A program made the translations under genes and the position numbers. Positions 1 to 62,753 of a DNA stretch of 62,753 nt are shown in pieces. Each line of letters begins with the position of its first letter. Within the stretch, counting starts at the first letter, position 1. Origin of the DNA: Verrucomicrobiota bacterium (GTDB lineage: Bacteria; Verrucomicrobiota; Verrucomicrobiia; Opitutales; Opitutaceae); the NCBI GenBank assembly GCA_030604905.1, contig JAUVVA010000007.1:1-62753 (forward strand), written 5' to 3'. A model generated the notes under the pieces. That model did no database searches and was not told where the DNA came from. It saw nothing but the letters and a program-made list of their open reading frames with translations.

Positions 1-1
1 A

Positions 2-538
2 GGGATCGAGGTCGGTCATATTTTCATCCTCGGCACCAAGTACTCCGAGAAATTCCAGGCGGTGTACACGGATGACCAGAAACAGACGCACCCGATGGTG
101 ATGGGCTGCTACGGCATCGGCGTGAGCCGCACCCTGCAGGCGATCATCGAGCAGAGCCACGACGCCGACGGCATCATCTGGCCCTGGGCGGTCGCGCCCT
201 TCCAAGTGCTCATCTGCCTGCTCGACCCGAAGCTGCCCGACGCCGTGGCGATGGCCGAGAAACTCGCCGCCGCCGCCGAGAGCGCCGGGGCCGACGTGCT
301 GCTCGACGACCGCGAGGAGCGCCCCGGCGTGAAGTTCAAGGACGCCGACCTGATCGGCATCCCGCTGCGCGTGGTGATCGGCGGCAAGGGCCTGCAGGCC
401 GGCGTCGTCGAGGTGAAGCCCCGCGCGTCGAAGGACGTGGAGAAGGTCGAGCTCGGCCGCGCCGAGGCCCGGATCGTCGAGCTGGTGCGCGCCGCCTCGG
501 GGCAAAACGCCGCGGTGCAGGAGGCCCGCGCCGGATGA
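2..538 (+). CDS. proS: Prolyl-tRNA synthetase, C-terminal part (truncated by the window edge)
   Basis: Class II synthetase that charges tRNA-Pro in the cytoplasm. Only about 178 C-terminal residues are present and the frame is open from base 2, so the start lies upstream of the window. The motif-3 region (MGCYGIGVSRTL) contains the class II Gly-x-Gly-x-x-Arg arrangement. It is followed by the tRNA-Pro-type segment DGIIWPWAVAPFQV and an alpha/beta anticodon-binding domain (VLLDDREERPGVKFKDADLIG, then a basic C-terminus). The TGA stop overlaps the ATG of clpS by four bases (ATGA), which suggests translational coupling. Identification is secure; only the N-terminal part cannot be judged. Confidence 0.95.
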   Translation, partial: GIEVGHIFILGTKYSEKFQAVYTDDQKQTHPMVMGCYGIGVSRTLQAIIEQSHDADGIIWPWAVAPFQVLICLLDPKLPDAVAMAEKLAAAAESAGADVLLDDREERPGVKFKDADLIGIPLRVVIGGKGLQAGVVEVKPRASKDVEKVELGRAEARIVELVRAASGQNAAVQEARAG

Positions 539-885
539 TTCGCGCCCTCGCCACTCCCACCACGGCCGCGGCCGAGCCCGGTCTCGCCGCCGGGCCCGCG
601 CTCGCGCCCGCCGAGGTGGAGCGCAGCAAAACCGCCCTCGCCACCCAGGGGCCCTGGCGTGTCGTCGTGCTCAACGATCCGGTCAACTCGATGAGCTACG
701 TCGTGCTCGTGTTTCGCAAAGTCTTCGGTTTCTCCGAGCCGGTGGCGCGCAAGCACATGCTCGAGGTGCACGAGCAGGGCCGCTCCATCGTGTGGTCGGG
801 CCTGCGCGAGCAGGCCGAGCTCTACGCCTTTGCGCTTCAACAGTGGCACCTCACCGCCATCCTCGAATCCGATGAAACGCATTGA
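535..885 (+). CDS. clpS: ATP-dependent Clp protease adaptor ClpS
   Basis: Adaptor of the N-degron pathway that hands substrates to the ClpA/ClpC unfoldase. The 116-residue protein has an Ala/Pro-rich flexible N-terminus of about 40 residues and a ClpS core (VVVLNDPVNSMSYVV, then the helical part and KHMLEVHEQGRSIV). The Asn-Asp pair near the first strand and the HMLEVHEQG helix match the residues that bind N-degrons in the family. The core ends without a long extension, and the gene overlaps both neighbours: the start overlaps proS by 4 bp and the stop lies inside the next gene. No clpA or clpC gene is in the window. Confidence 0.92.
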   Translation: MIRALATPTTAAAEPGLAAGPALAPAEVERSKTALATQGPWRVVVLNDPVNSMSYVVLVFRKVFGFSEPVARKHMLEVHEQGRSIVWSGLREQAELYAFALQQWHLTAILESDETH

Positions 886-1444
886 GGTGAAGCTCAGCCT
901 GAGCGTGGTGGCCCCCTTGCTCGACCTGATGAAGGCCTCGAGCGACGTGCTCGAGGCGCAGATCGCCGCGCCCCTCGCGCTCGACGACATCGACGCCGAG
1001 TTTCGCGACGACTGGAAGGCCGAGCTGCTCGCCGGCCAGCAGGAGGAGCTGCACGCGTTGATGGGCCTCTTCAACAGCGACTTTTTCGTCAACGGCGTGG
1101 TCGCCTTCGACGAGGACAACGCCGAGGTGATCGTGCGCGCCTGCTCCGCGCTGCGCCTGCGCCTGCGTCGTCACGACCTCAAGGTGCTCGGCGACGAGCA
1201 GCTGGAGAGCGGCGCCATCGAGCTGGAGAGCCTGCCGGAGCCGCTGCAGAAGCCCTACATGTGCTACGTCTTCCTCGGCACGATCCAGGAGCTGATCATC
1301 CAGCACCTCGACGGCGCGATTTTGCGCGGGGCCGCGGCGGAGGAGGGCGTGGAATTCGAGCCGAGCGCCGACGACGACGGCGAGTTCGAGGACGACGCCG
1401 ACGGCGAGGATGGCGGCGACGGCGGCGACGATGAGAAACGCTGA
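872..1444 (+). CDS. DUF2017-like protein following clpS
   Basis: Function unknown. I start at ATG 872, inside the last codons of clpS, because MKRIEVKLS begins the conserved-looking part; an upstream frame exists but merely shadows clpS. The protein is 190 residues and mainly helical. Its C-terminal helix (YVFLGTIQELIIQHLDG) resembles the conserved end of DUF2017, a family that in Actinobacteria also sits directly after clpS. The last 35 residues are an extremely acidic Asp/Glu/Gly tail. The overlap with clpS suggests co-translation and perhaps a role with the ClpS/Clp protease. Family membership is inferred by eye and should be tested by a profile search. Confidence 0.7.
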   Translation: MKRIEVKLSLSVVAPLLDLMKASSDVLEAQIAAPLALDDIDAEFRDDWKAELLAGQQEELHALMGLFNSDFFVNGVVAFDEDNAEVIVRACSALRLRLRRHDLKVLGDEQLESGAIELESLPEPLQKPYMCYVFLGTIQELIIQHLDGAILRGAAAEEGVEFEPSADDDGEFEDDADGEDGGDGGDDEKR

Positions 1445-1445
1445 G

Positions 1446-1511
1446 CTGGGAGCGCCGGGCTCCGGCCCGGCCACGCCTCGAGACGATGCCGGGCGGGAGC
1501 CCGGCGCTCCC
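1446..1511. repeat. REP-like inverted repeat
   Basis: The arms GGGAGCGCCGGGCTCC (1446-1461) and GGAGCCCGGCGCTCCC (1496-1511) are exact reverse complements. A GC-rich spacer containing CCGGCCCGGCC lies between them. It fills almost the whole gap between the DUF2017-like gene and the metal-binding membrane gene. There is no T-run, so it is not a canonical terminator. A related GCGGGCGCTCCC element occurs near 56.75 kb. Confidence 0.65.
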
Positions 1512-1522
1512 AAGGCTCGGGC

Positions 1523-2014
1523 ATGAAGGTCGTCTGCGAGCACTGCGGCCTGCCTTTCTCGGTGGCGCGGCCCACGCCGGGACGCGCGGCCTATTGCTGC
1601 TCCGGCTGTGCGCTCGCCGCGCGCGTCTCGGCCGATGTCGCGGCGGGCGCGCCGGCGGCGAGTCCGCTGCTGGTGGGCGCGCTCGGCGCCGGTTTTTTGT
1701 TTTTTAATCAGGCGCTGCTCTGGCTGCTCGCGGTGCTGCTGGCGCGCGAGTCCGGCGCCACCCGGCTGAGCCCGGAGATGCTGGTTCTTGGTTCGCTCGG
1801 TCTGGCCTGCGCGGTGTGGAGCACCCTCGTGGTCGCCCAGTATCTTGCGGGCGCGCGGCGGCTCGTGGACTGGTTGTTTTTCGGGCTTTCGGGCGCGCTT
1901 TTGGGACGCGGGCTTTGGGCCGTCGATCCGGCCTTCGCGATGGCGGCGACGACTTTGCTGGGCGCCTGGTCGCTGCGCGGTCTGGCCAAGAAAAAAGTTC
2001 CGCGGAAAAAGTGA
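1523..2014 (+). CDS. Small membrane protein with N-terminal ATPase-type metal-binding domain
   Basis: A 163-residue inner-membrane protein. Residues 1-32 carry Cys5-x2-Cys8 and Cys25-Cys26-x2-Cys29 in the pattern CEHCGLPF...YCCSGC. This looks like the putative metal-binding domain found at the N-terminus of some heavy-metal P-type ATPases (ATPase-cat_bd family). Instead of an ATPase, three or four hydrophobic segments follow (about residues 50-75, 87-110, 115-135 and 140-155) and then a basic tail ending KKKVPRKK. No ATPase core is encoded here. It may sense or buffer copper or another soft metal at the membrane, but the sequence gives no direct evidence of the metal or partner. Confidence 0.75.
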   Translation: MKVVCEHCGLPFSVARPTPGRAAYCCSGCALAARVSADVAAGAPAASPLLVGALGAGFLFFNQALLWLLAVLLARESGATRLSPEMLVLGSLGLACAVWSTLVVAQYLAGARRLVDWLFFGLSGALLGRGLWAVDPAFAMAATTLLGAWSLRGLAKKKVPRKK

Positions 2015-2035
2015 GGTCGCGCCGGCCTGTCGGGG

Positions 2036-2063
2036 TTGACGCACCCTCGCGGCGAACTAGGTT
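2036..2063 (+). promoter_or_regulatory. Sigma-70-type promoter of the 6S-like RNA
   Basis: TTGACG at 2036-2041 and TAGGTT at 2058-2063 are separated by 16 bp. Transcription would then begin near 2070, exactly where the 6S-like closing stem starts. The match between the promoter and the predicted RNA 5' end supports both calls. Confidence 0.6.
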
Positions 2064-2070
2064 TTCGCAC

Positions 2071-2257
2071 GCCACCCTGCAGTGTTCGAGGTGCTCTTTT
2101 TACGCTCTTTGCCTTTGAATCAATCCGGGAGCCTCCAAACCGGGCGCACGCAGCTAGGCCGTAAATCGGACAGCTAACAAACGCACGGCGGTTCCCACCT
2201 TAACTTAAAAAGGTTAGAGGCCTTTGAGCACACGGCACAGGCGGGGTGGCACCCTTT
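2071..2257 (+). ncRNA. ssrS: 6S RNA (candidate)
   Basis: 6S RNA binds sigma-70 RNA polymerase holoenzyme by imitating an open promoter. The closing stem pairs GCCACCC (2071-2077) with GGGTGGC (2244-2250), and an inner stem pairs GTGCTC (2091-2096) with GAGCAC (2226-2231). A central unpaired region and a 3'-side hairpin (CCTTAAC with GTTAGAGG) fall between them. This nested architecture and the length of about 185 nt match the family. It has its own promoter and terminator and no credible reading frame. The call rests on structure drawn by hand, not on a covariance-model score. Confidence 0.7.
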
Positions 2258-2261
2258 TATG

Positions 2262-2305
2262 CGAAGACGCGTCGATCCGGGAGGGTCGACCCGTCTTCGT
2301 TTTTT
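2262..2305 (+). terminator. Rho-independent terminator of the 6S-like RNA
   Basis: CGAAGACG (2262-2269) pairs with CGTCTTCG (2292-2299), with inner pairing TCGA/TCGA, followed by six T residues at 2300-2305. It lies 5-10 bases after the RNA closing stem. Confidence 0.8.
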
Positions 2306-2356
2306 CGGGGCGGGCGGGGACTGTGCCCGGCCGCCCCCCTCGTCGGGGGCGAGGCG

Positions 2357-3970
2357 TCAGCGGCCGCGGGAGCCGCCTACTTGTTCCAAGGTGGCGAGAT
2401 TGCGGGCGCGGAGGGCCTCCATGGCGTGTTGCGCTTCGAGCACGCGGTCCGCGCGGGAGAGCTGTTCGTTTGGCTCGCCTTCCCAGCCGCCGAGGGCGAG
2501 GTAGGCGATGAGGGCGACGTCCTGACGGCCGACGTTGAGCGTGAGCTGGCGGGCGTTGCGGCGCACGTCCTCCTCGACGGCGCTGGGCAGGGCGGGGGTC
2601 ACCGCGGCGAGGAAGGACTCGACGGAACCGTGGGGCGAGTAGAGGCGGTTGGCGCCGTTGGCCATCACGCGCATGGAGTTGGCGCCGAGGCCTGCCATGT
2701 TGAAATCAAAGCCCGGCACGTAGCCGTCGGGGATGGGGAGGAAGGGCACGACCTCCTCGGGCGGCTCCACCCCGACGACGGAGGGCAGCCAGCCGCTGAG
2801 CTGGGTGAACTGGGTGTTGTGAGGGTGGCTCGCGAGGTAGAGCAGGAAGTCGATGGCGCGATCGGGCCGGGTGGAGAGGCGGGTGACGCCAAAGGAGAGG
2901 CCGGTGCCGGTCTCCGCCTCGGAGGCCCGTCCGAAGAGATTGCGGCCGAAGCGGGGGTGGTCGGGCGTGGGGAGCGGGATGGGGAAGACGCCGATGCCAA
3001 AGTTGACCTGGGCGCGGAAGCTGGGGCTGTCCCAGCTGCCGGTGGTGATCATGAGGGCGCGGCCTTGGATGAAGTAGAAGCTCGCGTCTTCGCGGCCGAG
3101 CTGGAGGAAGCCGGGCTGCATGCGCAGGCCGGTTTCGCGGGCGATGTAGAGGGCGTCGAGGAAGGAGGGGTGCTCGAGGTTCCAGTCGTTGCGGAGGAGG
3201 GAGAGGCCGATCTCGGTGCCGAAGGCGCGGAGGGTGGGGCCGGCGATGCGGTCCTGGACCAGACGCTGGGTCTGGTTCTGGACGAGGGCGTTGATCAGCA
3301 TGGGCGCGTTGACGCGGGAGCCGGCGATGGGGAGCACGGTGCGGCCGGTGCGGCGGTTGTAGTCCTCCACGCGGGTGAGCACTTCGAGGAAGGCGTCGTA
3401 GGTCTCCGGCACCGGGGTGTCGCCGAGGATCAGGCGCCAGAGCTCGCGGTTGTAATACATGCGCACGGTGAACATCGACACGGGGATGCCGTAGTGCTCG
3501 AGCAGGTTGGGCTGGTAGGAGGGCATGGAGACCATGCCGTCGAGGATGGTGTCGCGCAGGGGAGTGCCTTCTAGGGGCGTGCCGGCGTTGTAGGGGTTGG
3601 GTCGGGCGACGGTCTCGCCGATGGGGGTGAAGAAGCGCGCGATGGTCTCTTCATCGGTGCCCATGCCGAGCTGGATGATGTCGGGGGCGGTGCCGCCGAC
3701 GAGCTGGGTCTTGACCCACTGGGCGTAGGTGCGCTCCGGGATGGCGAGCTGCTCGACGCGAACGTTGGGGTGGAGGGCCTCGTAGTCCCGGGCGAGTTGA
3801 TCGAAGGCGGTGCGAAGGCCGCCCTCCAATTGCCAGTGCGCGAAGCGGACGACCTCGCGGCCGTCGGTCACCTCGGCGCGTTTATGGCCGAAGACGCGGA
3901 AGAGGGCGATGAGGAAGCAGGCGGCGAGCAGGCAGAGGCCGACGGTGTTGAGGAAGTTTTCGCGTTTCAT
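2357..3970 (-). CDS. Extracellular solute-binding protein (ABC sugar-transporter type)
   Basis: A 537-residue periplasmic or membrane-anchored binding protein of the family 1 (sugar/oligosaccharide) type. Residues 10-28 form a hydrophobic N-terminal segment containing a possible lipobox (Leu-Ala-Ala-Cys18), but the hydrophobic run continues past Cys18, so a membrane anchor is equally possible. The mature part opens with VVRFAHWQLEGG and continues with LHPNVRVEQLAIPE and APDIIQLG, typical of the first lobe; GRALMITTGSWD lies in the hinge/second lobe. It is about 100 residues longer than usual. No permease or ATPase gene is nearby. It is 9 bp downstream of the TPR-like gene and probably cotranscribed with it. 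Confidence 0.85.
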   Translation of the reverse strand: MKRENFLNTVGLCLLAACFLIALFRVFGHKRAEVTDGREVVRFAHWQLEGGLRTAFDQLARDYEALHPNVRVEQLAIPERTYAQWVKTQLVGGTAPDIIQLGMGTDEETIARFFTPIGETVARPNPYNAGTPLEGTPLRDTILDGMVSMPSYQPNLLEHYGIPVSMFTVRMYYNRELWRLILGDTPVPETYDAFLEVLTRVEDYNRRTGRTVLPIAGSRVNAPMLINALVQNQTQRLVQDRIAGPTLRAFGTEIGLSLLRNDWNLEHPSFLDALYIARETGLRMQPGFLQLGREDASFYFIQGRALMITTGSWDSPSFRAQVNFGIGVFPIPLPTPDHPRFGRNLFGRASEAETGTGLSFGVTRLSTRPDRAIDFLLYLASHPHNTQFTQLSGWLPSVVGVEPPEEVVPFLPIPDGYVPGFDFNMAGLGANSMRVMANGANRLYSPHGSVESFLAAVTPALPSAVEEDVRRNARQLTLNVGRQDVALIAYLALGGWEGEPNEQLSRADRVLEAQHAMEALRARNLATLEQVGGSRGR

Positions 3971-3979
3971 CGGCGGGGC

Positions 3980-4816
3980 TCAGCGGGTGGCGGGGGTGGA
4001 CGAGGCGGGAAGGGCGGCGATTTTGCTGCGGACGAGGGCGCGGCGGTTGTCGCGCTGGAACTCGGCGAGGAAGCGTTCGAAATATTCGCGGGCGAGCTCG
4101 TGGCGGCCGACGCGGGAGGCGAGTTCGCCGATGGCGACGAGGTTGTTGGCCCGGGCGGTGGGGCTGGAGCCGCCGGCCTGATCGGCGGCCAGGTAGTGGC
4201 GAAGGGGACGCTCGTCGCCGAGGCGATGGTGCAGGGCGGCGGCGGCGAGAAGGAGGTGAAAATCGCGGCGCGAGCTCGCGCGCGCGAGGGCATCGGCCTC
4301 CTCGCCAAAGGCGTCGATCAGGCTGGCGGCGCGCTCGGGCGAGAGGCCGGGTTGATGAAGCTCGATTAGGGCCAGCTTGATGCGGGCGTGGTCGGCGAGG
4401 AGGTGGCCGGGCTGTTCCGAAACAAGGGCGCGGTAGTGCTGGGCGGCGACGCCGAGGTCGGGCTGGAAACGATGCACGTGGGCGACGCGGCCGAGCAGGT
4501 AGCGCGAGGCGGCGGCGACGTCGTCGTTCGCGCCTTCGGCGATCAGGCTTTCGAACTCGCGGGCGGCCGCGTTGAGGTTGGCCTCCGTCTTGGGCTGCTG
4601 CACGAGCAGGAGGGTGCCACGGCCGAGGCGGCCCTCGCGGGACGTCTGCTCGCGGAAGCCCTGGCCGGACTCCTTGAAGAGGTAGAGCGTGGCGTCGCGC
4701 CAGGCCTGCGCGACGGGGTCGGTCGTGGCCGCGGCGGGCGTCTCACTTGCGCCGAGGGGCGAGACCAGAAGGAGCGAGGCGAAGAGGGCGGGGAGGAGCG
4801 GCGTGCGTGCGGGCAT
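3980..4816 (-). CDS. Exported TPR-like protein
   Basis: A 278-residue protein starting at ATG 4816 with a clear signal peptide (MPARTPLLPALFASLLLVSPLGA). The mature part is entirely helical, with repeated Ala/Leu-rich helical pairs such as AAREFESLIAEGANDDVAAASRYLLG and ELAREYFERFLAEF, consistent with three or more TPR-like units over residues 80-270. No catalytic motif is visible. It lies 9 bp upstream of the solute-binding protein gene and 212 bp downstream of the sulfatase-modifying enzyme gene, so it may act as a periplasmic scaffold for one of them. On the minus strand a weak TTGACC -35 candidate lies about 55 bp upstream. Confidence 0.72.
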   Translation of the reverse strand: MPARTPLLPALFASLLLVSPLGASETPAAATTDPVAQAWRDATLYLFKESGQGFREQTSREGRLGRGTLLLVQQPKTEANLNAAAREFESLIAEGANDDVAAASRYLLGRVAHVHRFQPDLGVAAQHYRALVSEQPGHLLADHARIKLALIELHQPGLSPERAASLIDAFGEEADALARASSRRDFHLLLAAAALHHRLGDERPLRHYLAADQAGGSSPTARANNLVAIGELASRVGRHELAREYFERFLAEFQRDNRRALVRSKIAALPASSTPATR

Positions 4817-5028
4817 GGGGAGGGTGCGGAGCGAGTGCAAAGGAAGAGTTGCGCGGCAGGGGGTGGGGAGGGTCAAGGGTTTTGCGGTCCGGGCCTTGCT
4901 CGACACGTTTCGCAGGGGCTCGGGGAGCGGGTTTGGCGGGGCGGATTTGAGAGGAGACTTGGCGGATTTTGGCAAAGTTCGCGCGGCTTCTCCCAGGTCG
5001 CCCGCGGATCGGCGCGGAGAGGGGCGAG

Positions 5029-6102
5029 CTACACGTCGCGCACGCAGCGGAAGCCGAGGTTGGTGGTGGCGCTGTCGGGGGTGTTGGAGGAGCGGGCGTC
5101 GACGCGGTAGCGGTTGCAGTAGCTCGCGTGGCAGAGGTAGCTGCCGCCGCGCATGGAGCGGCGGAGGGCGGCGGGATCGGCCGGCGGGGGCGGACCGGCG
5201 GGATCGAGGCGGAGGACGGGCGGGCGCGGATAGGTGTCGGTCGCGAAGACATCCCAGCACCACTCCCAGACGTTGCCCGTCATCTGGTAGAGGCCGTGGC
5301 CGTTGGCGCGGTAGCTCTTGGCGGGGGCGGGGCCGAAGTGGCCGTCGGCGAGGGTGTTTTTGAGCGGGAAGACGCCCTGCCAGACGTTCATGCGGTGCTT
5401 GCCCTCGGGCTCGAGCTCGTCGCCCCAAGGGTAGCGTTTTTGCACGAGGCCGCCGCGGGCGGCGAACTCCCACTCGGCCTCGGTGGGCAGGCGTTTGCCG
5501 GCCCAGGCGCAGTAGGCGAGGGCATCGTGCCAGGAGACGTGGACGACGGGGTGGCCCCAGCGGTTTTTGATGTGCGAACCCGGGCCCTCGGGGTGGCGCC
5601 AGGAGGCGCCGTCGACGCGGCACCACCACTCGCTGCCGAGCACGCGCACGCGCTCGGTGCGGGCCTGCTGCGCGGGGCTGAGGTGGCCGAAAAAGACGAA
5701 GGACCAGCCGAAGCGCTCGCTCTCGGTGCGGTAGCCGGTGGCGTTGACGAAGGCGTTGAAGGCCTCGTTGGTGACGGTGGTGGCGTCGATCCAGAAGGGG
5801 CTCACGCGCACGGGGTGGGCGGGGCCCTCGCCGTCGGCGGGGAAACCGTAGTCGCCGTCGGTGCCCATGAGAAACTCGCCGCCCTCGAGGCGGACCATCC
5901 CGGACGTATCCCCCGAGCGGATACGCTCGAAGGTCGGCGCGGAGGCGGGCGCGGCGGGGGCCGGGGTCTCGCCGGCGGCGGGGGGGGCGGGTGAGGGGCG
6001 GGGGGGGGAGCAGCAGGCGTCCCTGGGGCGCGGAGGCGAGGAAGGGCGGGAGTGTTTTCCGCGCTCGCCGCGAGCGCAAGGCCGCGCCTTGGATGCGGGC
6101 AT
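5029..6102 (-). CDS. Formylglycine-generating enzyme / SUMF1-family protein
   Basis: Oxygen-dependent FGE converts the active-site Cys of sulfatases to formylglycine. The core begins near GMVRLEGGEFLMG and ends with RGGSYLCHASYC and TPDSATTNLGFRC. Both catalytic cysteines are kept (about Cys324 and Cys329 in a 357-residue protein), unlike in many SUMF1-fold relatives of other function, so genuine FGE activity is likely. Family motifs PVVHVSWHDALAYCAWAG, RLPTEAEWEFAARGG and GNVWEW are present. The start is uncertain. ATG 6102 gives a Pro/Ser-rich leader without a clean signal peptide, the DNA here has runs of seven to ten G, and the other two frames contain signal-like stretches, so a frameshift in the leader is possible. 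No sulfatase gene is in the window. Confidence 0.88.
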   Translation of the reverse strand: MPASKARPCARGERGKHSRPSSPPRPRDACCSPPRPSPAPPAAGETPAPAAPASAPTFERIRSGDTSGMVRLEGGEFLMGTDGDYGFPADGEGPAHPVRVSPFWIDATTVTNEAFNAFVNATGYRTESERFGWSFVFFGHLSPAQQARTERVRVLGSEWWCRVDGASWRHPEGPGSHIKNRWGHPVVHVSWHDALAYCAWAGKRLPTEAEWEFAARGGLVQKRYPWGDELEPEGKHRMNVWQGVFPLKNTLADGHFGPAPAKSYRANGHGLYQMTGNVWEWCWDVFATDTYPRPPVLRLDPAGPPPPADPAALRRSMRGGSYLCHASYCNRYRVDARSSNTPDSATTNLGFRCVRDV

Positions 6103-7366
6103 GTCGTTTTTCGCACAGTGTCGCCTCGCGCGTCTCCGGCCCGGCCGGGCCCTTGCGGCGCTGGCCGTCGCCTGCGGTTTCGCCGGGTTGTCGCTCGCCG
6201 ACGACGCGGCGACGCCGGGAGTCTGGCCGATGCGCGGGGACGCAGGGGGCGAGTTGCGGATCGAGGCGCTGGAGGAGCTGGGGCTGAAGTGGCGGCTGGA
6301 GGCGCGGCCCGGGGGGATAATCCTGCGCGGAGACCGGCCGGGGCTGGAGCTGGCGGTGGCCTTGCGCCCCGGCGCCGGGGGCGCATGGACCTGGGAGATC
6401 CTGCGAGGCGAGTGCGATCTGGGGGAGCTATGGCCGGTTTTCCGCGGGGCGGCGGGCGAGGCGGCGAGCGCTTGGTCGGCGAGCGGCCGGGCGGAGTTGT
6501 CCGGCGAGGGGCTCTGGACGGAGGCGGAGGGGCCGAGCGGCGAGTTGCGGCTCGCTTTGCGCCAGGGCTGGGCGCGCTCCGACGAGTTGGAGGTGGAGCT
6601 CGACGGCGTGGAGCTGGACGCCGCCACCCGCGAGTTGAGGTCGGGCACGATGCCGGCGACGCAAGTCCTGCGGGTCGGCAAGGTGGCCGCGGCCGGGGCG
6701 GAACTGGGGGCGGTGGAGCTGCGCTTCGGCCTGGCCCCGGGCGGAGTGCTGGAGGTGGTCGGGGGCGGGGCGGATTTTCTGGGCGGCCGGGTGAACTTGC
6801 GGCCTTTCCGGATGCCGCTGGCCCAGCCGGGGCTGACGGCGGCCGCGGAGGTGGAGGCGATGCAATTGGAGGAGGCGGCGAAGCTGGCGCCCTGGTTGTT
6901 GCAGGCGGCGCAGGGCCTTTTGAGCGGGCGAGTGGAGATGGCTTGGGACCCGGCGCGCGGCTTGCGCGTGCGCGACGGCGGGCTGGCGATCTCGCGCGAG
7001 GCCGGTGCGGTCATCCGGCTGGCTCCCTCGCCGGGCTTGCTGACCGGCGAGATGGAGCCGCGTTTCCGGCTGCTGCCCTGGCGCTGGGCGCGGGCGCTTT
7101 CGGTGAACAACCCGGCCTACGCGCCGCTCAAGGACATCGAGATGGGGCGGGAGGGGCTGCGGATCGAGCGCTTCGAGGTGATCTTCTGGCCCGATGGCTC
7201 GGGTGGGGGACGGACGGCCGCGATCCACATCGAGGGCCGCCCGACGAGCGGCAAACTCGTCCGCGAGGTGAAGCTGGACGTTAATTTTCACGGGCCTTGG
7301 AACGAATTTTTGGCCTTTGGGCTAAACCATCAGTTCTCCGGGCTTTCCTTTCGTTTGAACGAGTAG
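6101..7366 (+). CDS. ydbH: YdbH-like AsmA-related intermembrane lipid-transport protein (short form)
   Basis: In E. coli YdbH is one of three large AsmA-like proteins (with TamB and YhdP) that support phospholipid supply to the outer membrane, and it works with YnbE and YdbL. This protein starts at ATG 6101 with a signal-like segment ending near SLADDAA. The mature part is beta-rich (ELRIEALEELGLKWRLEAR and similar), and the C-terminus (LKDIEMGREGLRIERFEV, REVKLDVNFHGPWNEFLA) matches the conserved end of the YdbH family. At 421 residues it is about half the 879 of the E. coli protein. The next two genes are ynbE-like and ydbL-like, which supports the assignment. Its start codon overlaps that of the divergent FGE gene as called. 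Confidence 0.8.
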   Translation: MSFFAQCRLARLRPGRALAALAVACGFAGLSLADDAATPGVWPMRGDAGGELRIEALEELGLKWRLEARPGGIILRGDRPGLELAVALRPGAGGAWTWEILRGECDLGELWPVFRGAAGEAASAWSASGRAELSGEGLWTEAEGPSGELRLALRQGWARSDELEVELDGVELDAATRELRSGTMPATQVLRVGKVAAAGAELGAVELRFGLAPGGVLEVVGGGADFLGGRVNLRPFRMPLAQPGLTAAAEVEAMQLEEAAKLAPWLLQAAQGLLSGRVEMAWDPARGLRVRDGGLAISREAGAVIRLAPSPGLLTGEMEPRFRLLPWRWARALSVNNPAYAPLKDIEMGREGLRIERFEVIFWPDGSGGGRTAAIHIEGRPTSGKLVREVKLDVNFHGPWNEFLAFGLNHQFSGLSFRLNE

Positions 7367-7463
7367 GGCGCGGTCCGGCTCGGTGGGCCGGGCGGAGCAC
7401 GGAATCAACGTCCGGGGAAACTTTGGTTGCGGGCCGCGGTCGGATGGGGAAGCCTCCCTCTTC

Positions 7464-7667
7464 ATGCTTCGCTCTCTTCTGCTCCTCGCGGTGCCGATCT
7501 TGTTGACCGGCTGTATCCATGTGAAGATGGACCCGATCAAAGTGCACGCGGTGGTGGACGTGAACGTGCGCATGGAGCAGGCGGTGGCGAACGTGTTGGC
7601 CGACATCTATGGTGACTCGAAGACGGTGAACACGGGGCTTCTGATCGACTCCTTGGCGACGCCCTGA
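7464..7667 (+). CDS. ynbE: YnbE-like lipoprotein
   Basis: A 67-residue lipoprotein with signal sequence MLRSLLLLAVPILLTGC and a clean lipobox (Leu-Thr-Gly-Cys17), followed by the short strand VHAVVDVNVRMEQAV. This corresponds to the INMNVKIEHEI stretch of E. coli YnbE, which pairs edge-to-edge with the YdbH beta-groove. The start at ATG 7464 is set by the signal sequence. It is 97 bp after ydbH and 48 bp before ydbL in the same orientation. The protein is predicted to sit in the outer membrane and complete the bridge made by YdbH. Confidence 0.82.
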   Translation: MLRSLLLLAVPILLTGCIHVKMDPIKVHAVVDVNVRMEQAVANVLADIYGDSKTVNTGLLIDSLATP

Positions 7668-7715
7668 TCCCGCGAAATCCGACTTACCACACTCCCAAGC
7701 CTTCTCCTCCCAGTC

Positions 7716-8090
7716 ATGAACTCGCTCCTTGCTCGTTCCCTTCTTTGCGCCGCGTTGGTCTCGGTGCCGGCGATTGTGGCGCATGCGTCCACGTTCGAGG
7801 CGGCGACGGCCGCCATGCGCGAACGCGTGCCGGCGCTGGATCGCGCCAAGGCCGCGGGGGCGGTGGGCGAGGCGAACACCGGCTTGGTGGCGGTGCGCAC
7901 GCCGAGCCCCGAGATCCAGGCCTTGGTGGCGGCGGAAAACGCCGACCGCGCCGTCGTCTTTGCCGAGCTCGCGCGCCGCAACGGCGGCACGGCCGAGGCC
8001 GCCGCGCGGGAGTTTGCCCGCCAGATGGCCCGCGCCAGCAAGCCCGGCGTGTGGCTGCAGCGCGAGGACGGCACCTGGTTCCGCAAGTAG
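7716..8090 (+). CDS. ydbL: YdbL-like periplasmic protein (DUF1318)
   Basis: A 124-residue protein with a signal peptide ending near AIVAHAS. The mature domain has the family hallmarks RAKAAGAVGEANTGLVAV, then a Lys/Arg-and-Ala-rich helical part, and ends KPGVWLQREDGTWFRK, close to the KPGEYVQGINGKWVRK end of E. coli YdbL. In E. coli YdbL limits over-assembly of YnbE on YdbH. The three-gene order ydbH-ynbE-ydbL is the same as in enterobacteria. The insert in the first third (about 15 residues after the signal) is longer than in E. coli. Confidence 0.85.
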   Translation: MNSLLARSLLCAALVSVPAIVAHASTFEAATAAMRERVPALDRAKAAGAVGEANTGLVAVRTPSPEIQALVAAENADRAVVFAELARRNGGTAEAAAREFARQMARASKPGVWLQREDGTWFRK

Positions 8091-8149
8091 GCCGGGAGCG
8101 GGAACGGGCGGACTGGCGCGGGGCGCGTTTCGCGCCGCCGCTTTGCGGC

Positions 8150-9427
8150 TCAGGAAAAGCCGGCGGGCGGGGCGTTGAGCGGGCGGCGCATGATCTCCGC
8201 CGGGGCGCGGCCGGCGCGGAGGAGCGCGACCATCTGGTCCATGGCGGGGGAGATGTGCCGGAAGAAGCGGCCATAGTCGCCGCAGAGGTAGCTGACCGGC
8301 GGCTCGCCCTCTCCCGCGCGCACGAAGCGGTGCTTGGGGCAGTCGCCGTTGCAGGCGAAGCGCACGGGGCAGGCGAGGCAGCGGGCGGGCAGATCCTCCT
8401 TGGCGGCGCCGAAGCGGTCGGCCGCGGCGCTGTTGGCCAGCCGGGTGAGCGGCGCGCGCTCGATGTTGCCGAGCGAGAAGCCGGGGTAGACGTAGTGGTC
8501 GCACGCATACAACTCGCCGTCGTGCTCCAGGGCGAAGGCGCGGCCGCAGCGGCGGGTGTGGGCGCAGACGGTGGGGCCGTGGCCCATCCAGGCGGAGAGG
8601 GCGGACTCGAATTGCTGCACGTAGACGCGGCCGACGTCGCGGCGCACCCAGTGGTCGAAGAGCGTGCGGAGAAACTGGCCGTAGCGGCCGGGCGGCAGGG
8701 ATTGGGGGCTGGCGGCGAACTCGGACTCGCCGGAGGGAACGGGTTGCCGGGCGGGATCGCCGGGCACGGCGTGGGCGAGGCCGCGGGCGGTGTCGCGGGG
8801 CTCGGCGCGGCGCTCGACGAGCGGGATGAACTGGAGGTGGCGCGCGCCGGACTGGACCAGGAAGTCGTAGACCTCGCGCGGGTGGCGGCAGTTGCGGCGG
8901 TGGACGACGGTGAGGGTGTTGAACTCGACGCGGTGGCGGCGGAGGATGCGGAGGCCCTCCATCACGCGGTCCCAGGTGGGGCGGCCGCCGGCGTCGAGCC
9001 GGTAGGCGTCGTGCATGGCGCGGGGGCCGTCGAGGCTGATGCCGACGAGGAATTTTTCCGCGTGGAGAAACTCCCCCCACTCGTCGGTGAGCAGGGTGCC
9101 GTTGGTCTGGAGGGCGTTGTTGATCACGCGGCCGGGGCCGTAGTGCTTTTGCCACGACACGATGCGGCGGAAGGTCTCGAGGCCGAGCAGCGTGGGCTCG
9201 CCGCCCTGCCAGGCGAAGGTGATCTCGGGGGCGTCGACCGGCTGGGCCGCGATGTGCTCGCGGATGAAGGCCTCGAGCGTGGCGTCGTCCATGCGCGGCA
9301 CGCCCGGGCCGGGGTAGAAGGCGCGCTCCTTCTCGAGGTAGTAGCAGTAGCGGCACTCGAGGTTGCAGCGCGCTCCCATGGGCTTGACCATGACGTGGAA
9401 GGGACGTCGGAGCGCGGAGGGATTCAT
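8150..9427 (-). CDS. Anaerobic sulfatase-maturating enzyme-like radical SAM/SPASM protein
   Basis: A 425-residue protein of the anSME type: a radical SAM enzyme that oxidises the sulfatase active-site Cys or Ser to formylglycine without oxygen. The radical SAM cluster motif is Cys21-x3-Cys25-x2-Cys28 (CNLECRYCYY), preceded by the typical FHVMVKPMGARCN start. TFAWQGGEPTLLG, ALQTNGTLL and VGISLDGP are family signatures. The C-terminal SPASM region has several cysteines (GELYACDHYVYP, CLACPVRFACNGDCPKHRF, YLCGDYG) for two auxiliary clusters. Peptide-modifying relatives of other specificity cannot be excluded, but the FGE gene 2 kb away makes a sulfatase role attractive. It is 79 bp downstream of hemN and probably in the same transcript. 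Confidence 0.86.
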   Translation of the reverse strand: MNPSALRRPFHVMVKPMGARCNLECRYCYYLEKERAFYPGPGVPRMDDATLEAFIREHIAAQPVDAPEITFAWQGGEPTLLGLETFRRIVSWQKHYGPGRVINNALQTNGTLLTDEWGEFLHAEKFLVGISLDGPRAMHDAYRLDAGGRPTWDRVMEGLRILRRHRVEFNTLTVVHRRNCRHPREVYDFLVQSGARHLQFIPLVERRAEPRDTARGLAHAVPGDPARQPVPSGESEFAASPQSLPPGRYGQFLRTLFDHWVRRDVGRVYVQQFESALSAWMGHGPTVCAHTRRCGRAFALEHDGELYACDHYVYPGFSLGNIERAPLTRLANSAAADRFGAAKEDLPARCLACPVRFACNGDCPKHRFVRAGEGEPPVSYLCGDYGRFFRHISPAMDQMVALLRAGRAPAEIMRRPLNAPPAGFS

Positions 9428-9506
9428 CGGCGGAAGATGGTCGACGAGAGGGGCGCGAGAACGGGCCGGGGCGGGTGGGCTGAGCGGGAGCGGGACGGGG
9501 GTGGTC

Positions 9507-10964
9507 TCAGAGCGCGCGGGAGAAGCGCTTCGTGGGCGTGGCCTCGCGGGCGAGGTGGGCGTCGAAGCGGGAGGCGACGATGCGCACGAGGAGCACGCCG
9601 GCGGACGTGAGCTCGACGCCGCCGGGGAGGCGCCGCACGAGGCCGTCGGCGACGAGGTCGTCGAGGGAGGCGAGCTCGGCGGCGTAGGTGGAGGCGAAGT
9701 CCAGCCCGAGCTCGGCGGAGAGCGACACGAAGTCGAGGCGGCGTTCGCACATCAGGCCCATGATGATGCGGCGGCGACGCAGGTCCTCCTCGGTGAGGAG
9801 GAGGCCGCGCTCGATGGGCAGGCGGCCGCGGGCGAGGGTCTGGCGGTAGGCGGGGAGCTCGCGGGTGTTTTGGCGGTAGCTGCGGCCGGTCTGGGAGATC
9901 GACGACATGCCGAAGGCGTGGATCGAGGCGCCGGCGCGGGTGGAGTAGCCTTGGAAATTGCGTTGCAGCGTGCCGTCGCGGAGGGCGCGGGCGAGCTCGT
10001 CGTCGGCACGCGCAAAGTGATCCATGCCGATGTGGACGTAGCCGGCGGCGGTGAGTTTGCCGAGGGCGAGGGCGAAGAGGCGGAGCTTTTGCTCGGGCGA
10101 GGGCAGGGCCTGGTCGCGCTCGAGGATTTTTTGCGCGGGCTTCATCCACGGCACGTGGGCGTAGCTGAAGACGGCGAGGCGGTCGGGGCGGAGGGAGAGG
10201 ACCTGCTCGAGGGTGTGGTTGAAGGAGACCTCCGTCTGGTAGGGCAGGCCGTAGATGAGGTCGACGCTGATGGAGCGGTAGCCGGTCTCGCGGAGGAGCT
10301 CGAAGGCGCGGCGGGTCTCGTCGAAGGGTTGGAAGCGGTGGATGGCGAGTTGCACCCGCGGATCGGTGTCCTGCACGCCGAGCGAGGCGCGGCGGCAACC
10401 AAGCTCGTGGTAGGCGCGGGCCTGCTCGGGGCTGATCCGGCGTGGGTCGATCTCGACGGAGACCTCGGCGTCGGAGGCGAGGCGGTGGCGCGCGTGGATC
10501 ATCGCGCCGAGGCGGCGGATCTGGGCGGGCGAAAGGAAGGTGGGGCTGCCGCCGCCGAAGTGGAGCTGGGTGACGGGTTGGGCGGGGTTGATCCAGGGCC
10601 GGAGGAGGTCGAGCTCGAGTTCGAGGTCGTCGAGGTAGGCGTCGGCGAGGTCGCGCTTCTTGGTGATGACGGTGGTGCAGCCGCAGAACCAGCAGCGGCT
10701 CTCGCAGAAGGGGAGGTGGAAGTAGAGGGAGGCGGGCCGGGAGGAGTCGGCGGACTCGGCGCGGAGCGATTCGAGCAGTTCCTCGGTGGCGGTGTCCGGG
10801 GAGAAGAGCGGGGCGGTGGGGTAGGAGGTGTAGCGGGGCGCCGGTCGGTCGTATTTGCGCAGGAGCTCGAGGTCGAGGGCGGCGGCGGGGTCGGCCTCGG
10901 GCAAGGGCGGGCGAGGGCGGGCGACGCACGCGGTCGTGGCGGGTGCGGGCGGGGAGGCGAGCAT
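9507..10964 (-). CDS. hemN: Oxygen-independent coproporphyrinogen III dehydrogenase
   Basis: Radical SAM enzyme that decarboxylates two propionates of coproporphyrinogen III to give protoporphyrinogen IX in anaerobic heme synthesis. ATG 10964 gives 485 residues (E. coli HemN has 457), with KYDRPAPRYTSYPTAP near the N-terminus, a signature of true HemN rather than HemW. The cluster motif is Cys87-x3-Cys91-x2-Cys94, with the extra Cys96 typical of HemN (CESRCWFCGC). LHFGGGSPTFL, YGLPYQT and IGMDHFA are also characteristic. A longer open frame upstream is Pro/Arg-rich and non-conserved, so I exclude it. Encoded upstream of the anSME-like gene. Confidence 0.93.
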   Translation of the reverse strand: MLASPPAPATTACVARPRPPLPEADPAAALDLELLRKYDRPAPRYTSYPTAPLFSPDTATEELLESLRAESADSSRPASLYFHLPFCESRCWFCGCTTVITKKRDLADAYLDDLELELDLLRPWINPAQPVTQLHFGGGSPTFLSPAQIRRLGAMIHARHRLASDAEVSVEIDPRRISPEQARAYHELGCRRASLGVQDTDPRVQLAIHRFQPFDETRRAFELLRETGYRSISVDLIYGLPYQTEVSFNHTLEQVLSLRPDRLAVFSYAHVPWMKPAQKILERDQALPSPEQKLRLFALALGKLTAAGYVHIGMDHFARADDELARALRDGTLQRNFQGYSTRAGASIHAFGMSSISQTGRSYRQNTRELPAYRQTLARGRLPIERGLLLTEEDLRRRRIIMGLMCERRLDFVSLSAELGLDFASTYAAELASLDDLVADGLVRRLPGGVELTSAGVLLVRIVASRFDAHLAREATPTKRFSRAL

Positions 10965-11171
10965 AGGTCCAAGGGTAGGCGGGACGGGGCCCGGGGGCTC
11001 GGCGTTTGTTGGCAGGTAGGGCGCGGTTTTTGGGCGGGCAAGGGACGCGTGACGAGCGGAGGGCCGCTGGGTTGGAAAAGGGCGGAGGCGGTCGCCCCAA
11101 GGAATATTTTGGGGAGTTTTTACCGGTTGTTTTGCCACCCTCGTCGCCGGTGCTTGTCTGTGCCTCGTCCT

Positions 11172-11666
11172 ATGAAAACTCCTAACATCATCTCATCCAG
11201 TCGGGCGGCTTATGCCGCGGGTATCTTGGCCGTCGGTCTTTGCGCCTTGCCGGTAAGCGCCAGCGCGGCGCGTCCGGAAGGCGCCGGCCGTCCGGAGGGT
11301 GCCGGGGCCCAGCGTCCGGCAGCCGCCGAGCAGGCGCGAGCGGAGGCGGAGGCGCGATCCGCCAGGCAAAAGGCCGAGGCCGAGGCAAAGGCGGCCGAGG
11401 GCAAAGCGAAGGGCGAGGCGAAAGCGGCCGCGGGCCAGGCCACGGCCGAGGCGAAGCGGGGCGAGGCGGAGGCGCGGGCCGCGGCGGCCGGAGCCGAGGC
11501 CAGGGGCTTGGCCAAACAGACCGAGAAAAAGGCCGAGCAAGAGCGTAAGGAACTGGGCCGCGGGTCCGAGCAAGGTCAGGCCAAGCGCGCCGAGAACAGC
11601 CGCAAGTGGTGGCGCTTCTGGGACCGTAATCCGCCCGCCACCGAGCCGTCGGCCACGGGCGGCTGA
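11172..11666 (+). CDS. Exported Ala/Glu/Lys-rich coiled-coil protein
   Basis: A 164-residue protein, not recognised. ATG 11172 begins a signal peptide (MKTPNIISSSRAAYAAG...SASA). The mature chain from about residue 45 to 145 is an almost pure charged/Ala helix (repeated AEAKAAEGKAKGEAKAAA-type segments). It ends in an aromatic/basic patch, SRKWWRFWDRNPP, and a short tail. The composition suggests a long single helix or coiled coil in the periplasm. It stands alone, with hemN divergent upstream. The helical low-complexity makes homology statements unsafe. Confidence 0.7.
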   Translation: MKTPNIISSSRAAYAAGILAVGLCALPVSASAARPEGAGRPEGAGAQRPAAAEQARAEAEARSARQKAEAEAKAAEGKAKGEAKAAAGQATAEAKRGEAEARAAAAGAEARGLAKQTEKKAEQERKELGRGSEQGQAKRAENSRKWWRFWDRNPPATEPSATGG

Positions 11667-11699
11667 TCTCCCGGCCGGGGTTTAACCCCAAACACGGCA

Positions 11700-11850
11700 G
11701 TGGAAACCGCAGATGCCGCAGATGGACGCGGATAACCAAGACATGGAGGCTCTGAAACACCTCTCCTCATCGGTGATCAAGTTCAGCCAATCCGTTCTTC
11801 GGGAATCAGCTTTATCTGCGCACTCTGCGCGATCTGCGGTTACTTTCTAC
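11700..11850. repeat. Inverted array of 9-bp CGCAGA repeats
   Basis: The left arm contains AACCGCAGA, TGCCGCAGA and a diverged third copy near 11705-11732. The right arm, read on the other strand, gives AACCGCAGA, TCGCGCAGA and GTGCGCAGA near 11814-11842. The two arms can pair and enclose about 80 bp of unique sequence. It lies between converging genes. The 9-bp period also appears in the dyad at 54720-54810. Confidence 0.7.
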
Positions 11851-11920
11851 TGCCGGATTCGGCCGAGCGCCCCGCCCATCCGCGTGACGCCCGCTCGGCC
11901 TTTGTCTGCTTCGGCGCGGC

Positions 11921-12388
11921 TCAGGGAGCCGGGCTCTCGGTCGGCGAAGGCAGCTCCGCCCACGCGGGGGAGAGGCGCGGGCGACTGGTGGCGTAGCCGG
12001 GGCGGCCGGCGGCGAAACGACGTTCTTGCACGGTAAGGTCGCTGATCTTGGCCACGGTGAAGGTGCGCCAGCCGAGGCGGGCGCCGGAAGCGCTTTCGCC
12101 CTCGATCTGGTAGCCGTGCAGAATCTCCTCGCCGGTGGAGCCGACGCCGCAGGTGTGCGGCTCGAGCGTGCGGAGGCGACCTGCGTAGTGAAAAGTCACT
12201 ACGCGCCGTTCCCTGATCGCCTCGGCGAGCAGGCGCGCGGTCTCGGAGGGCGAGGCTTCGGTGGCGGATGCGGTGGCGGCCGAGACGGCTTGGTCGGGCC
12301 GCGGTCCGGGGCCCGATAGCGCTTCCCCGGCGAGGAGCAGGGCGGGGGCGAGAACCGTGGCGAGGAGGAGCGGGCGTTTCGCGGGCAT
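11921..12388 (-). CDS. Exported WYL-like domain protein
   Basis: A 155-residue protein starting at ATG 12388 with a signal peptide (MPAKRPLLLATVLAPALLLAG). An in-frame ATG five codons upstream is the alternative. Residues 60-130 (EAIRERRVVTFHYAG, LRTLEPHTCGVG, ILHGYQIEG, LGWRTFTVAKISDL) follow the WYL pattern: helix-strand with Tyr, Arg-x-Leu-x-Pro, Gly-Tyr-Gln and Trp-Arg-x-Phe. WYL domains are normally cytoplasmic ligand sensors attached to HTH regulators. Here there is no DNA-binding part and an export signal instead. The function is unknown. It lies 27 bp downstream of the EEP-family gene. Confidence 0.68.
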   Translation of the reverse strand: MPAKRPLLLATVLAPALLLAGEALSGPGPRPDQAVSAATASATEASPSETARLLAEAIRERRVVTFHYAGRLRTLEPHTCGVGSTGEEILHGYQIEGESASGARLGWRTFTVAKISDLTVQERRFAAGRPGYATSRPRLSPAWAELPSPTESPAP

Positions 12389-12415
12389 GGTCGGAAGATG
12401 CACGCCCGGGCCGGC

Positions 12416-13204
12416 TCAGCCCCCGACGGCGAACGCGAAGTCGGCGACGAGGGCGTGATGGTCGCTGGCCGGGGTGGGGATCACCTCGGCGCGCAGGCAG
12501 CGAAGACGCGCGTTGTGGAAGATGTGGTCGAGCACGTAGGGCTGGCGGCGCCAGGTGATGGCCGAGCTTTGCGCGGTGGCGAAGCCTTCCGCGGCAAACT
12601 CGGCGGCGAGGCCCTCGTGATCCCGGATGTTGAAATCGCCGCTGAGGATGGCGGGCAGGCCCGAGGCGTGGGCGGCGCGCAATTGGGCGGCGACGAGGCG
12701 GCGTTGTTGCGGGTGGGCGCGGCTGTCGCTCTTCAACATGAAGAGGGCGAGCAGGTGGGTGTTGAGTAGGCGGAGCGGCTGACCGTCGATCTCGGTGCTG
12801 GCGCCGATGAGGATGCGGTCGGTCGGGGTCTTTTTGTCGCCGAAAAAATCGAACTCGAGCGGTGGCGAGGGCAGCACCTGGGTGAAGGTGTCGCGCAGCG
12901 GGGTGCGGGAGAGGATGGCGAGGCCGATGCCGAAGGGCAGCTCGCGCGGGTCGGCGGGCGGGTAGGCGAAGTAGCCGTGGTAGCCGGGCAGCGCGGCGAG
13001 GAGGCGGGCGTAGTTGCGCGGGGGCTCGGGGCGGCTGCCGCCGGGGCCGACCTGCTCGACTTCCTGGAGGTGAATGATGTCGGCCTCGTGCCGACGAATC
13101 TCGGCGATCGTGTCCTCGAGGCGGATCGGGGCTTGGTCGGGCGCCAGGTCGTCCCAGACCTGGCCATACTGCATGTTGAACTGCAGGACGCGGAAGGGTT
13201 TCAC
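12416..13204 (-). CDS. Endonuclease/exonuclease/phosphatase (EEP) family hydrolase
   Basis: A 262-residue metal-dependent phosphohydrolase. The core motifs are FRVLQFNMQYGQ at the N-terminus, IIHLQEVEQ (metal-binding Glu), GDFNIRDHE (Asp and Asn) and the C-terminal SDHHALVADF (catalytic His). I start at GTG 13204 because it immediately precedes the first core strand; the longer frame upstream overlaps the next gene. No signal peptide is seen, so it is presumably cytoplasmic. The family includes nucleases, sphingomyelinases and inositol phosphatases, and the substrate cannot be told from the sequence. Confidence 0.82.
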   Translation of the reverse strand: MKPFRVLQFNMQYGQVWDDLAPDQAPIRLEDTIAEIRRHEADIIHLQEVEQVGPGGSRPEPPRNYARLLAALPGYHGYFAYPPADPRELPFGIGLAILSRTPLRDTFTQVLPSPPLEFDFFGDKKTPTDRILIGASTEIDGQPLRLLNTHLLALFMLKSDSRAHPQQRRLVAAQLRAAHASGLPAILSGDFNIRDHEGLAAEFAAEGFATAQSSAITWRRQPYVLDHIFHNARLRCLRAEVIPTPASDHHALVADFAFAVGG

Positions 13205-13230
13205 GCGGGGGCGGGGACGGCGGCGGGGAT

Positions 13231-13872
13231 CTAGCGGTTGCCGGGCGCGGCGGGGCCGGTGCGGGCGGGGGGCAGCGAGCCGATGCCGAAGGGGGTGCCC
13301 CCGGGGGAGCTTTCGTTGCTGATATCGCGCGCGGGCTGTTCGGAGCCGGCGGCGGTGACGCCGGGCGGGCGGGCGTCGTTGTGACGGAAGGCGAAGCGGT
13401 TGGCGCGATCGAAGGTGGTGCGCTTGGAGATGGCCGGCTGGGTGTTGTCGGTGATCGGGTGCGCCGCGCCGATCTTGTCCTGGAAACGCGTCGCCACGCG
13501 GGAGCGGTAGGCGTCGTCGCGGGTGGAGAAGCGCGATTCGCGGCCGTTCCACGGGCTCTGCTGGCGCTCGAGAACCTCGGGCTGGGAGCGTTCGGGCGTG
13601 CGGAAGAAGCGTTTCTCGCGGGTTTCCTCGATCTCGATCCCGGAGCGACGTTCACCGACCAGCGCCTCGCGGCGCTCGACCGTGTTGGTGGGGACGCGTC
13701 GGTCCATCAGGACTTCGTTGCGTTCGAGGGGCCGGTTGCCGGGGAGGACCGCTTTCTCGTCGGTGGAGATGCGGGTGGCGCGCTTGGACGCGTCGAGGCC
13801 GCGGGGGGCGGCGTGCGCGGGCACGACGAGCATGGCGAGGGCGAGGGTAGCGAGGCCGACGACGATTCTCAT
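13231..13872 (-). CDS. Exported protein of unknown function
   Basis: A 213-residue protein from ATG 13872 with a signal peptide (MRIVVGLATLALAMLVVPAHA). The rest is very rich in Arg, Glu, Asn and Thr with low hydrophobicity, including ERNEVLMDRRVPTNTVERRE and RFFRTPERSQPEVLERQQ, and ends in a Pro/Gly-rich tail. It is probably largely disordered or extended. No family is recognised. It precedes the EEP-family gene by 26 bp and follows the ThyX-like gene by 39 bp on the same strand, so the three may form one transcript. Confidence 0.68.
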   Translation of the reverse strand: MRIVVGLATLALAMLVVPAHAAPRGLDASKRATRISTDEKAVLPGNRPLERNEVLMDRRVPTNTVERREALVGERRSGIEIEETREKRFFRTPERSQPEVLERQQSPWNGRESRFSTRDDAYRSRVATRFQDKIGAAHPITDNTQPAISKRTTFDRANRFAFRHNDARPPGVTAAGSEQPARDISNESSPGGTPFGIGSLPPARTGPAAPGNR

Positions 13873-13911
13873 GCCGGGAAATGGCATTGCGCCCCATGGG
13901 GCCGGGCAAGG

Positions 13912-15258
13912 CTATTCGGGCTCGGCGGTTCCCTCCACCACCCAAGCGCGCGCCTCGGGGACCTGTTGGAAAAAGCCCGCGAGCGCGGAGGAGAGATGCT
14001 CGGCGTAGCGGAAGTGCGCGCCGAGGCCGGTGCGCAGCTCGGCCTCGTAGATGAACTTGTCCGCGTGGGTGGAGTGCTCGAAGGGCGTCTGCGCGCCGAG
14101 GAGCAGCGAATACACGTAGGCGGGCGAGCCGCGGGAGAGGAGCTCGCGGGTGAGGGCGAGCTGGTCGTCGAGCAGGGCGCGGTGCGAGGCGTGGGTGATC
14201 TCGGGCGGCAGATAAAAACCGGCTTGGATCAGCGGGGTGTGGCGGTGGCCGGTGCGGTGGCGGTTGAGGTCGCGGAGCTCGGCGAGGGCGAGGTTGTTCC
14301 AGGCGAAGGCGACGCGCATGCGGCGGGTGGCGCTGCCCTGCTGGCCGTAGCGGTTGGCGCGGGCGGAGAGGGCCTCGGCGATCGATTGCTCCTCGGCGAG
14401 GAAGGGCGGGGTGGCGCGGTCGACGTGCACCCAGGTCTCGTCGGGCAGGTGCGCGGCGGAGAGGCGGGCGAGGCCGAGGCGGCAGGAGCTGGCGAGCTCG
14501 GCGGCGGCCTGGGCCTCGTGGCTTTTCTCGGCCTGGCTGTGGCGCATGAGGCGCGGGGAGATTTTGAGCAACTCGCCGAGGATGAGGTCGGCGGCGGCGC
14601 GGGCCTCGGGGTGGGGGAGGGAGGCGAGGTGTTTCACCGTCTGCGCCCACATGCGGGAGGTCTGCACGAGGGATACGTTGGTTCGGGTGGCGAAGGGCAA
14701 GAAGTAGCGGGCGCGGTCGAGCTCGTAGTTTTTGCGGATGCGGGCGACGACCGCGGGCTTGGCGTCGGCGGGCACGCGCACGCGGGCGGGCTCGGCTTGC
14801 CCGAGGTCGTCGAGGCGGGCGTATTCGGCCTGATAGGCGGCGAAGGCGCGGGCCATCACCTCGCGCCAGCGCGGGGCGAGGTCGGCGGGGATGCCCAGCG
14901 CCTCGGGCTCGGGCAGCGCGCTGGGGGCGAGGGTGATGTAGCGGGTGGACGACTCCTGGCCGTCGGCCATCTGGGCGATCTCGAAAAGTTTGTAGGCGAG
15001 CCACATCGAGACGTCGTCGAGGGCGATGGCGAGGCCGCCGGTGAGGCCGCCGATGGAGGCGTGGCCGTAGTCGACAAACTTGAGGATGCGGTCGATGGAG
15101 GCGTCGGGATCCGCCGGGTCGACCTTGGCGAGAATGGCGTGGATGCCCTCGTTGCTGCGCGAGTAGCGGGCGAGCACGGAGGCGAGGAGCTCGGGGGTGA
15201 CGCGGGGCAGGTCGGCGGCGGAGGGCGGGGGAACGAGGGCGAGTCCGGTGATGCGCAT
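13912..15258 (-). CDS. thyX: Two-module ThyX-like flavin-dependent thymidylate synthase family protein
   Basis: ThyX makes dTMP from dUMP using FAD and methylene-tetrahydrofolate. The protein starts at ATG 15258 and has 448 residues, about twice a usual ThyX, with two ThyX-like modules. Module 1 has GHASIGG (His66) and then GQESSTRY (100-107), the second half of the signature RHRxxSxNExSxRY, but where RHR should be there is IAQ. Module 2 has RHR at 333-335 (NRHRTGHRHTPL) but lacks the S-x-R-Y half; it keeps the dUMP-site-like ELRTGLGAHFRYAEH. The signature is thus divided between the modules. Since ThyX active sites lie between subunits, one complete site could form within the chain. Enzymatic activity is inferred. 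Confidence 0.78.
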   Translation of the reverse strand: MRITGLALVPPPSAADLPRVTPELLASVLARYSRSNEGIHAILAKVDPADPDASIDRILKFVDYGHASIGGLTGGLAIALDDVSMWLAYKLFEIAQMADGQESSTRYITLAPSALPEPEALGIPADLAPRWREVMARAFAAYQAEYARLDDLGQAEPARVRVPADAKPAVVARIRKNYELDRARYFLPFATRTNVSLVQTSRMWAQTVKHLASLPHPEARAAADLILGELLKISPRLMRHSQAEKSHEAQAAAELASSCRLGLARLSAAHLPDETWVHVDRATPPFLAEEQSIAEALSARANRYGQQGSATRRMRVAFAWNNLALAELRDLNRHRTGHRHTPLIQAGFYLPPEITHASHRALLDDQLALTRELLSRGSPAYVYSLLLGAQTPFEHSTHADKFIYEAELRTGLGAHFRYAEHLSSALAGFFQQVPEARAWVVEGTAEPE

Positions 15259-15329
15259 CGAGTTGGGTCGGGACGCGAGAGACCAAGGGCCCGGTGGACG
15301 AGCGGCGAGCCTGAAAGGGCGGCGCGCGG

Positions 15330-15385
15330 GCGGGGCTGGCGCGAGCGCGGGGCTGGCCACGAGGGCGGGCCTGGCCACGAGGTGG
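15330..15385. repeat. Three imperfect tandem copies of a 17-18 bp unit
   Basis: GGGGCTGGCGCGAGCGC, GGGGCTGGCCACGAGGGC and GGGCCTGGCCACGAGGTG follow one another in the gap between the divergent ThyX-like and DUF374 genes. The sequence is not a recognised operator. Confidence 0.6.
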
Positions 15386-15459
15386 GCGGCCGGGATCGAG
15401 GCGAAGGCTTTTCAGCGGCGGGTTTTTCGTGTCCGCTGCGCGCCCCGCGCTTTTCCCAC

Positions 15460-16197
15460 GTGTCCACGCCGCCCACCACGCCCCTGCCCACGACCGTCTC
15501 GACGCCGAGCACCGCCCCGGCCGCGGGCGGCGCGGTGGTGCCGAAGGTGGTGACGGGTTGGAGGCGCGTGGCGGCGGGGCTGGCCGGACGCTTGGTGCGG
15601 CTGTGGTGCGCGACGCTGCGCGTGGAGTGTCCGGAGCCGACCCGGCGGATGTTTGGCGAATCGAGCGCGGCCTTGTTCGTGTTGTGGCACAACCGGCTTT
15701 TCGTGGCGGCCGAGCTCTCGCGGCGTCTGCGGCCGCGGCGGCCCTTGCACGGCCTGGTGAGCGCGAGCAAGGACGGCGCCTGGCTGAGCGCGTTTTTCGA
15801 GAGCGTGGGCCTGCGCGTGGTGCGCGGTTCGAGCACGCGCGGGGGGCGCGAGGCGGTGATGGCGCTGGTGGACGTGCTGCGCGCCGGGCAGGACGCGGGC
15901 CTCACGCCCGACGGGCCGCGCGGGCCGATCTATGTTTGCAAGCCGGGCGTGGTCACGGTGGCGAGGCGCGCGCGTCCGCGGGTGCTCCTGCTCGGTATCC
16001 ATTATTCGGATGCGTGGCGGCTGCGCAGCTGGGATCGCTTCCAGCTGCCGCGGCCCTTTTCGCGGGTGGAGCTGCGGGCGCGCGAGTGGCGCCCGGCCGA
16101 GCTCGAGGGCGAGGACGCACGCGAGCGGGTCGAGGAGGCTCTGCGCGCGCTCAACGCCGAGGCGCCACCCGCGGGAACGGGTGGCGTGGTGATTTGA
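15460..16197 (+). CDS. DUF374-type lysophospholipid acyltransferase-like protein
   Basis: A 245-residue protein related to the LpxL/KdtA-associated DUF374 acyltransferases, which are thought to add acyl groups to lipid A or related lipids at the inner membrane. Motifs are LFVLWHNRLF (catalytic-type His), HGLVSASKDGAWLS, VVRGSSTRGG and LTPDGPRGPIY, in the order expected for the family. The start is GTG 15460, giving a Pro/Thr-rich leader of about 25 residues before the hydrophobic WRRVAAGLAGRLVRLW segment; a later start is possible. It is divergent from the ThyX-like gene. No kdtA or lpx gene is adjacent in the window. Confidence 0.8.
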   Translation: MSTPPTTPLPTTVSTPSTAPAAGGAVVPKVVTGWRRVAAGLAGRLVRLWCATLRVECPEPTRRMFGESSAALFVLWHNRLFVAAELSRRLRPRRPLHGLVSASKDGAWLSAFFESVGLRVVRGSSTRGGREAVMALVDVLRAGQDAGLTPDGPRGPIYVCKPGVVTVARRARPRVLLLGIHYSDAWRLRSWDRFQLPRPFSRVELRAREWRPAELEGEDARERVEEALRALNAEAPPAGTGGVVI

Positions 16198-16267
16198 GGA
16201 AGGCGCGGGCCCCGGGGTGGACGGCGGTCCCGGCGGCTCCGCCCTTGCGCCGCGGGGGCGCGCCGGA

Positions 16268-16753
16268 TCAGAAGGTCGGCGAGAGGACGACGGTGGAGCC
16301 GGGGAGCACGGTGTAGTCTTCGCCCGAGCACCAGGTGCTGTCGTTGAGGAGAAACTTGCAGACGATGGGCTGCGCGCTCTCGGGCAGGGTGATCGACCAG
16401 CGATCGTCGGCGACACACTCCAGCGGGGTGCCGATTTCCCAGCTCAGGCCCGGGCCTTCGCCGCGGAGCGTGAGGTGGTTGCCGAAACCGACATCGACCG
16501 CGGCCACGATCGTGGTGGTGATGGTCGCCGCCTCGGCTTTCGGCTTGGGGGAGGGCTTGGGCGCCTTCACGGCCGGAGCGGCGGAGGTCTTGGGCGCCTT
16601 GGCGGCCTTGGCGGGCTTGGCCGGTGCGGCGGCAGCGGCGGGCTTGGACACGGCGGCCTTTTTCGGAGCCGCCGCTTTCTTGGCGGGGGCGGCGGGCGCG
16701 GTGGCGGGCGCGGCGGCTTTGACGGAGGCGGCTTTGGCGGCGGTTTTTTTCAT
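16268..16753 (-). CDS. H1-histone-like tail fused to a carbohydrate-binding (CBM20/48-like) domain
   Basis: A 161-residue protein from ATG 16753. Residues 1-75 are an Ala/Lys/Pro-rich H1-like tail (MKKTAAKAASVKAAAPATAP and similar repeats), as in bacterial nucleoid proteins. Residues 78-161 form a compact beta-domain (GFGNHLTLRGEGPGLSWEIG, VCKFLLNDSTWCSGEDYTV) of the starch/glycogen-binding E-set type: an RGxGxGLSWxxG core, then a KFLLND/W-x2-GE strand pair. No signal peptide is seen. The fusion could link a polyanion such as DNA to a glycan or polysaccharide store, but that is speculation; the domain may bind protein instead. It converges on the DUF374 gene. Confidence 0.75.
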   Translation of the reverse strand: MKKTAAKAASVKAAAPATAPAAPAKKAAAPKKAAVSKPAAAAAPAKPAKAAKAPKTSAAPAVKAPKPSPKPKAEAATITTTIVAAVDVGFGNHLTLRGEGPGLSWEIGTPLECVADDRWSITLPESAQPIVCKFLLNDSTWCSGEDYTVLPGSTVVLSPTF

Positions 16754-17055
16754 GAGAGCAAAATATGCAGTGTAAGTCCTTGCTGTGGCGGATAATCGAC
16801 CGGACGGGAAGCAAGCGCAATCCGGCGGCGTGAACAATAGCAATTTGCGAACCACCCTCATTTGCCACGTAAAAATTACCCGGAAAGGCTCCCGGGGAAT
16901 CCACCGGGAAGGGCTCAAGCGCGAGTGGGGGCTGGAGCGGGCGCGGAGCTCGGGGCCTTTGCGTGCGGGATGTTCAGAAGGGCGGGAGGGCGTTGGTGAA
17001 CGATTTCACCGGCGCCCCGCTTTTGCCCGAAGCGCGGCCGCGTTTTAGTGCGCCC
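16754..17055. other. Divergent intergenic region without a gene
   Basis: This 302-bp gap separates the H1-like fusion gene (minus) from the FAD oxidoreductase gene (plus). The half next to the fusion gene is relatively AT-rich (GCAAAATATGCAG, CAATAGCAATTTGCG, CGTAAAAATTACCC) and presumably holds its promoter. I could not assign a convincing -35/-10 pair. The other half is GC-rich and featureless, and no small reading frame is credible. Confidence 0.5.
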
Positions 17056-18843
17056 ATGCCCCAGCAGACCCACTTCATCGAGACCGATTTCCTCGTCGCC
17101 GGCGGCGGCCTTTCCGGCGTGTGCGCCGCGCTGGCCGCTGCGCGCAACGGCGCCCGCGTCGTGCTGGTGCAGGATCGCTCCGTGCTCGGCGGCAACGCTT
17201 CGAGCGAGGTGAAGATGCACGTGGTCGGCGCCGATTGTCATGGCCACAAGCCCGGCGCGCGCGAGAGCGGCATAATGGAGGAGCTGCGGCTCGAGGACGC
17301 GGCGCGCAATCCCGCGGGCGTCTACTCGCAGTGGGATCTTTTGCTCTACGAAAAGGTGATGCTCGAGCCGAATATCCGTCTGCTGCTCGACACCGACGTG
17401 GTGGGCGTGGAGATGGCCGGCGATCGCATCGTCTCGGCGCGCGCCTTGCGCCTCTCGACCGAGGACGAGTTTGTCATCCGCGCCCGTTTCTTCGCCGACT
17501 GCACCGGCGATGGTCGCCTCGGCGCGGAGGCCGGGGCGGACTACCACGTGGGCCGCGAGTCAAAGGCCGATTACGGCGAGCCGCTCGCGCAGGAAAAGGC
17601 CGACCGGCAGACCTTGGGCAGCTCGATTCTGCTCACCGGGCGCCGGCACGAGACGCCGCAGCCTTTTGTGCGGCCGTCCTGGGTGCGCCGTTTCCAGAAA
17701 TCGGACTTTCGCCTGCGTCCGATCAAGAGCTTCGAATACGGCTCCTGGTGGTTTGAGTGGGGCGGCCAGCTCGACACCTTGAAGGATAACGCCGAGATCC
17801 GGCACGAGCTCCTCCGCATCACGCTCGGCGTGTGGGACTACATCAAAAACTCCGGCGAGTTTCCCGAGGCCGCCAACTGGGGGCTGGAGTGGGTGGGCAG
17901 CATCCCGGCCAAGCGGGAGTCGCGGCGCTTCCACGGGCCGCATCGCCTCACCGAGCACGACGTGCTGCGCCCGCGCGGCTTTGCCGACACCGTGGCCTAC
18001 GGCGGCTGGTTCGTGGACACCCATCCGCCGCTCGGTGTCGACGCGCCCGAGGAGCCGCCCTGCGTGCAGCACCATTTCGATCATCTCTTCCCGATCCCGC
18101 TGCGCTGCTACCACTCGCGCAACGTCGCCAATCTCTTTTTCGCCGGACGCAACATCAGCGCCACGCACATCGCCTTCGCGAGCACACGCGTGATGGCCAC
18201 CTGCGCGGTCGGCGGCCAGGCGGTCGGCACCGCCGCCGCGCTCTGGCTGAAGGAGGCGGACAACGACATCCGCGCCCTCTCCAGCCCGGAGCGGGTGCGC
18301 GCCCTGCAACAACGCCTCCTGCGCGACGACGCCTTCCTGCCCGGCCTGCGCAACGAGGATGCGGCCGACCTCGCGCGCGGCGCCCGTGTGAGCGCCAGCA
18401 GCGGGGCCGAGACCGCCGCGCTGGTCGTCGACGGCACCACGCGCGACCTCCGCGCCAGCTTTGGCGACTGGTCGAGCGACAGCGCGCACGCCTGGACCTC
18501 GGCCGCGCTTCCCGCCACGCTGGCCCTCGAGTTGCCCGCTCCGGCGCCGCTGCGCGTGCTCGAGCTCACCTTCGACAGCGGCTTCGAGCGCGAGCTGGTG
18601 CTCACGCCGAGCCATCACCATCAACGCACGAGCGCGCCGCGCGGTCCCCAGGCGGGGCTGGTGCGCCACTACCGCCTGAAAATCGACGGCGTGGTGGTGC
18701 ACGAGGAGCGCGAAAACATCCTGCGCAAGCGTGTGCACCGACTGCCCGCGGCCGTCCTGGGGCGGAAGCTGGAGCTGGAGTGCGTGGCGACGCACGGCGC
18801 GCCGGTGGCGCGGGTGTTTGAGCTGCGCGCTTACGCGGAGTGA
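17056..18843 (+). CDS. FAD-dependent oxidoreductase with C-terminal beta-sandwich
   Basis: A 595-residue protein of the FAD_oxidored type. The dinucleotide-binding motif is DFLVAGGGLSGVCAALAA (Gly-Gly-Gly-x-x-Gly), followed by LGGNASSEVKMHVVG. ADCTGDGRLGAEAGADY and the C-terminal FAD-contact stretch NISATHIAFASTRVMATCAVGGQAVGTAAAL are typical of the family. Residues about 430-595 form a beta-rich module resembling a discoidin-like or galactose-binding domain. No signal peptide is visible. Relatives are often found with polysaccharide-degradation genes, but the reaction here is unknown. ATG 17056 is chosen because the FAD fold starts about 12 residues later. Confidence 0.83.
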   Translation: MPQQTHFIETDFLVAGGGLSGVCAALAAARNGARVVLVQDRSVLGGNASSEVKMHVVGADCHGHKPGARESGIMEELRLEDAARNPAGVYSQWDLLLYEKVMLEPNIRLLLDTDVVGVEMAGDRIVSARALRLSTEDEFVIRARFFADCTGDGRLGAEAGADYHVGRESKADYGEPLAQEKADRQTLGSSILLTGRRHETPQPFVRPSWVRRFQKSDFRLRPIKSFEYGSWWFEWGGQLDTLKDNAEIRHELLRITLGVWDYIKNSGEFPEAANWGLEWVGSIPAKRESRRFHGPHRLTEHDVLRPRGFADTVAYGGWFVDTHPPLGVDAPEEPPCVQHHFDHLFPIPLRCYHSRNVANLFFAGRNISATHIAFASTRVMATCAVGGQAVGTAAALWLKEADNDIRALSSPERVRALQQRLLRDDAFLPGLRNEDAADLARGARVSASSGAETAALVVDGTTRDLRASFGDWSSDSAHAWTSAALPATLALELPAPAPLRVLELTFDSGFERELVLTPSHHHQRTSAPRGPQAGLVRHYRLKIDGVVVHEERENILRKRVHRLPAAVLGRKLELECVATHGAPVARVFELRAYAE

Positions 18844-18860
18844 GCGCGCCAAAATAGGTG

Positions 18861-18890
18861 TTTACTTGCGGCGGACGCGCCCTCCATAAC
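18861..18890 (+). promoter_or_regulatory. Promoter candidate for tRNA-Ala
   Basis: TTTACT (18861-18866) and CATAAC (18885-18890) are separated by 18 bp and lie 15 bp before the mature tRNA. TTTACTTGCGGC at this -35 is repeated exactly upstream of the giant PEP-CTERM gene (39160-39171). Confidence 0.5.
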
Positions 18891-18905
18891 GTCCGCCTTT
18901 CCCTT

Positions 18906-18981
18906 GGGGCGGTAGCTCAGTTGATAGAGCGCCTCGTTCGCAATGAGGAGGTCGTGGGTTTGATTCCCATCCGCTCCACCA
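18906..18981 (+). tRNA. tRNA-Ala(CGC)
   Basis: The 76-nt cloverleaf has acceptor arm GGGGCGG paired with CCGCTCC (one G-U), D-arm GCTC/GAGC, anticodon arm CCTCG-TTCGCAA-TGAGG with anticodon CGC reading GCG, and T-arm GTGGG-TTTGATT-CCCAT. The CCA end is encoded. GCG is a common Ala codon at this GC content. The gene converges on the ppx/gppA-family gene 15 bp away. Confidence 0.95.
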
Positions 18982-18996
18982 AGGGTTTGGCCGGGC

Positions 18997-19968
18997 TCAG
19001 GCGCCTCCGGGCGTTTCGCCCGCCTCCAGCGTCTCGGCGGCGAGGCCCCAGCGCAGATTGTAGAGCGAATGGTGAAAGCGAGGCAGCGCGGCCGTCTCCG
19101 CCACCGCGAGCAGGGTGACGAGCGCGATGGGCAACACGTCCGCGCGCGCGGCGGGCATACCCGGGATCGCGCGACGCTCCTCCAGCGGCAGGGGCAGGAT
19201 CTCGTCGAGCAGGAGCGCGAGCGAATCGGTCGCGATCACCGCGGGCGTGGCGTCCAGGCCGACCCCGTGGCGCGCGCCCTTGATCAGGCGCATCGCGGTC
19301 ACGGTGCCGCCGGTGAAGACGGCGGTGGCCGGCGCGGGCAGATCGAAGCGAAAGCCCGCGCGGCGCAGCTCCTGTTTCACGTGCAGGGCGGCGCCGAGCA
19401 TCGCGTCGTGGCCGATGGGCGCGGCGGGATCGGCCACGAACTTCTCCGTGAGGCGCACGCAGCCGAGGCGCAGGCTGAGCGCCTGCTCGATGCGGCGCTC
19501 GCGAAACGCGAGGCACTCCAGGCTGCCGCCGCCGAGGTCGAAAACGTAGAAGTCGCGCAGGTCGCCGAGCGCGGGGTCGCAGGTGAGGCCGCGGCCGATC
19601 AGGTTGGCCTCCTCGTCTCCGGAGAGCAGGCGGATGGGGTGGCCGGTGGCGGCGAGCACGCGGGCGCGAAACTCGTCGCCGTTGGCGGCGTCGCGCACGG
19701 CGCTGGTGGCGACCAGCACGGTGCGGGCCGGGGCGAAGGGGGCTCCCATCGCGATCAGTTCCTGGATGGCCTGCAGGCCGCGCTGCATGCCGTCCTCGGA
19801 GAGGCGGGGCGTGGCGGCGCCGAGTCCGGCGCTGATGCGCACGTCGAGGGTTTTGTTTTTCAGGGCCTCGAGGCGGCCGTCCTCGTGGCGGCGGGCGACG
19901 AGGGTTTTGATCGAGTTGCTGCCGATGTCGATGATGGCGACGGCGGGCGAGGCGGTGGGCGAGGACAT
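18997..19968 (-). CDS. Ppx/GppA-family exopolyphosphatase
   Basis: A 323-residue hydrolase of the actin-like ATPase fold that removes phosphate from polyphosphate or from pppGpp. The P-loop motifs are VAIIDIGSNSIKTLVA, VLVATSAVRDAANG, YVFDLGGGSLECLAF and AVFTGGTVTAM, all expected for the family. It has only the two N-terminal actin-like domains; the HD-type C-terminal domains of E. coli Ppx and GppA (about 500 residues) are absent, a common short form. The start at ATG 19968 follows from the conserved IDIGSNS near the N-terminus. Whether polyphosphate or pppGpp is the substrate cannot be told. Confidence 0.9.
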   Translation of the reverse strand: MSSPTASPAVAIIDIGSNSIKTLVARRHEDGRLEALKNKTLDVRISAGLGAATPRLSEDGMQRGLQAIQELIAMGAPFAPARTVLVATSAVRDAANGDEFRARVLAATGHPIRLLSGDEEANLIGRGLTCDPALGDLRDFYVFDLGGGSLECLAFRERRIEQALSLRLGCVRLTEKFVADPAAPIGHDAMLGAALHVKQELRRAGFRFDLPAPATAVFTGGTVTAMRLIKGARHGVGLDATPAVIATDSLALLLDEILPLPLEERRAIPGMPAARADVLPIALVTLLAVAETAALPRFHHSLYNLRWGLAAETLEAGETPGGA

Positions 19969-20107
19969 GGTGAAGGCGGGGACGGCGCGGACGCGCGAAA
20001 CGAGACACGCTGGGCGCTGTTTCGCGACTGCGCGAGCCCGCGCGCCCGCCGGGCGCCTTTTTGAGGCGCGCCCCGGGAGTCCCGCCCGCCCCGGGGCGCG
20101 GCCGGGA

Positions 20108-22855
20108 TTATTTCCGGGGCTTCGCCACGGGAGCGTCCGCCGCCGTGGCGGCGGCGCGGCCCGCGTAGTCCCAGACCGCGCGGCCCTCGTGGCTGGCGAA
20201 GCGGAGGCCGCGGATGTGTCGGCCTTCCAGCCCGAGGGCCGAGGCGGGGATCTCGAGAAGGGTCCACTCGCCGGGGCGGGGCAGGCCGCCGAGGCGAAGG
20301 CGCGTGGTGCGGGCCTCGCCGGGGCCGCCGGGCCCGCGGGCGATGAGATTCGCGCCCCAGTGGGCGGCGTGGACGCTCCCCTCGACGCTGGTGAACGCGA
20401 GCATGAGCTCGCGCGGCGGCCGGGCCGGATCGAGCCAGACGTGGACAAAGAGCGTGTCGCCCGCCTCGACCGCGAGCGGCGCCCCGGCGGCGACCTCGAG
20501 GTGATTGAAGGCGGTGCCGGTGGCCGGCCCGGTCTGGTGGGCGCGCAGGCCCGAGAACGGCGCGGGCGCCGTGCCCACCCAGAGCCAGTCTCCTCCGGCC
20601 TGGGTGTGGGCGAGCGCGCCCGGGGGCAGCTCGTCGTCGAGCCAGAGGCTGTCGCCGCGCGGAGCGGGCTCGGGGGCGGGCGGCGGGGGAGTCTTGGCGC
20701 GCGGCTCCTTGGGGCCGGGCTTGGCCCCGGGCTCCTTGTTCTCCTCGCCGGGGGCGGGGGAAGGCGAGGCGAGCGGATTGGCCACCTCGATCGCGAGCGC
20801 GGGCGAGAGGCGGGCGCGGCCGGCGTGGTCGACGGCGAGGGCGCTGAGGAAGCGCGTGCCGTTGGCGACGGAGCGGCTGTCCCAGGTCACGGTGTAGGGA
20901 GGAGTGGATACAGGCGGAGCGATCTCGCGGCCGTCGACGAGGAAGCTCACCCGCGCCACCGCGACGTCGTCCCAGGCCTGGGCGGAGAACGTGATGGCGT
21001 CTCCGGACAGGGGGCCCGCGGGCGGCGGATCGAGGAGCACGGTGGGCGGGGCGAGATCGGCGGGGGCGGGAGCGGCCGACCAAAGGGCGCCCTGGCCGAG
21101 GTTGTGGTAGCTGCCGCCGGTGCCGGTCTCGAGGCGGAGCGGGCGCACCAGGTAGACGGCGTCGGGGCCGGCGGGGGCGGGGTCGACGAAGCGACCGCCG
21201 AGGATCGGCGTCGTGCTCAGGCGGGTGAAGGCCGCGTCGCGGGCCGGGGCGCGGTAGACATGGTGGCCGAGCTCGGCGTCGGGCGAGGGCGTCCAGGTGA
21301 GCACGAGGCTCTCGGGGCGGGTCTCGCCGCGCAGCCCGGTGGGCGGGCGCAGCGGGTGGAGGCGCAGGGTGGGATCGCCCATCAGGGCGATGTGGACAAA
21401 GCCGGGCAGGGTGTTGACCGGCGCGCGGTAGGTCTGGCGGTTGTTTTGGGTGAGGAGGGTGGCCTCGCCGATAGTGCCGCCCGTGGCCATGGGGTGGAGG
21501 AACCAGTGGGGCCGGCCGGTCCAGGCGGCGGCGAGCCCGAGGCCGGGCGAGGCGAGGGAGGCGCGCAGCAGGTTGTCGGTCGTGTCCCAGTCGCCGAAGT
21601 AGCTTCCCATCAGAAAGGTGAAGACGGCGCGCGGTGCCTGGGTGGCGAAGGCCTGGCTGCTGGCGATGCCCTGCGCGCTGGTGAAGGTGCCCCAGCCCGC
21701 GCCAAAGGCGAGCAGGTGGTCCTCGGCGGCGAGGGTGGGCAACCACATGCCCGTGCGGCCGGGGAAGCGTGTATTGAGATTGGTGATACGGTCGGGGCCG
21801 ACGAGGGCGGAGAAGGCCGAGTAGACGCCGGTGGCGAAGGATTCGCCGCCGGCGAGGAAGCCGATGTGGTCGGCCGCGAGGGCGCGGCGCGTCACCGGCG
21901 TGCTGCCGTGGCGGAAGCGGTGGTTTTTCTCCAGATAGCGGCGGAGCAGCTCGGTCTCGCTCTCGGCAAACGCCGGCAGGCGGGAGAGGTCGACGCGGCC
22001 CACGGCGAGCTCGAGCTCGGAGGGCAGCGAGGAGTGGTCGAACTTGCCGTCGCCGGGCAGGTTGCTCAGCCGGGCGCGTTGTTCGGGGTCGGGGTGGGCG
22101 GTCTGGGTGAAGTCGACCCAGGAATCGCTCCACTCGCCGTCGAGGTCGCCATAGTAGGCGTCGGCCGGCCAGGCGCCGACGTGGTCGGCGTGGCCGTCGG
22201 GCGCCATGCGGCCCGAGTAGGGCACGGCGATGCGGCCGAGGAGGAAGACGCTGCGCACTTCGCCGGGGTGGGCGCGGGCGGCCTCGCGGATCAGGCTGCG
22301 GACGGCGGGAGGCGGCAGCTCGGGCGGGACGTCGTGCCGGAGCACCCGCCAGCCGTCGCCCGCGAGGTCGTCTTGCAGGCGGGCGAGCTCGGGGGCGAGG
22401 GCGGCCGAGTGGCGCTGGTCGACCAGGAGGACCAGCGCGCCGCGGCTCTCGACGGGCGGCAGGGCGATGGCGGCCTGGACATAGCCGTAGCCGGTGTAGG
22501 TGGCGTGCTGCTTGGTGATCTCGTATTCGTAGGCGAGGCCGGGCAGGGCGCTCGTGTCGGTGTAGGAGAGGGCGTCGCCGGGGAGCACGAGGGCCGGGCC
22601 CCAGCTGCTGTCGCCGGGGGCTTTGCGGCGGATGCTGTGGCTGAGCGGGGTCTGCACCGCGTCCGGTGCCCAGTGAAGCGTGATCGCGGGAGCGCTGGCA
22701 GCGTTGCTGATGCTGGCCTGGGCCTGCACCGCCTGATGATGCGAACTGGTTGCACGCAGGGTGGGGCAGGGGAGGCTGAGTCCCCCGGCGCAGAGCGCGA
22801 GGCCAAGCAGGCTGACTTTTGCAAATAACCTGTGAGCGATGTTGGGGGAGAACAT
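20108..22855 (-). CDS. Large secreted protein with degenerate C25 (gingipain-like) fold plus Ig/FN3-like domains
   Basis: A 915-residue exported protein (N-terminal hydrophobic segment LFAKVSLLGLALCAGGLSL). After a fibronectin-type segment (about 55-130), residues 160-530 resemble peptidase family C25: SVFLLGRIAVPYSGR, DAYYGDLDGEW, LAVGRVDLSRLP and ALMGDPTLRLHP. At the expected catalytic His-Gly the protein reads GAGWGTFTS, and at the catalytic Cys region FTFLMGSYFGDWD, so both nucleophile and base appear lost. The rest has FN3/Ig-like repeats, a Pro-rich linker rich in Lys-Glu-Pro-Gly, and a beta-sandwich (WTLLEIPASALGLEG) of carbohydrate-binding type. It is probably a cell-surface or secreted binding protein, not a protease. 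Confidence 0.7.
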   Translation of the reverse strand: MFSPNIAHRLFAKVSLLGLALCAGGLSLPCPTLRATSSHHQAVQAQASISNAASAPAITLHWAPDAVQTPLSHSIRRKAPGDSSWGPALVLPGDALSYTDTSALPGLAYEYEITKQHATYTGYGYVQAAIALPPVESRGALVLLVDQRHSAALAPELARLQDDLAGDGWRVLRHDVPPELPPPAVRSLIREAARAHPGEVRSVFLLGRIAVPYSGRMAPDGHADHVGAWPADAYYGDLDGEWSDSWVDFTQTAHPDPEQRARLSNLPGDGKFDHSSLPSELELAVGRVDLSRLPAFAESETELLRRYLEKNHRFRHGSTPVTRRALAADHIGFLAGGESFATGVYSAFSALVGPDRITNLNTRFPGRTGMWLPTLAAEDHLLAFGAGWGTFTSAQGIASSQAFATQAPRAVFTFLMGSYFGDWDTTDNLLRASLASPGLGLAAAWTGRPHWFLHPMATGGTIGEATLLTQNNRQTYRAPVNTLPGFVHIALMGDPTLRLHPLRPPTGLRGETRPESLVLTWTPSPDAELGHHVYRAPARDAAFTRLSTTPILGGRFVDPAPAGPDAVYLVRPLRLETGTGGSYHNLGQGALWSAAPAPADLAPPTVLLDPPPAGPLSGDAITFSAQAWDDVAVARVSFLVDGREIAPPVSTPPYTVTWDSRSVANGTRFLSALAVDHAGRARLSPALAIEVANPLASPSPAPGEENKEPGAKPGPKEPRAKTPPPPAPEPAPRGDSLWLDDELPPGALAHTQAGGDWLWVGTAPAPFSGLRAHQTGPATGTAFNHLEVAAGAPLAVEAGDTLFVHVWLDPARPPRELMLAFTSVEGSVHAAHWGANLIARGPGGPGEARTTRLRLGGLPRPGEWTLLEIPASALGLEGRHIRGLRFASHEGRAVWDYAGRAAATAADAPVAKPRK

Positions 22856-23413
22856 GCTGCAAGTCTAGGAGCCAGCAGCATCTTGGGGTATGCGGAGGGT
22901 TCCCTGAGCGACGCGAGGTGCTCTGTCCAGACCGGGCGCGCGCGCACCCGGTGTCGTCGTCCCCCCATGCCCTAGATAAAGCGGGGTTTTTTAACGCCGA
23001 CGGGGGCCGGACTGGGCGTGGCAAACCTAAGATAAAACAGGGGATAAGTCCCTAAAGATTTTGGCGATAAGGGATGCAAGGTTCCTGCTAATGGCCCCGC
23101 GGCCTCTAAGCTGGACGGACGCAAGACGCTGATTTTTCGAGGTTAAATGCTGGCCCCCCTTCGGGCCGGTCCTGTTCGGCGCGGTCGTCATTTTTTGCCC
23201 GTTTGGCATGAGTCAAGTTTCTTAATAGGCCTGTAATGGCCTATTTAGCAGGCCTAAAGCAACCTTGTTAAAAATTCATTCAGGCTTGTTTGGGGCAAAA
23301 GCCTTTACGTGGCATCTGGCACGCTGATCTCTCCGGGGTATTCCACCTAGTGTCTGGGGCTATCAGTTCGGGTGATCTAGGGGGAATATCTTAACTTAAA
23401 CAGAAAACTAACT
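22856..23413. other. Long regulatory region upstream of the first PEP-CTERM gene
   Basis: This 558-bp gap separates divergent genes and is clearly less GC-rich than its surroundings. It contains two diverged copies of a TAGATAAAGCGGGG-type motif (near 22971 and 23027), the dyad ATAGGCC-N6-GGCCTAT at 23225-23244 with a further GGCCTA half-site at 23251-23256, and a stem AGGCTT/AAGCCT at 23282-23304. A clear -35/-10 pair and a Shine-Dalgarno sequence were not found. No reading frame in it looks coding. Confidence 0.6.
23225..23244. promoter_or_regulatory. Candidate operator, ATAGGCC-N6-GGCCTAT
   Basis: This is a perfect 7-bp inverted repeat with a 6-bp spacer. The same design with one mismatch (GGTCTAT) occurs at 39139-39158 upstream of the second PEP-CTERM gene. 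A third half-site, GGCCTA, follows at 23251. Confidence 0.55.
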
Positions 23414-24304
23414 ATGAAAACACAACACATCGCCGTTCTCGCCGCGGCATTCACCGCTCTGTCCGTCGCGCCGGGGGCGTTTGGGCAAAACCTCTGGTTC
23501 GACTTGGTCGGCACAGGTGTCGGCGGCACCGGTGATTGGGTTGGCAACAATCGCTGGAATACCGCGAGCACTGGAGAGAATAATACTCGAGGCGCTTGGA
23601 TCGCCAACGCGCAGGCGTTCTTCGCAGGAGAAGCGGGCACCGTTACCGTTAACTCGGCAGTGACTGCTGGGAGCGTTACCTTTGATTCGTCTAACTTTAT
23701 TATCAGCGGCACCAACGCCCTTACCGTCACCGGCAGCATCACCACCAGCCCCGGAATCACCGCTACCATCAACGCTCCGCTTTCGGGCAGCCTCACCAAG
23801 GCGGGCACTGGCACCCTGATCCTCGGCGGCACCCAGTCCTACACCGGCGCCACCAACATTAACGCCGGCACCCTCCGCATCACCGCGCCCAGCGCGCTGC
23901 CGAGCGGCACCAACGTCAGCTTCGCTTCGGCCATCTCCGGTGCCACGTTCCAGCTCGCCTCGGGTGGCAGCTACAACGCCGGCACGCTCACCCTGCCGTC
24001 CGCTGGTGAAGCCATTATCGACTTCGCTGGCCTGACGAACGCTCAGTTCACCTTTGCCGCCCTCTCGGGAGGAAGTGGCAGTGTGCTCAACGTGATCAAC
24101 TACACTCACTCCGGGACGAACTTCCTTCAGTTCAACAACGTGACTGGTTTTAGCGGAAACGTGCTGATCAACGGCGCTCCGGCCTTCCTCGTTGATGGTG
24201 TCGTCTCCCCCATCCCCGAGCCCGCCTCCTTCGCGCTCATCGGCTCGCTCGCGGCCCTTGGCTTCGCGGCCACCCGCCGCCGTCGCCAGGCCGTCGCCGC
24301 CTGA
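23414..24304 (+). CDS. PEP-CTERM protein with autotransporter-associated beta-strand repeat
   Basis: A 296-residue exported surface protein. It has a signal peptide (MKTQHIAVLAAAFTALSVAPGAFG). The middle is Gly/Thr/Asn-rich beta-helix sequence with one clear beta-strand repeat (LTKAGTGTLILGGTQSYTGA, then INAGTLRI). The C-terminal sorting tail is the Pro-Glu-Pro motif (IPEPASFALIGSLAALGF) followed by a hydrophobic stretch and RRRRQ. Such tails are recognised by an exosortase, which is not encoded in this window. Codon use is less GC-extreme than in neighbours. The start lacks an obvious ribosome-binding site. A terminator follows at 24355. Confidence 0.88.
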   Translation: MKTQHIAVLAAAFTALSVAPGAFGQNLWFDLVGTGVGGTGDWVGNNRWNTASTGENNTRGAWIANAQAFFAGEAGTVTVNSAVTAGSVTFDSSNFIISGTNALTVTGSITTSPGITATINAPLSGSLTKAGTGTLILGGTQSYTGATNINAGTLRITAPSALPSGTNVSFASAISGATFQLASGGSYNAGTLTLPSAGEAIIDFAGLTNAQFTFAALSGGSGSVLNVINYTHSGTNFLQFNNVTGFSGNVLINGAPAFLVDGVVSPIPEPASFALIGSLAALGFAATRRRRQAVAA

Positions 24305-24354
24305 GGTCCAGCCACGGATCCAGCGGCCTTCAGGTCCCGCCCGCTTGTGTTTCG

Positions 24355-24383
24355 GCCCCGTCTCCCCGCGAGACGGGGCTTTT
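24355..24383 (+). terminator. Rho-independent terminator after the PEP-CTERM gene
   Basis: GCCCCGTCTC (24355-24364) pairs with GAGACGGGGC (24370-24379), followed by TTTT at 24380-24383. Confidence 0.8.
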
Positions 24384-24455
24384 CATGCCCTCCTTTTTGT
24401 CAGCTCGGACGTGCCGACGCCTTCCGCCGTCGCCCCGGGCTCCCTCCTCTGTCCC

Positions 24456-26096
24456 GTGTCTCGGATCGCATCGCCCAAATCCTCCAGCAAGCTCCCCAAC
24501 CGCTCCTTCAACCCGCAGGACCCGAAATATCGGCGTCGGCTCTGGGCGATCTACGATAGCGGCGGGCGCACCGTCATCTACGTCTTCTGGCGGCGTGCGG
24601 CCGTCGCGTTGCTCGCCGCCTCGGTGGCGCTCTGGCTCCTCGGCGCCGCCTTCGTCTGGGGCACCTGGCGGCACCGGCGAGGTTACGAGACCGTGGACTA
24701 CCGTCACATCGCCTTGCCTTGGATGTGGCATGAAGCGCGCCGGGCGGTGGCGCGGGAACACCTGGACCGCGGGGAACGGGATTGGAACGAGGGTCGCCAC
24801 GTCAGCGGCATCAACCACCTCCGGGTGGGCCTTGCCCGGGTGCCGGAAGACCTGCCACGGCGCAAGCTGCTGGGCACCGCCTACATCGCTCTCGGGCGGC
24901 ATGATCTCGCCGTGGCCACCCTCGAATACGGGGCCCGCGAGGCACTCCGCGAGGACGTCGGCTACCTCGCGCTGCTTTTCGCCCTGCTCTTCGAGATCCA
25001 GGACGATCAGCGGGCGCTCGAACTCGCCCGGCGCCTTCTGCCGGAGACTCCCGACGAGGAGCTGCCCCATCTCTTTCTCGCCCTGCAGGCCGCGATCGCG
25101 CTCCACCATGGAGGCGCCTACGACCAGGCGGAGGAAATGATCGCCAAGTGGGGCCTGCATCGCGCGGCGGAGGGCCAGCTCCTCCTCGCCCAAGGCGACT
25201 GGGAGCGCGGACACGCCGAGCTGGCGGTGCTTCGCCTCGAGCAGGAGCGACACCACTTCCCCCGCAGCGACGAGATGCTCGTGCGCCTGATCCGCTACTA
25301 CCGTCAGCTGGGCCGCGCCGCCAAGGCGCGGCTGATCGCGCAGGAGCGCCTGCAACACAGCCCCGGCAGCCCCGGTCCGCGTCTTGACGTCCTCTACGTG
25401 ACGCGGGACGTCAATGAACTCCCCGCCCTGCGCGCCGAGATCGAGGCCTACCTGAGTGATTTTGCCGAAGACCCGCTCGCGCTCCAGTTGCTGGGCGGCT
25501 TCGCGCTCGACACCGGCGATGCCGCGTTGGCCGGGCGCATCCACGCGCTCGCCCTGGAACGCGGCCTGGCGATGGAGCCCTTCACGCTCGCGCTGATGCA
25601 GGCCCGCTTGGTCGCGCAAGATTACGCCGGGGCGCTCGCCGCGGCGGACTTGGCCGTGGAGGGGCGGCGGCAGACGTCGGCCCACGACTTCCGCTCGATG
25701 TTCGACGGCCTGCGGGCGGTGGCGCACTACGGGATGGGCGACCGTCCGCGCGGTGATTTGCAGCTCGCGGCCTTCCTTGGCGGGGGGCGTCTCCGCGCCA
25801 ACGACGGGTTGTTCCTCGCGCGGCAACTCATGCACGTCGGGGCCGACGCCGCGGCGGCGCGCGCCCTCGAGCACGCCGCGGCCCAGGAGCAGTATAACCA
25901 GGCCGCGCTCTCGGAGCTGGTCTTGATGCGCGCGCGTCTGCGCGATTTGCCGGAACTGCGGCGGCAGTTGCCCCGCCTGCTCGGGATGCGCAAGCCCTCG
26001 CGCACCGTGCTGGAGGAAGCGCTCGCCGCCCTCGATCCCGTCGCCGACCGCGCGCTCACGGCGCGCGTGGCGGAGGTGTTGGAACGCTTGCCCTGA
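24456..26096 (+). CDS. Membrane-anchored TPR protein
   Basis: A 546-residue protein if GTG 24456 is used. A short basic cytoplasmic start (NPQDPKYRRRLWAIYDSG) is followed by one transmembrane helix (AVALLAASVALWLLGAAFVWG) and a long helical periplasmic region from about residue 90 to 540. TPR-like pairs such as LLGTAYIALGRHDLAVATLE and LLLAQGDWERGHAELAVLRL are visible. No enzymatic motif is present. The start is uncertain because the frame is open upstream into the terminator region. Its position after a PEP-CTERM protein hints at a role in surface-protein assembly, but this is only context. Confidence 0.72.
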   Translation: MSRIASPKSSSKLPNRSFNPQDPKYRRRLWAIYDSGGRTVIYVFWRRAAVALLAASVALWLLGAAFVWGTWRHRRGYETVDYRHIALPWMWHEARRAVAREHLDRGERDWNEGRHVSGINHLRVGLARVPEDLPRRKLLGTAYIALGRHDLAVATLEYGAREALREDVGYLALLFALLFEIQDDQRALELARRLLPETPDEELPHLFLALQAAIALHHGGAYDQAEEMIAKWGLHRAAEGQLLLAQGDWERGHAELAVLRLEQERHHFPRSDEMLVRLIRYYRQLGRAAKARLIAQERLQHSPGSPGPRLDVLYVTRDVNELPALRAEIEAYLSDFAEDPLALQLLGGFALDTGDAALAGRIHALALERGLAMEPFTLALMQARLVAQDYAGALAAADLAVEGRRQTSAHDFRSMFDGLRAVAHYGMGDRPRGDLQLAAFLGGGRLRANDGLFLARQLMHVGADAAAARALEHAAAQEQYNQAALSELVLMRARLRDLPELRRQLPRLLGMRKPSRTVLEEALAALDPVADRALTARVAEVLERLP

Positions 26097-26192
26097 CCTC
26101 GCCCGCCGGGCGGAGCCAAGCAACGCTCGCCGAGCGAGCGGGTGGGCACGGGAAGTCCCGGCCGCGATGGAGAAGCTTCCCCGCTAATTTCG

Positions 26193-26206
26193 TTGACATC
26201 TAAACG
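26193..26206 (+). promoter_or_regulatory. -35 box and possible MarR operator
   Basis: TTGACA at 26193-26198 is embedded in GTTGACATCTAAAC, which resembles the pseudo-palindromic GTTTAGATGTCAAC-like sites often bound by MarR proteins. A good -10 box was not found in the short distance to the start codon. Confidence 0.35.
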
Positions 26207-26228
26207 GTCTGCATGCGAACCATGGCGC

Positions 26229-26678
26229 ATGGATCAAGATTTGGCTCACGAATTGACCCGGGCGGTGCTCACGACCGCGGACACGTTTTTGCGCGAAGGG
26301 CAGCGGCTCTTTCGCCGGCATGGGCTTACCGCGGCGCAGTATAATGTGCTGAGCGTGCTCGCGCCGGCCCCCGCCGCGGGCATGAGCCAGCGCGAGCTGG
26401 GCGACCTGCTGGTGGTGGACCGTTCCAACGTGACCGGTCTGGTGGACCGGATGGAAAAGGCGGGCTGGGTGCGCCGCGCCGACGACCCGAACGACCGGCG
26501 GGTGTATCGCGTGCAACTCACGGCGGCCGGGCGGCGCCTGTGGTCGGAGGTCTCGCCGCGCTACGCGGAGGTGGTGGCGCAGGTGACGGCGGGCCTGGGC
26601 GAGCAGCAGGCGCGGGCGACCTTGAAGGTGTTGCAGAAACTGCGGGAGGGCGCGGTCGCCTGGAGCCTGCCGGAGTAG
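26229..26678 (+). CDS. MarR-family transcriptional regulator
   Basis: A 149-residue winged-helix repressor. It has the helix-turn-helix GMSQRELGDLLVVDRSNVTGLVDRMEKAG and the wing DDPNDRRVYRVQLTAAG, both strong family signatures, with dimerisation helices at each end. The start at ATG 26229 is 30 bp after a TTGACA/TCTAAAC element that may be an autoregulatory site. It is followed after 34 bp by the DUF2339 membrane-protein gene, which may be its target. The ligand is unknown. Confidence 0.92.
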   Translation: MDQDLAHELTRAVLTTADTFLREGQRLFRRHGLTAAQYNVLSVLAPAPAAGMSQRELGDLLVVDRSNVTGLVDRMEKAGWVRRADDPNDRRVYRVQLTAAGRRLWSEVSPRYAEVVAQVTAGLGEQQARATLKVLQKLREGAVAWSLPE

Positions 26679-26712
26679 GCGAGCCGGTGTTCCGGAGCCA
26701 AGACCCGCCGCC

Positions 26713-29700
26713 ATGAAGCCGGAGCTACGTCACGATCTGGATCAACTGCGCCGCCGGATCGAGTTTATCGAGGGCGATCTGGCGGAGGCGCGGCGTCGGC
26801 TGGGGCGCCTGGAGGAGCTCGCCTTGCGCGACGAGGCGGCGGACGCGACGACAGACCGGGCGGAGCCGAAGCCGGAGCCGGTGTCGGTGTCGCGGCTCGC
26901 GTCGGAGCCCGCGGCCGGGCGGGTGCTGGCTCCGGCGCTGCCGCCTCCTTTGCCGCCGCGGGAAGCGGCTTCGCCGCCGTCGCCGCCGTCGCCGCGGCCG
27001 CAGATGCCGAGGCCGGCGGACGAGCTGGCGGTGGGCGGGCCGGAGAAGGCGGTGGGGGTGAGCAAGGAGCAGGCCGAGGCCGAGACCGCGGGCGAGGCGG
27101 AGGGGGCGGACTGGCGGGAGTGGTTGCGGGGTTTGCAGCTTTGGCCGCCCGCGGACGCGGGGGAGAACAACGAGGTGCGGCTGGGCGCTTGGTGGGCGAC
27201 GCGCCTGGGCACCTTGCTCGCGGTGATCGGCGTCGTTTTTTTCGGGGTCTATGTGTCCCTGCACACGCCGGCTTGGGTGAAGTTTGTCGAGCTGTGCGCG
27301 ATGAGCGTGGGCGTGGTTTTCGGCGGGCTTTGGCTGGAGCGCCGTTTGCCGCGATTTGGCTCGGTGGTTTTCGCGGGCGGGCTGGGCCTGCTCTACTTTT
27401 GCGCGTTCGCCGGCCATGCGCTGCCCGCGGTGCGGGTCGTGTCGAATCCGCTGGCGGCGCTCGCGTGGCAGGTGCTCGCGGTGGGCTTGATCGCGGGCGT
27501 GGCGCTGGCGCGGCGATCCCCGGTGATCGCGACGATGGCGATCGCGTTTGGCTACGTGACGGCGATTTTTTCGCGTTCCGGCGGGCTCAACGATTTCGCG
27601 CTCGTGATGGCGGCCTTGCTCGCGGTGACGGCGGTGTGGCTGCACCGGCGAGCCCGCTGGGAGGCCCCTTCGGTGGTGGCCCTGCCGGGCGCCTATGCGG
27701 TCTACGCCCTCGTGCTGGAGGGCGGCTGGCTCGGCGCGGGCGCGCACGCGTGGGGCTGGCTCTACCTGGGGGGCGTGGCGACGCTGTTTCTGTTGCGCGA
27801 CTGGCGCGGGGTGCGGGAGCGGGGCGCCGACGCGGGCGCGGGAGAGCGCTGGTTCCAAGGGGCCAACTCGTCGGTGGCGGCGGCCTTGGGGGTGTTGACC
27901 GCGCTTCTGTGGCAGCGGGCGGAGCTGGAGTGGTTTTACTTCGGGGCGGCCCTGTGGCTGGGGGCGGCGGCGACGCTGCGAGGCCGGCAGATCCCGGGAG
28001 ATCGCATCGCCGCGGTCTTGCTCGCCAAGGCGGCGGGCGCGGTGACGCTCGGTCTGGTCGAGGTGGTGGATGGTCGCACGACGGCGCTGGCTTTGTTGGT
28101 GCAGGCTTGGGTGATGGCCTTCGGCGCGCGGCGGCTGCGCTCGCGGGTGCTCGGGGTGGGGGCGGGGCTGGTGGCGGCGCTGGCCTGCGGGTTTTTCTTC
28201 GCGCACTCCGGGTCCGTGCTGCCTCTGGTTTCGGGGCAGGCGGCGGGCACGCTCGGGTTTGTGGTCGGCCTGGCTTGGCTGGCCACGGCGGGCCGGCTCT
28301 CCCTGCCCCCGGAGCGGGCGCGGGCCGGGCTGGCGCTCGAGGCGGCCGGCGCCTTGGCGGCGGCGGGCGCGGCCCTGGTGGCCATCGCCCGGGTGGAGCC
28401 GGCGGGCTGGGGGCCGGCGCTTGCGGTCGCGGTCGCGGGCGTGTTGGCGGCGAGTCTGGCGCTCGCCCGCGGGGTGCGAGGCGCGCTCGCCGGGGCCCCG
28501 GCTCCCGTCGGGGCGGCCTTGGTCGCCGCCGCTCTCCTCGGGGCGGCCGCGCACTTCGGCCTGTGGCGCTTGGCGGAGAGCGCGCCGGAGCGGGCGGGCT
28601 TGCTTTACAATGCGGTGGCGGTGCTCGGGCCGAGCGCGGCGCTGGCGGCCTGGCTGGGCGGGCGGGGGATCAGGGCGGCGCGGGCGGCGGCGGCGCTGGG
28701 CGCGGCGACCTTGGCGGCTTTGGCGCAGGTGCTCTTTGCTCCCCTGACAGTCGATTTTGGGTTGGTGGCTTTGATGGACCCCGATCTGGGGCTTGTGGTG
28801 ATGGGTGCGGTGGCGCTGGGGCTGGCGGCGTCGGCTCCCGGGCGTGAGGGGCGGCATTTGCCCTGGCTGGCCACGATCGCGGCGGTGCTCGGCCTGGTGT
28901 TCTGGAATGACGCTGGCGGAGCGAACGGGGGTGCCTCGGTATGGCTGGCGGCGGCGCTGACCTTGGCGTGGGCGCTGCCGACGGGGCTGCACGCCTCGCC
29001 GCGACATCGGGCGGCGCTCGGGGCCGAGCCGGCCGCGGCCTGGGCGGTGGGTCTGCAGATGGCGGTCGCCCTGCTGCTCGCGCTGGAGGCGCTGGCGGCC
29101 TGGTTTGGCCGGTCGCCCGCGTATGCGGCGGCGGCCGCGGCGGGCGCGCTGGCGGTTTTCGCCCTGCGGCGGCGGCCGGGGATCGCGATGGGGCTCGAGT
29201 TTTCCTGGATCCTCTGGGTCGTTTTGATCGGGAAGACGGGCTTCGCGCTCGTGCAGTCGTATCCATTGCGAAACTACGAGGACGTCTGGCCGGTTCTCGC
29301 CGCCTTGGCGTCCTGGGCTCCGGCCCTGGTGCTGGCGCGAGAGGTGCGAGAGGCGGGTGGAGTCGGCGGAGCGGGTGGGGTGGGCGGGGCGCGGGCGAGC
29401 CTCGGGCCGTGGTGGCGGCGGCGCGGCGCGGGCGTGCAGACCTGCCTCGCCACAGTCTTGACCACGCTGGTGTGTCTGCGGGCTTTTGACGGGGCGGATC
29501 GGCTGTTCGCCTGGGTGGCATGTGTCGGCGTGGCCGCGCTGGCGCATCGGGTCGGCCGGGTGGGCCCGGCCAAGGCGGCGGCGGTGTGCCTGGGGCTGTT
29601 TGCCTGGCTCGACGCGGCGGTGTCGGTTGGCTCCGGCGAAGCGGAAGGGTTTGGCGCCGGGCTCGTGGCGGTGCTGATCGTGGCCGGGGTGCTGGCGGCC

Positions 29701-30090
29701 TTGCCGCCGGCGCTGGGGGGCGCGGGCTCGACGCGCAAGGGCGGGGAGGCGCTGCGTTGGGCGTTCGGGCTGGCGGGTCTGCAACTTGTGTTTGTCGCGG
29801 CCGTGGCGCAGCGAGGAGCGCTTGATCCCTTCGCGACGGTGGCGTGGGGCCTGGCCTCGATCAGCCTCTTCATGGCCGGTCTTTTCGCGCGCATCCGGCC
29901 CTATCGTTTGCTGGGTTTGCTGGGTCTCGCGCTGTGTTTGCCGCGGGTGTTTTTGGTCGATCTCAACTCGGCCCTGCATCGCATCGCCGCCTTCGTCGTG
30001 CTGGGGCTGGTTTTGTTGTGGGTGGGTTTCTCCTACCACCGCTTCCGGCATTTGGTCGCGAAGGACGCCGAGGACTCCCGGTCGAATTGA
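26713..30090 (+). CDS. DUF2339 polytopic membrane protein
   Basis: A 1125-residue membrane protein of unknown function. Residues 1-35 are a heptad-like helix (LRRRIEFIEGDLAEARRRLGRLEEL), followed by a long Pro/Ala/Glu linker. From about residue 155 onward come more than twenty hydrophobic segments, beginning with the conserved ARLGTLLAVIGVVFFGVYVS-type segment (here ATRLGTLLAVIGVVFFG). DUF2339 proteins have this architecture of linker plus many helices. A short dyad, GTGGAAAC/GTTTCCAC, occurs at 30124-30149 after the stop. No catalytic motif is visible; it may be part of a MarR-controlled transcript. Confidence 0.85.
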   Translation: MKPELRHDLDQLRRRIEFIEGDLAEARRRLGRLEELALRDEAADATTDRAEPKPEPVSVSRLASEPAAGRVLAPALPPPLPPREAASPPSPPSPRPQMPRPADELAVGGPEKAVGVSKEQAEAETAGEAEGADWREWLRGLQLWPPADAGENNEVRLGAWWATRLGTLLAVIGVVFFGVYVSLHTPAWVKFVELCAMSVGVVFGGLWLERRLPRFGSVVFAGGLGLLYFCAFAGHALPAVRVVSNPLAALAWQVLAVGLIAGVALARRSPVIATMAIAFGYVTAIFSRSGGLNDFALVMAALLAVTAVWLHRRARWEAPSVVALPGAYAVYALVLEGGWLGAGAHAWGWLYLGGVATLFLLRDWRGVRERGADAGAGERWFQGANSSVAAALGVLTALLWQRAELEWFYFGAALWLGAAATLRGRQIPGDRIAAVLLAKAAGAVTLGLVEVVDGRTTALALLVQAWVMAFGARRLRSRVLGVGAGLVAALACGFFFAHSGSVLPLVSGQAAGTLGFVVGLAWLATAGRLSLPPERARAGLALEAAGALAAAGAALVAIARVEPAGWGPALAVAVAGVLAASLALARGVRGALAGAPAPVGAALVAAALLGAAAHFGLWRLAESAPERAGLLYNAVAVLGPSAALAAWLGGRGIRAARAAAALGAATLAALAQVLFAPLTVDFGLVALMDPDLGLVVMGAVALGLAASAPGREGRHLPWLATIAAVLGLVFWNDAGGANGGASVWLAAALTLAWALPTGLHASPRHRAALGAEPAAAWAVGLQMAVALLLALEALAAWFGRSPAYAAAAAAGALAVFALRRRPGIAMGLEFSWILWVVLIGKTGFALVQSYPLRNYEDVWPVLAALASWAPALVLAREVREAGGVGGAGGVGGARASLGPWWRRRGAGVQTCLATVLTTLVCLRAFDGADRLFAWVACVGVAALAHRVGRVGPAKAAAVCLGLFAWLDAAVSVGSGEAEGFGAGLVAVLIVAGVLAALPPALGGAGSTRKGGEALRWAFGLAGLQLVFVAAVAQRGALDPFATVAWGLASISLFMAGLFARIRPYRLLGLLGLALCLPRVFLVDLNSALHRIAAFVVLGLVLLWVGFSYHRFRHLVAKDAEDSRSN

Positions 30091-30229
30091 CCGGACCGGG
30101 CGCCGGCCGAGGGCCCGGGGGAGGTGGAAACAGCGGACTAAGTTTCCACTCCTTGGCGACTTGCGGCGGGGAGGCTGGCTCGCAGCGTGCCGCGCCCTGC
30201 ATAAGCAACCCAAAACCAAAACCATACCA

Positions 30230-30796
30230 ATGAACAAACTGATCCCGCTCCTCGCCTTTGCCCTGGTCATCGTCGCTCCGCTCCGCACCCAAGCGGAGGT
30301 GGCGCATGGCGGCCCCAAGCCCCTCACGGTCGAGCGTCTCGAGGCGGCGCAGCGCGCCTGGTGCGACGCCTTGCTCTCGATCTCGCGGACCCATCGCGAG
30401 GGCGGCGACGCTCGCGCGCTCGCCGGGCAGATCATCGACGCCGCTTACAACTACCAGTTGGCGCCGGTGCTCTTCAAACCCACCCTGACGCATGGTGAGC
30501 AAACCTTCCGCACCACGCGGGCCGGCGCGCTCGCCTACTTCGTCGGTGGCGATCCCGCCTTCCCGAACGACAGCGGCTTCGCGCTCAAGCCCTGGGACCA
30601 GGCGCGTTTCGTCAACGCCGCCACCTACATCGAGGGCAATCTCGGCGTCACCATGGGCCACGTGATCCTCACCGACAGCTCCGGCGCCGAGACCAAGGTC
30701 GAGAAGACCTGGATCTTCCGCCAGGGCGATGACGGCAAGCTGCGCATCGTGCTGCACAAGTCGGCCATTCCCTTCTCGCCGGGCGCCGGCTCGTGA
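30230..30796 (+). CDS. Exported NTF2-like protein, paralogue 1
   Basis: A 188-residue protein from ATG 30230 with a signal peptide (MNKLIPLLAFALVIVAP). The mature domain resembles a SnoaL/NTF2-like fold (VERLEAAQRAWCDALLSISRTH, NYQLAPVLFKPTLT, ALAYFVGGD, TYIEGNLGVTMGHVILTD, KLRIVLHKSAIPFSP). I recall relatives in Vibrio that are often labelled phosphoribosyl-AMP cyclohydrolase. I see no basis for that name here, because the metal-binding Cys/His of HisI is not evident. It is followed by a strong terminator and then a second, similar gene. Confidence 0.75.
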   Translation: MNKLIPLLAFALVIVAPLRTQAEVAHGGPKPLTVERLEAAQRAWCDALLSISRTHREGGDARALAGQIIDAAYNYQLAPVLFKPTLTHGEQTFRTTRAGALAYFVGGDPAFPNDSGFALKPWDQARFVNAATYIEGNLGVTMGHVILTDSSGAETKVEKTWIFRQGDDGKLRIVLHKSAIPFSPGAGS

Positions 30797-30896
30797 GCCC
30801 GCTCGCGGGGAGGGTCGGGCGCGGCTTTGCCGTCGCCCGCGCCCTCCGCGTTTGATCCGCGCCATCCGCGCGCAGTTTCCTCGGGCCTCGGCCTCT

Positions 30897-30925
30897 GCCT
30901 CCGCCTTGTCCGGCGGAGGCTTTTT
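30897..30925 (+). terminator. Rho-independent terminator between the two NTF2-like paralogues
   Basis: GCCTCCGCC (30897-30905) pairs perfectly with GGCGGAGGC (30912-30920), followed by TTTTT. Confidence 0.85.
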
Positions 30926-31060
30926 CTTGGGCATCCTCGGAAAACTCCCGGAGAGCGGGCTGGGTGGTGGTGCGGAACAGCGGCCTCCGGCTTGCGAAAA
31001 GCCGGTGCGCGGAGCCGGTGCGGACGAACCCTCCTCGTCCACCCCAAGCCCCTCGCAGCC

Positions 31061-31615
31061 ATGAATAAATTCGGCCTCTTCCTCGTGTTTGCCGTCGCCT
31101 GCCTCGTGCGGGCCCGCGTGCTCGACATCGCGACCTATCCCCCGCTGACCGTGCAACGACTCCAGGCGGCGCAGCTCGCGTGGTGCGAGGCGCTGCTCTC
31201 CATCTCCCGCGCCCATCGCGAGGGGCGCGACGCCCACGCGCTGGCCGCGAGCATCATCGACGACTCCTACAACTACGCCCGCGGCCCGGTGCTCTTCAAA
31301 CCGACCCTGGCCCACGGCGACACCACCTTTCGCACCACTCGCGAAGGCGCGCTCTCTTACTTCGTCGGCGGCGACCCGACCCGGCCCGAGGACGCCGGTT
31401 TCGCGTTGAAACCCTGGGTAAAGGCGACCTTTCGCAACGCGGCCACCTTCATCGAGGGGCGACTCGGCATCACGATGGGCCATGTGACCTTCACCGACGA
31501 GTCCGGCAAGGAGACCACGGTGGAGAAGACCTGGGTCTTTCGCCAGGACAGCGACGGTCGCCTGCGCATCGTCTTGCACAAGTCGACGCTGCCCTACGCC
31601 CCGGCGGCGGCCTGA
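31061..31615 (+). CDS. Exported NTF2-like protein, paralogue 2
   Basis: A 184-residue protein from ATG 31061 with a signal peptide (MNKFGLFLVFAVACLVRA). It matches the preceding paralogue along most of its length: QAAQLAWCEALLSISRAHREG, GPVLFKPTLAHG, SYFVGGDPTRP, EDAGFALKPW, RLGITMGHVTFTD and RLRIVLHKSTLPYAP. The two are probably a tandem duplication, but each has its own leader and they are separated by a terminator. No residues suggest an enzyme. It lies 91 bp upstream of hisB, and that neighbourhood may explain misleading cyclohydrolase labels. Confidence 0.75.
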   Translation: MNKFGLFLVFAVACLVRARVLDIATYPPLTVQRLQAAQLAWCEALLSISRAHREGRDAHALAASIIDDSYNYARGPVLFKPTLAHGDTTFRTTREGALSYFVGGDPTRPEDAGFALKPWVKATFRNAATFIEGRLGITMGHVTFTDESGKETTVEKTWVFRQDSDGRLRIVLHKSTLPYAPAAA

Positions 31616-31706
31616 GCCAACTCGCGCCCGGCCGCGGCCGGCCGCGCGGGCGGGGCTTGTGTTTGGCGGCTTGCTCCGGTGAAGTGGGCGCTCCTCGCTT
31701 CGCACC

Positions 31707-32306
31707 ATGCCCGCCGCCGCCCGCAACGCCTCCCTCTCCCGCAAGACCGCCGAGACCGACATCCAGCTCCGCCTCGGCGTCGACGGCACCGGCCGCTCCC
31801 AGATCGACACCGGCGTGCCCTTCTTCGACCACATGCTCACGCTCTTCGCGAAGCACGGCCAGTTCGACCTCGATGTGACCTGCAAGGGCGACGTCGCGGT
31901 GGATTATCACCACACGGTCGAGGACGTCGGCATCGTGCTCGGCGACGCCTTCAAGCAGGCCCTCGGGGACAAAAAAGGCATCACCCGCTACGGCTTCTTC
32001 TATGTGCCGATGGACGAGGCCTTGGCGCGCGTGGTCGTCGACCTCTCGGGCCGCGCCGCGCTGGTCTACGACGTCGTCTCGCCGACCATGTATGTGCGGG
32101 ATTTCAATCTGATCCTCGTGAAGGAGTTTTGCCGCGCCTTCAGCAACGCCCTCGCGTGCAACCTGCACGTGAAGCTCGAATACGGCGAGGAGCCGCACCA
32201 TGTCGCCGAGGCCATTTTCAAGGCCCTCGCCCGCGCCCTCGACGCCGCCGTCCGCATTGACCCCCGCTCGGCCGACCAGATCCCCAGCACCAAGGGCGCG
32301 CTCTGA
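31707..32306 (+). CDS. hisB: Imidazoleglycerol-phosphate dehydratase
   Basis: Catalyses the sixth step of histidine synthesis (IGP to imidazole acetol phosphate). The 199-residue protein is the monofunctional form. Mn-binding signatures are [26 protein letters not shown] and [16 protein letters not shown], with the His-x-x-x-Glu spacing of both halves of the family. The start is ATG 31707. hisH follows after 126 bp of repeat-like sequence, so the pair may be transcribed together. The other his genes are not in the window. Confidence 0.93.
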
Positions 32307-32322
32307 CGCGGCGGGCACCGCG

Positions 32323-32424
32323 TCGGGTCGAAGGTCCGAAAGTGCAAGTCGCAGGTCTTCGCCTGCGGCCGCAGGCCGGCGCCTTCGACTTTCGACTTTA
32401 AGACCTTCGACCTTGGACTTTCCT
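32323..32424. repeat. Heptamer-period inverted array between hisB and hisH
   Basis: Successive 7-bp units such as GTCGAAG, GTCCGAA, AGTGCAA and GTCGCAG run into a perfect 16-bp palindrome, GCCTGCGGCCGCAGGC (32361-32376). They continue as CTTCGAC, TTTCGAC, TTTAAGA, CCTTCGA and CCTTGGA, so the right side is largely the reverse complement of the left. It could fold into a long hairpin in a hisB-hisH transcript. Confidence 0.7.
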
Positions 32425-32432
32425 TCTCTCCC

Positions 32433-33083
32433 ATGATCGCCGTCATCGACAACGGAATCTGCAACCTGCGCTCCGTGACCAAGGCCCTCGAGGCCGTGGG
32501 CGCGGAGGTGCGCGTGGTGCGCACCCCCATCGAGGTCGAGGCGGCCGACGCCGACGGGCTCGTGCTGCCCGGCGTGGGCGCCCTGCGGGACTGCGTGGCC
32601 TCTTTGCGCGCCACCGGGCTCGACCGCACCGTGCGCGAGTGGATCGAGGCCGACCAGCCCTTCCTCGGCGTGTGCCTCGGCATGCAGGCGCTTTTCGAGC
32701 ACTCGGAGGAGGGTGGCGAGGGCGGCACCGAGGGGCTCGGCGTCTTCGCCGGGCGCGTGCTCCGTTTTGTAAGGCCCGCCGGATACAAGATCCCCCACAT
32801 GGGCTGGAACGAGGTGCGCTTCACCCAGCCGGACTCGCCGCTGCGCGAGGGGCTGGCCCTCGAGGGCGAGTCGTTTTATTTCGTGCACAGCTTCCACTGC
32901 GTGCCGGCGGATCCGGCGCTCGTGCTCGCGGAGTGCGATTATGGCGGCGTCTTCACCGCGGCGATCGCCCGCGGCCGCTGTTTCGCCACGCAATTTCACC
33001 CCGAGAAGAGCCAGGCCAAGGGCCTGCAGATCTACCGCAACTTCGCCGCGGTGGCCGCCGCGGCCGGGGCGGCGCAGGCCTGA
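32433..33083 (+). CDS. hisH: Imidazole glycerol phosphate synthase, glutaminase subunit
   Basis: Supplies ammonia to HisF for the synthesis of IGP and AICAR. The 216-residue class I glutamine amidotransferase has the nucleophile motif PFLGVCLGMQALFE, an oxyanion region VLPGVGALRDC, the segment IPHMGWN, and the His-Glu of the triad in ATQFHPEKSQ. The start at ATG 32433 lies directly after the heptamer array. hisF is not in the window. The following rarA gene begins 33 bp after the stop. Confidence 0.94.
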   Translation: MIAVIDNGICNLRSVTKALEAVGAEVRVVRTPIEVEAADADGLVLPGVGALRDCVASLRATGLDRTVREWIEADQPFLGVCLGMQALFEHSEEGGEGGTEGLGVFAGRVLRFVRPAGYKIPHMGWNEVRFTQPDSPLREGLALEGESFYFVHSFHCVPADPALVLAECDYGGVFTAAIARGRCFATQFHPEKSQAKGLQIYRNFAAVAAAAGAAQA

Positions 33084-33116
33084 CTCGGCGGAGCGTCCCC
33101 ACGGGAGAGCGCGCGC

Positions 33117-34490
33117 ATGGCCGACGAGGCGGATCTTTTCGGCGACGCGGATCCCGCGCCGCTCTCGTCGGGGGGGGGCTCGTCCGCCCCGGGTGCGGCC
33201 CCGGCGCGTCAGCCGCTGGCCGCGCGCATGCGCCCGCGCACGCTGGCGGAGATCGCGGGCCAGGAACATCTGACCAAGGCGGACGGTTTGCTCGCGCGCC
33301 TGATCGCCGCCAACCGCTTCGGCAGCCTCGTCTTCTACGGGCCGCCCGGCTGCGGGAAGACCAGCTTCGCCGAGGTGATCGCGCGCACCACGGGCAGCCG
33401 CTTCGTGCGGGTCAACGCCGTCATGAGCAACGTCGGCGAGCTGCGCGAGATCCTCGCCGCCGCCCGCCGCCGCCCGAGCGAGCCCACGCTGCTCTTCATC
33501 GACGAGCTGCACCGCTTCAACAAGAGCCAGCAGGACCTGCTGCTGCCGGACGTCGAGGAGGGGCACGTGCGCCTGATCGGCGCCACCACCCACAACCCCG
33601 GCTTCTACGTCAACCCTCCGCTGCTCTCGCGCAGCCACCTCTTCCGGCTCGAGCCCCTCGCGCCCGCCGCCGTGGCCGCCGTGCTGCGTAGGGCGTTGGC
33701 GGATACGGAGCGCGGCCTGGGCGCGAGCGCCTGCACGGCGGACGAGGCCGTGTTGCTCGACCTCGCCAAGCTCTGCGACGGCGACCTGCGCCGCGCGCTC
33801 CACGCCCGCGAGGTCATCGTCGCCGGCCTGCCCGCCGGCGCGTCCATCACGCCCGCCGAGCTCGAGGTTTTCGCGCGCGAGCGGCGCATCCGCTACGACG
33901 CCGACGAGGACGAGCACTACGACACCATCTCGGCCTTCATCAAGAGCTGCCGCGGCTCGGATCCCGACGCCGCGCTCTACTGGCTGGCCAAGATGCTGGC
34001 CGGCGGCGAGGACCCGCGCTTCATCGCGCGCCGCCTCGTCATCCTCGCCAGCGAGGACGTGGGCCTGGCCGACGCGCTCTCCCTGCCTCTCGCGGTGGCC
34101 GCGCACCAGGCGGCGGAGCTCGTGGGCCTGCCCGAGGCGGAATACGCGCTCGCCCACGCCACGCTCCACATCGCCTGCGCGCCCAAGAGCAACTCGGTGA
34201 CGCTCGCGCTCATGGCCGCCAAGCGCGCCATCGCCGAGCAGCCGGTGCAGGCCGTGCCCGTGCACCTGCGCGACAAGGGCGGCAAGGCCAACAAGGCGCT
34301 CGGTCACGGCAAGGGCTATCTCTACGCGCACGATTTTCCGGAGAACATCGCCCCGCAGTCGCACCTGGAAAAGCCGCTCACGCTCTTCGAGCCCAAGACG
34401 GCCGGCATCGAGGCCCAGCTCGCCGAGCGCCTCGCGCGCTGGCGCGCGATGCGCGCCGAGGCCCTGCGCGCCAAGGCCCGCCGCGGCTGA
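33117..34490 (+). CDS. rarA: Replication-associated recombination protein (AAA ATPase RarA/MgsA)
   Basis: A 457-residue AAA+ ATPase related to clamp loaders that acts at stalled replication forks. The first 35 residues are a disordered acidic/Gly/Ser leader. The core has ARMRPRTLAEIAGQEHL, Walker A GPPGCGKTSFAE, Walker B TLLFIDELHRFNKSQQD and the sensor/Arg-finger segment GATTHNPGFYVNPPLLSRS, all characteristic of RarA. The C-terminal domain has the family segment KGYLYAHDFPENIAPQ. It is cytoplasmic, and the start is ATG 33117. Confidence 0.94.
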   Translation: MADEADLFGDADPAPLSSGGGSSAPGAAPARQPLAARMRPRTLAEIAGQEHLTKADGLLARLIAANRFGSLVFYGPPGCGKTSFAEVIARTTGSRFVRVNAVMSNVGELREILAAARRRPSEPTLLFIDELHRFNKSQQDLLLPDVEEGHVRLIGATTHNPGFYVNPPLLSRSHLFRLEPLAPAAVAAVLRRALADTERGLGASACTADEAVLLDLAKLCDGDLRRALHAREVIVAGLPAGASITPAELEVFARERRIRYDADEDEHYDTISAFIKSCRGSDPDAALYWLAKMLAGGEDPRFIARRLVILASEDVGLADALSLPLAVAAHQAAELVGLPEAEYALAHATLHIACAPKSNSVTLALMAAKRAIAEQPVQAVPVHLRDKGGKANKALGHGKGYLYAHDFPENIAPQSHLEKPLTLFEPKTAGIEAQLAERLARWRAMRAEALRAKARRG

Positions 34491-34658
34491 TCCCGACCGC
34501 GCGTCCCGCCGCGTCCGCGCATCCGCGGGGCCACGGGACCGCCGCTTCGCGACCGCCCGCGGGGCTATCGGGCGGGGCCGGGGGGCCGCGCCCGGTTTTA
34601 CGCCCGCTTCGCCTGCCTCGCGCTTGCCCGCGGCGGGCCGCTCGCCATCGTGCGGCCC

Positions 34659-35072
34659 ATGCGCCTGTCCTCCTTCCTTGCCGCCTCCGCCCTGATTTTG
34701 GTCGCTCCGCACATTAGTTCCGCGCAGAGCGCCCCGGCGGCTCCGGCCGCGGCCGAGGCGGGCGAGGAGCGCAGCATCCCCGGCGTCGTCTTGAACCGGC
34801 CCGACGGCCGCTTCCTCGGCGTGGAGACCGAGGGCATGTCGATGCGGGTCACCTTCTACAACCGCGACAAGGAGCGGGAGCCCGCCGAGGCCGTGCGCAT
34901 CTCCGCGCGGTGGACCGACACGCGGCCCCGTTTCACGGTCCTGCTCCCGACCACGCCCGAGACCCTGGTTTCGCCGAGCGTGCTCAGCCGCCCCTTCAAC
35001 TACATCGTCTTCCTCGCCCTTGTCGGCGCGGACGATCAGGTGATCGAGACCCACTCGCTGCGCTTGCAGTGA
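34659..35072 (+). CDS. Exported small protein, function unknown
   Basis: A 137-residue protein with a signal peptide (MRLSSFLAASALILVAPHISSA). I use ATG 34659; a GTG three codons upstream is the alternative. The mature part is Ala/Pro/Glu-rich at first and then beta-rich (SMRVTFYNRDKEREPAEAVR, RFTVLLPTTPETL, FNYIVFLALVG), perhaps a small beta-sandwich. No family or motif is recognised. It stands alone between rarA and the PhoD-type phosphatase, all on the plus strand. Confidence 0.7.
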   Translation: MRLSSFLAASALILVAPHISSAQSAPAAPAAAEAGEERSIPGVVLNRPDGRFLGVETEGMSMRVTFYNRDKEREPAEAVRISARWTDTRPRFTVLLPTTPETLVSPSVLSRPFNYIVFLALVGADDQVIETHSLRLQ

Positions 35073-35211
35073 GAAGTGGCCGGCCGCGCGCGCTCGCGTG
35101 CGGCGTGGCCGGCGCGGGGTGCCGCGGGCCGGCCCCGCGTTGCGCAAACGTCGCTTCCGGCGTCGGCGTTTCTTTTTGGCCTAATTCATGCGCTGTGCAT
35201 GGTTTCCGCCC

Positions 35212-36660
35212 ATGCGCCGCACCGTTTTGCCCGCCCGTCGCCTCGTCCGCTTCCTGCTCGCCGCCTCTCTTTCGCCGCTGCTCGCCGCCTCCGCCGCGTT
35301 CGCCGCCGGTCGCCTCGTCTCGGGGCCCATGCTCGGCTACCAAACCCACCGCGAGGTCGCCGTCTGGCTCGAGGCCGAAGGCGCGAAGGAGGTCTCGCTC
35401 ACCTACACCCGCGTGGACGCGCCGCCGGGACCGGCCGCGGCCGGCGTCGCGGCGCCCGCCTCCGTCACCGTGACGCTCCCGGCCCCGCCGCCCACGCCCG
35501 CTGGCGGCCAGCCGATGAAGTTTGTCCTGGGGCCGCTCGAGATGGGCGCGCGCTTCACCTACACGATCGCCATCGACGGCGTGCCCGCGCCGCGGCCTTA
35601 CCCGCTGCAATTCCGCACCACGCTCCAGCACGAGTGGCGCGGCCCGGCGCCGGACTTCAGTTTCCTCTTCGGCTCCTGCGCCTACTTCAACGACGCGCCC
35701 TTCGACCGTCCCGGCCGTCCCTATGGCAGCGGCAGCGCGGCCATCTGGTCCTCGATGGCCGGCAGCGGCGCCGACTTCATGCTCTGGCTCGGCGACACCC
35801 TCTACCTGCGCGAGGCCGACTGGTCCTCCGCCTCGGGCATCTGGTATCGCTTCCGCACCGACCGCGCCGCGCCCGAGCTCCAGCCCTTCCTCGCCGCCAT
35901 GCCGCACTACGCGACCTGGGACGACCACGAGTTCGGCCCCAACAACTCCAACGCCGACTGGCCCCTCGCCCACGTGGCCCGCGCCGCCTTCGAGGCCTAC
36001 TGGCCCAACCAGACCTTCGGCACCCCCCGCGATCCCGAGGCCATCTACCACCGTTTCCAATGGGGCGACGCCGTCTTCCTCGTGATGGACAACCGCACCC
36101 ACCGGATCGACTCCACCATCCCCGAGGAGTCGATCAAGTATCCGAAGACTCAATACGGCCCCGCCCAGCTCCGCTGGCTCAAGCAGAACCTCGCCTCGCG
36201 CAACGAGGGCGGCGCGCGCCGCCACCAGCGCCTCACCTTCATCGCCACCGGCTCCCAGTTCCTCTCCGAGCGCTTCTACCCCGGCTCGGAGGACCACCAC
36301 CGCTACCAGGCCGAGCGCGCGGAGATCCTCGACTTCATCCGCGCCAACAAGATCGGCGGCGTCGTCTTCCTCAGCGGCGACGTGCACTACAGCGAGGTGC
36401 TGCGCCGCGAGGGCATCCTGCCCTATCCGCTCTACGAGTTCACCAGCTCGTCGCTCACGGCCGGGCCCCACACCCGGGCCCTCGCGCCCGATCCCGGCCG
36501 CGTGCTCGCGGTGCAGCGCAACAACTACTCCCGGATCGCCGTCTCCGGCCCGCCCGAGGCCCGCCGGATCGTCTTCACCAGCCACGACGAGGACGGCGCC
36601 GAGCTCGCGCGCCACGAGGTCGCCGTGGCCGATCTCGCCTGGCCGGCCGGCACCGAGTAG
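35212..36660 (+). CDS. PhoD-like alkaline phosphatase / phosphodiesterase
   Basis: A 482-residue exported metallophosphatase. It has an N-terminal signal with paired arginines (MRRTVLPARRLVRFLLAASL), compatible with Tat export as for PhoD though the motif is imperfect, then an Ig-like domain and the catalytic metallophosphatase domain. Motifs: FLFGSCAYFND, MLWLGDTLYLREADW, ATWDDHEFGPNNSN and VVFLSGDVHYSE. These supply the Asp, His and Asn metal ligands of the PhoD family. ATG 35212 is preferred because the signal peptide begins there. The substrate is probably a phosphodiester or phosphomonoester of envelope or extracellular origin. Confidence 0.88.
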   Translation: MRRTVLPARRLVRFLLAASLSPLLAASAAFAAGRLVSGPMLGYQTHREVAVWLEAEGAKEVSLTYTRVDAPPGPAAAGVAAPASVTVTLPAPPPTPAGGQPMKFVLGPLEMGARFTYTIAIDGVPAPRPYPLQFRTTLQHEWRGPAPDFSFLFGSCAYFNDAPFDRPGRPYGSGSAAIWSSMAGSGADFMLWLGDTLYLREADWSSASGIWYRFRTDRAAPELQPFLAAMPHYATWDDHEFGPNNSNADWPLAHVARAAFEAYWPNQTFGTPRDPEAIYHRFQWGDAVFLVMDNRTHRIDSTIPEESIKYPKTQYGPAQLRWLKQNLASRNEGGARRHQRLTFIATGSQFLSERFYPGSEDHHRYQAERAEILDFIRANKIGGVVFLSGDVHYSEVLRREGILPYPLYEFTSSSLTAGPHTRALAPDPGRVLAVQRNNYSRIAVSGPPEARRIVFTSHDEDGAELARHEVAVADLAWPAGTE

Positions 36661-36724
36661 TCTGGGCCCGCCGGGTTCGCTTCCACCGCTTCCATCCCGC
36701 CCCTGATCAGCCCCAGTCGCCGTC

Positions 36725-37546
36725 ATGAACCGCTCCACCGACCCCGCCTCCGCGCTCACCACCTCGCCCTTCCCGCTCAAGTCGCGCCGCGACATCGTCG
36801 AGAACTGGTTGCCCCGCTACACCGGCGTGCCGCTCGACGAGTTCGGGGACTACATCCTGCTGACCAACTTTCACCGTTACGTGAAGCTCTTCGCCCGTCA
36901 GCACAAGGTGCCGGTGCGCGGTCGCGACCGCCCCATGCCCAGCGCCACGGCCGACGGCATCACGATCATCAACTTCGGCATGGGCAGCGCCACCGCCGCC
37001 ACCGTGATGGACCTGCTCACCGCCATCATGCCCAAGGCCGTGCTCTTCCTCGGCAAATGCGGCGGCATCAAGCACCGCGCCGAGATCGGCGACTTCATCC
37101 TGCCCATCGCCGCCATCCGCGGCGAGGGCACGAGCAACGACTACTTCCCGCCCGAGGTGCCGGCGCTGCCCGCCTTTGCCCTGCAAAAGGCGATCTCGAC
37201 CACCATCCGCGAGCGGGCCCGCGACTACTACACCGGCACCGTCTACACCACCAACCGCCGCGTCTGGGAGCACGACGCCGAGTTCAAGGCCTACCTGCGC
37301 AAGATCCGCTGCATGGCCATCGACATGGAGACGGCCACGATCTTCAGCGTGGGCTTCTTCAACGAGATCCCGACTGGCGCGCTCTTGCTCGTCTCGGACC
37401 AGCCGATGTTGCCCGAGGGGGTGAAGACCGCCGCCAGCGACCGCGTGGTCGACGACGTGTATGTCGAGGATCACCTCGCGATCGGCATCGAGTCGCTCAA
37501 GCAGCTGATCAACCGCGGCCTCACGGTGAAACACCTCGTGTTCTGA
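36725..37546 (+). CDS. amn: AMP nucleosidase (short form)
   Basis: A 273-residue purine-nucleosidase-fold protein that splits AMP to adenine and ribose 5-phosphate. The core has TIINFGMGSATAATVMDLL, AVLFLGKCGGIKHRAEIGD (nucleobase/phosphate region), IAAIRGEGTSNDYFPPEVPA, and MAIDMETATIFSVGF (ribose-site Glu-Met-Glu-type segment). It lacks the extra N-terminal domain of the E. coli enzyme (484 residues), as in a short family known from Bacteroidetes and Verrucomicrobia. It may balance adenylate pools; no regulatory domain is visible. Confidence 0.88.
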   Translation: MNRSTDPASALTTSPFPLKSRRDIVENWLPRYTGVPLDEFGDYILLTNFHRYVKLFARQHKVPVRGRDRPMPSATADGITIINFGMGSATAATVMDLLTAIMPKAVLFLGKCGGIKHRAEIGDFILPIAAIRGEGTSNDYFPPEVPALPAFALQKAISTTIRERARDYYTGTVYTTNRRVWEHDAEFKAYLRKIRCMAIDMETATIFSVGFFNEIPTGALLLVSDQPMLPEGVKTAASDRVVDDVYVEDHLAIGIESLKQLINRGLTVKHLVF

Positions 37547-37701
37547 GCAGACGCGGCGATCCCCCCGGCCCCGGGCGAGGGATCTCCCCGCCGCCGCGCG
37601 GCGTCGGCCGGGATCGCCCGCCGTCTCGGAGCAAGCGCCCGCCGCCGGCATTTGCTCGCCACCGCCGCCTTTCGGCGTGAAACCCGCTGCGTAAACGCCC
37701 C

Positions 37702-39138
37702 GTGAACGACGCCTCCGCCTCCGCCGACTCCCCGAGCAGCTCCGACTCGCTTGCGCCCTTCGCGCCGGCCGCGGGCGACCGCGCCACCTGGATGCGCCAC
37801 CTCAAAGCGCTCGAGCTGCCCGCCGGCGCCACCCTGTTTCGCCAGGGCGACCCCGCCGACTTCCTCTGCTTTGTCGAGAGCGGCGAGCTCGCCGTCGTGC
37901 TCGAGGTGCCGGGCGCCGGTCGCGTGCCGGTCCGCCGTTTCGGCCCCGGCCAGTGCCTGGGCGAGATGGCGCTCTACCGCCGCGACACCCGCGCGGCGAG
38001 CGTCGAGGCCCTCGCGCCCTCGCGCCTCTTGCGCCTCGGCATGGCGCAGCTCCGGGCGATCGAACAGGAGGCTCCCGCCCTGGCCCTCGCCATGCACCGC
38101 CACGTCGCCGGCCTGCTCGCCGAGCGCGTCGCCTTCGCCAACACCGAGCTCAAGGATCCGCTCGCGCGCCTCGCCCACGCCATCCGTGGATTGGCCGCGA
38201 GTCGCTTCGGCGAGACCGAGTGGGACCGCGCCGCGCTCGCCGCCGCCGCCCGCCGCCCCGACGAAGTGGGGGCCGTGGCCTCGGCGCTCGACCACCTGGT
38301 CGCGCAGTTGGGCGCCTATCTTCAGGAGCTCAAGACCGCCACCGCCCGCCGCGAGGCCATCGAGAGCGAGTTGCGCATCGCCGGCGAGATCCAGGCCAGT
38401 TTCCTGCCCCCGCCCTTCGCCCCGCCGGCCGCCCTGTCCTCGTCCGGCTCCGGCTCCGCCGGCGGACGGGTGGACTTTGCCGCCCGCATGAAGCCCGCCC
38501 GCGAGGCCGGCGGCGATCTCTACGACGGGTTTTTCCTGCCCGACGGGCGCTTCCTGTGCGTCGTCGGCGATGTCTCGGGCAAGGGCGTGTCGGCCGCGCT
38601 CTTCATGGCCGTCACCGCCACCGGCCTGCGCGCCCTCGCCCCCACCGCGCCCGACCCGGGCGAGCTGCTCACCCGGCTCAACCGCCTGCTCTGCGAGCGC
38701 AACGACACCCTGCAGTTTGTCACCGTCTTCGCCGCCCTGTTCGACCCCGCGAGCGGCGAGCTCGCCTGGGCCAACGCCGGCCACCCGCCACCGCTCCTGC
38801 AACGGGCCGAGGGTCGGGTGGAGCCGCTCGACGCGCCGCTGCGCGCCACGCCGCTCGCCGTCTTCGAGCAGAACGTCTATCCGACTTATCGCGCGCGTCT
38901 CGCCCCGGGGGACACGCTTCTGATCTTCAGCGACGGCGTCACCGAGGCCATCGATGCCTCGGACGCATTGTATGGCGACGCCCGTCTCGCCGCCCTGGTC
39001 GCCGGCCGCGCGCCGTCCGCGGCCGCCGGACTGGTCGAGGCCGTCTTGGCCGACGTCTTGGGCTTCGAGGCCGGCGCGCCGCAAGCCGATGACATCACGC
39101 TCGCCGCACTCCGCTTTTCCGCCCCGGTGACTCCGTAG
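37702..39138 (+). CDS. cNMP-binding domain fused to PP2C (SpoIIE/RsbU-type) phosphatase
   Basis: A 478-residue cytoplasmic protein from GTG 37702. Residues about 30-150 are a CRP-type cyclic-nucleotide-binding domain (LELPAGATLFRQGDPADFLC, GPGQCLGEMALYRRDTR). A helical linker of about 80 residues follows. Residues about 230-470 are a SpoIIE/RsbU phosphatase (GDVSGKGVSAALFM, AGHPPPLLQ, FSDGVTEAIDA) with the metal-binding Asp residues. Such proteins dephosphorylate anti-sigma-factor antagonists, so this may be the cNMP-responsive input of a partner-switching cascade. No antagonist or anti-sigma gene is adjacent. The TAG stop is right before a candidate operator (39139). Confidence 0.9.
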   Translation: MNDASASADSPSSSDSLAPFAPAAGDRATWMRHLKALELPAGATLFRQGDPADFLCFVESGELAVVLEVPGAGRVPVRRFGPGQCLGEMALYRRDTRAASVEALAPSRLLRLGMAQLRAIEQEAPALALAMHRHVAGLLAERVAFANTELKDPLARLAHAIRGLAASRFGETEWDRAALAAAARRPDEVGAVASALDHLVAQLGAYLQELKTATARREAIESELRIAGEIQASFLPPPFAPPAALSSSGSGSAGGRVDFAARMKPAREAGGDLYDGFFLPDGRFLCVVGDVSGKGVSAALFMAVTATGLRALAPTAPDPGELLTRLNRLLCERNDTLQFVTVFAALFDPASGELAWANAGHPPPLLQRAEGRVEPLDAPLRATPLAVFEQNVYPTYRARLAPGDTLLIFSDGVTEAIDASDALYGDARLAALVAGRAPSAAAGLVEAVLADVLGFEAGAPQADDITLAALRFSAPVTP

Positions 39139-39158
39139 ATAGGCCTAGACGGGTCTAT
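39139..39158. promoter_or_regulatory. Candidate operator, ATAGGCC-N6-GGTCTAT
   Basis: This is the same design as the dyad at 23225-23244 (7-bp arms, 6-bp spacer), with one mismatch. It starts immediately after the stop codon of the preceding gene. TTTACTTGCGGC (39160-39171) follows, and a possible TATGCT -10 lies at 39186-39191. Confidence 0.55.
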
Positions 39159-39213
39159 TTTTACTTGCGGCTAGGGCTTATTGCCTATGCTTGACGGAAG
39201 TTTTACCGATTTC

Positions 39214-42200
39214 ATGCGCCCGCGTCGCCCACATCGAGCTTCCTTGCGCCGCCCCGCCCGTGCGGGTCGGGGCGTCTCGGCGGGCGCGCTCGCCCTTTTT
39301 GCGCTCTTGCAGGCGCCCGCCTTCGCGCAGTCGGTCACCTTTACCGAGAGTTTTACCGGCACGAGCGCGCCCGGCTGGGTGTTTGGTGGCAACTACACCC
39401 CGTGGTTGACCGCCGGCAGCAACCCCAACGGCGGCCCGGGAGCCATCGACCCGGTCGGCGATGGCTGGCTGCGCCTCACCGACAACGCCAACAACCGCTC
39501 CACCTTCGCCTTGCTCGACACCGAGATTTTCTCGGTCAACGCGCGCATCGAGATCACGATGGAGTATGCCTTCTGGAACGGCACCGGCGCCGACGGCATC
39601 ACCTTCTTTCTCGTCGACGGCAGGGTGAATGCCTCGACTTTCCAGCCCGGCGGCTACGGCGGCTCGCTCGGTTATGCCCAGCGCGACGGCATCCCCGGCA
39701 TGCCGGGCGGCTACCTCGGCTTTGGTTTCGACAACTTCGGCAACTTCTCCAACCCCACCGAAGGCCGTGTCGGCGGCACCGGCATGGTGCCCAACGCCAT
39801 CGCGGTCCGCGGCCCCGAGTCCTCCAACTACGCCTTCATCGCCGGGTCCGGTCCGCTCCAAAATCTTTCCGGTGGCGGGCAGATGGATTTTCCCTCCGCC
39901 ACCATCCGTCCCGACCAGGCCGGCTCCGGTTATCGGGCGTTTAAGATCATCTTCGACGCCAACAACCAGCTCACCGTGCAGATGAAGTTCGGCGCCTCGT
40001 CCGATTTCATCAACGCCTTCACCGCCGATCTCTCGGCCTTTGAGCGTCCCGAGACCTTCAAGATCGGCTTCACCGGCGCCACGGGCGGCTCCACCGAGAT
40101 TCACGAGGTGCGCAACATCCAGCTCGTCTCGACGCCCTGGTCCTCCGGCTCCGGCGCCTACGAGTGGGACCATGGCGCCACTTCCACCACCTGGGGCACG
40201 AGCAACGGCGGCGAGACCAACGCCAACTGGTTTTCCGCGGTCCCCGCCAACGACAACCGCACGCCCACCCCCGGCTCCGACATCCTCTTCGGCGCCCGTC
40301 CCCCCACCGGGCCGCAGACGGTCGACATCGCGAACAACGTCTCCGTCCGCAACCTCACTTTCGACACGCCCCACAACTACACCTTGCAGGGGACCGGCAC
40401 GATCACCCTCGGCCGCGATGCCGATGGCAGGGGCCTGCCCTCGATCAACGTCAACAACTACAACGAGGCCAACGCCAACGGTCTGCACCGGATCAACAAC
40501 AATCTCGTCGTCCAGGAAAACCTCGCCGTCCGCAACTTCTCCTTCTCCACCCTCTGTCTCAACGGCGCGATCGATCTCGGCTCGCGCTCCATCACCACCT
40601 CCGGCTACGGCGCGATCAACTTCAACGGCCAGATCACCGGCTCCGGCCCCATCGTGATCAACGGCGCGGTCTCGGATCCCGTGCGCGGCCAGGGCATCGT
40701 CACGATCTCCGGCAACAACGCCTCCAGCTACACCGGCGCGATCACGGTCAACCGCGGGCAACTCGTCGTCGGCTCCAACGGCGCGCTCGGCAACACCGCG
40801 GTTGGCACCACGGTCAACGATGGCGGCACGCTCACCTTCCGCGGCGGCATCAGCACCGCCGAGCCCCTCACTCTTCGTGGTGGCGGCGCCACCCTTGGGA
40901 ACGACGCTTTCGGCGCCCCGATCCGCGCCGGCGCCCTCTACAACGACGGCGGCAATAACACCCTCTCCGGCTCGATCACCCTCGCCGCCAACACCGCCAT
41001 CGGCTCCCGCGACGGCACCCTCACCCTCACCGGCGCGCTTGGTGGCGGCAGCCGCGATCTCATCAAGATCGGGGACGGCACCGTCCATATTCAGAGCGCC
41101 CCCGGCGGTCTCCATGGGGCCGCGTTTGTCATCCAAGGTGGCACCCTTCGTTTCGACGCCTCCTCCTTCAGCACCGCGATGAACTACCGCCTCGACGGCG
41201 GCGTGCTCGGCCTCGGGCAAAACCTCACCATCGGCTTTGGCACCGGCAACAACGCCCTGCGCTGGACGGGTGATGGTGGCTTCGCCGCTTATGGCGCCGA
41301 CCGAACCGTCGCCCTCGATTGGTGGGGTGGCAACGTCGTGAACTGGGGCACCACCACCCACTTCGTTCAGGACGGCCGAGCGTTGATCCTTGGGTCCAAC
41401 ACCGCGACCCACACCCTCACGCTTGAGAACCCGATCAACCTCGGCTCCTCGCTCCGCGAGATCCGCGTCATCGACGGCGTCTCCAACGCCACCGGTGCGG
41501 TCGACGGTCGCCTCTCCGGCGCCATCACCGGCACGGGCGGGCTCCTCGTCACCGGCAACGGCACGCTCGACCTCTCCTCCACCTCCAACACCTACTCCGG
41601 GGCCACGGTGCTTGCCGGCGGCGCTCTGCGCGGCAACGTCTCGCCCAACTCGAATCTTCAGCTCGCGGGCGGCGTGCGCGAACTGGGCGGCAACGCCTCG
41701 CTCAATTTGGGTTCGGGTGCCGGGCAGGTGCGCTGGACTGGCGACGGCGGCTTCTCCGCCACCGGCGGCGCCCGCAGCCTCACGCTGAATGGCGGCGCCG
41801 GGCTCACCTGGGGCGGTGCCTCCCCCACCGCCGGCTTCGTGGCCGCCGGCAACACCCTCGTCTTCGGTTCCACCAGCGCCGACAACACGGTCACGTTGAC
41901 CAATGCGCTCACCCTCGGCGGCACCGCCGCCGATACCCGCACGATCCGCACCGTCGCCGGCACCAACGCGTCCGCCGCTTCGGGCGCGCTCTCGGGCGTC
42001 GTCTCCGGCGCCGCCGGCCTCGCCGTCACCGGCAACGGTCGCCTCGATCTGAGCGCCGCCAACACGCACAGCGGCGCCGTCACCGTGACCGGCGCGGAGC
42101 TGCGCCTCACCGGCTCGGGCACGCTCGCCCAGTCCTCCGGCTTTGTCGTCCGGCAAGGTGGTTCGCTCGTGCTCGACAACGCTTCCACGATCGTGGGCGA

Positions 42201-43557
42201 CCGGGTGGGCAACAACGCAGGCGTCACGCTCTCCGGGGGCACCCTCTCGTTCATCGGCAGCACTTCCAACAACACGCAGGTCATCGAGACCATCGGTGGC
42301 ATCACCCTCACCGCCGCCTCGGGCAACACCATCGAGATCGAGCGACGAAACACCAACCCCAATTCCCGTCACCGCCTGACCGCCGCCTCCCTGACGCGCG
42401 AGGCCGGCTCCACGGTCAATTTCACCGCCAGCTCGGGCACGCTGGGCGGAGGCGTTGGCTCAAATAATCCCACGCTCACGTTCACCACCGCTCCCGCCCT
42501 CGAGCAGACCATCCTTCCTTACGCGACGGTGAACGGCGCCGCCTTCGCCGGCTACAACACGACTGACGGTATCGTCGCCGTCGCCGGCACCAACACCGGT
42601 CAGGGCGACTGGACCGCTTCCACGATCGCCGCGCCCACCTCGAGCCAGGCGCTCGCCGCCAACCGCACCGTCGGCGCGCTCAACCTTGGCAACGCCATCA
42701 ACGTCACCGGCGCCCACACCCTCACCGTGCAGACCGGCGGCATCCTCGCCACCGGCACCGCCAGCACGATCTCCACCTCCGTCCTCAACGTCGGCGGCAC
42801 GGGCAACCGGGAACTCATCACCCACGTCTACGGCACGGGCGGCCTCACGATCAGCTCCTCGATCCAAAACAACGGCAACGTCACCGGCCTCACCAAGACC
42901 GGCGACGGCACCCTCACCCTCTCCGGCGGCACCGCCAACACCTACACCGGCCTCACCACCGTAAACGCCGGCACCCTCGTCCTCGGCAAGACCGCCGGCG
43001 TGAACGCCATCGCGGGCGACGGCAATTCCGCCACGCCCGACCTCCTCGTCGGCGACGGGCGCGGCATCGACACCGTGCGCCTCGGCGCCTCGGAGCAGAT
43101 CGCCAACACCGCCCACGTCGTCCTGCGCGGCGGCGACGTCGGCGCCTCCGACGGGCGCGCCGTGCTCGATCTCAACGGCCAGACCGAGACCTTCCATACC
43201 CTCCGCATCGAGGGGCACAGCATTCTCGACTTTTCCGGTGGCACCTCCTGCGCGCCCACCTTCCTGCGTCTGACGGTCCTCGATATCGCGGCCAACGCCG
43301 TGCTCACGATCCGCAATTGGATCGAGTTTACCGATTTTCTGCTGGTCGAGAAAACCAGCTTCGACCCCACGCAGATGCCGCGGGTCGTGTTTGATGGTTA
43401 TGGCGGCGAGGCCTCCTGGCGCAGTTACGATTCGACCTACTTCCAGATCATGCCCTTCGCGCCGGTGCCCGAGCCCTCGGCCTATGGCGCGCTCGCCGCG
43501 CTGGGTCTCGCCGGCTGGTTCGCCACCCGCCGCCGTCGTCGCTCCGCTTTGTCGTAG
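39214..43557 (+). CDS. Giant PEP-CTERM surface protein: L-type lectin plus autotransporter beta-strand repeats
   Basis: A 1447-residue exported protein. ATG 39214 is preferred to the upstream ATG 39187 because the latter overlaps the likely -10 box; the signal peptide is GVSAGALALFALLQAPAFAQ. Residues about 40-260 form an L-type (legume-like) lectin domain (MEYAFWNGTGADGITFFLVD, GGYLGFGFDNFGNFS, GYRAFKIIFD). From about 300 to 1350 there are many beta-strand repeats, among them SSYTGAITVNRGQLVVGSNG, NTYSGATVLAGGALRGN and YTGLTTVNAGTLVLGKT. The C-terminus is PVPEPSAYGALAALGLAGWF followed by RRRRR, a PEP-CTERM sorting signal. It is probably a large surface adhesin or matrix protein that binds sugars. 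Confidence 0.88.
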   Translation: MRPRRPHRASLRRPARAGRGVSAGALALFALLQAPAFAQSVTFTESFTGTSAPGWVFGGNYTPWLTAGSNPNGGPGAIDPVGDGWLRLTDNANNRSTFALLDTEIFSVNARIEITMEYAFWNGTGADGITFFLVDGRVNASTFQPGGYGGSLGYAQRDGIPGMPGGYLGFGFDNFGNFSNPTEGRVGGTGMVPNAIAVRGPESSNYAFIAGSGPLQNLSGGGQMDFPSATIRPDQAGSGYRAFKIIFDANNQLTVQMKFGASSDFINAFTADLSAFERPETFKIGFTGATGGSTEIHEVRNIQLVSTPWSSGSGAYEWDHGATSTTWGTSNGGETNANWFSAVPANDNRTPTPGSDILFGARPPTGPQTVDIANNVSVRNLTFDTPHNYTLQGTGTITLGRDADGRGLPSINVNNYNEANANGLHRINNNLVVQENLAVRNFSFSTLCLNGAIDLGSRSITTSGYGAINFNGQITGSGPIVINGAVSDPVRGQGIVTISGNNASSYTGAITVNRGQLVVGSNGALGNTAVGTTVNDGGTLTFRGGISTAEPLTLRGGGATLGNDAFGAPIRAGALYNDGGNNTLSGSITLAANTAIGSRDGTLTLTGALGGGSRDLIKIGDGTVHIQSAPGGLHGAAFVIQGGTLRFDASSFSTAMNYRLDGGVLGLGQNLTIGFGTGNNALRWTGDGGFAAYGADRTVALDWWGGNVVNWGTTTHFVQDGRALILGSNTATHTLTLENPINLGSSLREIRVIDGVSNATGAVDGRLSGAITGTGGLLVTGNGTLDLSSTSNTYSGATVLAGGALRGNVSPNSNLQLAGGVRELGGNASLNLGSGAGQVRWTGDGGFSATGGARSLTLNGGAGLTWGGASPTAGFVAAGNTLVFGSTSADNTVTLTNALTLGGTAADTRTIRTVAGTNASAASGALSGVVSGAAGLAVTGNGRLDLSAANTHSGAVTVTGAELRLTGSGTLAQSSGFVVRQGGSLVLDNASTIVGDRVGNNAGVTLSGGTLSFIGSTSNNTQVIETIGGITLTAASGNTIEIERRNTNPNSRHRLTAASLTREAGSTVNFTASSGTLGGGVGSNNPTLTFTTAPALEQTILPYATVNGAAFAGYNTTDGIVAVAGTNTGQGDWTASTIAAPTSSQALAANRTVGALNLGNAINVTGAHTLTVQTGGILATGTASTISTSVLNVGGTGNRELITHVYGTGGLTISSSIQNNGNVTGLTKTGDGTLTLSGGTANTYTGLTTVNAGTLVLGKTAGVNAIAGDGNSATPDLLVGDGRGIDTVRLGASEQIANTAHVVLRGGDVGASDGRAVLDLNGQTETFHTLRIEGHSILDFSGGTSCAPTFLRLTVLDIAANAVLTIRNWIEFTDFLLVEKTSFDPTQMPRVVFDGYGGEASWRSYDSTYFQIMPFAPVPEPSAYGALAALGLAGWFATRRRRRSALS

Positions 43558-43560
43558 AAA

Positions 43561-43650
43561 CGGTCGGCGACCGCTTCCGGCGGGTGCGGCGGCGCCGATC
43601 AACGATCGGTGCCGCAAGTCTGTTGGAAAACCGGTTCGGTGACCGCTTCC
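43561..43650. repeat. Hairpin with GATCGGTGCC arm, flanked by direct repeats
   Basis: The 12-bp arms GCGGCGCCGATC (43589-43600) and GATCGGTGCCGC (43604-43615) pair with one G-T wobble and a 3-nt loop. Two direct repeats, GGCGACCGCTTCC (near 43566) and GGTGACCGCTTCC (near 43637), flank it. The element lies between convergent genes. The same core hairpin occurs at 50958-50980. It is REP-like and may act as a bidirectional terminator. Confidence 0.7.
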
Positions 43651-43656
43651 CGCGTC

Positions 43657-44109
43657 TCACCAGCCCGACATCATGCCGGCGCCGGCGGGGTTGCCGGCCG
43701 GGGCCGAGGCGCCGCCGCGGGAGAGGTTGGCCTCGATCTGCTCGTAGAGCTTGCGCGAGAAGGCGCGGTCGCCGGTCACGTCCACCCGGATGCGCAGCTC
43801 GGTCTGGCGGCTGTTCACCTCGCGGATCGACACGCGCACGCGCTCGTCGCGGGGCGTGCGCGCGACCAGCGAGGCCTCGAAGGTGCGGACATCGCGCCCG
43901 ACCTCGAAGAGCCCCATCTGGCGAAACGCCTCGCCGGTGGCCTGGGCGGTGCGGGGCGCGTCGGCGTTGACCAGCATGCGGAATTCGCCGGCCACGAAGG
44001 TGGCCTGCATGTTGCCGTCCTCGTTGAGCGGCACGGTCGAGCAGCCGGAGTGGAGGGCGAGGGCGGAGGCGGCGAGGGCGAGCGCGAGGAGGGTGCGGGA
44101 GCGTTGCAT
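43657..44109 (-). CDS. DUF3568-like putative lipoprotein
   Basis: A 150-residue exported protein from ATG 44109 with a signal segment ending LALHSGC. The residue three before the Cys is His, so the lipobox is not ideal and lipidation is uncertain. The mature domain (NMQATFVAGEFRMLVNADAP, EAFRQMGLF, FEASLVARTPRDERVRVSI, ELRIRVDVTGDRAFSRKLYEQIEANL) follows the pattern of DUF3568, a small periplasmic alpha/beta fold of unknown role. A Gly/Ala/Pro tail follows. It is downstream of birA on the same strand. Confidence 0.75.
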   Translation of the reverse strand: MQRSRTLLALALAASALALHSGCSTVPLNEDGNMQATFVAGEFRMLVNADAPRTAQATGEAFRQMGLFEVGRDVRTFEASLVARTPRDERVRVSIREVNSRQTELRIRVDVTGDRAFSRKLYEQIEANLSRGGASAPAGNPAGAGMMSGW

Positions 44110-44216
44110 GGAGGGAGAGAGGAGTGGGAAGGAATCGGTTTCCGACCGCCGCTTTTGCGTCGGGTGCCCTGAGGCGTCAACGCCGACGCGGGCTTGGGTC
44201 TCACGCCGCCCTGTTT

Positions 44217-45212
44217 TTACCGCCTTGAGAACGTGACCTCGCCGGCGCGGTAGCGGTCGGTGTGACCGTTGGGGAAGCGCAGCAGCAGGCTGCCCTCGTC
44301 GTCGATGCCGATGGCCGTGCCGCTCAGCTCGCGCCCGCCGTGGAGCAGGGTGACGGGGCGGTTGCGCAGCAGGTCGAAGCGGTGCCAGAGGTCGGGGAAG
44401 GACTCGCGGAAGGAGCCGTCGAGGAAGCGCTCGTAGGCGTCGAGCACGCGCAGGATGAGCGCGGCGGCGAAGCGGTTGGGGTCGAGCGGCAGCGCGGTGT
44501 GCGCGGACAGGGCGGTGGCGCGCGAGGCGAGCTCCGCCGGCCAGCCGCCGGCCGGCGGGCGCAGGTTGAGGCCGAGGCCGAAGACGAGGTCGTGGATGCG
44601 GTCGGCGTCGAGCCGCGCCTCGGTGAGCATGCCGCCGGCCTTGCGCTCGTCGAAGAGCAGGTCGTTGGGCCACTTGATGCCGGGCACGACGCGGCAGAAG
44701 GAGGCGACGAGCGCGCAGACGTTGACGCCCATCCAGAGGGTGAAGGTCTGCATGCGCGCCGGCTCCACCTGCGGGCGGAAGCCGAAGCTGAGGTAGAGGT
44801 TGCCGTCGACCGCGCTGTGCCAGGCGCGTCCGAGGCGGCCGCGGCCCTTCTCCTGGCGGCGAGCGAGCACGATGAAGGGGGCGGGCTCGCCGGTGGCGAG
44901 CAGGCGCGCGGCCTCGTCGTTGGTGCTGCCGATCGTCGGGAAAAAATGGATACGCGGCGCGTCGACCTCGCCCCGCCGCCAGGCGTCGATCAGGGCGGGA
45001 TGCAGAAAATCGGGCCGCGAGGCGAGGCGGTAGCCGCGGGCGTGCTGGCTCTCGATCTCGAAGCCCTGCTCCCGAAGTTTCTCCAGGTGTTGCCAGACGG
45101 CCACGCGGCTCACGCCGAGCTCGCGGGCGAGCGCCGCGCCCGAGACATGCCCGTCCTCACCGGCCGCGAGCAGGGCCTGGAGGATGCGTTGTTCGGAGGG
45201 ATGGGCGGGCAC
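44217..45212 (-). CDS. birA: Biotin-[acetyl-CoA-carboxylase] ligase / biotin repressor
   Basis: Attaches biotin to the carrier protein of acetyl-CoA carboxylase and may repress biotin genes. The N-terminal winged helix has SGAALARELGVSRVAVWQHLEKL. The catalytic domain has the biotinoyl-AMP motif GRGRLGRAWHSAVDGNLYLS and KWPNDLLFDERKAGGMLTE. The SH3-like C-terminal domain is GRELSGTAIGIDDEGSLLL. I start at GTG 45212, giving 331 residues, because an upstream ATG (45242) lies inside the heptamer array and would encode repeat sequence. The repressor half suggests a BirA with DNA-binding ability. Confidence 0.93.
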   Translation of the reverse strand: MPAHPSEQRILQALLAAGEDGHVSGAALARELGVSRVAVWQHLEKLREQGFEIESQHARGYRLASRPDFLHPALIDAWRRGEVDAPRIHFFPTIGSTNDEAARLLATGEPAPFIVLARRQEKGRGRLGRAWHSAVDGNLYLSFGFRPQVEPARMQTFTLWMGVNVCALVASFCRVVPGIKWPNDLLFDERKAGGMLTEARLDADRIHDLVFGLGLNLRPPAGGWPAELASRATALSAHTALPLDPNRFAAALILRVLDAYERFLDGSFRESFPDLWHRFDLLRNRPVTLLHGGRELSGTAIGIDDEGSLLLRFPNGHTDRYRAGEVTFSRR

Positions 45213-45365
45213 TGGAAGAAATGACCAATGTCCAATGACCAATGTCCAATGCCGAATGACGAATGGCCTGCGAAAACAACTACCAGCTACCAGCTACCAA
45301 CTACCAATCACCAATCACCGATCACCGATCACCAATCACCAATGACCAATGACCAATGACCAATG
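45213..45365. repeat. Heptamer-period array between nadC and birA
   Basis: Seven-base units follow one another. One block reads ACCAATG, TCCAATG, ACCAATG, TCCAATG, CCGAATG, ACGAATG. After a short gap come GCTACCA, ACTACCA, ATCACCA, ATCACCG and ATGACCA units, about twelve in total. The period stays at 7 bp while the base at one or two positions changes. It is non-coding and lies at the start of birA. Confidence 0.85.
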
Positions 45366-45389
45366 GACGGTCCGGGTAGCAGGGATGGG

Positions 45390-46313
45390 TTAGCTTTGCC
45401 AGTCCAGCCCGATGTCGGCCCAGAGGGAGCGGTGCACGAGGGCGCCGGTGGACACGAAGTCGAGGCCGAGGCCGGCGTAGCGGGGGAGCGTCTTGAGGGT
45501 GATGCCGCCGCTGGCCTCGGTGAAGGCGCGACCGCGGACGAGGGCGAGGGCTTTCTTGATTTTCGCGGGCGGGAAGTTGTCGAGCAGGATGACGTCCGCG
45601 CCGGCGGCGAGCACGGGGGGGAGCTGGTCGAGGCGGTCGATCTCGACCTCGACCGGGAGTTCGGGCGCGGCTTTTTTGGCGCGGGCCACGGCGGCGGCGA
45701 GGTCGTCGGAGGAGCCGAGGAGGGCGAGGTGGTTGTCCTTCAGCATCACGCGGTCGAAGAGGCCGAGGCGGTGGTTCCAGCCGCCGCCGCAGGCCACGGC
45801 GTATTTTTCGAGCATGCGGTAGCCGGGGGTGGTCTTGCGCGTGTCGAGCAGGCGCGTGCGGCCGGGGCCGAGCGCGGCGACGTGGGCCGCGGTGGTGGTG
45901 GCGACGCCGGAGAGGCGTTGGAGAAAGTTGAGCAGCACGCGCTCGGCGGCGAGTAGCACGCGCGGGTCGCCCTCGACGGTGGCGAGCACGTCGCCGGGCG
46001 CGGCGCAGCGGCCGTCGCGCAGGCGGGCCTGCACGGAGGCGCGGGTGCCGTAGGCGGAGAGGATGAGCGGGAGCAGGGGCAGGCCGCAGACGACGAGCTC
46101 GGTGCGGGCCACGAGGTGGGCGCGGCCGAGGCGGGGCGTGGTGGCGAGGGCGGCGGTGGAGCGGTCGCCGCTTTTGGCGGGTTTCTTGAGGAGCCCGAGG
46201 CCCTCGAGGTCCTCGTCGCGCGCCATCTCGATCAAGCGGCGCAGATGGGCGCGGTCGAGGTCCTCCCAGGTGAGGCGCAGGAGCAGGCGGTCGAGGTTGG
46301 CGGCGGCGGGCAT
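45390..46313 (-). CDS. nadC: Nicotinate-nucleotide pyrophosphorylase (quinolinate phosphoribosyltransferase)
   Basis: Joins quinolinate and PRPP to give nicotinate mononucleotide in NAD synthesis. The 307-residue protein from ATG 46313 has the conserved RLLDTRKTTPGYRMLEKYAV, CGGGWNHRLGLFDRVMLKDNH and ILLDNFPPAKIKKAL segments, which carry the quinolinate and PRPP ligands, and ends with EASGGITLKTLPRYAGLGLD, typical of the barrel. nadA and nadB are not in the window. It is upstream of birA on the minus strand, separated by the heptamer array. Confidence 0.94.
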   Translation of the reverse strand: MPAAANLDRLLLRLTWEDLDRAHLRRLIEMARDEDLEGLGLLKKPAKSGDRSTAALATTPRLGRAHLVARTELVVCGLPLLPLILSAYGTRASVQARLRDGRCAAPGDVLATVEGDPRVLLAAERVLLNFLQRLSGVATTTAAHVAALGPGRTRLLDTRKTTPGYRMLEKYAVACGGGWNHRLGLFDRVMLKDNHLALLGSSDDLAAAVARAKKAAPELPVEVEIDRLDQLPPVLAAGADVILLDNFPPAKIKKALALVRGRAFTEASGGITLKTLPRYAGLGLDFVSTGALVHRSLWADIGLDWQS

Positions 46314-46394
46314 GGCGGAAGGTTTGAAAGCCCGAGGCGCGATGTCCAACGACCATTCGCGTCGGGGTGTGGCGTTGGCCGGGGACGGCCAACC

Positions 46395-49300
46395 CTACAC
46401 CTCGGGCGCGCTTTGGAGCTCGAGCGTGAACGTGCTGCCGGCGCCGAGTTCGGAGCGGAGGCTCACCCGGCCGCCCATGCGCTCCACGGCCTTTTTCACG
46501 ATCGAGAGGCCGATGCCCGTGCCGCCGGAATCGCGTCTGACTTGCTGGAAAATCGCGAAGACCTTCGCGTGCTGCGAGGGCGCGATGCCGATGCCGTTGT
46601 CGCGGATGTGCACGCGCACCCGGTCGCCGTCCCGCTCCGCGTGCACACGCACGAGCGGCTTCACCCCGGGCGCGACAAACTTCACCGCGTTGCCCAGGAG
46701 GTTGGAAAACACCTGGGTGAAGAGCGCCTCGCTGCCGAGCACGGCCGGCAACTCGCCTTCGATGCGGATGTCGGCGCGCGCGCGGTGGAAGAGCGGGTAG
46801 GATTCGATCATGTCGCGCAGCAGCGGGGCCAGCTCCACGCGCTCGCGCGGCGCCTCGCCCTGCATCACCCGGCTGTAGCCAAGGATGTCCTGGATGAGCT
46901 GGTCCATGCGCGAGGCGGAGGCGGCGATGCGACGCAGGAACTCACGGCCCTCCTCGTCGAGACGGTCGGCGTGCTCGGTGAGCAGCAGCTCGGAAAAGCC
47001 GCTCAGCGAGCGCAGCGGCGCCCGCATGTCGTGCGCGATGCTGTAGGAGAAGGTTTCCATCTCGGCGATCTTCTCCTGGAGCGCGACGGTGCGCTCGGCG
47101 ACCAGACGCTCGAGCTTCTCGGCGGCCACGCGCTCTTCGTGCACGTCGGTGCAGGCGCCGATCCACTCGCGCACGGTGCCGTCGGCCGCGAGCAGCGGCG
47201 TGGCGCGGGCGATCACGTGGCGGTGCGCGCCGCTCGCCCGGTGCCAAAGACGAAATTGGGCGTGGAAGAGACCCCGCGTCTCGCGGGCCTCGTGCCAGAG
47301 CGTGAGCAGACCCGGGCGGTCCTCGGGGTGCACCGCCTCGATCCAGCCCAGCTCGCGGTGTTGTTCCCAAGCCTGCCCGGTGAAGCTTTGCCAGGCGGTC
47401 TGCGCGGTCTTGAAGCGCCCGGAGGCATCGGCCGCCCAAGGCACATCGGCCACGATCTCGACCAGCGAGCGAAAGCGCTCCTCGCCAAGGCGCAGGGCCT
47501 CGGTGGCGCGCTTTTGCTCGGTGATGTCGCGCACCACGATGTTTACCCCCACGATGGCACCCTGGGGGTTGCGCAGCGGGAAACAGGATTGCAGCCAGGT
47601 GCAGGGCTCGTGCGGGGGGACGAGCGTGGTGCCGTGGAGCTCGGCGTCGATCTGCGGCTCCCCTGTCTCGAGGACGTGCAGAAGGGTGGGTTCGAGAACC
47701 GGCGCGAGCGAGGGCACCACTTCGCGCAGGGTGCGGCCGATATGCGCGGAGGGCGGCAGGCCGTTGATCGCGGCGAGCATTTCGTTGATGCGCACGTAGC
47801 GCAGCTCGCGGTCGAGCTGCACCATGCCGACGGGCGACTGGGCGTAGACGGCCTCGAGCTCGGCGTGGGCCCGCTGGAGGCGCTCCTCGGCGGCGCGCCG
47901 CTCGGTGATATCCTGCGCGAAGGAGGCCGCGCCGCCGTCGGGCAGGGGATGGTTGCGCGCCCAGAACCAGCGCCCCCAGGCCGGGTAGTAGGTCTCGGTG
48001 CTGGTCGGCACGCGCTCCTCGAGCGTGCGGCGCAGGGCCTGGCCGCCGGGCGTGGTGAGCACGTCGGGAAAGACCTCGAAGATGGAGCGGCCGATCAGCG
48101 AATCGGCGTCGACACCCTGGCGCGCGACGAGATCGCGGGCGGCGGAGTTGAGCAGGGTGTAGCGGCCGCGGGAATCGACCGTGCTGAAGATGTCGCTGAT
48201 GTTCTCGAGGATATGCGCGATGCGTTCGCTGCTCTCGCGGCGGATGCGGGCGAGCTCGATCTGGGACCGCAGGCGGGCGAGGAGCTCGCGGGCGGTGAAG
48301 GGCTTGACGAGGTAGTCGTCGGCGCCGGCCTCGAGTCCGCCGACGCGCGCCTCCTCGCCGGCGCGGGCGGAGAGGAGCACGACGGGCAGGGCACGGGTGC
48401 GGGCGTCGGCCCGCAGGCGCTGAAGCAGCCCGAAGCCGTCGAGGCGGGGGAGCATGACGTCCGAGAGCACGAGGTCGGGGGCGCCGCGCTCGATGTTTTC
48501 CCAGGCGGCGAGGCCGTCGGACGCGAGTTCGAGCTGGTAGTGCGGGGAGAGGAGACGGAGCAGGTAGCCGCGCATGTCGGCGTTGTCCTCGACGACGAGG
48601 ACACGCGGGCGCGCGGCGGGCTCGGCCGGCGCGGCGGGGGCCTCGGGCAAATCGGGCTCCGGGAGCCAGCGCTCCGTCTCCTCGATGTGCAGACCTACCT
48701 GCGCGGAATCCGGCGGGTGGTGCGGGGGTGGGGGCGCGACGGCCTCCGCCGTGGCGGGCGCGGAGAAGGGCAGCGTGACGGTGAAGGTGCTGCCGACGCC
48801 CTCCTCGCTCCGGACCGCGACCTCCCCGTCGTGCAGCCGGGCGATCTCGCGCACGAGCGCGAGGCCGATGCCGGTGCCTTCGTGGGAGCGGGCGGCGGTG
48901 CCGCGGACGCGGTGGAAGCGCTCGAAGAGGCGCGGCAGCTCGGCCGCGGGGATGCCGGAGCCGGTGTCGGAGACGCTCAGCTCCACGCGTCCGTCGCGCT
49001 CGCGGAGCGCGAGGCGCACGGAGCCGCGGAGGGTGAATTTGAGGGCGTTGGAGAGCAGGTTGAGGACGACTTTTTCCCACAGCTCGGGGTCCACCGCCAC
49101 GGGCGCGGGCAGGGGCGGGCAGTCGACCTCGAAGCGCAGGCCGGCCCTTTCCATCGCGGAGCGGAAGTGGCCGGCGAGCTCGGCGCTGCGGGCGGCGAGA
49201 TCGATGACGGCGCGGCGCGCGCGGAGGCGGCCGCCCTCGAGGCGGGCGAAGTCGAGGAGGGCGTTGACGAGCTTGTGCAGGCGGCGGGCGTTGCGGAGGG

Positions 49301-50459
49301 CGAGCCGGAGGTTTTCGGAGGGCGCGGGGTGGGCGGCGAGTTCGTCCTCGAGCGGCCCGAGGAGGAGGGTGAGCGGGGTGCGCAGCTCGTGGCTGGCGTC
49401 GGCGAAGAAGGCGGTCTTGGCGCGGTCGAGCTCGGCGAGGGCCTCGGCGCGGGCGCGCTCCTCGGCGTAGGCGCGGGCGTCGCCGATGGCGGAGGCGATG
49501 CCGCCGGCCACGAGGTCGAGGAAGCCGAGGTAGTCGTCGTCGAGCGGGCGGCGCGGGTTGACGCCGGCCACGAGCACGCCAAGCGGCGGGCCGTGCGGGC
49601 CCTTGAGCGGGAGGAGCAGGGCGGTGTCGGTCGCCTCGGGCCAGGGGCCGCCGGGCAGGGCGAGGCGTGAGGCGAGGCCGTCGAGGCGGCGGGTGCGGCC
49701 GCCGAGCGCGTCGGCGAGGGGCCAGGGGGCGGGCGAGGGCGGGCTTTCGTCGAGCGCGAGCAGCTCGGGCGCGGCGGGGTGGCCGGCGGGGAGTCCGCTC
49801 GCGGCGTGGAGGCGCGCGCGGGCGCCGTCGGGCTCGAGAAGGTAGATCAGGGCGAAGGAGACGTCGCGGCCGTTGGCCTCGAGGATGCGGGCGGCGTGTT
49901 CGCAGGCGGCGTGGGGCGAGGCGGTGCGGGGCAGGGCGCCGAGCTGGCGCAGGGCGGCGAGGCGGCGCTCGCCGACGACGCGCGCGGTGGTCTCGTTGCA
50001 CACGCAGAACATGCCGCCGACGGAGCCGTCCTCGATGTGGACGGGGCTGTAGGAGAAGGTGAAGAAGGTTTCCTCGACGAAGCCGTGGCGCCGCATGACG
50101 AGCAGCAGGTCCTCGTTCCAGGTGGCCTCGCCGCGTTGGAGGACGGCTTCGCTCTGCGGGCCGACGGTGCTCCAGATCTCCTTCCAGATCTCGCGGGCGG
50201 GCAGGCCGAGCGCGGCGGGATGGCGGGCGCCGAGGACGGGCGCGTAGGGGTCGTTGTAGAGGTTGATCAGATCCGGTCCCCACCAAAGAAACATCGGGTA
50301 GCGCGAGCCGAGCACGATGCTGAGCGCGGTGCGCAGGGAGGGCGGCCAGGAGGCGGGCGCGCCGAGCGGGGTGCGGCTCCAATCAAAGGCGCGGATGCGC
50401 TCGGCCATCGACGCTTCGGGGCTCGGAAGCGAAGAGGCGTTTGGGTCCGTGGGGCGCAT
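46395..50459 (-). CDS. Hybrid sensor histidine kinase with two kinase cores, a receiver and several PAS domains
   Basis: A 1354-residue cytoplasmic protein from ATG 50459. The domain order is: an N-terminal PAS-like region (about 20-180), a GAF-type domain (180-330), HisKA with ASHELRTPLTLLLGP, HATPase (GTGIGLALVREIARL), a receiver with LVLSDVMLPRLDGFG, three PAS domains (about 760-1120), a second HisKA with SIAHDMRAPLRSLSGF and a second HATPase (GGTGIGLSIVKKAVE). There are no transmembrane segments, so the signal is probably internal or soluble. No separate response regulator is beside it, so the output is unclear. A later start at ATG 50408 is possible. Confidence 0.93.
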   Translation of the reverse strand: MRPTDPNASSLPSPEASMAERIRAFDWSRTPLGAPASWPPSLRTALSIVLGSRYPMFLWWGPDLINLYNDPYAPVLGARHPAALGLPAREIWKEIWSTVGPQSEAVLQRGEATWNEDLLLVMRRHGFVEETFFTFSYSPVHIEDGSVGGMFCVCNETTARVVGERRLAALRQLGALPRTASPHAACEHAARILEANGRDVSFALIYLLEPDGARARLHAASGLPAGHPAAPELLALDESPPSPAPWPLADALGGRTRRLDGLASRLALPGGPWPEATDTALLLPLKGPHGPPLGVLVAGVNPRRPLDDDYLGFLDLVAGGIASAIGDARAYAEERARAEALAELDRAKTAFFADASHELRTPLTLLLGPLEDELAAHPAPSENLRLALRNARRLHKLVNALLDFARLEGGRLRARRAVIDLAARSAELAGHFRSAMERAGLRFEVDCPPLPAPVAVDPELWEKVVLNLLSNALKFTLRGSVRLALRERDGRVELSVSDTGSGIPAAELPRLFERFHRVRGTAARSHEGTGIGLALVREIARLHDGEVAVRSEEGVGSTFTVTLPFSAPATAEAVAPPPPHHPPDSAQVGLHIEETERWLPEPDLPEAPAAPAEPAARPRVLVVEDNADMRGYLLRLLSPHYQLELASDGLAAWENIERGAPDLVLSDVMLPRLDGFGLLQRLRADARTRALPVVLLSARAGEEARVGGLEAGADDYLVKPFTARELLARLRSQIELARIRRESSERIAHILENISDIFSTVDSRGRYTLLNSAARDLVARQGVDADSLIGRSIFEVFPDVLTTPGGQALRRTLEERVPTSTETYYPAWGRWFWARNHPLPDGGAASFAQDITERRAAEERLQRAHAELEAVYAQSPVGMVQLDRELRYVRINEMLAAINGLPPSAHIGRTLREVVPSLAPVLEPTLLHVLETGEPQIDAELHGTTLVPPHEPCTWLQSCFPLRNPQGAIVGVNIVVRDITEQKRATEALRLGEERFRSLVEIVADVPWAADASGRFKTAQTAWQSFTGQAWEQHRELGWIEAVHPEDRPGLLTLWHEARETRGLFHAQFRLWHRASGAHRHVIARATPLLAADGTVREWIGACTDVHEERVAAEKLERLVAERTVALQEKIAEMETFSYSIAHDMRAPLRSLSGFSELLLTEHADRLDEEGREFLRRIAASASRMDQLIQDILGYSRVMQGEAPRERVELAPLLRDMIESYPLFHRARADIRIEGELPAVLGSEALFTQVFSNLLGNAVKFVAPGVKPLVRVHAERDGDRVRVHIRDNGIGIAPSQHAKVFAIFQQVRRDSGGTGIGLSIVKKAVERMGGRVSLRSELGAGSTFTLELQSAPEV

Positions 50460-50630
50460 GGGCAGAAGGGGGAAGGGGGAGCGAAAAGCGCAAGCGAGTC
50501 GCCTCAACTGAAAACTTGCCCCGGCGCGGCCGAGGCGGGCGCGGTGCAGGGTCGGCCGTTACGGTCCAAATCCTTCAGGGGCAGAGCCGAAGGTTGCGGC
50601 GGCGGGCGGAATGTCGTTTTGCGTTGGGGC

Positions 50631-50942
50631 ATGAGCCCGGAAGACTTTTTTGCCTTGGACGAAGCGGCGGCGGCGAAGCACGGCGAGGCCTTGCTCGCGC
50701 TCTGGTGCGAGGCGCGCGGCGACTGGGACCGCGCGCATGCGCTGGCGCAGCACGTCGGCGACCACGGCGCGGGCGGCGAGGCGCGGGCCGGCTGCTGGGT
50801 GCATGCCTACCTGCACCGCGTGGAGGGCGACGAGGGCAACGCCGGCTACTGGTATGCGCGGGCGAGGAAAAGCGCCCCGGGGCGCGGGACGCGTTTCGAG
50901 AGCGAGCGCCGCGAGATCGCCGCGGCGCTGCTGGGCGGGTAG
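50631..50942 (+). CDS. Conserved small helical protein, function unknown
   Basis: A 103-residue protein from ATG 50631. The sequence is helical and Trp/Ala/His-rich: LLALWCEARGDWDRAHALAQ and CWVHAYLHRVEGDEGNAGYWYARA. It resembles a conserved family of short proteins of unknown function with the W-VHAYLHRxEGD-GNA-YWY pattern. No signal peptide or membrane segment is seen, so it is probably cytoplasmic. It converges on the Gfo/Idh/MocA gene, and a hairpin lies in the 48-bp gap. Confidence 0.75.
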   Translation: MSPEDFFALDEAAAAKHGEALLALWCEARGDWDRAHALAQHVGDHGAGGEARAGCWVHAYLHRVEGDEGNAGYWYARARKSAPGRGTRFESERREIAAALLGG

Positions 50943-50957
50943 GCCGGGGCTCGGGCT

Positions 50958-50980
50958 GGCACCGATCGCTGATCGGTGCC
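50958..50980. repeat. Second copy of the GATCGGTGCC hairpin
   Basis: GGCACCGATC (50958-50967) and GATCGGTGCC (50971-50980) are exact inverted arms with a 3-nt loop. Together with the element at 43589 it forms a small family, and both copies lie between convergent genes. Confidence 0.7.
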
Positions 50981-50990
50981 TTGCGAAGGC

Positions 50991-52070
50991 TCAGGGCGTG
51001 AGGCGGCGGGCGGCGGCCTGGGCGCGGAGGCAAAGCTCGGCGGCCTTGAAGACGTGGCGCTGCGTCATCGCCTTCTCGGTGCGGTTGAGGCTGTCGAGGA
51101 TCAGCTCGCCGAAGAAACGGAAGCCCACCTTGCCCGCCACGTGGATGTGGTGCTCGCCCTGCTCGTCCACCAGGTAGACGTGGTCTCCCGTCTTTTCGCG
51201 GCCGACGTCGACGTATTTGCGCAGCTCGATGTAGCCCTTGGTGCCGAGGATGGTCATGCGGCCGTCGCCCCAGGTGCTGAGGCCCTTGGGCGTGAGCCAG
51301 TCCACGCGGATGTAGTTGGTCGCGCCGTTGTCGCCGATGAGGTTGGCGTCGCCGAAGTCCTCGAGCTCGGGATACTCGGGGTTGGCGTAGTTGCCGACGG
51401 AGGCGTTGACCACGGTGGCGTCGGTCGCGCCGGTGAAGGTGAGAAACTGCTCGAACTGGTGGCTGCCGATGTCGCAGAGGATGCCGCCGTATTGCTCCTT
51501 TTTGAAGAACCAGGCGGGGCGTGAGGGCGCGTTGAGGCGGTGCGGGCCAAAGCCGATCACCTGGACCACTTTTCCGATGGCGCCTTGCTGCACGAGGTCG
51601 GTCGCATACATGGCCGACTCGACGTGGAGGCGCTCGCTGAAGTAGCAGGCGTATTTGCGGCCGGTGCGGGCGACGGCGGCCTTGGCCTGGTCGAGCTGGT
51701 CGAGCGTGGTGAAGGGGGTCTTGTCGGTGAAGTAGTCCTTGCCGGCTTCCATGACCTGGCAGCCAAGCGGGCCGCGGAGGTTGGGGATGGCGGCGGCGGC
51801 GACGAGTTTCACCTCGGCGTCCTCGAGGATCTGGTCGAGCGAGCGGGCGACCTTCGCGCCCGGATAGCGGGCGGCCATGGCCTCGGCCTTGGCGGTGTCG
51901 GCGTCGAAAACCCACTTGAGCACGCCGCCGGCCTCGGTGAGTCCGTTGCACTGGCCGTTGATGTGGCCGTGGTCGAGGTGGGTGGCGGCGAAGATGAATT
52001 CGCCGGGCTTGACCACGGGCTGCGGTTTGCCCTGCGGGGCGTAGTTCATGCCGTCGGATTTTTGGCTCAT
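50991..52070 (-). CDS. Gfo/Idh/MocA-family oxidoreductase
   Basis: A 359-residue NAD(P)-dependent dehydrogenase-type protein. The Rossmann part has an unusual opening (FIFAATHLDHGHINGQCNGL) instead of a Gly-x-Gly-x-x-Gly loop, while the catalytic-type segment DYFTDKTPFTTLDQLDQAK (Lys of the EKP-like motif) and the C-terminal GGILCDIGSHQFEQFL are conserved. Such proteins usually oxidise or reduce sugars or inositols. The loss of the Gly motif leaves NAD binding open to question. No signal peptide is seen, and there is no carbohydrate operon around it. Confidence 0.85.
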   Translation of the reverse strand: MSQKSDGMNYAPQGKPQPVVKPGEFIFAATHLDHGHINGQCNGLTEAGGVLKWVFDADTAKAEAMAARYPGAKVARSLDQILEDAEVKLVAAAAIPNLRGPLGCQVMEAGKDYFTDKTPFTTLDQLDQAKAAVARTGRKYACYFSERLHVESAMYATDLVQQGAIGKVVQVIGFGPHRLNAPSRPAWFFKKEQYGGILCDIGSHQFEQFLTFTGATDATVVNASVGNYANPEYPELEDFGDANLIGDNGATNYIRVDWLTPKGLSTWGDGRMTILGTKGYIELRKYVDVGREKTGDHVYLVDEQGEHHIHVAGKVGFRFFGELILDSLNRTEKAMTQRHVFKAAELCLRAQAAARRLTP

Positions 52071-52072
52071 GG

Positions 52073-52137
52073 GAAGGGGAGGAGCTGGAGCGAGGAGGGA
52101 GCGGGGAGGAGGGAGCGCGGAGCTTGGAGCGCGGTCG
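52073..52137. repeat. Heptamer-period purine-rich array
   Basis: Units resembling GAGCTGG, AGCGAGG, AGGGAGC, GCGGAGC, TTGGAGC and GCGGTCG follow at 7-bp spacing directly upstream of the Gfo/Idh/MocA start. It is degenerate, and the period is the main evidence. Confidence 0.5.
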
Positions 52138-52258
52138 CGGAGGGGCTAAGGGCGCGAACCTGCAAACAATTGCCGCGGGGCTTTGGCCGCCGGAGCGGGC
52201 CTGACCCCAGGCCCGTCGATTGGTCGCGGGGCGCGCAACAAACCCGCGAGGGCGGCGC

Positions 52259-52280
52259 GCGGGCGTGAGGTCACGCCCGC
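52259..52280. terminator. Hairpin after def, possible terminator
   Basis: GCGGGCGTGA (52259-52268) pairs with TCACGCCCGC (52271-52280). On the plus strand it is followed by TCCTTTGTTT. On the minus strand (the def direction) there is no clear U-run, so its direction is uncertain. Confidence 0.4.
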
Positions 52281-52288
52281 TCCTTTGT

Positions 52289-52849
52289 TTAAGCCGTGCC
52301 TTTGGTCTGCTCGGCGAGGGCCTTGATGGCGCGCTCGAGCGGGCGGCGAGTGGCTTTGTCCATCCGGTCGATGAAGAGCGTGCCGTTGAGGTGGTCGACC
52401 TCGTGCTGGATGCAGCGCCCGAAGAGGCCGTTGCAGACCAGGGTGTGGGGCGTGCCCTGCGCGTCCTGGAAGGTCACCCGGATGAGATCGGGCCGGGCGA
52501 CGTCGCCCCGGATCTCGGGAAAGGAGAGGCAGCCCTCCTCGTAGGTCGTCTTGGCCGAGGGCAGCAGCTCCACCTTCGGGTTGGCGATCACCATGGGCAT
52601 GATGAGCTCAAGTGGAGGCTGGGCGCCGTCGAGCTCCCAAGAGAACTCGCGGTCGGTCTGCCGCAAGTCGATGACGCAAAGCTGCAGCGCGCGGCCGATT
52701 TGCTGGGCGGCGAGCCCGATGCCGTGGGCCGCGTGCATGGTTTCCACCATGTCCGCCGCAAGTTTCGCGAGCGCAGCATCAAAGGAGGTGACGGGCTCCC
52801 CCTTCTGGCGGAGCACGGGGGCGTTGTAGTGAACAATCGCGAGCGACAT
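52289..52849 (-). CDS. def: Peptide deformylase
   Basis: Removes the N-formyl group from new proteins in the cytoplasm. The 186-residue metalloenzyme from ATG 52849 has all three family motifs: GIGLAAQQIG, EGCLSFP (metal-binding Cys) and QHEVDHLNG (two His and the catalytic Glu). It is the standard length. The 84-bp gap to the divergent membrane-protein gene (52934) presumably holds both promoters. Confidence 0.96.
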   Translation of the reverse strand: MSLAIVHYNAPVLRQKGEPVTSFDAALAKLAADMVETMHAAHGIGLAAQQIGRALQLCVIDLRQTDREFSWELDGAQPPLELIMPMVIANPKVELLPSAKTTYEEGCLSFPEIRGDVARPDLIRVTFQDAQGTPHTLVCNGLFGRCIQHEVDHLNGTLFIDRMDKATRRPLERAIKALAEQTKGTA

Positions 52850-52933
52850 GGGTCGGTAGAGGAACGAAAAAGCCGTCAAGCGGGGCGAGCGTGGATTTGC
52901 GCTCCCGCCCCGCAAACCAATACTTCCCGCCGC

Positions 52934-54712
52934 ATGTCTCCCAATCCAGCCGCTCCAGCCACCGCTGCCGCACCTTCCGGTCGCGTCGCGCTTTGGGTGG
53001 GTCTTGCGCTGGGCGTGGCCTTGCTGGTCGCGGCCTGGATGGTGCCGGTGCACCTGCGCTCGGTGGCACCCGCGCTGCTCGCCCGGGCCGGGGCCGACAC
53101 CCCGCGCCTGGCCGATCTCGCGGAGGCGCGGCTCGACTCCGCCCAGCCCGGCGCGGCCGCGCTGCTCCTCGCCGGGGCGCGCGCCGCCGGCTCGCCCTCC
53201 TCCGAGCTGCTCGCGCTGGAGACCGCCCTGCAAAGCTTCGCGCAACGCGAGCCCGTGCTCGTCGTGTGGGGCGGCGAGGACCCCTTTCTGTTGCCGCTCA
53301 CCCGCCAGCCCGCCGCGCGCGCCGCGGCCGAGCGCGGCGAGAGCACGCCGGTGCTGCGCTTTTTCGTGACGGCCGACGCGCGCGCCGCCTTGCGCGGCTT
53401 TCTCGCCAACTCGCGCGTCGCCGCGGTGCGCGATACCCTCGCGCTCGCGGAGCTCAAGGACACCGGCCAGTTCGTGCCGGCCGGCGCCGCGGGCGGGCAG
53501 ACCTACGAGGCGCTCGTGCTCCTCGCCGCGCTTCTCCAGCAGGGCGAGCACCTCGCCCCTGCCTTTTCCCGCGTCTGGCGCGACGAGGCGCGCCTCGCGC
53601 TCTCGCAGGGCGCGCTCGGCGAGCGCATGGAGTCCCTGCTCATCGATCTGCTCGCGCTCGGCCGGCGTCTCGACTGGCGCCAGCTCACCACCCTGGCCGG
53701 CGGCGTGGAGACGCGCGAGGCCTGGGCCGAGCTCGCCCGCCTCTCCCGCGCCGGCGGCGAGTCGTTTACCCTCGTCGCCGCGGCCTCCCTGGCCGACGGA
53801 GCCCGGGCGGGCTCGACCGAGCGCGTGGTCGCCTACCGTCGCCTGCACACCGGCGGCGAGGAGGAGGCCGACGCCGACCTGCGCCTCGCCTTGCTCGAGG
53901 GCCAGGGCGCGCTGCGCCTCTTGCTCGACCGCCAGGTGCCGGTGAACCGCCAGCCCGCGCCGGCCCCGAGTCCGCTCGTGGAGCTCGCGCTCCTGCACGG
54001 CGGCTGGGCGATCGCGCTCCGCTACGCGCTCTGCGCGCTGGGCGCCTACCTGATCTTGCTCGGCATCGACCGCAGCCTGCGCACGCCGCTTCCCGCCGGC
54101 CTGGCGGCACGCGTCGGGGCCGACCCGGGCCACGGCGCGGGCGGGGCCCTGCACGCCCGCTGCGGCGTGCTCGCGCTGATGGCCACCGGCGCCTTTCTCG
54201 TCGTCACCGAGCCCAACCTCGGCCGCGCCGCGCCGCGCATCGAGGGCGTCACCCTCGCCATGCCGGTGCTCGGCAACCTCGCCGATCCCGACTCGCTTCG
54301 TTCCGTCACCCCCACTTTCGCCATGGACCTCCACTCGCTCCTCGCCATCGCGCTTTTCGGCGCGCTGCAACTCACCATGTATATGGTGTGCCTCGCCAAG
54401 ATCCGCTCGATCGACGCGCTCCCGCTGCCGCCCCTCGTCAAACTCCGCCTGATGGAGAACGAGGAGAACCTCTTCGACGGCGGCCTCTACCTCGGCATCG
54501 GCGGCACCGCCGCCGCGCTCGTGTTCCAGGTGCTCGGCCTCGTCGAGCCCAACCTGCTCGCCGCCTACTCGTCGAACCTCCTCGGCATTACCTGCGTGGC
54601 GATCGTGAAGATCCGCCACGTGCGGCCCTACAAGACCAACCTCATCCTCTCGGCGCAGGATCTCGTCGCCGCCGGCGACCCGAGCGTGCCCCGCGCCGCC
54701 GCGACGCGCTGA
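52934..54712 (+). CDS. Large membrane protein of unknown function
   Basis: A 592-residue protein from ATG 52934. One transmembrane helix near residues 18-40 (VALWVGLALGVALLVAAWMV) is followed by a helical Ala/Leu/Arg-rich domain of about 310 residues, probably periplasmic. About five transmembrane segments close the protein (including AIALRYALCALGAYLILL, CGVLALMATGAFLVV, LLAIALFGALQLTMYMVCL and LYLGIGGTAAALVFQVLG). No catalytic motif is visible. The next gene, after a nonamer dyad, also encodes an N-terminal membrane helix protein, so they may cooperate. Not recognised. Confidence 0.72.
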   Translation: MSPNPAAPATAAAPSGRVALWVGLALGVALLVAAWMVPVHLRSVAPALLARAGADTPRLADLAEARLDSAQPGAAALLLAGARAAGSPSSELLALETALQSFAQREPVLVVWGGEDPFLLPLTRQPAARAAAERGESTPVLRFFVTADARAALRGFLANSRVAAVRDTLALAELKDTGQFVPAGAAGGQTYEALVLLAALLQQGEHLAPAFSRVWRDEARLALSQGALGERMESLLIDLLALGRRLDWRQLTTLAGGVETREAWAELARLSRAGGESFTLVAAASLADGARAGSTERVVAYRRLHTGGEEEADADLRLALLEGQGALRLLLDRQVPVNRQPAPAPSPLVELALLHGGWAIALRYALCALGAYLILLGIDRSLRTPLPAGLAARVGADPGHGAGGALHARCGVLALMATGAFLVVTEPNLGRAAPRIEGVTLAMPVLGNLADPDSLRSVTPTFAMDLHSLLAIALFGALQLTMYMVCLAKIRSIDALPLPPLVKLRLMENEENLFDGGLYLGIGGTAAALVFQVLGLVEPNLLAAYSSNLLGITCVAIVKIRHVRPYKTNLILSAQDLVAAGDPSVPRAAATR

Positions 54713-54719
54713 GCAACCT

Positions 54720-54810
54720 CAATCTTTAGCCACAAAATGCACAGAAGGCGCAAAACAACGCACCGCTCCGTTTCTGCGTTTTCTGCGCCTTCTGTGGCCA
54801 AGCTGGATTG
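54720..54810. repeat. Inverted array of 9-bp CACAGAAGG-type repeats
   Basis: The left arm GCCACAAAA, TGCACAGAA, GGCGCAAAA and the right arm, read on the other strand, GGCCACAGA, AGGCGCAGA, AAACGCAGA share a 9-bp period. Flanking CAATC and GATTG extend the dyad. It lies between two membrane-protein genes on the same strand. Confidence 0.7.
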
Positions 54811-54846
54811 GGCGTCCGCGCAATCCCTCCGCCCCCGGTCCCGGTC

Positions 54847-56250
54847 ATGAATCGCACCCTTCTCCTCATTCTCTGCGACTTCTTGTTGCTTACCTTGCTC
54901 GCGCTCACGCGCTGGGAGGACGCCACGCCCGCGCCGCAGACCGGGCGCGCGCCCTCGCCGCTGCCGCCCAGCGCCACCGCGCCGGCCGCCGCCGACGGCA
55001 CCGGCCCGGCCACGCCGCAGCAGGACCTTGTCGCGATCATGCGCCTCTCGCTCGAGGATGAGCAGGCGCGGCGCGACGAGCTCGCGCGCAACCTTGAGCA
55101 GACCGAGGCCGAGCGCCTCGCGGTGGAGCGCGCCCGAGCCGAGCTGGCGGAGAACCTCGCCCGCACCGAGCGCACCGCCGCCGAGCTCGATCAAAATCTC
55201 GCCGCCACGCGTAGCGCCGCCGAGGCCGAGCGGGCGCGCAACGCCCAGCTGGCCCGCGATCTCGCCGCCCGCGAGGCCGAGGCCCGCCGTCGCGAGGACG
55301 AGCTCGCCCGCACCGCCGCCGCCGAGGCCGCCGCGCGCACCCGCGCCGAGGAGCTCGCCGTGCGCGTCGGCGTGGTCGTGCGCGAGAAGGAGATCTTGCA
55401 GGAGCAGACGCAGACCCTGCGCGCCGCCGTCGAGGCCGAGCGCGCCGAGCGGCAGCGGGTGCAGGAGACGACCGTGCAGATCGCGGCCGCCACCGGCCAG
55501 CTCGCGGAGCGCACCAGCGAGCTGGCGCGCGAGTTTCGCGAGTCGCAGCCGATCAACGCCAACACCCTCTTCGAGAGTTTCCTCCAGCGCCGCGTGCGCA
55601 GCCAGTTCGCCGCGCAGCGCTCGACCTTCCTCGGCAACGTGACCCGCAACCCCGAGACGCGCACCGTGCTCGCCAGCGACGGCAAGGACATCGTGGCGAT
55701 CTTGCACGTGGACGACACGCCCTTCGATTGGCGTGCGCAGAGCCAGCCCGATTGGGAGCGCCTCGTGCTCACGCTCAACCGCGGCGCGACCACGATCCAG
55801 CCGCCGCGCCTGCACTTCGCCTCGCTCGATCCGCGCGTCATCTTCGTGCCGGTGAGCGCGGAGGAGGCGCAGCGTCTCGGCGGCGAGCCTTATCTGCTCG
55901 CGCTCGAGCCCTTCCGTTTCCCCGAGGCGGTCTTGATCAGCGCGGGCGGGGCGGGCTACGGCGAGTTGCCCTTCAAGATCGACCCGCGGAACCCCGGTTA
56001 CGTGAAGGTCGACAACCGGCTCGTGCGCCGGCTCTTTGGCGACTTCTCGCCCTCGCGCGGCGACCTCGTGTTGAGCAAAACCGGCGAGCTGCTCGGCATC
56101 ATGGTCAACAACGACACCTGCGCGTTGATCAACAACTTCCTCCCGCAGCGCGCCCTCCCGCTCGGCCCCGATCTGCGCGCCACGCCGACCGGCCCGATCC
56201 TCGATCAGGTGGCGCGTCGCTTCCAGATCCTGCCGCCTGGGGTGCGTTGA
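54847..56250 (+). CDS. Membrane-anchored coiled-coil protein with C-terminal beta domain
   Basis: A 467-residue protein. ATG 54847 precedes a short transmembrane segment ([16 protein letters not shown]); a Pro/Ala/Thr linker follows to about residue 68. Residues 70-230 are a long coiled coil (heptads such as [20 protein letters not shown] and [17 protein letters not shown]). The C-terminal 230 residues are beta-rich ([35 protein letters not shown]), perhaps an S1-protease-like beta-barrel without visible catalytic triad. It could be a periplasmic structural protein. Not recognised. Confidence 0.73.
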
Positions 56251-56323
56251 GCTTCATCGGAAATCCGGGCTTGCAGCGGGCCGGGCGGCTCGTTGCGCTC
56301 TTCCCTTTAACCAATTCCCAACC

Positions 56324-56488
56324 ATGCAAGAACTCGTCACCCTGGAGTGCACCGAAGCCAAGAAAGAGGGCAAACCGACCTCCCGCTACTTGACCTATCG
56401 CAACAAGAAGACCGTCACCGAGCGCATCGAGAAGAAGAAGTATAACCCCTTCCTCAAGCGCCACACGGTTCACAAGGAGATCAAGTAA
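56324..56488 (+). CDS. rpmG: 50S ribosomal protein L33
   Basis: A 54-residue ribosomal protein of the large subunit. The sequence [20 protein letters not shown], followed by [20 protein letters not shown] and ending [12 protein letters not shown], matches the L33 pattern (RYxTxKNKKxxxxRLxLxKYxPxxxKHxxxxE). Only one Cys is present, so it is the zinc-free form. A strong terminator follows 60 bp after the stop. Confidence 0.92.
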
Positions 56489-56547
56489 GGTTCCGCCACG
56501 CCACGCCTTTGGCCGTGGCGCGAGTTGGCTCCCTCCGACCCTTTTCG

Positions 56548-56580
56548 CCCGCGCCTCCCTTTGGGGGGCGCGGGTTTTTT
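56548..56580 (+). terminator. Rho-independent terminator after rpmG
   Basis: CCCGCGCCTCCC pairs with GGGGGGCGCGGG (56548-56574) and is followed by six T residues. Confidence 0.85.
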
Positions 56581-56704
56581 ATGGCCGGATCTGGCGCCGG
56601 AGTCTGGCGCAGTCCGAGTGGAATGGTCGCCGCCGAGCTGCGCCGGCCGAGGTCCGGGGGGCGCAGCAGTCCCGGGGGCCGCGCCGCGCGGTCCGCCCAG
56701 CGCC

Positions 56705-56762
56705 TTCGGGCGAGGCTTCGGCGAGACGCCGAAACCAGCCCGCGAGACGCGGGCGCTCCCCG
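56705..56762. repeat. REP-like GC-rich element
   Basis: The stem CCCGCG-aga-CGCGGG and a preceding imperfect stem (CTTCGGGCGAGG, CTTCGGCGAGACGCCG) are followed by GCGCTCCC. The ending resembles the arm of the 1446-1511 element (GCGCTCCC), so the two may belong to one repeat family. Confidence 0.5.
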
Positions 56763-56799
56763 GACCACGGAGGCGTCGGGCTGCGCCGTGATATATCGT

Positions 56800-56830
56800 T
56801 CGAGAGGCTCGATCAAATCGAGCCTCTCGA
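56800..56830. repeat. Perfect 14-bp palindrome after katG
   Basis: TCGAGAGGCTCGAT (56800-56813) and ATCGAGCCTCTCGA (56817-56830) are exact inverted arms with a 3-nt loop, 10 bp beyond the katG stop. No U-run follows on the katG strand, so terminator function is uncertain. Confidence 0.6.
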
Positions 56831-56839
56831 CACGGGCGC

Positions 56840-59230
<2,391 letters not shown>

Positions 59231-59284
59231 CTATCGGGGATTTTCCGTGATTTTGCCGAGGGAGCCGCGCGAGGGCTGCGGGTG

Positions 59285-59699
59285 GGGAGAACGGGAGATT
59301 GTCACCAATCTGGTGACAATCTCCGCCGCGGGAGCGTGGGCGTCGGGGGGGGCCATTCAAACCAAGCCCGCCACTCAAGCGGTCACGGCGCGGGGCGTGG
59401 CGAGGCCGGCGGTGTTTGGTCGCGTGCGCGTGGGGAGAATTGGGGAGATTGTCACCAATCTGGTGACAATCTCCGCTGCGGGCGCGGGGGCGCCGGGGGG
59501 CCATTCAAACCAAGCCTGCCACTCAAGCGGTCACGGCGCAGCAGTGCGTGGCCAGGCCCCGGCGGTGTTTGGTCGAGTGCGCGGGGGAGAATTGTGGAGA
59601 TTGTCACCAATCTGGTGACAATCTCCGCTGCGGGAGCGTGGGCGTCGGGGGGCCATTCAAAACAAGCCCGTCACTCAAGCGGTCACGGCTCAGGGCGTG
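59285..59699. repeat. Three tandem 150-bp units, each with a perfect palindrome
   Basis: Each unit begins with GGAGATTGTCACCA-ATC-TGGTGACAATCTCC (59294-59324, 59444-59474, 59596-59626). It continues through CATTCAAACCAAGCC, CACTCAAGCGGTCACGGC and GGCCGGCGGTGTTTGGT-type sequence. The third unit runs into the last codons of the M16 gene (stop at 59690-59692), and units 1 and 2 hold diverged copies of those codons. The repeats fill most of the gap between the M16 gene and katG (59105-59689); the rest, next to katG, is unremarkable GC-rich DNA. Confidence 0.85.
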
Positions 59700-62656
59700 G
59701 CGGGGCCGGCGGTGATGGTGAAGAGGATCGCGCGTTCGGGGGAGAGGAAGGCGGCGGCGAGGGCGTCGAGCTCGGCCTCGGTGATGGCCTCGTGGTCGGC
59801 GTAGCGGTCGCGCGCGCGGTCGAGGCGCCAGGGGTGCTCCTGCGAGGAGGCGAGGACGGTGTTGAGCCAGTAGGCGTTGCTGCGCTCGGTCTCGCGCAGG
59901 CGGGTGAGGATGGGGAGGCGGGCGCGCTCCAGCTCTTCTTGCGTGACGCCGTTGGCGGCGAGGTCGGCGGCGGCCTCGAGGATGGCTGGGCGCACGCGCT
60001 CGGCCTCGGCGGGGTCGAGCGTCACCCGGGCGAGGATAAAACCGTAGTCGTGGAAGGTGTCGCTCGGCGCGCTGCCGGCCACGGGGCTGTAGCTGCCGCC
60101 CAATTCTTCGCGCACGGTGCGGCGCAGGCGGTCGGAGAAGACCTCGGCGAGCAGGGAGAGGCGACGGGCTCGGAAGATGTCGCGGGCGTCGGCGGTGGGC
60201 CAGTAGAAGGCGAAGACTTTTTTCGGCACGGAGGCGGTGACGCCGAGCTGGTGCTCGCCGGGAGGCGCGGTGCGCACGGCGCGCAGCTCGTCGAGGGCGG
60301 GCCGGGGCTCGCGCGGGGGCAGGGTGCCGAGGGTCGCGGCGACGGCGGCGATGGTGGCCTCGAGGTCGAGATCGCCGACGAGGCTCAGCTCGATGGGGCC
60401 GGAGGCGAGCTGGGGCGAGAGCCAGGCGCGGAGCTCGTCGAGCGTGCGGGCGAGGGCGTCCTCGCGGCGGGGCACGCCGAAGCGGTGATCGCCGGAGGCG
60501 AGAATGCGCGGCACCTCCATGCTGAGCGGGCCGGAGGGATCGGAGGCGAGGCGGGTGAAAAAGGGCTCCATGCGGCGGCGCGCGATCAGCTCGGCCTCGG
60601 GGCGGTAGCCGGGGTCGGAGAGGTGGGCGGCGAGGAGCTGGAGCTGGAGCGTGAGGTCGGCGGGCGTGGTCTGGCCGGTGAAGAGGAAGGCGTCGTCGCC
60701 GACGCTGAAGCCGACGCCGACGTTGCGACCGGCGAGGATGCGGCGCAGCTCGTCCTCGGAGTGTTGGCCCAGGCCGCCGGCGGTGAAGGCGGCGCCGGCG
60801 AAGAAGGCAAGGCCGGGCCGCGAGGCGGGCTCAGTGAGCTGGCCGGTGCCCACGCGGGCGCGCAGGCCGATGGTGCCGGCCTCGAACTCGGTGCGCTTGA
60901 GGTTGAGGCGGACGCCGTTGGCGAAGACGAGCTGGGTGACGCCGAGGTCGGCGATGTCGTTGCGCGAGGCGATCTCGCCGACGGGGCCGAAGTCGGTGTA
61001 GGCCCAGGCGGCGTCCTCGCGCTCGGCGGGCGGGGCGACCTCGGTGGCGGCTGCGGCGCGATGGGCCTCGGCCATGGCGGCGAGGGCGGCCTCGGGGGAG
61101 CCGAGATCGCTGTTGCCAAAGACGCCGACGAGCAGGCCGCCGGCGGAGCGCCAGGCCTCGGTGAAGGCGGCGAGGAGGTCGGCGGGGCTCACGGTGTCGA
61201 GCGCGGGCCCGAAGAGGGCGAGGTCGGCGGCGGGGCTGGTGGGCACGGTGCCCTCAAGGAAGGCGTCGACGAGCTGGTCGGTGCGCTGGTCGGAGCGGCG
61301 GGTGGGGTCGGTGCGTTGGGCTTGTTCGAGGCCGTTGCGGAATTCGGCGACGGCTTCGCGGAGCTCGGAGGCTTGGAAACCGTGCAGCAGGGCGCGGCGG
61401 AGCTCCTGTTCGCCGACGCGGAGGGTCTCGGCCCATTTGCCGGGGCGGGAGGTGAGGGAGAGCGCCACGGCGTCGAAGACGGCGGGGAAGGAGCTGTCGC
61501 CGACGGAGGCGCGCACGAAGGGGGCGTCCTCGGATTTGGCGAGCTCGGCGAGGCGGCGGTTGAGGATGGAGAAGGCGAGTTCGCGGGGGAGGAGGGCGAG
61601 GCGGCGCGCGGAGGTGTCGGGCGAGAGGTCGGCGGGGCGGACGACGCGGAAGGAGACGGTGGTGGCGCTGGCCTCGGGCTCGTGGTGGTGACCGAAGCGC
61701 ACGGGGGCGCGGGCGGGGTCGGCCCGGTCTTCGGCGGCCTGGGCGGCGGCGGGATCGGCGGCGTAGGCGAGCGGCAGCCCGAAGTCGGGCGTGGGGCGGG
61801 CGGGGCCGAGGTCGGTGAGCGGGGCGAAGGCGTCGTGGAGCGGCTGGCGGAAGGCCTCGGCGTCGAGGTCGCCGACGGCGATCACGGCGATGCGTTCGGG
61901 GCGATACCAGGTGTGGAAGAAGTCGACGAAGTCGTCGCGCTGCGCCTGGCGGATGACGGATTCGAGGCCGATGGGCAGGCGCTCGGGGAGGAGGGTGCCG
62001 GCGAAGAAGAACTGGTAGCTGGCGACGACGGAGCGGTAGTCGGCGGAATCGCGGGCGAGCTTTTCGGAGAGGATGATGCCGCGTTCGCGTTCGATTTCCT
62101 CGGGGAGGAGGAGCATGCGCCCGGCGAAGTCGGCGAGCACGCGGAAGCCCTCGGCGACCGTCTCGGGTCGCAGGTCGGGCAGCTCGATCATGTAGACGGT
62201 GCGGTCGAAGGAGGTGTAGGCGTTGGTATCGCCCCCGAAGTTCATGCCGAGGCGTTGGAAATACTCGATGAGGGTGCCGGCGGGGTAGTTCTCGGTGCCG
62301 TTGAAGGCCATGTGTTCGAGGTAGTGGGCGAGGCCGCGCTGCCGCTCGGTTTCGTGGAGGGAGCCGGCGGCGACGACGAGGCGGAGGGAGGCGCGGCCAC
62401 GGGGCTCGGGGTTGGCGCGGAGGGCGTAGCGCACGCCGTTGGGCAATTGGCCGAAGAGGAGGGCGGGGTCGGGCTGGAGATCGGTGCTGCTCGGCGCGGG
62501 CGGGAAGAGCAGGGCGGGGCGGGGGCCGTGCGTCGGCGCCGAGGGGGCCGCGGTGGCACCTGGAGCGGGCGCGGCGGGCGAGGAGCCGAAAGCGGGGTGG
62601 GCGAGGGCGAGGCCGCAGAGGAGGGCGAGGCGGGCGAGCAGGAAGGGAAGTCGCAT
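59690..62656 (-). CDS. M16-family zinc metalloprotease
   Basis: A 988-residue exported peptidase (pitrilysin/PqqL type) from ATG 62656 with a signal peptide (MRLPFLLARLALLCGLALAH). The catalytic domain near residue 120 has the inverted zinc motif GLAHYLEHMAFNG (His-x-x-Glu-His), with a downstream Glu in the segment ERERGIILSEK. Three further M16 domains fill the rest, including the C-terminal LRRTVREELGGSYSPVAG, the typical Arg-Tyr segment. It is a full four-domain protein in one chain. A start seven codons upstream is possible. The gene's 3' end is partly duplicated in the tandem repeats that follow. Confidence 0.92.
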   Translation of the reverse strand: MRLPFLLARLALLCGLALAHPAFGSSPAAPAPGATAAPSAPTHGPRPALLFPPAPSSTDLQPDPALLFGQLPNGVRYALRANPEPRGRASLRLVVAAGSLHETERQRGLAHYLEHMAFNGTENYPAGTLIEYFQRLGMNFGGDTNAYTSFDRTVYMIELPDLRPETVAEGFRVLADFAGRMLLLPEEIERERGIILSEKLARDSADYRSVVASYQFFFAGTLLPERLPIGLESVIRQAQRDDFVDFFHTWYRPERIAVIAVGDLDAEAFRQPLHDAFAPLTDLGPARPTPDFGLPLAYAADPAAAQAAEDRADPARAPVRFGHHHEPEASATTVSFRVVRPADLSPDTSARRLALLPRELAFSILNRRLAELAKSEDAPFVRASVGDSSFPAVFDAVALSLTSRPGKWAETLRVGEQELRRALLHGFQASELREAVAEFRNGLEQAQRTDPTRRSDQRTDQLVDAFLEGTVPTSPAADLALFGPALDTVSPADLLAAFTEAWRSAGGLLVGVFGNSDLGSPEAALAAMAEAHRAAAATEVAPPAEREDAAWAYTDFGPVGEIASRNDIADLGVTQLVFANGVRLNLKRTEFEAGTIGLRARVGTGQLTEPASRPGLAFFAGAAFTAGGLGQHSEDELRRILAGRNVGVGFSVGDDAFLFTGQTTPADLTLQLQLLAAHLSDPGYRPEAELIARRRMEPFFTRLASDPSGPLSMEVPRILASGDHRFGVPRREDALARTLDELRAWLSPQLASGPIELSLVGDLDLEATIAAVAATLGTLPPREPRPALDELRAVRTAPPGEHQLGVTASVPKKVFAFYWPTADARDIFRARRLSLLAEVFSDRLRRTVREELGGSYSPVAGSAPSDTFHDYGFILARVTLDPAEAERVRPAILEAAADLAANGVTQEELERARLPILTRLRETERSNAYWLNTVLASSQEHPWRLDRARDRYADHEAITEAELDALAAAFLSPERAILFTITAGPATP

Positions 62657-62753
62657 GGGGAGAGGAAAATGACGCATCGCGCGGAGCGGATGTCGAATGC
62701 GCAAAGACCCGGGAAAGGGCTCCGGGTGCCATGGAAGGCACGGGAGGGGAAGG

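Follow-up and report, generated by a model that had tools for sequence, protein, structure and literature searches.

PEP-CTERM sorting was defined in a 2006 paper, which reported a DNA motif, that of the PrsK/PrsR system, in Proteobacteria only, and held that more regulators and motifs were still to be found, also outside Proteobacteria (PMC1569441). A Desulfovibrio response regulator that binds PEP-CTERM targets has been shown (PMC3333781). Other relevant systems are those of the NarL/FixJ type, and EpsA (TIGR03020), a LuxR-type protein associated with XrtB and PEP-CTERM.

We analysed a window of 62 753 nucleotides (the whole stretch of DNA studied), which is one entire contig (C226) of the Verrucomicrobiota genome G000 (4.19 Mb, 234 contigs, 81% complete). 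What we describe shares with PrsK/PrsR/RpoN (PMC1569441, PMC9850573) an array of boxes upstream of individual PEP-CTERM genes whose leader is long, and has a sigma-54-like element near gene 1; it differs in the sequence of the box and in that most PEP-CTERM genes are without one. As in NarL/FixJ systems, a regulator with receiver and GerE domains and a HisKA_3 kinase stand in one cluster. Multiple boxes per promoter are common to this case and to the NarL and DevR sites (PMC4549865), but the boxes here are RGGCCY repeats 10–14 bp apart and pseudopilins and surface proteins are the candidate targets. Systems of this kind are already known; the box, the targets and the phylum were not met in the open-access papers searched, where (subscription papers and preprints lying outside) we found no paper on a combination of pseudopilins, PEP-CTERM proteins and a two-component system, the nearest being one Desulfovibrio paper. 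It is possible, although we lean slightly against it, that a Verrucomicrobiota system of a CHASE4 kinase and a NarL-type regulator co-ordinates pseudopilin fibres and a subset of PEP-CTERM proteins through RGGCCY boxes in tandem, outside Proteobacteria and unlike PrsK/PrsR. If true, pseudopilins would be tied to exosortase-sorted proteins. With the box and the genes for regulator and kinase now named, this one non-proteobacterial case can be tested by a single binding assay.

The features around the first PEP-CTERM gene of the window (gene 1) are the following.

20108–22855, minus strand: divergent neighbour of gene 1, 915 aa, with an Ig-like domain and a weak C25 peptidase match (Pfam)
23224–23351, plus strand: block conserved in both genomes with gene 1 (blastn 76% identity, E 2.2e-14; alignment)
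23225–23244, no strand: dyad 1, ATAGGCC-N6-GGCCTAT (direct reading and pattern search)
23226–23233, plus strand: box 1, TAGGCCTG, retained in the sister genome G013
23237–23244, plus strand: box 2, TGGCCTAT, the right arm of dyad 1, lost in G013; first half of the model match described below
23249–23256, plus strand: box 3, CAGGCCTA, a third half-site, retained in G013; second half of the model match (23237–23260)
23310–23325, plus strand: GG-N10-GC, sigma-54-like, of uncertain function, retained in G000 and G013; score 18.0
23414–24304, plus strand: PEP-CTERM gene 1, 296 aa, with one autotransporter-type beta-strand repeat (Pfam/TIGR02595)

Positions 23226–23256 form a tandem array of GGCC-centred boxes upstream of gene 1. 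The upstream block matches in two of 252 genomes of the family, G000 and G013, and a search of genome contigs found no gene 1 orthologue beyond G013. The latter genome, of the same genus, carries the orthologues of genes 1 and 2 together with their neighbours. Between the two genomes the footprint extends over 128 bp at 76% identity and starts at box 1. AATAGGCCTG and TAG-AGGCCT are retained in the alignment at a spacing of 22 to 23 bp, and the middle GGCCTAT has become GGATTCA in G013. The later conserved blocks include CCTTTACGTGGCA and GC-CGCTGA, which contain GG-N10-GC. Scored against the sigma-54 consensus, this element falls at the 95th percentile of a set of 2000 random pieces. On its 3' side, CCACCTAGT (23339–23351) and its surroundings are as well conserved between G000 and G013 as the boxes, and have no Rfam match. 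No known RNA element was found upstream of gene 1 at the Rfam gathering level, the best weak match being psbNH (E 1.1, 23150–23176). Dyad 1 is not listed by the terminator scan, and the bases that follow it are TTAGC, with no T run. A direct-repeat pair, TAGGCCT-N14..19-AGGCCT, was tried as a signature and rejected (23 matches in 19 of 57 genomes, with no excess over the reversed control); its sole matches in G000 and G013 are the gene 1 sites.

The features around the second PEP-CTERM gene are the following.

37702–39138, plus strand: cNMP-binding/SpoIIE-type phosphatase gene ending at dyad 2 (Pfam; synteny with G013)
39139–39158, no strand: dyad 2, ATAGGCC-N6-GGTCTAT, possibly part of the terminator of the upstream gene
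39140–39147, plus strand: single good box at dyad 2, TAGGCCTA; the G013 orthologue has TAGGCCTG instead
39214–43557, plus strand: PEP-CTERM gene 2, 1447 aa; start picked for the signal peptide, a TTG at 39181 being possible

The initial annotation had proposed the two dyads as the shared element of the only two PEP-CTERM genes of the window. Its description of them is accurate: dyad 1 lies where it was placed and has perfect arms, dyad 2 is one base off in one arm, the third half-site after dyad 1 is present, and every other place in the window has at least three mismatches in a pattern search. There are indeed two PEP-CTERM matches in the window (C226:24212 and C226:43465). The dyads were said to lie directly upstream of their genes; they end 169 bp from the ATG at 23414 of gene 1 and 55 bp from the likely ATG at 39214 of gene 2; the stop codon of the preceding gene, which adjoins dyad 2, had been left unmentioned.

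As dyads, however, the two are unremarkable, and as a pair they show no excess over chance. Thirty dinucleotide shuffles of the window contain on average 13.0 perfect 7-bp dyads whose loop is 6 bases long, where the window itself has 20. For pairs of dyads alike in sequence and of the grade of dyads 1 and 2, the shuffle mean is 7.6 and the window count 17, and each of the 30 shuffles holds at least one such pair. The 20-base dyad pattern was found in one of the 57 genomes searched, that of the window itself, and one arm of each dyad is lost in G013. The dyad also fails the genome scan proposed with it: allowing up to one mismatch, its core gave 15 strand-matches at eight places, against 32 for the reversed control. 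To judge from the alignments, the conserved unit is the box and not the dyad. Each box is palindromic in itself, which gives rise to the appearance of a dyad; since the middle arm is in addition lost in G013, the dyad is probably not the functional unit that it had been taken for. Conservation upstream of orthologues, also predicted, is seen in that at least one box per gene is kept; the sole genome with orthologues is G013. Nor are the two dyads of equal rank, as the annotation implied, because a model trained on pseudopilin promoters (see below) gives dyad 2 only 4.3 bits (E 5.3).

The box TAGGCCTA occurs at five places in G000. Its neighbours are gene 2, another PEP-CTERM gene (box at −199, and at −195 in the G013 orthologue), a pseudopilin gene (with a double box in G013), the gene of a secreted G8/CEMIP-like protein and a helicase gene. 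A double box, TAGGCCTCTGATAGGCCTATC (L239:2550–2620; G000 C49:44079), stands 119 bp before the gene of this secreted protein, whose domains are G8 and CEMIP beta-helix.

A pseudopilin query gave 30 matches in 15 of 57 genomes, and 23 of the 30 upstream stretches were examined. There are seven box arrays before pseudopilins, in G000, G013 (two), G009, G002, G017 and G028, that is, in six genomes of three genera. The other examined stretches have single boxes or none; none, for instance, precede three pseudopilin genes of G034, which yet have the same kind of regulator. Five of the seven arrays directly follow a response regulator gene (receiver and GerE), and the other two a PilX-like gene. These clusters also encode prepilin-like proteins (PilV-like, below the cut-off; N_methyl), a kinase with CHASE4, HisKA_3 and HATPase_c domains in G000, G009 and G013, and a PEP-CTERM protein in G000 and G013, its gene lying directly after the last pseudopilin operon (L275:2806–3735, G000 C86; L276:14121–15119, G013 C131). 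This PEP-CTERM gene has boxes in G000 and none in G013. Contigs C93 and C86 of G000 probably form one cluster because of the gene order in G013. Spacings between successive GGCC centres are 10 and 13 bp at gene 1, 10 and 14 bp in G017, and 10 bp followed by an incomplete third box in G028; in the pilin arrays of the genus, the spacing is 12 or 13 bp, then 14, 21 or 22 bp where a third box is visible. By this measure the three-box layout of gene 1 appears close to those of G017 and G028.

The best candidate for the regulator is encoded in the pilin cluster of G000, as is the kinase.

C93:30904–32598, strand not given: CHASE4/HisKA_3 sensor kinase of the pilin cluster
C93:38208–38906, strand not given: candidate response regulator of the pilin cluster, receiver and GerE

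The G000 regulator, whose orthologue in G013 is C131:26438–27127, has an N-terminal receiver domain (PF00072, E 7.9e-25) and a C-terminal helix–turn–helix of the GerE/LuxR type (PF00196, E 1.5e-17). D67, which from its position is presumably the phosphorylated residue, is invariant in the five regulators aligned, and so is the recognition helix TVKNYL, across three genera. The nearest solved relative is DevR/DosR (3c3w, E 8e-42), followed by VraR and NarL. We infer that the kinase and the regulator of the cluster are partners and that the regulator binds the boxes. Read by eye, the box arrays show neither the DevR consensus GGGACTTNNGNCCCT (PMC6448022) nor the 7-2-7 site described for NarL. 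EpsA matches the C-terminal part of the G009 regulator (E 5e-14); the match, at 52.5 bits against a cut-off of 170, covers the helix–turn–helix only, and the regulator here differs from EpsA in having a receiver domain.

A model (R1) was built from seven two-box units upstream of pseudopilins, from their sequence only, and contains no sequence of the window. The first two array alignments were poor, and the alignment used (A5) was made after G017 and G028 had been re-trimmed by eye to boxes 2–3; the gene 1 array was already known to the analyst at that time, although none of its sequence is in R1. The best match of R1 in the window is 23237–23260 (13.7 bits, E 0.0044), followed by the opposite strand of the same place (E 0.043) and by an unrelated place (E 0.41). 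Over 20 genomes there are 15 matches in eight genomes at E ≤ 0.5. Three of these are in G000: the training site, a new site at C93:38918–38949, and the window site (13.8 bits, E 0.285 over the 4.19 Mb). The new site lies 12 bp past the stop codon of the regulator gene, which stands directly before it, and near the contig end. Outside the pilin clusters, four other matches at E ≤ 0.5 lie inside predicted genes (G012 C18 and G002 C204), outside predicted genes (G004 C153) and between two genes (G002 C197).

A separate weight matrix has its top-ranking window match at gene 1, and dyad 2 comes sixth. Among 1000 column-permuted matrices, the best window hit fell on 23215–23262 for seven, and 52 reached the real best score anywhere in the window; permuted best hits within 300 bp upstream of gene 1 or gene 2 numbered 37 of 1000 (21 of 300 in a first run).

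There are 61 PEP-CTERM matches in G000 (genome profile search), among which the gene at C86:2806 is not counted; genes 1 and 2 pass TIGR02595 with 20.0 and 24.1 bits (cut-off 16). Upstream stretches of up to 260 nt were read for 60 of them, the C198 match, with an in-frame stop, being left out. As in all our surveys, simple scripts served to call genes and to choose starts; of the 60 starts, no fewer than seven are open to doubt (L042, L052, L077, L082, L083, L085 and L091). The dyad precedes two of the 60 genes, both in the window, which contradicts the expected enrichment before PEP-CTERM genes and led us to reject a general PEP-CTERM operator. Applied to 61 sources (the 60 loci and L275), R1 matches gene 1 alone. 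Given these two results, a general PEP-CTERM regulator is unsupported; what stands of the regulator of surface-protein genes first suggested is evidence for a shared cis element before genes for surface structures. R1 does not match the box sites of C179, C86 and C49. Of 11 further loci it matches the G013 pilin sites only. It misses the promoters that gene 1, gene 2 and the C97 PEP-CTERM gene have in G013, which is evidence against a simple shared motif.

TAGGCCT or AGGCCTA occurs upstream of four of the 60 PEP-CTERM genes (shuffle mean 0.7; none of 200 shuffles reaches four), and of two of 58 when the genes of the window are set aside. TAGGCCTR occurs at 82 places in G000, 67 inside script-called genes and 15 outside, at least C80, C145, C9 and C12 of the latter looking coding by eye. 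Three of the 15 belong to genes 1 and 2. Two more precede other PEP-CTERM genes, that of the pilin cluster at a distance of 131 bp and that of C179 at 191 bp; one precedes a pseudopilin gene by 69 bp, and another the gene of the secreted G8-domain protein by 119 bp. The remaining eight are unrelated or coding-like.

We propose that 23226–23256 would be an operator of tandem GGCC-centred boxes about one helical turn apart, and that its regulator would be of the NarL/DevR type, with the product of C93:38208–38906 as the best candidate. Once phosphorylated, this protein would bind the arrays before the pseudopilin operons and PEP-CTERM gene 1 and, less surely, those of gene 2, of the C179 and C86 PEP-CTERM genes and of the secreted G8-domain protein; pilus-like fibres and exosortase-sorted surface proteins would then be produced together. 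By analogy with NarL and DevR (PMC4549865), several dimers may bind co-operatively, and activation rather than repression would be expected. Gene 1 is fairly well supported by sequence comparison as a candidate target. Whether one two-component system serves both the pseudopilins and PEP-CTERM gene 1 through such an operator is in our estimation evenly balanced. Against it are the variable box spacing (10 to 14 or 22 bp) and the position of the regulator gene on a contig other than the window, and the sigma-54-like element at gene 1 would point to another kind of activator.

The array may instead be a real operator for another regulator that prefers a similar GGCC box, the pseudopilin regulon being separate. 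That R1 misses the G013 gene 1 promoter, that the window site has a genome-wide E of only 0.285 and that window and pilin cluster are without genetic linkage would all fit; we nevertheless consider it rather unlikely, the three R1 matches of G000 being two in the pilin cluster and the gene 1 site, with a three-box layout at gene 1 that resembles G017 and G028. Quite improbable, in our view, is a sigma-54 promoter at 23310–23325, with the boxes as the upstream activating site of an enhancer-binding protein, as in PrsK/PrsR/RpoN. GG-N10-GC is retained in both genomes. Its distance to the last box is about 53 bp and to the start codon about 88 bp, and both values fit the published layout (spacer mean 62.8, SD 10.6; leader mean 71, SD 38.5; PMC1569441). 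G000 has five activator domains (PF00158) and an rpoN fragment (TIGR02395), and G013 has eight and a whole rpoN; an activator pair, C115/C213, is without a close match in G005, G010 and G011, the three further genomes of the comparison. The promoter score, however, only equals that of the top twentieth of random pieces, the 17-base motif 1 of PrsR/RpoN, ending in TTTACA, is absent by eye from 23215–23413 (TTTACG only), and the boxes look like those next to a NarL-type regulator, a kind of protein that is no sigma-54 activator. The C115/C213 pair is a response regulator with a sigma-54 activator domain (L202:7933–9483 in G000 C115, 83% to G013 C213). As an activator tracking gene 1 it was rejected on the comparison of the five genomes, being unconnected to the boxes, and it is retained only within the sigma-54 reading.

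Dyad 2 is weak as a shared element, and far less certain than the gene 1 array. Its first base adjoins the stop codon of the cNMP/SpoIIE gene, and it is directly followed by TTTT. It could be a weak intrinsic terminator stem of that gene, or a chance match, and not an operator; to us this is a toss-up, and gene 2 is accordingly only weakly indicated as a candidate target, with the terminator as an equal rival. Besides its position and the T run, the fold (−11 kcal/mol, z −2.33; six of 200 shuffles as good), the low score under R1 and the dyad pairs of like grade in every shuffle favour the terminator or chance, whereas the terminator scan does not list dyad 2, the weight matrix places it sixth in the window, and two of the only five places with TAGGCCTA in G000 are upstream of PEP-CTERM genes. 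In G013, moreover, TAGGCCT is retained as TAGGCCTG at the matching place, with neither the right arm nor the T run of dyad 2. That genome has 62 forward and 62 reverse matches of TAGGCCTR in 4.9 Mb (palindromes counted twice), so that a chance hit in the gap of about 85 bp would have a probability of about 0.002, common ancestry being ignored.

Elsewhere in the window, Rfam identifies a 6S RNA gene and a tRNA gene (2071–2251 and 18906–18978). With a loose pattern, seven of the 60 PEP-CTERM genes of G000 (L060, L066, L067, L070, L075, L078 and L094) have a divergent frame with a LacI-type helix–turn–helix within 500 bp upstream of the start (two of 60 with a stricter pattern), which suggests gene-by-gene control of those PEP-CTERM genes.
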